Positions 1 to 22,193 of a DNA stretch of 22,193 bases are shown here, in pieces. The first letter of the stretch is position 1. Every line of letters begins with the position of its first letter. The DNA lies in the IMG/VR virus record IMGVR_UViG_3300021057_000037, positions 1-22,193 of that record; one strand, given 5' to 3'. The position numbers were made by a program, and so were the translations under genes. The stretch is from a virus. Under the pieces are notes generated by a model. That model ran no database searches and was not told the DNA's origin. It saw nothing but the letters and a program-made list of their open reading frames with translations.

Positions 1-61
1 GATTAAGATCGTGAAAACCATCTGCCACACAATTTAAAACGAAACGCCATATTTTCGAAGC

Positions 62-78
62 TGTGCAAAAAATGCACA
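62..78. repeat. Short palindrome, TGTGCA with 5-nt A loop
   Basis: TGTGCA (62-67), AAAAA, TGCACA (73-78) is a perfect 6-bp inverted repeat in the non-coding left end. It could be an operator half-site pair or a small hairpin; nothing nearby identifies a partner. Positions 1-281 hold no convincing gene on either strand, only this palindrome and the larger nested repeat to its right. Confidence 0.4.
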
Positions 79-146
79 AACTCCAAATCCCAACGGCCGC
101 ATTAGGGGCGTTTTAAGCCCTCCAAATTTTGCCCTATATTTACCCC

Positions 147-254
147 TGCCAATCAACAATTAACGCGCCTCAGCTAACGTGTCGCCGCCGGCTTATTTCC
201 CCAATGATAAAGCCCGGACGAACTCAGTTAGCTGAGGTTTTTTGTTGATTGGCA
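147..254. repeat. Nested inverted repeats (13-bp outer, 11-bp inner)
   Basis: The outer arms TGCCAATCAACAA (147-159) and its exact complement (242-254) enclose inner arms CCTCAGCTAAC (168-178) and its exact complement (227-237). The 48-nt loop can fold again through GGCTT near 190 and AAGCC near 210. A short alternative hairpin, CTCAG-TTAG-CTGAG at 223-236, competes with the inner arm. Both arm pairs were read directly. The function is inferred: a structured RNA or terminator at the 3' end of the leftward late operon, or a site near the phage boundary. Confidence 0.7.
168..243 (+). terminator. Possible factor-independent terminator (rightward)
   Basis: The 11-bp stem 168-178/227-237, or the shorter CTCAG/CTGAG hairpin at 223-236, is followed directly by TTTTTT at 238-243 when read rightwards. 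Read leftwards it is not followed by a T run. It could therefore stop a rightward transcript entering from the left of the window and protect the end of the leftward late operon. No rightward gene ending here is visible, so the role is uncertain. Confidence 0.45.
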
Positions 255-281
255 TCACAGAGAATAGTCCGGGCCTATTTT

Positions 282-1067
282 TCAGATCGGATAATTGGCC
301 GTTAGGACCTCCACCTTTCGCTTCAGATAGCCACTTTTCGCGTTTACGCTTACACCGCTCTCGAGGCTCCACATGTGCCAGCCGAATTGCTTTGCATACT
401 TCATCAGGATGGGCGAAGGGTAGCTGCTCAAAAGAAACTTACCGCTGACTTCTGAAAGAGCCTTTAAAAGCCGTTCGAAATCCTCTATAGTGTAGCCGTC
501 GTAATGGCCGCAGTCAGAGTTGAAGTACGGCGGGTCGCAATAAAAGAAGCTATCGGCCGAGTCCCGCGTTTTAATGACGTATAAGGCGTCGGCGCACTCC
601 AATTGAGCGTTCTGTAAGCGGATGGCCAGATCCTCGGTGAACTGCTGGCGTTTGTTGCTGACCTTGAGCGTCGTCGTCCGCTTGCTGCGATCATAACCCC
701 ACGGTCCGTTCAGCTTTGCACTAAATGATTGAGAACTCAGGACCCAAACGGCCCAGGCTCTTTGCACATCGGTAAACAAGTGCGGGTTGTCGTTAATGAT
801 GCGAGCGTCCTTATGAGCGCTTCTGCTGTGAAGTGTTATTCGCACGAGTGCCTGGAGGTCGAGGAAACGCTCCTTGCATACCCGGTAAAAGTTCATCAGT
901 TCTTTGTTGGTGTCGTTCAATACCTCAACATCACTGATTGGCTTTCCAAAAAATATTGCGGCCCCTCCAAGGAAGGGCTCGCAGTAAAGTTTGTGCTTTG
1001 GAATTTTTGTGAGAATAGTGGTGAGCAACTTCTGCTTGCCACCATAGTATGTGATCGGTGTTTTCAT
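282..1067 (-). CDS. dam: DNA adenine methyltransferase (Dam/D12 class)
   Basis: A 261-residue D12-class N6-adenine methyltransferase that transfers a methyl group from S-adenosylmethionine to adenine in DNA. The family hallmarks are visible. The N-terminal AdoMet-binding signature ITYYGGK lies at about residues 5-11. The CEPFLGGAA motif lies at about 29-37. The catalytic DPPY is at about 178-181 in the context FFYCDPPYF. The length fits phage Dam proteins. I start at the ATG at 1067; the open frame can be extended two codons to a TTG at 1073, which is less likely. It is the last gene of the leftward late operon, 70 nt after a tail-fibre gene. This suggests late self-methylation of phage DNA, as a defence against host restriction or to mark packaged DNA. 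Target specificity (GATC or other) cannot be read from the sequence. Confidence 0.93.
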   Translation of the reverse strand: MKTPITYYGGKQKLLTTILTKIPKHKLYCEPFLGGAAIFFGKPISDVEVLNDTNKELMNFYRVCKERFLDLQALVRITLHSRSAHKDARIINDNPHLFTDVQRAWAVWVLSSQSFSAKLNGPWGYDRSKRTTTLKVSNKRQQFTEDLAIRLQNAQLECADALYVIKTRDSADSFFYCDPPYFNSDCGHYDGYTIEDFERLLKALSEVSGKFLLSSYPSPILMKYAKQFGWHMWSLESGVSVNAKSGYLKRKVEVLTANYPI

Positions 1068-1073
1068 TTTCAA

Positions 1074-1118
1074 GTATTGGCCCCACTGAGTGGATTCGGT
1101 TGCTTATTCCCCCAATAC
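1074..1118 (-). other. Intercistronic hairpin between tail fibre and dam
   Basis: GTATTGG at 1074-1080 pairs with CCAATAC at 1112-1118, a 7-bp stem whose loop includes the small palindrome CCACTGAGTGG. It fills most of the 70-nt gap upstream of dam. There is no T run after it in the leftward direction, so an RNA-processing or stability element is more plausible than a terminator. Confidence 0.4.
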
Positions 1119-1137
1119 CGAAAAACGGCTTTTCTGT

Positions 1138-1944
1138 CTACGCTTCGTAGTCAATCGTTACCCATCCACGATTGAACGGAGTCAAATCAAAATCTGTGTG
1201 ATCAAACAGACCGTTTGTCGCCGAGTCGATACGAGTCAGGTTCACGTTTGCGACGCCTATTGAATCGATCCATCCTCCGTTGTGAACTCCTGATGTATTT
1301 GATCGCACCAGCGGATACACTTCCGTGGAATCATCTTTTCGTATGACCACGTTGACGGCGCGAATTTTCGTAATGTCCGACAACCCATGCGCGACAGCTT
1401 TCGTCGATGTAGTGTCCATGTTCCAGTCCCCGATCTCGATGACTTTACGTTTGAGATATGGGCCGGAATTGATAGTCCTGATCCCGCCCTCGATTTCGAG
1501 TGTTCCCTTCAGCTTAAACGCCCGAACTAACGCGCTAAAGTCGGAGAGCCCAGATCCAGGCGCACCAAATGCCCATGTCATCGTTCGAATTGAATGGGTA
1601 TTATAGTTGTTGTTGTCGGAGTATTTGACTGGATCGCCAGCGCGGTATGCAGTAGCAATCGAAATCACAGGAACCTGGCCACCGCCAGCAGTCCCAACAA
1701 AAGCGGCCACCTCAAACACCTCACCAGCATAATACACGGCGCCTGCCGATATATTGTAGTCAGCTCCCGACCCGCTGTTCACACATCCGTGCAAGACATT
1801 TACTCCAGAGGCTTGAGAAAGCAAAGACAGCAATGCCGCCGAGGTGATGTCGGAATAGGCTTCCTGCATGTGCTCAAACGTTGATTTTGTCGCGCCCAAC
1901 TTACGAACGCCTGCAACAATATTGGATAGATCAAGTTTCTTCAT
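1138..1944 (-). CDS. Distal tail fibre / receptor-binding candidate
   Basis: A 268-residue protein with no enzyme motif that I recognise. The N-terminal 40 residues look helical and could attach to the baseplate. The middle is rich in Gly, Ser, Ala and Asn and strongly beta-predicted (for example AGAVYYAGEVFEVAAFVG), as in trimeric phage fibres. The C-terminus has more beta-rich segments. The start ATG overlaps the stop of the gpI-like gene by 4 nt, indicating coupled translation. In Mu-like phages the gene after gpI is usually the tail fibre, and position is the main argument here. It could instead be a fibre-attachment adaptor, since a second fibre and an esterase spike are encoded upstream in the same operon. 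Confidence 0.6.
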   Translation of the reverse strand: MKKLDLSNIVAGVRKLGATKSTFEHMQEAYSDITSAALLSLLSQASGVNVLHGCVNSGSGADYNISAGAVYYAGEVFEVAAFVGTAGGGQVPVISIATAYRAGDPVKYSDNNNYNTHSIRTMTWAFGAPGSGLSDFSALVRAFKLKGTLEIEGGIRTINSGPYLKRKVIEIGDWNMDTTSTKAVAHGLSDITKIRAVNVVIRKDDSTEVYPLVRSNTSGVHNGGWIDSIGVANVNLTRIDSATNGLFDHTDFDLTPFNRGWVTIDYEA

Positions 1945-2411
1945 ATGATGACGATGTTAAAAGTTGTTCCGAGTAACTTGTATTTCTTAATGTATGCTTC
2001 CATTTCGCTCTGAACGAATGTTATGGCCGACGGCACCCGCACTGTGAAATTGTATAGAGCCACGTTGTATTGTGTGTCGATGTAGGTGTTGATGTCTGCC
2101 CCGTCGCCGATAAAATTCGATATGTCTACACCGGTACCAACAAACAATCCATCGATGCTGCCAATGTTGTTTGTGATAGTAATGCCTGCGCCAAACTTTG
2201 ACTGCAACATCTTCTCCATGATGAATGTCTGCCCGTTGTATTTCACATCATCCATTTTTGAGTTCGTAAAACTCAAAAACTCATCATGCACCGCCCGTAA
2301 GCCTTTCAAACCTGCCTTAAGCCACGCGACTCGCTTGGTTTTTCGCCAAATCGATCCGAGAAGCAGCCGGACCATCGTCTCAAAGTCAAAGTCGTATGAA
2401 GGTATTGGCAT
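1941..2411 (-). CDS. Baseplate protein, gpI-like (Mu gp48 / P2 gpI analogue)
   Basis: A 156-residue protein lying directly after the gpJ-like gene and before the distal fibre gene, where Mu-like phages carry gpI. The N-terminal half is helical (LLGSIWRKTKRVAWLKAGLKGL) and is followed by a segment like YNGQTFIMEKMLQSKFG. That pattern is typical of short tail-protein-I analogues in Bacteroidota phages, which bind the wedge and present the fibre. The C-terminal half is beta-rich. The assignment rests on gene order and general pattern, not on a catalytic or diagnostic motif. Confidence 0.6.
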   Translation of the reverse strand: MPIPSYDFDFETMVRLLLGSIWRKTKRVAWLKAGLKGLRAVHDEFLSFTNSKMDDVKYNGQTFIMEKMLQSKFGAGITITNNIGSIDGLFVGTGVDISNFIGDGADINTYIDTQYNVALYNFTVRVPSAITFVQSEMEAYIKKYKLLGTTFNIVII

Positions 2412-2422
2412 GTCAGCGCTGT

Positions 2423-3274
2423 TTATTGTGCGACGTAAGTGATCATGGTCGTAAAGGCGATGGCCGGATCTTTTTCAATGGCTCCGCTGACGGGAATGAA
2501 AACCCTTGTGACATTGGCATATGCGCCGCCATCAGGCTTGCTTTGAACCGTTCCCATCGTAACCTCGTAAATATTTGAACTGCTGTTCTCGATGTAGTCA
2601 CCGTGCTTGTTGATGCTGTACTCGCCATTGAATGGAAGACTTGCCAGGTAGGCGGAGAATGCCGGCTCTACGATTGCCTTGATGTCTGCCAGAGGAATTT
2701 GACCGTTGTAGTAAACCGTCATCGGTGCATTTAGTTTGTCAGAAGCGAGTGATATCGCATCAAGGATGTTTGCGCCGGACCATTGAATTTGGCGCAGATA
2801 CGTATTGAACGCACTCAATTCGCCAGAAGTCAGGGCGACAGGTGTGGTCCCGCTCAGTTTGGCGACTTTTACTGTCGTTATGCCGCCGGAGCTCACAACT
2901 GCGCAACGTTTGATGATCTGCTTCACAGCATCGATCACCGCATAGTAGTATTTTCCGGTTACCTCGTCCCAACTGAGCGCATCGCCGTATTGGAATTTCA
3001 TCAATTCCTTCTGAAACCACCGGTCCGTTCCAGCAATGCCACTATCAACCTTCGCGGCAATCTCCGCCTGCCGGGTCTCCCAGAGATCATCCGCGATGAC
3101 TGTCATTGCAGCGAATAACCACATCCACAGGTTGAATTCCGAAGTCTTGCTCGTGCTCGTTAGCCCGTCAAGGTTTGCATCGTTGTTCACTTCATTGTAG
3201 ATCAACGCATAGTATTCGTCGATGCGACTCTTGAACGTCTGAAATTCGGTTAGTATGTCGTTGGCTGTAATCAT
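2423..3274 (-). CDS. Baseplate wedge protein, gpJ-like (Mu gp47 analogue)
   Basis: A 283-residue protein, shorter than enteric gpJ but typical for Bacteroidota Mu-like phages, whose homologues are often mislabelled nucleotidyltransferases. The N-terminal segment (FNLWMWLFAAMTVIADDLW, about residues 47-65) resembles the helical entry of J proteins. The middle carries a beta strand like TTVKVAK and a long helix ending IQWSGANILDAISL. The C-terminus is beta-rich, ending in an IAFTTMITYVAQ-like strand. Its start overlaps the esterase stop by 4 nt. Together with the gp25/gp46-like and gpI-like proteins it should form the baseplate wedge. Unusually, two fibre or spike genes separate it from the gp25-like gene. 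Confidence 0.65.
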   Translation of the reverse strand: MITANDILTEFQTFKSRIDEYYALIYNEVNNDANLDGLTSTSKTSEFNLWMWLFAAMTVIADDLWETRQAEIAAKVDSGIAGTDRWFQKELMKFQYGDALSWDEVTGKYYYAVIDAVKQIIKRCAVVSSGGITTVKVAKLSGTTPVALTSGELSAFNTYLRQIQWSGANILDAISLASDKLNAPMTVYYNGQIPLADIKAIVEPAFSAYLASLPFNGEYSINKHGDYIENSSSNIYEVTMGTVQSKPDGGAYANVTRVFIPVSGAIEKDPAIAFTTMITYVAQ

Positions 3275-5115
3275 TGTTCATTGATGTATGGGAACCAATA
3301 GTTAAAACTGTCTAGGCCATATTGATTTACTCCAGCAGCATCCCAGTGTACATTGTTATCCGCTGGGCCAAGTAAACCATACGCGTCAGTGTTGAAATAA
3401 GTGATGCCTTTGATCTTTTGATTGTACACCGGGTCGGCAGCGATCGTCGTGACAGTGTTCTGCTGGGCGGTCCGGACAGTGTTCATTTCACCAGGTACAG
3501 TGAAGTTGTTGTGAATCCGGCCCCACTGCATACGCAACTTCCTGGTATCGTATCCGAGATTTTCGAGAAAGTCAATTTTACCTTTCACATAGCTGTTCCC
3601 GTTCGCCTCATACGCATTGGCCTGATTGACATCCCCTCGGTCGGTTTCCCCTTGCATCCAGCCCCAACCCCTGAGTTCAAAATTCGTGATCCCAGCAAGA
3701 GCTGCTTGAATCACCGCGTTCGATTCGGCGAACAATTCTCCGGAGGAAGATGTGTTCCAATCGTAATTCCCTGCTCCTGCAACTTGTGCAAGAGCAGTTC
3801 CGACCCATGCGCGTCGAATAAAATGGATTGATGATGGTTTTCGTCGCGCAAGTTTATACCCAAGTCGCATTTCGCGGCCCATGTCGCCCGCGTGGCTGTT
3901 ATTTTGAAAGCCGGGCTCCAGATCACGCCAGGTAATCGTCGGACTTAGATTGGCGGGCGAGCCAGTGTCGTTATTGGTGTAACCAATTTTCACTCCCACC
4001 TTCGAATACAGGTGTGTTCCGATCGTTCCAGACGTTGCGTTCCCTTTCTCGTTCGACTGCCCCTCCATGATGTAAACCTGCTTTCTCGTTTGCTCACCCC
4101 ACATTTTCCTATACAGATATTTCACAATCTTCTCCTCCTCGGTGGCTGTCAATGTGTTGTTGAAGTAAAGGATTTGGTATTCTCTATGGTTACTGTAAGC
4201 AAGGTTTGCGCTTCCATCACGGCCATGATAGTGGATTGTCGAGGTGGAATCTCCGAGCCAATCTCCATTGTTAGCTCCGCTGGCAACTTGCAGCGTAACT
4301 TCTCTTGTGTGAAGCTTTGCCGTCGTTGTCGTGCCATTCGACCGCACAATTATTAAGTGAGGTTCGTCGACACTGCTTATGAAGTTATCGTTCGACGTCG
4401 GCGAGTTCAGTTGATCAACAGAGTCGTTGTTGCGTTGAAATATTCCAATGCCGTCGTTCACACTCGCTATGCCTGCTCGGATATAGAAGTATCGAGTGTT
4501 GTCGTTCCCTTGCCCCACCAGGAAATTTGTCGTTCCGTTACAAGCCGCGATAATTATGAACTGACCCGTTTGATGTGTAAATACCTGGTTGGCAGTGTCC
4601 GCCGCGTCCCGAAGACGGAATGCACGAGTTGAGCCGACGCTGTACGTCACGTGTTTGTTTGTGGCGTCGTATTGCGGATGTCCTCCAGCCACGACCTGCT
4701 TTCGAAGGTAGTTTCCAGTCTGATCCGTCTGGTTGAGCAAGTCAGTGCCGGACAGGTTCATCCTTGACGTGTCCGTGTTATCGAACCAATAGACAAGTTT
4801 CGAGTTGTTAACCGGTGAATCATAAACTTCGATTTGCAATGACGCCGTGATATCGGACGGGTTAGAACATCTTCCGCCCGTGGTATCAATTAGACCGGTG
4901 ACGTTATAAACACCGGCGACATTACCGTTGTATGTTCCGACCTGCCAGGTAACTTGCAGCGAACGATAACTACTGTCTTCCAACTGTACGCGCACGCGCG
5001 ATGGCAACGAGTCCAATGAAGGAAACGATGTGCCGAGGATCGCGTCTATCGCCAATCCGGATTCGACCGAAGTTATCGCGGGTCCGCCAAATCGATGTGA
5101 GGTTACAAAGAACAT
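3271..5115 (-). CDS. Tail spike with SGNH/SASA-type carbohydrate esterase
   Basis: A 614-residue three-part protein. Residues about 33-75 match a bacterial Ig-like Big_4 pattern (LPSRVRVQLED, then VTWQVGTYNG, then AGVYNVTG). Residues about 105-335 are beta-rich and look like a concanavalin/LamG-type lectin fold. Residues about 345-614 are an SGNH hydrolase of the sialate-O-acetylesterase type. The nucleophile block is IMEGQSNEKGN with Ser354, a block WMQGETD lies at 486-492, and the C-terminal catalytic region is DNNVHWDAAG with His590. The family removes O-acetyl groups from sugars. On a virion this would act on capsule or surface glycan during adsorption. It sits next to a fibre gene and upstream of gpJ, which supports a structural spike role. 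There is no signal peptide. Confidence 0.8.
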   Translation of the reverse strand: MFFVTSHRFGGPAITSVESGLAIDAILGTSFPSLDSLPSRVRVQLEDSSYRSLQVTWQVGTYNGNVAGVYNVTGLIDTTGGRCSNPSDITASLQIEVYDSPVNNSKLVYWFDNTDTSRMNLSGTDLLNQTDQTGNYLRKQVVAGGHPQYDATNKHVTYSVGSTRAFRLRDAADTANQVFTHQTGQFIIIAACNGTTNFLVGQGNDNTRYFYIRAGIASVNDGIGIFQRNNDSVDQLNSPTSNDNFISSVDEPHLIIVRSNGTTTTAKLHTREVTLQVASGANNGDWLGDSTSTIHYHGRDGSANLAYSNHREYQILYFNNTLTATEEEKIVKYLYRKMWGEQTRKQVYIMEGQSNEKGNATSGTIGTHLYSKVGVKIGYTNNDTGSPANLSPTITWRDLEPGFQNNSHAGDMGREMRLGYKLARRKPSSIHFIRRAWVGTALAQVAGAGNYDWNTSSSGELFAESNAVIQAALAGITNFELRGWGWMQGETDRGDVNQANAYEANGNSYVKGKIDFLENLGYDTRKLRMQWGRIHNNFTVPGEMNTVRTAQQNTVTTIAADPVYNQKIKGITYFNTDAYGLLGPADNNVHWDAAGVNQYGLDSFNYWFPYINEQ

Positions 5116-5118
5116 ATT

Positions 5119-5943
5119 TTAATGCCCGATAAATGCCACTTTAAGTCCTTTCGCAGTGCCGTTACCAATCTGATCAATGACGATCTCTACCTTGACATCA
5201 TCACCAAGGTTTGGGTTCGAAATTACCGGAGGGGTGACGGCGGTCGTGCTCTTATTTTCTGTATTGTCGATTGTGATTTTGGTAGACAGAATCGACACAC
5301 CTTCAACCTTTATGTCGACGGTAAATATGCTTCCGGCACTTTGAGCTGTTACGAGAGTCGACCGGACGTCCAATAGCGTCATGGCAAAAGTCGTCCAGAA
5401 CGTTATTTTGGTGCCAGTCGTTAGAGCTGTTACTTCATCGCTACATGGAACAATGAAGCTCTTAAGCTTTTGATTTTTGAGCTTGAGCGGAGTAACAGAA
5501 AGCTTGGCCCCGGTTTCCCCAACGGAAGTCCCGGCTGAAGTTTGGGCATCCGTAGCTTCTTCAACAATTCCCGCGACAGTCTCGGACGCATTGTTCACTT
5601 GCGATGTGATCAGAACATATGCAGACCCGCTCCATCGGTACGAGAGGTTTGTGTCCTCAGCAATGTAAATGATGCCGGTGGCGCCAGCGCCTGGAAAGGC
5701 CGCAAGATTCGCATAGGTCAAGACGTCATCGACGTATGAGGGCAGCTGAGCAGAAGGTACCTTCCCGGACCCATCCAACCCCGCAACTCCATTTGCCGCA
5801 CCGATCTTGTCGTTGTTGATCTTGCTATCAATGACATTTTGCACCATGTCGGCAACGCGCACTTTCGTGTTTGCCTTTTTAACCGTCTCATTTCTGATGA
5901 CGTTTGCCTGGGTGGTTAATTGTGAATCCGTTTGCTGCGGCAT
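5119..5943 (-). CDS. Proximal tail fibre protein
   Basis: A 274-residue fibre-like protein. The N-terminus (about 1-55) is helical and polar, probably the attachment region. At about 50-70 it has GVAGLDGSGKVPSAQLPSYV, a motif very common in phage tail fibres. This is followed by IIYIAEDTNLSYRWSGSAYVLI, the short repeat type found in many fibre shafts. The C-terminal 110 residues are beta-rich and could be a trimeric tip. The stop lies 3 nt before the esterase start, so the two are probably made together; this fibre may carry or anchor the esterase spike. The host receptor cannot be inferred. Confidence 0.72.
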   Translation of the reverse strand: MPQQTDSQLTTQANVIRNETVKKANTKVRVADMVQNVIDSKINNDKIGAANGVAGLDGSGKVPSAQLPSYVDDVLTYANLAAFPGAGATGIIYIAEDTNLSYRWSGSAYVLITSQVNNASETVAGIVEEATDAQTSAGTSVGETGAKLSVTPLKLKNQKLKSFIVPCSDEVTALTTGTKITFWTTFAMTLLDVRSTLVTAQSAGSIFTVDIKVEGVSILSTKITIDNTENKSTTAVTPPVISNPNLGDDVKVEIVIDQIGNGTAKGLKVAFIGH

Positions 5944-5957
5944 ATCCGTTCAATTTG

Positions 5958-6230
5958 TTATTCAAAAGTGTCGTCAAAAGTGTCGTCAAAAATTCCGTCG
6001 TCAATCCTGCCGGTGGCGACGGAGTAGTTCAGTCGTATGTAGTGCTCACGAACATCAGTTTTAACTACATCAAGGGTCTCGACATCCAATTGGCTGTCAA
6101 TGTCCGGATCTGCATCGATCGCTATACTATTGCGTTTCGCGAAGCTGACGAGCCCTTCCACGGAGCCATACTCTTGTAGTGCCAGGTCAACGATGTTCTG
6201 ATCAGAAAGTACTTTTACCTTTTCAATCAT
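5958..6230 (-). CDS. Small tail protein, gpX/LysM-like
   Basis: A 90-residue acidic protein. The N-terminal stretch VLSDQNIVDLALQEYGSVE followed by LVSFAKRNSI resembles the LysM-like tail protein X pattern, in which a small domain helps join the hub to the tube. The C-terminus ends in a DDTF-DDTFE duplication produced by a 12-bp tandem DNA repeat. The start overlaps the gp25-like stop by 4 nt. Its place among baseplate genes fits a hub-associated role. The LysM resemblance is weak, so an unassigned small baseplate protein is the fallback. Confidence 0.5.
   Translation of the reverse strand: MIEKVKVLSDQNIVDLALQEYGSVEGLVSFAKRNSIAIDADPDIDSQLDVETLDVVKTDVREHYIRLNYSVATGRIDDGIFDDTFDDTFE
5963..5998. 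repeat. 12-bp tandem repeat at the 3' end of the gpX-like gene
   Basis: CAAAAGTGTCGT occurs twice in perfect tandem (5963-5974, 5975-5986), followed by a third unit with three changes (5987-5998). Read leftwards it encodes the repeated DDTF residues at the protein C-terminus. Because the period is a multiple of three, expansion or contraction would keep the frame. Confidence 0.85.
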
Positions 6231-6532
6231 GGGTAATACGCGTCAACTGACACATTAATTTCCGTCTGGTCGTCGCTGAACTTTACCTCCAAAGCCCTGA
6301 TCACCATTCCGTCAGCTTCGAACTGTTTCTGTATTTCCGGGTAGACGTCCCCCGGATTTTCATCCAATAGAAAATCATCGATACCGACGCCGGTTTTTCC
6401 GAACTGTCGCAGCTCACCCTTCTTGCTTCGTACAAGAAGGCCTTGATGTTGTTTAGTACTCTCCGAAACAACAAAGTCGCCACTTTCAATGGCGAGGTCA
6501 TCCGTCGCATCCAGCTTATAGTCAAAAGGCAT
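6227..6532 (-). CDS. Baseplate wedge protein, T4 gp25 / Mu gp46-like
   Basis: A 101-residue protein with the character of the small gp25/gpW/Mu gp46 class. It opens with a strand-rich DYKLDATDDLAIESGDFVVSE. A helix-turn stretch ending in KKGELRQFGKTGVGIDDFL follows, where G-E-x-x and a short acidic segment are usual for this class. The C-terminus has strands like LEVKFSDDQTEINVSVDAYY. Family members sit at the base of the sheath and nucleate sheath polymerisation. The gene follows the gpV-like gene with a stop-start overlap (TGATG), the same order as Mu genes 45 and 46. Confidence 0.7.
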   Translation of the reverse strand: MPFDYKLDATDDLAIESGDFVVSESTKQHQGLLVRSKKGELRQFGKTGVGIDDFLLDENPGDVYPEIQKQFEADGMVIRALEVKFSDDQTEINVSVDAYYP

Positions 6533-7050
6533 CAGTGCTTCACTTTTGTGTTCTCCAGATCTTCAAAACTTGGCATCTGTATTCCGGTCACAGCGGCTTT
6601 CAATGATGTCTGCAACGCCGAAGGTGCGCCACCTCCAGGTTCCGCTATCGGGGCTCCGTTCAAAACGTTATTAATAGCCGTTATATAATCCTTCACTTTG
6701 TCAAGCTCCGTCTTCGTGCTTTGCCATTTTACTAGCCCTCCGTTCGTCCCGTTGAAAAAAAGTACTTCCTCTACAACGCTCACCATCACCACACAACGGG
6801 TACTCACTTTATTACCGATCAGCCCGACAAGGACTGTACTGTTGACAGCAGGGACTTGAACCATTCCATCCTTCACGTTGTCAATCGCCGCCTTCAGCCG
6901 AACATCCGGGATCTCCGTTTCGTCCGGGAGCTCTACCACACAAGTCAGTGTTGCAAGATCCACGCTCTTGACGGTGGCCGGCTCTATGATCATGGGAACC
7001 TTACCCAGTGACTTCAATGATGAAAGCAGCTTTTCCTCGTCCCTCGTCAT
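6532..7050 (-). CDS. Baseplate spike/assembly protein, gpV-like (Mu gp45 analogue)
   Basis: A 172-residue protein. Residues about 20-95 are a run of beta strands (ATVKSVDLATLTCVVELPD, DGMVQVPAVNSTVLVG) consistent with the OB-fold of P2 gpV, Mu gp45 and the T4 gp5 N-terminus, which caps the hub. The rest (about 110-172) is helical and Gly/Pro-rich. No iron-binding HxH apex motif and no long beta-helix is visible, so the membrane-piercing tip may be short or supplied by another protein. Its start overlaps the hub gene's 3' end by 4 nt, and it precedes the gp25-like gene, matching the usual Mu order. Confidence 0.7.
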   Translation of the reverse strand: MTRDEEKLLSSLKSLGKVPMIIEPATVKSVDLATLTCVVELPDETEIPDVRLKAAIDNVKDGMVQVPAVNSTVLVGLIGNKVSTRCVVMVSVVEEVLFFNGTNGGLVKWQSTKTELDKVKDYITAINNVLNGAPIAEPGGGAPSALQTSLKAAVTGIQMPSFEDLENTKVKH

Positions 7051-8060
7051 ACCGTTAGCTTGATACCCAATTCAATTGTCCTCCTGGTTCCAAATGCCCC
7101 GAATTGCGTCTTTACGCTGTCGATCACGTATGTGCCGCTGCGTCTTTCTCCATACTCCGGGTCCTCAAGTTCGGTGTGCATTAATGGTTCGGCATACGGA
7201 TAAAGGAAAGTGTCTATGGTTCCCTCGTATCCGGTATACTTCAAGCGCTTCAACTCCTCTTGCGCCAGCTTCTTGAGCTGGGTTTTGTCCGAAATGTTGT
7301 AGAAATAGAGAGTGCGCTGTTCGCCGTCCTTGTCACCAACATCATCCACAACAACCTTTGTGTTGTTCTGTAAAATTCCGATTGCCTTAACGTTTAGCAG
7401 GACGTCGTCCTCGTCTCGGTATGTGAGCTCGTTTGAAATCACATTCCATGCGAGCGAGTGTTTGACTGTGCCAAACTCCAGCTGATAGGCGAGTCCGGTA
7501 AAGAGTTCGCGACCCTTGAAGTAGCTCACGAGGCCAAATTCTTCCCTGATCTTTTCGAGCGCCGTTGCTGCGGTATTCCCGGCCTGGATGACGAAGCCCT
7601 CACTGAAGGTTACGTCCGGCAATTGACTACTGAGAGTTACCCGGGCGGCAGAGTGATTCTTATTGACCTCACCGATGAGGTACGTTACGACATCCTTCAG
7701 CGTTACTTTAGCGGCGGCTGACCATGCCTTCTTTACCGGTGTCTTTCGGAAAAAATAGATGTGGTCTTCGCATTCAATTTCAAAAGGGAACGTGGGTTTG
7801 ATGCGGCGCACATATCCGTTAAATTCTTCATGCCCTTCCATGCCCACATACCAAAGTTTGACACTTACTGGATCGCCGACGCTGATAAAGTTTTCGAGCG
7901 TGTTTGTATCGAGTGATTCGGTACGAACATTCTTTGGCAAACGGATTTCACATTTATCAGCAAGCTCTCGCCAGCTCTTCTCGATGCGAACTTCGTTCAC
8001 CTGGGTGAACCGGTAGTTGCCTATCAGGATCTCACATGCTAGTACAAACGCCATAATCAT
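7047..8060 (-). CDS. Baseplate hub protein, gpD / Mu gp44-like
   Basis: A 337-residue protein with the domain style of the gp27/gpD/Mu gp44 hub family. The N-terminal domain has strands such as VRIEKSWRELADKCEIRLPK and an ISVGDPVSVKLWY-like entry, where family members define the origin of the coordinate-like beta barrel. A middle domain has a helix TAATALEKIREEFGL followed by YFKGRELFTGLAY. The C-terminal domain ends in GTYVIDSVKTQFGAFGTRRTIELG. Hub trimers form the platform for the tube and carry the spike. It lies directly upstream of the gpV-like gene, and its start overlaps the preceding stop by 4 nt. A second ATG two codons downstream (8054) is an equally possible start. Confidence 0.75.
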   Translation of the reverse strand: MIMAFVLACEILIGNYRFTQVNEVRIEKSWRELADKCEIRLPKNVRTESLDTNTLENFISVGDPVSVKLWYVGMEGHEEFNGYVRRIKPTFPFEIECEDHIYFFRKTPVKKAWSAAAKVTLKDVVTYLIGEVNKNHSAARVTLSSQLPDVTFSEGFVIQAGNTAATALEKIREEFGLVSYFKGRELFTGLAYQLEFGTVKHSLAWNVISNELTYRDEDDVLLNVKAIGILQNNTKVVVDDVGDKDGEQRTLYFYNISDKTQLKKLAQEELKRLKYTGYEGTIDTFLYPYAEPLMHTELEDPEYGERRSGTYVIDSVKTQFGAFGTRRTIELGIKLTV

Positions 8061-8710
8061 AGTCTTTCAGGTTCGTTGACGAGTTCAAGTTCAATAGGCT
8101 CATCGCCAATCATCATAAGCTCAAACGCCTGCGCGTTTGGCGCACCGTTGATCTCAAAAAAATTGAAGTCTTCGATAACAACTTGCGATACGCCAAACTG
8201 GTTTACGTGCCAGTTGATAATTTCCACCGCCCCTGTAGCTTCGACCAGGTCGCGCATTGTGGCCAGATCCTTGAACGGGTAGTCCTCGAAATTGCCTTCG
8301 TTGAGAATTACACCACGCATGGTGATCCGGTAGTTGTTCAGCCCAATCTCCTCGATCACGCTGCGCTTAACTTTCTTTTTGCTGGCTGGATCAAACCGAG
8401 TCAAAGCGGTCTCAACGAGGTTCTTGCCGCCTCGGATACTTGTCGAGGGTTCCTGCGGAACCTGCCATTCTTCCAGCGTGCCATTCCGGCCGATGAATTT
8501 GAATTTTGTGGGGCAGGTAAATTCAGTATTGAGCTTGCTTTTGAGTTTGAATGAACCACGCAGCGCTCTGACGGTGCCAGAACCTGCCGATATCGCGAGC
8601 GAGTCGCTTTGCAACACGACGGCCGGAAACGGAGGACGAACATGCCTGAATGCAAGTTCATACACTTCACTCGGATCATACGGTTTTCCTGTTGTCCCTG
8701 GGGTCTCCAT
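8057..8710 (-). CDS. DUF6046-like tail/baseplate protein
   Basis: A 217-residue protein that I link to the DUF6046-type family of Bacteroidota phages, from memory of the pattern rather than a search. Visible features are an N-terminal AFRHVRPPFPAVVLQSDSLAI segment and a central beta-rich region with YRITMRGVILNEGNFEDYP. The C-terminus ends IDGAPNAQ-like/FELMMIGDEPIELELVN. It lies between the tape measure and the hub, where Mu encodes the DNA circularisation/N protein and P2 encodes gpU. A tube-to-hub adaptor role is inferred from position only. Confidence 0.6.
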   Translation of the reverse strand: METPGTTGKPYDPSEVYELAFRHVRPPFPAVVLQSDSLAISAGSGTVRALRGSFKLKSKLNTEFTCPTKFKFIGRNGTLEEWQVPQEPSTSIRGGKNLVETALTRFDPASKKKVKRSVIEEIGLNNYRITMRGVILNEGNFEDYPFKDLATMRDLVEATGAVEIINWHVNQFGVSQVVIEDFNFFEINGAPNAQAFELMMIGDEPIELELVNEPERL

Positions 8711-8713
8711 AAC

Positions 8714-10285
8714 TTATTGACTTGCCGCGTAATTACCTGAGTTCACTACTTTTAAGAGCTCCTTGACCAGGATTTCGCGAACCTTTTCAAAGCCCTCTTG
8801 CACATTATTGAATTGAGGATCGCCCTTGATGCCGATCAGTTCGTCGATGTTGATCGTTACGTTGACTGACTGACGACCGCCACCGGTTATTTTGTCGATG
8901 CCATCCTTCAGCTGGCTGTCGCCGGTCGGCTTCCCGTCAAGACCAAGCATTGAGGAACGTGTGTCAGCTCCCAGGCCATCGGTCGCAACAGCCTTCGGAC
9001 CAGTGCCGAAAATTGCCTCATATCCCGCGACCTCTTTGCGTCCGAAGTCCAGGGCCAGATCCTTAATTTTATTGAAGCCAGTCTTGAATGAGCCAACGGT
9101 CTGATCCCAGCCTATTTTGATGAGTGCGAAGTTCCGAGTGAAGATGCCCTCCATCAGCGTCCCAAAACCTTTTAGGACGCCAACGGAATTACCGATTAGC
9201 TCAACAAGTGCTTTTATATTGAAGATCAAAAGACGAAGCGGTAAGAATCCCGTTCTGATCGAAAAGGCAATGCCGCTAAATATGGTTTGGAGCGCTCCCG
9301 CCTGGGTAATGTTTATACCCATGACATTGAATAGTTCCGTGAACAGACCCCAGAGATCCTTTACAGCTTGCCATGTATCGCGAAACGCTAAAACCAGCGG
9401 AGTGAAATCCACGCGCGTCGTGATATCGCTCAGGATCGACCGAAGCATTCGCAAGCCTTCAATTGCCGATGGGAGAAGCTTCTGCCCAATCGTGATGAGC
9501 ATCTCACTCCACTCGTCTCGCAACGTGGAAGCCATGCCATGAAACGTTTTGCTTTGTCTGTCCATCATACCGAAGAAACGCCCGCCTTCGGATGTCGCAG
9601 ATCTAAACGCCTCCGTAACCATAGCGGCACTGATGTTGCCATCCTCCATATCTGCCTTGAGCTGCTTCAGGCTGCGTCCTGTTTTTCGGCTTATCTCTTG
9701 GAGGGGATTGAATCCGGCGTTGACTAGCTGGAGCAGATCTTGCCCCATCAGCCGGCCAGCGGCCTGAATTTGAGCATAGGCGAGCGATATCAGGCGGAGC
9801 TTATCTGCGTTACCCCGCGCAACGTCGCCCAGCATGTTTAAGGTTGGTATGATGTCTTTTCCGGCGACACCAAAGCCCATTAAAATTTCGGACGACTTCA
9901 CGAGATCCGTTGTCTCGAATGGCGTAAACTTTGCCATCTTCCGAATATCCGCGATCAGGATCTTGGCGCGTTCCGCGCTGCCGAGCATGACTTCAAAACC
10001 CACTGAAACTTGCTCCAGGTCGGCCGCAAGCGTGACAGCTTTGACACTTGTGAGGGCGAGAGTCGCAGCAATTGCTGCCGGACCAAGGGTACGAACGAGA
10101 GCTGAGTTGAGGCCAATAAGAGACAGCATCTCGCCACCGAGCCGACCGAGTTTGCCGGTAAAGGACGCGACCGAGCTCCCGGCTGCAGCCAGGCTAGACC
10201 GGATTGAATGACCAGCATTTGAAAGCCTTCGCAGCTTATCAATGCCCTCTTCCTTTATCCGAACTATGTACTCGTAGATTTTCAT
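8714..10285 (-). CDS. Tail tape measure protein
   Basis: A 523-residue tape measure protein. Residues about 85-260 match the tape-measure core pattern: an AADLEQVSVGFEVMLGSAE-like start, then KFTPFETTDLVKSSEILMGFG, and MGQDLLQLVNAGFNPLQEIS. Hydrophobic stretches at about 68-88 and 330-375 fit channel- or membrane-active segments. The protein sets tail length by spanning the tube lumen. At about 1.5 angstrom per residue, 523 residues imply a short tail of roughly 80 nm, which is an estimate only. Its ATG overlaps the stop of the frameshifted chaperone extension (ATGA). The frameshifted chaperone normally loads onto this protein during assembly. Confidence 0.92.
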   Translation of the reverse strand: MKIYEYIVRIKEEGIDKLRRLSNAGHSIRSSLAAAGSSVASFTGKLGRLGGEMLSLIGLNSALVRTLGPAAIAATLALTSVKAVTLAADLEQVSVGFEVMLGSAERAKILIADIRKMAKFTPFETTDLVKSSEILMGFGVAGKDIIPTLNMLGDVARGNADKLRLISLAYAQIQAAGRLMGQDLLQLVNAGFNPLQEISRKTGRSLKQLKADMEDGNISAAMVTEAFRSATSEGGRFFGMMDRQSKTFHGMASTLRDEWSEMLITIGQKLLPSAIEGLRMLRSILSDITTRVDFTPLVLAFRDTWQAVKDLWGLFTELFNVMGINITQAGALQTIFSGIAFSIRTGFLPLRLLIFNIKALVELIGNSVGVLKGFGTLMEGIFTRNFALIKIGWDQTVGSFKTGFNKIKDLALDFGRKEVAGYEAIFGTGPKAVATDGLGADTRSSMLGLDGKPTGDSQLKDGIDKITGGGRQSVNVTINIDELIGIKGDPQFNNVQEGFEKVREILVKELLKVVNSGNYAASQ

Positions 10286-10476
10286 CCGAACAGCTTACTC
10301 AGATTATCGGCTCCTTTTTTCCTTTCTTGCTCGCGTACCCATTCAATATCCTTCGCCAGGTACGCCCACTGTTCGTCTGTTAGTAGGTCGGGATCTTGGC
10401 GGGTGTAGTATCGAATGAGCGCATCGTATTTTCGTAACTCGGAGGTGGAGTTTGTAATCTCCGCCTCCGCTAAAGC
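10282..10476 (-). CDS. Frameshift-encoded C-terminal extension of tail chaperone (-1 frame)
   Basis: This is a 64-codon open frame with no start of its own, in the -1 frame relative to the chaperone gene. It begins at the slip site and stops in TGA overlapping the tape measure ATG by 4 nt. The full fusion would be join(11018..10476, 10476..10282), 245 residues. The extension is charged and helical (for example DEQWAYLAKDIEWVREQERK), like the T domain of lambda gpG-T and Mu gp41/42-type frameshift products, which bridge the chaperone to the tape measure. The perfect fit between slippery heptamer, reading frame and next gene makes expression by frameshifting very likely. Only the frameshift efficiency is unknown. 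Confidence 0.85.
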   Translation of the reverse strand, partial: ALAEAEITNSTSELRKYDALIRYYTRQDPDLLTDEQWAYLAKDIEWVREQERKKGADNLSKLFG

Positions 10477-10482
10477 TTTTTT
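10440..10482 (-). promoter_or_regulatory. Programmed -1 ribosomal frameshift signal (tail chaperone)
   Basis: On the leftward mRNA the heptamer A AAA AAG (10482-10476) lies in the zero frame as ATA AAA AAG, just before the CTT TAG stop. After a 6-nt spacer comes a hairpin. CGGAGG pairs with CCTCCG (outer 6 bp) and GGAG with CTCC (inner 4 bp), with one C/A mismatch and the 8-nt loop ATTACAAA. This is the same heptamer as in bacterial dnaX, and the spacer length is in the usual 5-8 nt range. Confidence 0.88.
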
Positions 10483-11018
10483 ATGCTTACGTGGACTCTG
10501 GCTTTTACTTTGTCGATGGCTGTAAGCAGTCCGACGTAAAGTCTTGTATCATGTTTCCAGCTGGCGAGCTCCTCAGCATTGGCTATTTTCTCCAGCAGGT
10601 AAATCTGGCTGTCGAGCGGCTTTCCGGCTTTGTTCCTGTCGTCTGCGTACTTGATCTCTTGCCGTGTGGCGATTTTCAACGTGATTGACTTGCCCTCGAC
10701 GGTGATCACGGCCTTATCGTTTGAAAACTCGACCGAATGGTCAGGGATGTCGATGATGTCCTTCACCTGGTCCCACAGCCCGGCTTTGATTTTGTCGTCC
10801 TTCTTTATCTCCTCATCGCCATCGATCCAACAGTTTGCAAGGTAGGTTTCGACAAATTCGAATGTGCCCTTTTCAAGGGCTGCCATCAATGCCTTGATGA
10901 TGACTAGCTTCGACATTGGGTCCGACAGGTATGCAGTCAGCCCCGTTTCAGTTTGCACAAGAAATATGTTGCCATATTTCTGTTTCCACTCATCGATTTG
11001 CTTTTGTGTTGCTTTCAT
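10470..11018 (-). CDS. Tail assembly chaperone (zero-frame product)
   Basis: A 182-residue acidic, mostly helical protein directly upstream of the tape measure gene, where long-tailed phages encode tail assembly chaperones (lambda G, Mu gp41). There is no enzyme motif. A central beta-rich patch (SVEFSNDKAVITVEGKSITLKIATR) and a Lys/Glu-rich character fit the family. The last codons before the stop contain the A AAA AAG slip site, which adds a 64-residue C-terminal tail when the ribosome shifts. In known phages the short form outnumbers the fusion. A factor-independent terminator lies just upstream, so transcription into this gene is probably reduced relative to sheath and tube. Confidence 0.78.
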   Translation of the reverse strand: MKATQKQIDEWKQKYGNIFLVQTETGLTAYLSDPMSKLVIIKALMAALEKGTFEFVETYLANCWIDGDEEIKKDDKIKAGLWDQVKDIIDIPDHSVEFSNDKAVITVEGKSITLKIATRQEIKYADDRNKAGKPLDSQIYLLEKIANAEELASWKHDTRLYVGLLTAIDKVKARVHVSIKKL

Positions 11019-11045
11019 TTTGGATGGTTTTAAAGATTTCGATTT

Positions 11046-11081
11046 AAAAAAAGGGGAGCCGCCAACTTCCGGCCTGCTCCC
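11046..11081 (-). terminator. Intra-operon factor-independent terminator (leftward)
   Basis: Read leftwards, GGGAGC (11081-11076) pairs with GCTCCC (11059-11054), with three further inner G-C pairs across a small internal loop. The stem is followed by a single C (11053) and then TTTTTTT (11052-11046). It lies in the 93-nt gap between the tube and chaperone genes. A partial terminator here would give more sheath, tube and capsid than tape measure and baseplate, matching virion stoichiometry. Confidence 0.75.
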
Positions 11082-11111
11082 TTCTTGCCTATGTTGTCTC
11101 GCGTTATGTGC

Positions 11112-11540
11112 TTAAATATTCCACTCGATGTCGCCAATGATGATCGGCAACTCCAGGCTGATGTCCTGGTCGCCCTGCTTGACCTCGACTTCTGTCTCTG
11201 TGAACTCGCAATAGACCAATCGGTCGGTGGTTATTACATCGCCCACACGAGGCGCATAAGAAACGACCACGTCAAATGGTGCAATCCTGACGAGAGAGGC
11301 GCCGGTTCCCTGGCTCTGGAGCAGAGCTCGCAGTTCGCTCATCAAAATTGTGATTGTCCCCTCGTAGTCCGTGTTTCCCCTTCGCCGGGCGATCGGCTTC
11401 CGACCCGCGCCGTGCGTGTTGCTCTTTTCTTGAGTCTCCTTGTACCGAATTCCCATAAGTCCGACAATGGGTCTGCCGAGCATCACGACTTGGATGTCTA
11501 CGAAGCCATATTCCTCGGCATTGAAAGCTTTTATATCCAT
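11112..11540 (-). CDS. Tail tube protein
   Basis: A 142-residue, strongly beta-predicted protein following the sheath gene, where Mu-like phages encode the tube (Mu gpM). Typical strands include FVDIQVVMLGRPIVGLMGIRYKE, NTDYEGTITILMSELRALLQ and the C-terminal QDISLELPIIIGDIEW. The size fits the tube subunit of Bacteroidota Mu-like phages. Hexameric rings of this subunit stack inside the sheath and act as the DNA conduit. No catalytic motif is present. Assignment rests on position, size and fold character. Confidence 0.75.
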   Translation of the reverse strand: MDIKAFNAEEYGFVDIQVVMLGRPIVGLMGIRYKETQEKSNTHGAGRKPIARRRGNTDYEGTITILMSELRALLQSQGTGASLVRIAPFDVVVSYAPRVGDVITTDRLVYCEFTETEVEVKQGDQDISLELPIIIGDIEWNI

Positions 11541-11550
11541 GCGTTAAACT

Positions 11551-12741
11551 TTAGCTAGCTGGGTTTTCAAATCCAAGCTTCACAGCAATCTCCTTCGAAT
11601 AGAACTTGGGAGTGATGAAAAGCTGCACGCTCACTTTGTTTGTGCTGAGCACATTCTGTTTCGGGTCGATAACTACCCGCACGCTGCTGATCTCGTCTTC
11701 AGCCGTCATCAATTCGTCAATCTCGCGTTTGATATTTGACTGATACGATTTGATCACGCCGGCATCGATCCGTCCATTTTCATCGGTATCCAGGTCATCC
11801 AGGAGCTCGTCCGTGTACACCAGGTTCGTAATAACGATCGCCTTGTCGATAATTCTTCCGCGCGCGAGGCTGCTGTAGTCATCGCTGTCAGCTGCGGCCG
11901 TATGGTCGTCATTGAAGAAATAGCCTTGCTTTGATGCAAACTTCCTGACGAAAATGTACCCTTTGTCATGGACTGCATCCTGCGAGGAAGCCGTGAGATC
12001 TTCGATCTTAGTGGCTTGGTTTGTCAGGTACGCCGCGCTGATCCCGAGCTCGCCATCCTTCACGCGGCCAATGTTGCGTTGGACCGGATTGGCTGCAAGC
12101 CGTCCAAGCACGAGGCCGACCGCAGCGTTTTTGCTACTGGCCACGTCCGTGAACAGTGCAACCGCCACACGGTTGTAGCTACTGAGTTTCAGGTTCAATA
12201 GCGTTCCGGTATTGCCTTGGAATTCCCGTCCGTCCAGGACGAATCTTACAGGTTTAAAAGCCAGGGTGAATTCGTTGCCGAGCGCTTGTAACTTCGCAGC
12301 GGCGGCGATGACGTCTGGATCAAGCTGGTCAGCGAAGACCGGCGCGTACGCCCCATCTGGCACCCTGGTGACTGCGCAAATTCTGATTCGTCCACCAGCG
12401 TCGTTTAAGAGCTTCTTGAGGATGTTGTTTGCAGTGTCGCAAATAGTGGACATTGTGGTCGTTTTGGCTACGATGTGAATCCACAATTCCTTCCCGGTTC
12501 CCGCGAGAGCATAGAAATCCTTGATTGCTTTCCAGATGTTGGTCGTGTTCGTCGTGTCATACGATGAGGTTAAACCAAGCGCTTCGGCCTCAGCAAGGCT
12601 AAAGACTTGTTTTGATTCACCCAGTGCAATCCCAGCGGCTGCTACACCTGTACCAACCAGACCGGCGACACCATCCTCGGTGTTCTCTACGGCACCGAGT
12701 TGATCATTAAGGAGTTCTATGGAAACCTTTGGTAATGCCAT
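11551..12741 (-). CDS. Contractile tail sheath protein (DUF2586-like)
   Basis: A 396-residue sheath subunit. The N-terminus is MALPKVSIELLNDQLGAVEN, followed by a Gly/Ala-rich VAGLVGTGVAAAGIALGES stretch as in DUF2586-type sheaths. The middle has the SLARGRIIDKAIVI segment, and the C-terminus ends with a strand SVQLFITPKFYSKEIAVKLG. In sheaths this C-terminal strand interlaces with neighbouring subunits to form the contractile mesh. The gene is followed by the tube gene (10-nt gap), as is standard for contractile phages. It is the best single indicator that this is a myovirus-type particle rather than a siphovirus. Confidence 0.88.
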   Translation of the reverse strand: MALPKVSIELLNDQLGAVENTEDGVAGLVGTGVAAAGIALGESKQVFSLAEAEALGLTSSYDTTNTTNIWKAIKDFYALAGTGKELWIHIVAKTTTMSTICDTANNILKKLLNDAGGRIRICAVTRVPDGAYAPVFADQLDPDVIAAAAKLQALGNEFTLAFKPVRFVLDGREFQGNTGTLLNLKLSSYNRVAVALFTDVASSKNAAVGLVLGRLAANPVQRNIGRVKDGELGISAAYLTNQATKIEDLTASSQDAVHDKGYIFVRKFASKQGYFFNDDHTAAADSDDYSSLARGRIIDKAIVITNLVYTDELLDDLDTDENGRIDAGVIKSYQSNIKREIDELMTAEDEISSVRVVIDPKQNVLSTNKVSVQLFITPKFYSKEIAVKLGFENPAS

Positions 12742-12759
12742 ATGCTGTGGAGCGTTATT

Positions 12760-13125
12760 TTAGTTTTCTTCTTCTTCTTCCTCGGATTGAACCTTGGCAA
12801 CGAGCGCGAGAAGTTCCTCCTTCTTCTCTTTGCCGGTGATCGTCACACCAGCCGTTTTCAGCCAGTCTGCGATCTCATCTTTTTTCCAGGATTCGTCCGG
12901 CCCTTTATCCTCCGTGGTTTCGGCCCCGGCTTCATCTGACGACTTCTGATGCCTGTACACGGTTACCAGCGCCTCCTTGTCATCGATGCGTCGCTGGTGA
13001 GTCACCGCATCATTGTAATTTTTCTGGAAGAACACCTGCCCATCACTTGAAATGTGGACAACGTTTTCCGACGGATTGCTGTCGAAGTATTCTTTGGCGG
13101 TTGCTTTATGCTGTTCGGTTGCCAT
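12760..13125 (-). CDS. Mu gp35-like protein with C-terminal HeH/LEM-like domain
   Basis: A 121-residue protein. The N-terminal half has beta character with NVVHISSDGQVFFQKNYNDAV, then a charged linker. The C-terminal part WKKDEIADWLKTAGVTITG followed by KEELLALVAKV fits a helix-extended-loop-helix (HeH/LEM or Rho-N-like) domain. Small proteins of this two-part design (Mu gp35 type) lie just upstream of tail genes in Mu-like phages. The end is a run of six Glu before the final Asn. I chose the ATG at 13125 because the longer frame (to 13200) reads through the spanin gene without an ATG close to its own sequence. Function is unknown; a neck or head-tail joining role is possible. Confidence 0.6.
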   Translation of the reverse strand: MATEQHKATAKEYFDSNPSENVVHISSDGQVFFQKNYNDAVTHQRRIDDKEALVTVYRHQKSSDEAGAETTEDKGPDESWKKDEIADWLKTAGVTITGKEKKEELLALVAKVQSEEEEEEN

Positions 13126-13127
13126 AT

Positions 13128-13631
13128 TTAAAAACGGTTTAGGTAAAGCCAGCGGAAGACATAGATTACGATTCCAACAATTGTGATCGCGAAATACCAA
13201 TTTGTGAATTGATCAAAAGAGGATTTCTTGTATTCAGTCTTGTAAATGGTCTCGGTCTTTGTGTGCCTTCTGAGCCGGTAAATTTCTTTGTCCTGAGCTT
13301 CGATTGTTTTAGACAGGCTGTCACAAACAGTCGTCACGTGAAGCCGACCGTCGTTGTCGACTCGTGCGATTGAGGTTGCCCGTCGCAATTTCTTTTCAAT
13401 GGAAAATGCTTTCGCTTTATTTGTGGTCTTGTCACACTCAATTTCCCTCACAATGGTGACGGTGTCACCTGGTTGGGTGATGGTAATAAACCGCGGAACC
13501 ATTCTCACATGAGTTGAATCAGTGACTTCCAGCGTGGTCGCAGTTGTAGCCTTGCGACTACAACCAACAACCACGGCCAGAAGCACCATCCAGCTCAAGG
13601 AAATTCTTATAATGGTTCCGCAGTTCTTCAT
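13128..13631 (-). CDS. Candidate unimolecular spanin (lipoprotein with C-terminal TM)
   Basis: A 167-residue protein with a lipoprotein signal peptide (hydrophobic stretch about 10-23, lipobox VVGC with Cys24). A polar middle with coiled-coil character (DSLSKTIEAQDKEIYRLRR, about 108-126) follows. A C-terminal transmembrane segment (about 143-163: WYFAITIVGIVIYVFRWLYL) completes it. An outer-membrane lipid anchor plus an inner-membrane helix in one chain is the architecture of u-spanins such as T1 gp11, which fuse the two membranes at the end of lysis. It lies 30 nt after the endolysin gene, where gram-negative phages keep spanins. Ser at position +2 does not block outer-membrane sorting under the E. 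coli rule. The identification is structural; no homologue was searched. Confidence 0.7.
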   Translation of the reverse strand: MKNCGTIIRISLSWMVLLAVVVGCSRKATTATTLEVTDSTHVRMVPRFITITQPGDTVTIVREIECDKTTNKAKAFSIEKKLRRATSIARVDNDGRLHVTTVCDSLSKTIEAQDKEIYRLRRHTKTETIYKTEYKKSSFDQFTNWYFAITIVGIVIYVFRWLYLNRF

Positions 13632-13661
13632 TATATAACTTCGAAAATCGTTTTGTCCTTT

Positions 13662-14225
13662 TTAAATCCAGCGACTCACCCGATACGCCCCTCGCTTCAG
13701 TCTTCGTTTCTTATACACGCCATTCCCCTCCCTGGAACCATTATCATTCGTGTTGCCCTCCACTGAGATAAAGTAATCGCCATCACGTGGCCATTGGTCT
13801 ATAAATCCGACGTGGGCAATTCTTCCAAGGTTGTGATAGTAAACTCCAAACACATCCGCTCGTTTTGGGATCGTGGTTTGAATGTTTATCAGTTTTGTCT
13901 TCGGAAAGTAGTCTGGACTCCAGGCACTGCGAGGGTTATCGACGCCGTTGACCGTGTAGCAGTAACTTACCAGTGCCGCGCACCAGGGGGCCGAGAAGTT
14001 GATCCCGGTAACCTTCAAATACTCCTTTATCTCCACGCTCCAGTTTGCGCTGGTCTCCATCACACCGATCTGGGCACTGTACGTGAGTGCGACGTTTTCC
14101 CGCAGTTCTTCTTTCGAAATAACCACCTGGGCGGAATCGTCCGCCTTTACAGGACTTGCATGCAGAGTATGAGCCCCAACAAGTAGGAGGCAAACACCCA
14201 AAAGGATAGTTTTAATTTTTCCCAT
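13662..14225 (-). CDS. Secreted endolysin, CHAP/NlpC-like amidase or peptidase
   Basis: A 187-residue lysis enzyme. Residues 1-28 are a signal peptide (hydrophobic core TILLGVCLLLVGA, Ala-Ser-Pro cleavage region), so export need not depend on the holin. The catalytic domain has the cysteine-histidine arrangement of CHAP/TIGR02594-type enzymes. Cys82 lies in FSAPWCAALVSY, His138 in GRIAHVGFI, and a polar third site near Glu156-Asn158 in VEGNTND. The domain spans about 40-187 with no separate wall-binding domain, as is usual for phages of gram-negative hosts. Its 5' end overlaps the holin candidate's 3' end by 79 nt. The bond cleaved, peptide or amide, cannot be told from sequence alone. Confidence 0.85.
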   Translation of the reverse strand: MGKIKTILLGVCLLLVGAHTLHASPVKADDSAQVVISKEELRENVALTYSAQIGVMETSANWSVEIKEYLKVTGINFSAPWCAALVSYCYTVNGVDNPRSAWSPDYFPKTKLINIQTTIPKRADVFGVYYHNLGRIAHVGFIDQWPRDGDYFISVEGNTNDNGSREGNGVYKKRRLKRGAYRVSRWI

Positions 14226-14497
14226 ATTGAAAGTTTAATGAATAAGCCTTCGAATTCGTCAACAAGTGTTTTGAATGCGATCGGAAATGCTAGTCGTATG
14301 CACAACAGTGCTGTAACCGAGCAGGTCGCAAACACCAGGTGCCCGAAGATGATCTTTTGAAATGCGTCGAGCGTGTACGGAACGGCCTCGGGGTCAATCG
14401 CTTTTAAAAAGCGTTCAGAGGCCACGTAAAGGATTAAGGCTAGTGGGGCTAGCCAAAATTCGTTATAACGCTTCAGGAACTTCAGGATGGTGTTCAT
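14147..14497 (-). CDS. Holin candidate, small membrane protein
   Basis: A 116-residue protein with three hydrophobic stretches: about 15-33 (FWLAPLALILYVASERF), 47-76 (KIIFGHLVFATCSVTALLCI and on) and 93-116 (KLSFWVFASYLLGLILCM). It has a short charged N-terminus. Its gene overlaps the endolysin by 79 nt at the 3' end and the preceding coiled-coil membrane protein by 4 nt. Size, topology and position between a membrane-tethered coiled coil and the endolysin make it a holin candidate. Because the endolysin has its own signal peptide, it could be a pinholin-like trigger. No family was recognised. Confidence 0.6.
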   Translation of the reverse strand: MNTILKFLKRYNEFWLAPLALILYVASERFLKAIDPEAVPYTLDAFQKIIFGHLVFATCSVTALLCIRLAFPIAFKTLVDEFEGLFIKLSIWEKLKLSFWVFASYLLGLILCMQVL

Positions 14498-14745
14498 GTT
14501 AAAATTCGTTCAAGTAGTATGGTGAGGATTGCTGTACCTACACCCATAATTCCGCCCCAGATTCTGCCGCTCATTGAGTTCTTAGTCTTGAGCGTATTTA
14601 CTTCCAGCGTCAACGAGTTGACACTCTGCTCCAGCTTGTCAACCTGGTCCTCCAGCTTGCGCTGGTTGGTAGCAACAACGATGAGCAGTTCGCGTTGCTT
14701 CAGGTTTTTCAGGTCGATACGATCTTCCTTTTTTTCGGGAGCCAT
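14494..14745 (-). CDS. Coiled-coil membrane protein, XhlA/haemolysin-like
   Basis: An 83-residue protein: charged N-terminus, then a coiled coil at about 27-54 (heptad-like LEDQVDKLEQSVNSLTLEV), then one C-terminal transmembrane segment (about 61-80: IWGGIMGVGTAILTILLERI). This layout is typical of XhlA-type proteins, which sit beside holins and endolysins in many phages. It is the first gene of the lysis cassette and overlaps the next start by 4 nt (ATGA). It could be a holin accessory protein or an antiholin. Confidence 0.6.
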   Translation of the reverse strand: MAPEKKEDRIDLKNLKQRELLIVVATNQRKLEDQVDKLEQSVNSLTLEVNTLKTKNSMSGRIWGGIMGVGTAILTILLERILT

Positions 14746-14765
14746 TCAAGGTGGTTGGTAAATTT

Positions 14766-14800
14766 CCGGGTGGCTGAGCCACCACGCTCTGCCCACCCGG
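14766..14800 (-). other. Strong intercistronic hairpin between capsid and lysis genes
   Basis: CCGGGTGG (14766-14773) pairs with CCACCCGG (14793-14800). A nested alternative hairpin GGTGGC-TGA-GCCACC lies at 14769-14783. It fills the 82-nt gap between the capsid and lysis genes. Leftwards it is followed by AAATTT rather than a T run, so a processing/stability element or weak attenuator separating highly expressed capsid from lysis genes is more likely than a full terminator. Confidence 0.6.
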
Positions 14801-14827
14801 AGATTATCAAATCGAGCCCGTATTTTC

Positions 14828-15910
14828 TTAGCCGTTGTCCTCTACGAGGGCAAAGACACCTTTCTCAGACAATCTGCTCATGGTTCCGCCTGACCGAACG
14901 CCACAGTTCATACTCATGCCACCAGCGAGTTCCGGCTTTGGATAGGGATCCATCCACACTTGCACAGGACTCTTGCTGTAGCGCACATGGTCAAGGTGAA
15001 AGGCGACACTGGCCATGTTATCAGTGGCTGCATTCGCTGACCCTACGGCTTTTTTAACTGGAGTCCCTGCCTCAGTATAGCGAACCGTAAACGCCCGCAA
15101 GATGACTTGGAAACTGAATAGCTTACCAAGTGTGCCTTCGCCGCGCAGGAAGTTGTTGAAGTCGGTTCCAGATCCGTAGGCCTTCATAACATCCCACACA
15201 TCTTGCTTCATTCCTGGCTCCACCAGCAGCCGGCGGCGGCCATCGTTCGGAATCTTCAGGCGGTCGAACTTCTCGGCTATGAACCGGAAGTCATCTTCAG
15301 TTGCTTTTTTCCTGTTACCAGTTGCACCTGGAGCCGTTGCCGGCCGGGTTGTGCCTCCTGTTGTTTGCCTGATGAATTCCGCCTTTGTAGGTGACCATCC
15401 GTTCAGAATGCGTTCCGCAATCTGATCTTCAAGGCTAAGGCGATGCTTTTTGAGCTTTGCTGATCTCTTGTCGTAGCTGACAAGAAGTTGGTTGTTCCAC
15501 GTAACAACCGTCGGGAGAGTAACCAACTGGTCAGTCTTGTAGGACTTCTTTTTGTCTTCCTCAATGCCAACGGGCAACGGAAGCTGTGTTGGATTAGCAA
15601 CAACCGTGGCCGTTCCGTCCTCATCCTGCGGGATTTCGGTTTCTTCGTTCTCCCACGCTGTTTCGTCAACTTGTGCGCCGGCATAGAAGCTGTTGTCATC
15701 CCAAAGCACCTGTTGCAGGTCGCTCGAAAAGAGTTTTTTCAGGACTTCGTTTCGGAGCGCACCCTTTACTTCATTTCGAGGGACGAACTGTACAAAAAAC
15801 AGGACGAGGGCAACAGCAAGAGCAAAGCCCGGGGTGAACACCGCAGCAACAACCGAAGCGATCACCATGATCACCGTTAGGTTATATAAAAAATCTACAA
15901 ATCGTTTCAT
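14828..15910 (-). CDS. Major capsid protein with hydrophobic N-terminus
   Basis: A 360-residue protein in the standard place after protease and decoration-like genes. Residues about 70-115 follow the capsid pattern of Bacteroidota Mu-like phages (DDNSFYAGAQVDETAWENE, then EIPQDEDGTATVVANPTQL). The C-terminus PYPKPELAGGMSMNCGVRSG is also capsid-like. Unusually, residues 1-45 are strongly hydrophobic with two predicted membrane segments (about 8-25 and 27-44). Apart from Met15 inside this region, the next methionine is beyond residue 220, so translation must include it. It could be a prodomain removed by the head protease, or it could tether assembling shells to the membrane. An HK97-type fold is assumed from the family. 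Confidence 0.75.
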   Translation of the reverse strand: MKRFVDFLYNLTVIMVIASVVAAVFTPGFALAVALVLFFVQFVPRNEVKGALRNEVLKKLFSSDLQQVLWDDNSFYAGAQVDETAWENEETEIPQDEDGTATVVANPTQLPLPVGIEEDKKKSYKTDQLVTLPTVVTWNNQLLVSYDKRSAKLKKHRLSLEDQIAERILNGWSPTKAEFIRQTTGGTTRPATAPGATGNRKKATEDDFRFIAEKFDRLKIPNDGRRRLLVEPGMKQDVWDVMKAYGSGTDFNNFLRGEGTLGKLFSFQVILRAFTVRYTEAGTPVKKAVGSANAATDNMASVAFHLDHVRYSKSPVQVWMDPYPKPELAGGMSMNCGVRSGGTMSRLSEKGVFALVEDNG

Positions 15911-15945
15911 CGTTATGTGTTTCGTTAAAAGCTGAGTCGTGTTTT

Positions 15946-16284
15946 CTAGTCGATTTGTACTGCCGCTCCTGCCGGAACAAAGACAGATCCGTCGTACACG
16001 AAGAGTTGAGTCTTCGTTTTACCTGCAACCCCTACAATTGCAGGAGCATCAATCCCGTTTCCGAGCGCGAGGTCATCGGCGTTATTTGTTGCCGGTACTT
16101 TGACCAAGATCAGAGCACCTTTTCGGACCTGGCTGTCAATCGTAAGATTCAACGTCGTGTCACCGGTGAGAATCGCGAACAACAGGAGCGTAAACATATT
16201 CGTGATGGTTATCTCCTGAGTAGCTGCATAGGCCAGGTTCTGCACATCCGCTTCACCTTGCGGCCAGTTAATTTTTTCGATCAT
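15946..16284 (-). CDS. Head decoration-like protein
   Basis: A 112-residue protein between the head protease and the capsid protein, the usual position for a decoration protein. Residues about 20-45 are hydrophobic (TITNMFTLLLFAILTGDTTLNL). The rest is beta-rich, ending AKTKTQLFVYDGSVFV-like, with a short glycine-rich turn. No motif is diagnostic. The C-terminal YDGSVFVPAGAA pattern is common in short phage surface proteins. Function is inferred from position and size; a fibre-like head protein is an alternative. Confidence 0.5.
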   Translation of the reverse strand: MIEKINWPQGEADVQNLAYAATQEITITNMFTLLLFAILTGDTTLNLTIDSQVRKGALILVKVPATNNADDLALGNGIDAPAIVGVAGKTKTQLFVYDGSVFVPAGAAVQID

Positions 16285-16311
16285 TTATCGGTTGCGTTTT
16301 TTTTAAAAGCG

Positions 16312-16830
16312 TTAAACCAGTTTTTTCACCTCGTCGACCGAGATATTGGTCTTGTGATGGGCATTAAAGAGCTTCATGTACTCTTCGGGCTTGTCCTTTG
16401 CCATCGTGAGGAGACCGTTGGAGTCCTTCTTTTCCCAATCAGCAAACGTCCAGGTCTTACGATCCTCCGGAGCAGAGCCGCCCGACTCTCCTTTTATCGT
16501 TTTGATGAGCTCATTCAGGCTGATGCCCTTGCCCGTCTCAGTTTCCTCCTTCTTCTTCTCCGGAATCAGGGACATCGCGAGCTTTACATCGTGCCCCGCA
16601 ACCTTTTTGAGATTCTCTAGCATCTCTTCAGAAACACCGCGCTCTTTGGCAACTATCATGATCACGTCAATTGCTGCCTGGTTCCCTTCGGATGTCGTCT
16701 TCTCCTTGGTTGGTTCGGTCTCCTTCTGATTCGATTTCAGACCGGTCACGGCGGCGAGGATCTCCGCGTCGGTAGCTTCTGCTTTCAGGCCGAGATCCTT
16801 GATGAGTTTTTCTTTAGTTTCTTTATTCAT
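16312..16830 (-). CDS. Possible nested scaffold protein (internal start)
   Basis: This is an in-frame internal ATG at 16830 (Met212 of the protease ORF), giving a 172-residue product MNKETKEKLIKDLGLK and on. It begins just after the protease domain ends (about residue 185) and a short linker. It covers only the charged helical part (Lys/Glu/Thr-rich linker, then helices). Mu gene Z inside I and lambda Nu3 inside C are precedents for such nested scaffolds. No Shine-Dalgarno sequence is visible, but this phage generally lacks them, so its absence is not informative. Confidence 0.4.
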   Translation of the reverse strand: MNKETKEKLIKDLGLKAEATDAEILAAVTGLKSNQKETEPTKEKTTSEGNQAAIDVIMIVAKERGVSEEMLENLKKVAGHDVKLAMSLIPEKKKEETETGKGISLNELIKTIKGESGGSAPEDRKTWTFADWEKKDSNGLLTMAKDKPEEYMKLFNAHHKTNISVDEVKKLV

Positions 16831-17463
16831 TGCGCTTTGAGTTGTGTCAGATTTGTCCAGAAACTGATCGTAGTGTGCCGCCAGTTCCACGAGCGACGCT
16901 TGTTCCTTTTCGAGAGGGACGACATTCCCATCGATGATTTCATCTATCAATCCCTCTTTCAGAGCTTGCTCAGCAGTAAACCACGTGTCCTTCCCCTCCG
17001 TCATCCAGTTTTTAAGAATGTACTCGGCATCTCGTTTCGACCTTTTCGAAATGATCTCAGCGAGAGTTTTGTTCATGCTGGCGACTAGGTCCGCATAATC
17101 CCTGATCTGGTTTGCCGAACCCATGATTCCGCCTGTGCCCTCGTGAACCATGAGCCTGGTGCCCTTAACCATTTGACGCCAGTGGCATCCTTGTAGGATC
17201 ACGGCCCCCATACTGGCAGCGATTCCTTCAACCGTGCCAATGATGTAGATGTCTTTTGTCGCCATCTGTGAAAGGATCGCGAGCCCTTCGAACTGAGAGC
17301 CACCGGGGCAATGGATTTTGAGCTTTAGTCTTTCATACCCTTTGCTTTTGACATCGGAAATTTTGTCGAACAGATCCACGGCACGAACGCGCCCCCACTC
17401 GCTGATGCTTCCATACATCAGCATTTCAGATTCAGTTTTTGACTTTGCGCGGAGTTCGTACAT
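16312..17463 (-). CDS. ClpP-like head maturation protease fused to scaffold-like domain
   Basis: A 383-residue protein. The N-terminal domain (about 1-185) is a ClpP/SppA-like serine protease. Ser84 is in EGIAASMGA, His107 in TRLMVHEGTGG, and Asp159 lies just before WFTAEQALKEGLIDEI. The oxyanion-loop motif HCPGGSQFEG lies at 51-60. These residues match the catalytic Ser-His-Asp triad of phage prohead proteases. The C-terminal 170 residues are charged and helical, like scaffolding proteins in the protease-scaffold fusions of Mu and lambda. An internal ATG at Met212 could give a separate scaffold. It is the first gene of the leftward operon, directly left of the divergent control region. Confidence 0.88.
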   Translation of the reverse strand: MYELRAKSKTESEMLMYGSISEWGRVRAVDLFDKISDVKSKGYERLKLKIHCPGGSQFEGLAILSQMATKDIYIIGTVEGIAASMGAVILQGCHWRQMVKGTRLMVHEGTGGIMGSANQIRDYADLVASMNKTLAEIISKRSKRDAEYILKNWMTEGKDTWFTAEQALKEGLIDEIIDGNVVPLEKEQASLVELAAHYDQFLDKSDTTQSAMNKETKEKLIKDLGLKAEATDAEILAAVTGLKSNQKETEPTKEKTTSEGNQAAIDVIMIVAKERGVSEEMLENLKKVAGHDVKLAMSLIPEKKKEETETGKGISLNELIKTIKGESGGSAPEDRKTWTFADWEKKDSNGLLTMAKDKPEEYMKLFNAHHKTNISVDEVKKLV

Positions 17464-17549
17464 TTAGCGAATCATTTGTGTTTGCATGTTCGTGTGAGTA
17501 TCGAAAGCCCAAAAATGACAGGCTTTTATACACCCTGCAACCGATACTT

Positions 17550-17612
17550 CAGTCTCACTTCAACGTGACGCAGTCTCACTGCTACGCACCGCAGTCTCGC
17601 TGAACAATCCCT
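17550..17612 (+). repeat. Three direct repeats with exact 21-bp period
   Basis: CAGTCTCACT occurs at 17550-17559 and 17571-17580, and CAGTCTCGCT at 17592-17601. Starts are exactly 21 bp apart, two helical turns, so the copies face the same side of DNA. The first two full 21-bp units agree at 16 positions, including ACG and CG beyond the 10-bp core. I saw no further copies in the window. They are likely binding sites for an activator or repressor controlling the divergent late operons. Confidence 0.8.
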
Positions 17613-17637
17613 TTCGACAGGCAGCTTTTAAGGGCAT

Positions 17638-17654
17638 TTTTGCCAAAGGCAAAA
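17638..17654 (+). promoter_or_regulatory. Perfect 7-bp palindrome upstream of terminase small subunit
   Basis: TTTTGCC-AAA-GGCAAAA (17638-17654) is a perfect inverted repeat with a 3-nt centre. It ends 9 nt before the chosen ATG at 17664. It could be an operator or an mRNA hairpin hiding the ribosome entry site. It also contains the TTG at 17640 that would be the alternative start, which argues against that start. Confidence 0.6.
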
Positions 17655-17663
17655 CGCTATTAC

Positions 17664-18131
17664 ATGGCAATTGACAAGAAGAGTGCAGCGCAAGAGTTAT
17701 TCAATGCAGGATGGGAACAAACTAAAATCGCTTCGATCCTGGAGCTGAGCGAGAAAACCATCTCTGAATGGAAGAAGAAATTCCGGTGGGAAGAAAAGCG
17801 AGCAAAGAAAAACATGGCGCAGGACGTTGCCGAAGATCACGTGTGGGAGTTGATCAACTACCAGTTGCAGGCGCTGAAGGCCAAGAAGGACAAGTTCGAA
17901 GAGCAGCTGAGAAACAAAGAGATTGAATCTCTCCCGGCTTTAGACAAAGGCGACATCGACGCCCTTCAAAAACTTTGGACCACCGTCAAGAATAAGCAGC
18001 TCGACTGGTCGGTAATCGTCAACAACGTCAAAGACTTCATCGGCTACATATCAGAGCGCGACTTAAAGCTCGCGCAGGACCTGCTCAATCACACCGACGA
18101 TTACCTCAACTTCAAACGCAAGAATCTGTAA
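17664..18131 (+). CDS. terS: Terminase small subunit (HTH DNA-binding)
   Basis: A 155-residue protein. The N-terminal helix-turn-helix (about 7-40: KSAAQELFNAGWEQTKIASILEL, then SEKTISEWKKKF) is the DNA-binding domain usual for small terminases, recognising phage DNA to start packaging. The rest is helical and charged, fitting the oligomerisation domain. The stop is immediately followed by the terminase large ATG (no gap). I use the ATG at 17664; a TTG at 17640 would add 8 residues but lies inside a palindrome. It is the first gene of the rightward operon. Confidence 0.82.
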   Translation: MAIDKKSAAQELFNAGWEQTKIASILELSEKTISEWKKKFRWEEKRAKKNMAQDVAEDHVWELINYQLQALKAKKDKFEEQLRNKEIESLPALDKGDIDALQKLWTTVKNKQLDWSVIVNNVKDFIGYISERDLKLAQDLLNHTDDYLNFKRKNL

Positions 18132-19754
18132 ATGCTGATCAAAGTATCACCGAACGAAAAAGCGTACAAGGAGTGGTTGGATCTGTGCACAAGGATCCGG
18201 ACGGCCACGGGTGCGACATCTGTCGAAGTGACGGAGACGGCGGCTGAGCGCGAGCAACGCATAGCAGAACTGAAAAAGCCACAAAATTTCGAGGCATTTT
18301 GTAAGTATTACTTTCCGCATTACATCGATGCGGACTTTGCCTGGTTTCATAGAAAAGCGGCGAAAGAGCTGCTAACGACTGACGACCTTATTGCGGCCCT
18401 TGAATGGCCGCGAGAGAGCGCTAAATCTGTTTTCGTCAACGTCTTCATTCCAATGCATCTCAAGGCAACCGGATGGCTTAGTGGTTTGATTCTAGCGAGT
18501 GAGAACGAGCAGAAAGCTGCGGTCCTGCTTGGAGACATTCAGGCGGAACTCATGGAGAACCGCAGGTTTGCCGCGGACTTTGGGGAGCAGCGGACGATTG
18601 GAAATTGGAGTGAAGGATCGTTCGTTACAACGGATGGCATAGGTTTCTGGTCATTTGGTCTCGGACAAAACCCGGCTGGCGTTCGTCGTGCGTCAAAGCG
18701 TCCGAACCTCGGGATCGTCGATGATGCGTCAAACAAACGGCGCTCAAAAAACCAGCAGCGCATCAAAGAGGACCTAGATTGGGTATTGGGCGATTTTGCT
18801 GGCTGTCTTTCCATCAAAGGCAAGAAGTTGATAATGGCAAACAACCGCACTTGCCGCAATGATCTCCTTGCTCATTTCGTTGGCGATGTAAATGATGGAG
18901 ATCCTAAACGAAAGGGCTTGATTCACATCAAGGTCTTTGCAACAGAAGACCCCAAAACACACAAGATGCTTCTCCCGGAGCACGGCGGCGTCCCGGCGTG
19001 GAATAGATATACTATCCAGCAGCTTACCAAACGCTTCGCAGAGGTCGGATACAGAAACGCGATGCGAAATTATTTTCACATCGACATTCAGGATGGTGAG
19101 ATGTTTCTCGAAGAGCATCTTCCGTTTGTCGACCCTCTGCCTTTGGACAGGTACGATGCGCTAATAACATACAATGACCCTTCTTACAAGGGCGCAAAAA
19201 CCAACGACACAAAGGCCATCGTTCTGGTCGGCAAACATGGTTCTTATTATGATGTCCTTTGGGCCTGGGTCCGTCATGCTTCACGCACTGCAATGATAAA
19301 GGCGCATTATATGATTGATGATATCGTCAAAGGTCGCGTCCGTCACGTCGCATTGCACCGTGGTAAAATGGAGAACAACTGCGCACATTACATGGAGGCG
19401 AACTTCATCCAAGAGGATTTGTTCATCGGAGAATATCGAATTGAAGGCGAGCGCCGCGGCGAACAACTCAGGATTCGTTCCGACAAACGCAAGAAGCCAG
19501 ACAAGCTCGGCCGAATCGAAGACATTCACCCGATTGCTGAGAGTGGATGTCTCCGTTTCAACAAGCGCTTACAGAAGGATCCCGATATGATCACCCTCCG
19601 GGACCAGTTCCTAGCTTTTCCAAATGGTCATGATGACGGACCAGACGCAGTCGAAGGCGCCATCTATTTACTCAACAAACGCAACAAAACACATGGAGGG
19701 CGAAAAACCTACCGCACCGGCAAATTCCGGAGAACGTCCACTCGGGTTGGATAA
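18132..19754 (+). CDS. terL: Terminase large subunit (ATPase-nuclease)
   Basis: A 540-residue packaging motor protein. The ATPase domain (about 50-330) has an unusual Walker A, WPRESAKS at 92-99. The lysine and serine are kept but the usual Gly-rich lead is replaced. Walker B is LGIVDD at 193-198. The nuclease domain (about 340-520) shows an acidic residue in ITYNDPSYKG (Asp349) and the C-terminal motif HDDGPDAVEGA (Asp501, Asp502, Asp505), as in RNase H-like terminase nucleases. It cuts and translocates DNA into proheads, docking on the portal encoded downstream. The 62-nt 3' overlap with the next small gene is only present if that gene uses its upstream ATG. Confidence 0.92.
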   Translation: MLIKVSPNEKAYKEWLDLCTRIRTATGATSVEVTETAAEREQRIAELKKPQNFEAFCKYYFPHYIDADFAWFHRKAAKELLTTDDLIAALEWPRESAKSVFVNVFIPMHLKATGWLSGLILASENEQKAAVLLGDIQAELMENRRFAADFGEQRTIGNWSEGSFVTTDGIGFWSFGLGQNPAGVRRASKRPNLGIVDDASNKRRSKNQQRIKEDLDWVLGDFAGCLSIKGKKLIMANNRTCRNDLLAHFVGDVNDGDPKRKGLIHIKVFATEDPKTHKMLLPEHGGVPAWNRYTIQQLTKRFAEVGYRNAMRNYFHIDIQDGEMFLEEHLPFVDPLPLDRYDALITYNDPSYKGAKTNDTKAIVLVGKHGSYYDVLWAWVRHASRTAMIKAHYMIDDIVKGRVRHVALHRGKMENNCAHYMEANFIQEDLFIGEYRIEGERRGEQLRIRSDKRKKPDKLGRIEDIHPIAESGCLRFNKRLQKDPDMITLRDQFLAFPNGHDDGPDAVEGAIYLLNKRNKTHGGRKTYRTGKFRRTSTRVG

Positions 19755-19905
19755 GTCAGCTTATGACATGATCCAATTCACGCTGCTACTCCGCTCAGAC
19801 GAAGAGCAACGTGATATTTCAATGTTTCGGAATACTCCGAAGCCGTGCGCGAGATGTGGCGAAACACATGTCGACCTGTTTCAATTCTATCACCACTTTA
19901 ACTAA
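19693..19905 (+). CDS. Small CxxC protein of unknown function
   Basis: A 70-residue protein (45 residues if the ATG at 19768, 13 nt after the terminase stop, is used). The C-terminal part carries CARCGETH, a CxxC with a nearby His, which could bind zinc. I do not recognise a family. Its TAA shares an A with the ATG of the next gene (TAATG), the close coupling expected of a translated gene, and this is the main reason I keep it. Start choice is open: 19693 overlaps terminase by 62 nt, whereas 19768 avoids the overlap. Confidence 0.5.
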   Translation: MEGEKPTAPANSGERPLGLDKSAYDMIQFTLLLRSDEEQRDISMFRNTPKPCARCGETHVDLFQFYHHFN

Positions 19906-20384
19906 TGAGCAACTTCATTTCAAAGGAAGACTACAAGTACCAGATCCGGACAACAAGGCTCGACCAAATCCTAGAGGCCGCAGACGAAGATGAAGATTTG
20001 ATACTAAACTCAGCGGAGACCGAGGCAGTCGGCATGATTGAGAAGCACCTTGCAACGCGTTACGATATGGGTATTGAACTCGGCAAGACTGGGAATGCCA
20101 GAAATAAAGTGCTCTTGAGGTGGGCAAAGGTACTGGTCATTTACTACATCTACGAGCGTATTCCCGATGAGTTCGTCCCGGAGCGCGTCGTGAAAAACTA
20201 TGATGAGGTCATGAGCCAGCTTGAAAAGATCGAGGATGGCGACGCCTCGATTCCTGGACTTACTCCGATCTCCGTTGCGGATCCCAACGACGAGGGTGAA
20301 ACAAAACCATACACCAGACGGAGATGGGGTAGTCAGTTAAAACGCGCCAATGACGGTGCTTCACCTAACTATTTGGAAAAATGA
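19905..20384 (+). CDS. DUF1320-like head-tail connector (Mu gp36-like)
   Basis: A 159-residue protein. The N-terminal segment (about 2-70) is helical with FISKEDYKYQIRTTRLDQIL, and a central helix NKVLLRWAKVLVIYYIYERIP matches the DUF1320 layout of Mu gp36-like proteins. These sit at the head-tail interface. The C-terminal 50 residues are polar and look disordered. The start overlaps the CxxC gene's stop by 1 nt, and its own stop overlaps the portal ATG by 4 nt (ATGA). In Mu this gene lies nearer the tail genes; here it sits between terminase and portal. Confidence 0.72.
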   Translation: MSNFISKEDYKYQIRTTRLDQILEAADEDEDLILNSAETEAVGMIEKHLATRYDMGIELGKTGNARNKVLLRWAKVLVIYYIYERIPDEFVPERVVKNYDEVMSQLEKIEDGDASIPGLTPISVADPNDEGETKPYTRRRWGSQLKRANDGASPNYLEK

Positions 20385-21634
20385 AATTTGCTTTGTCAAT
20401 ACCGGACAACTGGAAACCGAAGTTCCTGCGGGCCGACATGAACGCTGTAAATACTTTTCAGCAGGACCTCAAGGCTAAGGGTAAAAAGCGCATCAGCGTT
20501 AACCTGTCGCGGCAAAGAACCTTTGTTGCCAGCATGCGGATGGATGAGCTGAAGACCGCCATAATGATAGCAGAAGACAAGCTCAGGCCGCGCAGAGAGT
20601 TGTTGTATGAGTACTACCATCAGGCGTTAAAGGACGGTCACATCATCGGCGAGTATGAAAAAGCAATTAACAAAGTTGTTGGCTCGCCTTTCGCAGTTTT
20701 TAAAACTGGTACCGACGACATCGACGAGGTGGCAACGGCACTGTTGCAGACGCAGTGGTTTGAAGACTACCGTACCTATTTCGAAGAGGCGAGATTTTGG
20801 GGACACAGCTTAGTTCAATTCCTCGACTTGGTACCGTCAACAAAGAAGGGTGTCTCACTTGAATTCAACGAAATCGACCTGATCGAGCGTGAGCATGTTC
20901 GTCCGGAGGATGGCCTGATCGTGATGCATCCAAGTCATGAGACCGGAATCCCCTTTCGCGACGACAAGTTCAGAAAGCCGCTTCGGCTGATCGAATTCGG
21001 TAAGAAAGACAACCTTGGAATCCTCATGGTTGCCGCGACCGAGCGCATTTGGAAAAATGCAGTCAGGACGGACTGGGCAAGACATAGTGAGAAGTTTGCT
21101 ATGCCGATGTTGGCCGTAAAGGCAGCCACAAGCGATCCAAAGGAACTCGACGTGCTTCAGAAGATGTGTGAGGAGTTTGGGAACAACTTGTGGATGATCC
21201 TTGACCCGGAGGATGAAGTTGACTTGAAAGAGCCGACGTTCAAAGACTCTTACCAGATCTACAAGGAGAAGGCCCTGTTCTGCAACGACGAGATCTCGAA
21301 GGCCTTCACCTGGCAAACCGGCACAAGTGACGAGAAAGCGTTTGTCGGAAGCTCAGAGGTACATGAGCGTGTTTTGGACGCTTATGTTGAGGCACGTAAG
21401 CGCAAGCAAACCTACCACATTAACGACATCTTGTTCCCATTCCTGATCGAACACGGATATCCTTTGGCTGAACGTCAGTTCCGGTATATCGTGATGGACG
21501 AGTCAGATCCGGATCAGGAGGAGGCCGAAGACCAGGACAAGAAAGATCCTAAGGGCTCCGGAGGTGGCCGCGCAAAAAAATCCGCGCCCCGCAGAGGCGG
21601 GGCCAGGCGATCACCGACCGACTTATTGAAATAA
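20381..21634 (+). CDS. Portal protein (DUF935 / Mu gp29-like)
   Basis: A 417-residue portal protein. Residues about 45-380 follow the DUF935 pattern: a helical ELKTAIMIAEDKLRPRRELLYEYY, a central ARFWGHSLVQFLDL, and KNAVRTDWARHSEKFAMPMLAVK. The wing/stem helix region is followed by EISKAFTWQTGTSDEKAFVGSSEVHERVLDAY, the typical FVGSxEVH-like C-terminal block. Dodecameric portals form the DNA entry vertex and dock the terminase. The last residues are an acidic/Lys-rich linker (DPDQEEAEDQDKKDPKGSGG) and a basic tail. In this tail the codons for Lys399-Lys400 form the slippery run of the next entry. A ribosome that does not slip stops at 21634. Confidence 0.9.
   Translation: MKFALSIPDNWKPKFLRADMNAVNTFQQDLKAKGKKRISVNLSRQRTFVASMRMDELKTAIMIAEDKLRPRRELLYEYYHQALKDGHIIGEYEKAINKVVGSPFAVFKTGTDDIDEVATALLQTQWFEDYRTYFEEARFWGHSLVQFLDLVPSTKKGVSLEFNEIDLIEREHVRPEDGLIVMHPSHETGIPFRDDKFRKPLRLIEFGKKDNLGILMVAATERIWKNAVRTDWARHSEKFAMPMLAVKAATSDPKELDVLQKMCEEFGNNLWMILDPEDEVDLKEPTFKDSYQIYKEKALFCNDEISKAFTWQTGTSDEKAFVGSSEVHERVLDAYVEARKRKQTYHINDILFPFLIEHGYPLAERQFRYIVMDESDPDQEEAEDQDKKDPKGSGGGRAKKSAPRRGGARRSPTDLLK
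21560..21603 (+). promoter_or_regulatory. Candidate programmed -1 frameshift signal (portal into Mu-F-like)
   Basis: The heptamer A AAA AAA (21574-21580) lies in the portal frame as GCA AAA AAA. After a 5-nt spacer TCCGC comes a 7-bp all-GC hairpin, GCCCCGC (21586-21592), loop AGAG, GCGGGGC (21597-21603). A Shine-Dalgarno-like GGAGGT (21560-21565) lies 8 nt upstream of the heptamer, similar to the stimulator in E. coli dnaX. A -1 shift lands exactly in the Mu-F-like open frame. Confidence 0.72.
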
Positions 21635-22193
21635 ATCTTGAGGTCCTCGGGCTCTATGCCTGGAAGGGTCCATTGGTGGATGCGGCCGGCGAGATACCTG
21701 ACCTTGATAGCCTCGTTGAGCGAACGATCAAAAAGGTATATGACCGGAAGATCCAGGCGGGCGATATCGACGCAGATCTCTGGAAGGCTCAGACCGAGCA
21801 GTACTGGAAAGCAATTCGTGAGGGTTGGGGTGCCGCACCGTCGTTCTTTGATAAAGCTCAGCTTGCCATACTGGAGCTCCGGCGTAATGTGAATGTATTC
21901 TCTGCTTTTAAGAACCATGCAAACATCCTGGAGCTCACCGAATCTCTGACGAAACCGGATGGCTCACGGCTTCCTTTCAGCGAGTTCAAAAAGCTGGCGA
22001 AACCGATCAGCGAAAAGTATTACGATGCGTGGCTGAAGGCAGAGTACAACTATGCGGTTCGTGCGAGCTCGTCCGCCGCGCAATGGCAAAAGTTCATTGA
22101 CAACAAGAGCCTTCTGGAATACAAGACCATTGGCGACGGTCGGGTCCGGGATGAGCATCGCAAGCTGCATGGAACGATTTTGCCCGCAGACCA
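21580..22193 (+). CDS. Mu-F-like minor head protein, -1 frame, partial at window edge
   Basis: This is an open frame of 204 codons running off the right edge, in the -1 frame relative to the portal gene and entered at the slip site. It matches the Mu F-like head morphogenesis family, with an NVNVFSAFKNHANILEL segment, then FKKLAKPISEKYYDAWLKAEY. It also carries the family signature YKTIGDGRVRDEHRKLHGTILP near the edge. There is no ATG in the entire visible frame, and none between the preceding in-frame stop (21550-21552) and the slip site. The expected product is a portal-MuF fusion, join(20381..21580, 21580..>22193). An alternative is a TTG at 21673 preceded by GGAAGG, or an assembly error in the A run. 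Confidence 0.82.
   Translation, partial: MRAPQRRGQAITDRLIEINLEVLGLYAWKGPLVDAAGEIPDLDSLVERTIKKVYDRKIQAGDIDADLWKAQTEQYWKAIREGWGAAPSFFDKAQLAILELRRNVNVFSAFKNHANILELTESLTKPDGSRLPFSEFKKLAKPISEKYYDAWLKAEYNYAVRASSSAAQWQKFIDNKSLLEYKTIGDGRVRDEHRKLHGTILPAD

What the first reader, a model, noticed from the sequence alone, without database searches (positions are those of the whole stretch)
20381..22193. Portal and Mu-F-like minor head protein probably joined by programmed -1 frameshifting
Three independent features coincide. A slippery A AAA AAA in the portal frame is followed at 5 nt by a 7-bp all-GC hairpin, and preceded by an SD-like GGAGGT. A -1 slip enters exactly the frame of a Mu-F-like protein. 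That frame has no ATG across more than 200 codons and begins without a start signal near the site. The prediction is that every minor head protein is made as a portal fusion at a fixed ratio. This would put a set, sub-stoichiometric number of MuF domains on the portal ring. Frameshifting is well known for tail chaperones and some capsid proteins; I do not recall it for portal/MuF. A single-base error in the A run would also explain the data.
Basis: partly seen in the sequence, partly recalled or inferred. Interest (0 to 1): 0.88.

Follow-up and report, generated by a model that had tools for sequence, protein, structure and literature searches.

The report
Frameshift joins portal to MuF cargo
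Mu-like phages of Bacteroidota bacteria appear to make two versions of their DNA-portal protein, one plain and one carrying a MuF domain that often ends in a toxin-like enzyme, by letting some ribosomes slip one base at a conserved slippery site, which would fix how many cargo-bearing portals each virus particle gets.

Summary
In the window, A AAA AAA (21574-21580) sits in the portal frame, 5 nt before a 7-bp G/C hairpin. A -1 slip enters a MuF frame (PF04233) of 213 codons without ATG. A sequencing error is unlikely: the closest relatives (about 60% identity, three contigs) have the same -1 relation, with A AAA AAG and the same upstream GGAGGTGG.

Comparative evidence is strong. Of 120 non-redundant relatives with an overlapping -1 MuF frame, 119 carry an in-frame A6/T6 heptamer (5.2 expected; maximum 11 in 500 shuffles). 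Most are T TTT TTC followed by a GCCCC..GGGGC hairpin whose inner pairs covary. All 29 portal genes read from a search of 393 Bacteroidales genomes, made without reference to the heptamer, carry a slippery heptamer there.

Many relatives (P. gingivalis phages among them) invert the layout: portal and MuF form one ORF, and the same cassette would end translation after the portal. The polarity changed at least six times, so what is conserved is making both portal alone and portal-MuF. MuF tails often carry toxin-like domains.

No paper describing this was found in the searchable library. No fusion protein has been seen directly; ratios are unknown.

The parts
20381..21634 (+). Portal protein gene (Mu gp29-like, PF06074), 0 frame; ends 17 codons after the heptamer
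   Evidence: ORF; PF06074 E 4.1e-49; phrog_113 portal
21560..21565 (+). SD-like GGAGGT, 8 nt before the heptamer; conserved with the same spacing in L013-L015 only
   Evidence: sequence
21574..21580 (+). Slippery heptamer A AAA AAA in the portal frame (X XXY YYZ)
   Evidence: sequence; in-frame heptamer found by script
21586..21603 (+). Hairpin GCCCCGC-AGAG-GCGGGGC, 5 nt after the heptamer; candidate 3' stimulator
   Evidence: sequence; -19.0 kcal/mol for the 60 nt after the heptamer
21553..22193 (+). MuF (PF04233) reading frame, -1 relative to the portal, no ATG; incomplete at the contig end. Expected to be entered at 21580 by the slip
21580..21634 (+). Overlap of the two frames between slip site and 0-frame stop
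   Evidence: sequence
19905..20384 (+). Upstream gp36-like adaptor gene (PF07030), same strand, overlapping the portal start
18132..19754 (+). Terminase large subunit by gene order (no Pfam match at the threshold)
   Evidence: ORF; position as in annotated relatives
17640..18131 (+). Terminase small-subunit-like gene (PF06056)

Best explanation
The portal/MuF junction is a programmed -1 ribosomal frameshift site. Most ribosomes read the portal to its own stop at 21632 and make plain portal. A fraction slip back one base on A AAA AAA (helped, probably, by the hairpin and perhaps the SD-like element) and make a portal-MuF fusion (400 portal residues plus at least 204 MuF residues here). Because the slip ratio is built into the mRNA, it would set how many of the 12 portal subunits carry a MuF domain with its C-terminal cargo, and little or no free MuF would be made. 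Shown: the sequence architecture, its conservation, the covarying hairpin in the T TTT TTC clade, and repeated swaps between -1 and in-frame layouts with the slip site retained. Inferred: that slippage happens, its frequency, the stimulators in the window itself, and the dosage role.
For: Architecture in the window. Same -1 relation and A AAA AAG in three contigs at about 60% portal identity. Heptamer in 119 of 120 non-redundant -1 overlaps against 5.2 expected, maximum 11 in 500 codon shuffles. The T6 junction Phe-Phe is T|TTT|TTY in 110 of 110 against 32 of 491 other Phe-Phe pairs in the same loci (the 110 are defined by carrying the heptamer, so this describes the class rather than testing it). 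Hairpin covariation: the best of 496 column pairs on 85 sequences not filtered for pairing is a stem pair; 43 double-change cells against 12.7 shuffled, slid versions 30-57% paired against 100%. Sample taken without the heptamer: 29 of 29 loci retrieved by portal HMM alone, 32 of 32 with the three handle genomes. In-frame fused ORFs retain a heptamer at the linker in 33 of 35 against 5.0 expected, with the -1 frame ending 1-30 codons later; six I/II polarity changes at the fewest on the portal tree. No Rfam family matches.
Against: No fusion or truncated protein has been seen; no virion proteomics was found. The hairpin of the closest relatives is weak (L014: -4.9 kcal/mol over 40 nt), so the window's hairpin is not shown to be conserved in its own clade. 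The window hairpin alone is only moderately unusual. Some relatives use an ordinary separate MuF start (L005, L006, L037 group), so frameshifting is not essential to the family. Hankyphages have an ATG overlapping the portal stop, so MuF could also be made alone there.
Confidence: 0.92

Rival explanations
1. Transcriptional slippage: RNA polymerase adds or drops an A or T in the run, so some mRNAs encode the fusion in frame.
For: Peternella-type phages have A10 runs at the junction, and the L011 clade has A10, with A9 in one relative. Such runs are long enough for polymerase slippage.
Against: The window and its closest relatives have only A7, and the main clade has T6 followed by C. Those lengths suit tandem tRNA slippage better. 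Heptamers are in the X XXY YYZ phase, and a covarying hairpin lies 5-6 nt downstream, which polymerase slippage does not need.
Confidence: 0.06
2. Separate MuF gene started by reinitiation or a non-ATG start near the portal stop; the heptamer is incidental.
For: Some relatives have an ATG overlapping the portal stop (L037 group, Hankyphages). The window has a TTG at 21673.
Against: The heptamer is conserved and the start is not: 58 of 110 T6 type I loci have no ATG/GTG/TTG in the 20 codons after the heptamer and only 15 have ATG. The in-frame fusions keep the heptamer although no MuF start is needed.
Confidence: 0.03
3. Sequencing or assembly error in the A run; the true gene is an in-frame portal-MuF fusion.
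For: In-frame fusions exist in relatives, and a single-base change in the run would convert one layout to the other (L346/L347).
Against: L013, L014 and L015 from separate contigs have the same -1 relation, and the -1 layout is present in over two hundred loci including cultured isolates.
Confidence: 0.02

Closest known systems
Phage tail-assembly chaperone frameshift (lambda G/GT; SPP1 17.5/17.5* at UUUUUUC, PMC6316719)
   Same: Programmed -1 slip at X XXY YYZ in a late structural gene gives a short protein and a C-terminally extended one; SPP1 uses the same heptamer T TTT TTC
   Different: Different genes (portal and MuF instead of tail chaperones), a GC hairpin downstream, and the extension is a capsid cargo domain
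dnaX tau/gamma frameshift of E. coli (own knowledge)
   Same: SD-like element, A AAA AAG and stem-loop resemble the window clade; in the in-frame layout the -1 slip shortens the product, as for gamma
   Different: Phage structural gene; both polarities occur among relatives
MuF polymorphic toxins (PMC5576092) and Bacteroides Bxa (PMC11699363)
   Same: MuF domain next to the portal with variable C-terminal toxin-like domains; MuF homologues across Bacteroidales with glutamine deamidase tails are described there, and a Hankyphage MuF here has such a tail
   Different: Those papers treat MuF as a separate ORF; the word frameshift occurs in neither. Whether the Bxa prophage itself has the cassette was not tested
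In-frame portal-MuF fusions of Microbacterium phages (PMC7302621)
   Same: Portal and MuF in one polypeptide
   Different: Described as gene fusions; in the passages read no slip site is reported for them
SPP1 gp6-gp7
   Different: Separate genes, separate proteins that bind each other

Membership tests
Programmed -1 ribosomal frameshift site | X XXY YYZ heptamer in the 0 frame inside the overlap of two frames | tested here: met
   A AAA AAA at 21574-21580
Programmed -1 ribosomal frameshift site | Downstream RNA structure at about 5-9 nt | tested here: met
   7-bp hairpin at 5 nt in the window; covarying stem in the T6 clade; weak in L014
Programmed -1 ribosomal frameshift site | Conservation of the signal and of the frame relation in relatives | tested here: met
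   119 of 120; 29 of 29 in a sample taken by portal HMM
Programmed -1 ribosomal frameshift site | Both products made in cells | not testable with these tools
   needs a reporter or mass spectrometry
MuF superfamily (PF04233) | Profile match and position next to the portal | tested here: met
   E 9.3e-08, 33.2 bits against a cut-off of 29.6, although the domain is cut off by the contig end
Mu-type portal (PF06074) | Profile match | tested here: met
   E 4.1e-49
MuF polymorphic toxin | C-terminal toxin domain | not testable with these tools
   The window's MuF is cut off at the contig end; its close relative L014 has CdiA_C, E 4.7e-08
MuF polymorphic toxin | Adjacent immunity gene | not testable with these tools
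   would lie beyond the contig end
Transcriptional slippage site | Homopolymer of about 9 or more A/T | tested here: not met
   A7 in the window; A9-A10 in the Peternella and L011 clades

The most novel reading that the evidence does not exclude
A conserved two-product switch in Bacteroidota Mu-like phages: one mRNA makes plain portal and portal-MuF cargo fusion, with the slip site kept while the polarity flips repeatedly (0 frame = portal and -1 = fusion, or 0 frame = fusion and -1 = portal). Frameshifting thereby sets the number of cargo-bearing (often toxin-like) subunits tethered in each 12-mer portal ring.
Probability: 0.75. Interest if true: 0.88.

Novelty: new variant of a known kind. 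Interest (0 to 1): 0.82.

Why it matters
It shows how a ring of otherwise identical subunits could be given a set minority of cargo-carrying members, in a phage group that includes the gut Hankyphages and P. gingivalis phages. It predicts that MuF toxins of Bacteroidales are made as portal fusions, which the gene calls and toxin papers read here do not show, and it offers a direct test of whether MuF copy number is controlled by recoding. The repeated polarity flips are a natural experiment separating the need for a fusion from the need for two products.

Tried and rejected
Single-sequence scans for close relatives found none. Alignment A1 was too diverse for the genome scan. Codon-position entropy in the -1 frame was not decisive because the hairpin constrains the same bases. 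The SD-like element as a general stimulator was rejected: it is not seen in the T6 clade. An intrinsic terminator was considered and rejected by eye, since the T run precedes the hairpin. A first heptamer set without A AAT TTY seemed to show three exceptions among the unbiased loci; those three and one newly oriented locus carry A AAT TTY. L030 and L230 were first misclassified because their frames are broken elsewhere. Structure prediction was not run: it would not bear on frameshifting. A search for virion proteomics of Peternella found nothing.

Full report
OBSERVATION. The window is a whole viral contig of 22193 nt. The portal gene (20381-21634; PF06074, E 4.1e-49) contains GCA AAA AAA TCC, so A AAA AAA at 21574-21580 is in X XXY YYZ phase. 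GGAGGT lies 8 nt upstream and GCCCCGC-AGAG-GCGGGGC begins 5 nt downstream. The -1 frame is open from 21553 to the end of the contig, has no ATG in 213 codons and matches PF04233 (E 9.3e-08). Both pieces match phrog_35074, a single-chain profile, in the right order.

CLOSEST RELATIVES. Alignment-based search of viral contigs gave three contigs with about 60% portal identity (L013-L015). They keep GGAGGTGGC, have A AAA AAG at the same place, the same -1 relation, and no ATG start near the junction. This makes a base error in the window unlikely. Their downstream hairpin is weak (L014), so the hairpin's role in this small clade is not settled.

WIDER CONSERVATION, TYPE I. In Hankyphages, human-gut contigs and Bacteroidales prophages the portal ends with T TTT TTC followed, usually after 5-6 nt, by a GCCCC..GGGGC hairpin, and MuF is in the -1 frame. 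The 0-frame stop comes one codon after the heptamer in 71 of 110 non-redundant loci and 11-13 codons after in most others. Of 120 portals (clustered at 90%) with an overlapping -1 MuF frame, 119 have an A6/T6 heptamer in phase inside the overlap; codon shuffles of the portal tail give 5.2 on average and at most 11. The Phe-Phe at the slip is written T|TTT|TTY in 110 of 110 against 32 of 491 other Phe-Phe pairs in the same loci; the 110 were chosen by carrying the heptamer, so this is descriptive. On 85 distinct ungapped sequences not filtered for pairing, the highest covariation among 496 column pairs is a stem pair. On 52 sequences all eight pairs hold throughout, with 43 double-change cells against 12.7 in shuffles; those 52 were chosen for pairing at at least six of eight positions, so the percentage paired is biased upward, the covariation less so.

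SAMPLE TAKEN WITHOUT THE HEPTAMER. A search of 393 Bacteroidales genomes with PF06074 alone found portals in 54. The loci of the best 29 new matches, and three from handle genomes, were read: 25 type I, six type II and one cut by a contig end, and all 32 have an in-frame slippery heptamer at the junction. Four of these use A AAT TTY (L370, L373, L375, L376). An RNA model of the T6 cassette found five hits in the same genomes; four lie at the end of portal genes found and the fifth (L384) was not examined.

TYPE II, INVERTED POLARITY. P. gingivalis phages (L256, L265) and many relatives have portal and MuF in one ORF. The same T TTT TTC plus hairpin lies at the linker, and a -1 slip there ends translation 1-30 codons later, giving a portal without MuF. 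Of 35 non-redundant fused ORFs, 33 carry a heptamer in the linker against 5.0 expected; of the two without, L336 is truncated and L286 was not followed up. On the portal tree the fewest changes between types I and II are six (many forks are weakly supported). In the L011 clade one A more or less in an A9/A10 run separates type II from type I between near-identical contigs (L346, L347), which could also be an assembly difference.

WHERE IT IS ABSENT. Flavobacterium phages L005/L006 and the L037 group have a separate MuF start. Outside this group, D108, Mushu and RS1 have MuF in the +1 relation and D3112 has a -1 overlap without a heptamer; all four are annotated with separate MuF-position genes.

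MECHANISM. Most likely tandem tRNA slippage on the heptamer, stimulated by the hairpin. For A10 phages (Peternella group) polymerase slippage is an equal candidate. The conserved outcome is two products from one message. [quoted passage not shown] this is inference. Of 106 MuF parts scanned, 19 match PBECR2, 13 CdiA_C, 11 LPD3, 8 Gln_amidase and 4 PBECR3, so the cargo is often toxin-like, as described for MuF polymorphic toxins (PMC5576092, PMC5512222) and for Bxa of Bacteroides (PMC11699363). Making it mainly as a portal fusion would tether it in the capsid and limit its amount.

KNOWN OR NEW. Phage -1 frameshifting is well known for tail chaperones; SPP1 uses UUUUUUC there (PMC6316719). In-frame portal-MuF fusions are known (PMC7302621). 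Searches of the held library for portal/MuF frameshifting found no report; most subscription journals are not in it. GenBank records call MuF as a separate gene at varying starts or as part of one 'portal'. Hence: a new variant of a known kind.

LIMITS. No protein evidence; ratios unknown; the window's host is inferred to be Bacteroidota from its relatives; the window's MuF tail is not in the contig.

Noticed in passing
L164 around 7168-7255, L165 around 7207-7267: Portal reads CTT TTT TCG at the T6 run and MuF lies in the +1 frame. This would need a +1 or -2 shift at the same place.
   Followed up: partly
L167-L174 at the portal end, L009 around 5150-5190: Peternella-type phages have an A10 run exactly where the -1 MuF frame opens; transcriptional slippage is plausible there.
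   Followed up: partly
L346/L347 at 7309: Near-identical contigs with A10 and A9 at the junction, in-frame fusion in one and -1 in the other.
   Followed up: partly
L370, L373, L375, L376 portal ends: A AAT TTY replaces the T6 heptamer at the same distance from the stop.
   Followed up: no
MuF C-termini of 106 loci: Variable toxin-like tails: PBECR2, CdiA_C, LPD3, Gln_amidase, PBECR3.
   Followed up: partly
window 282-1073, - strand: ORF that looks like a DNA adenine methylase at the left end of the contig (by eye, not searched).
   Followed up: no
window 3271-5115, - strand: Tail-region ORF with an SGNH-esterase-like stretch (by eye, not searched).
   Followed up: no
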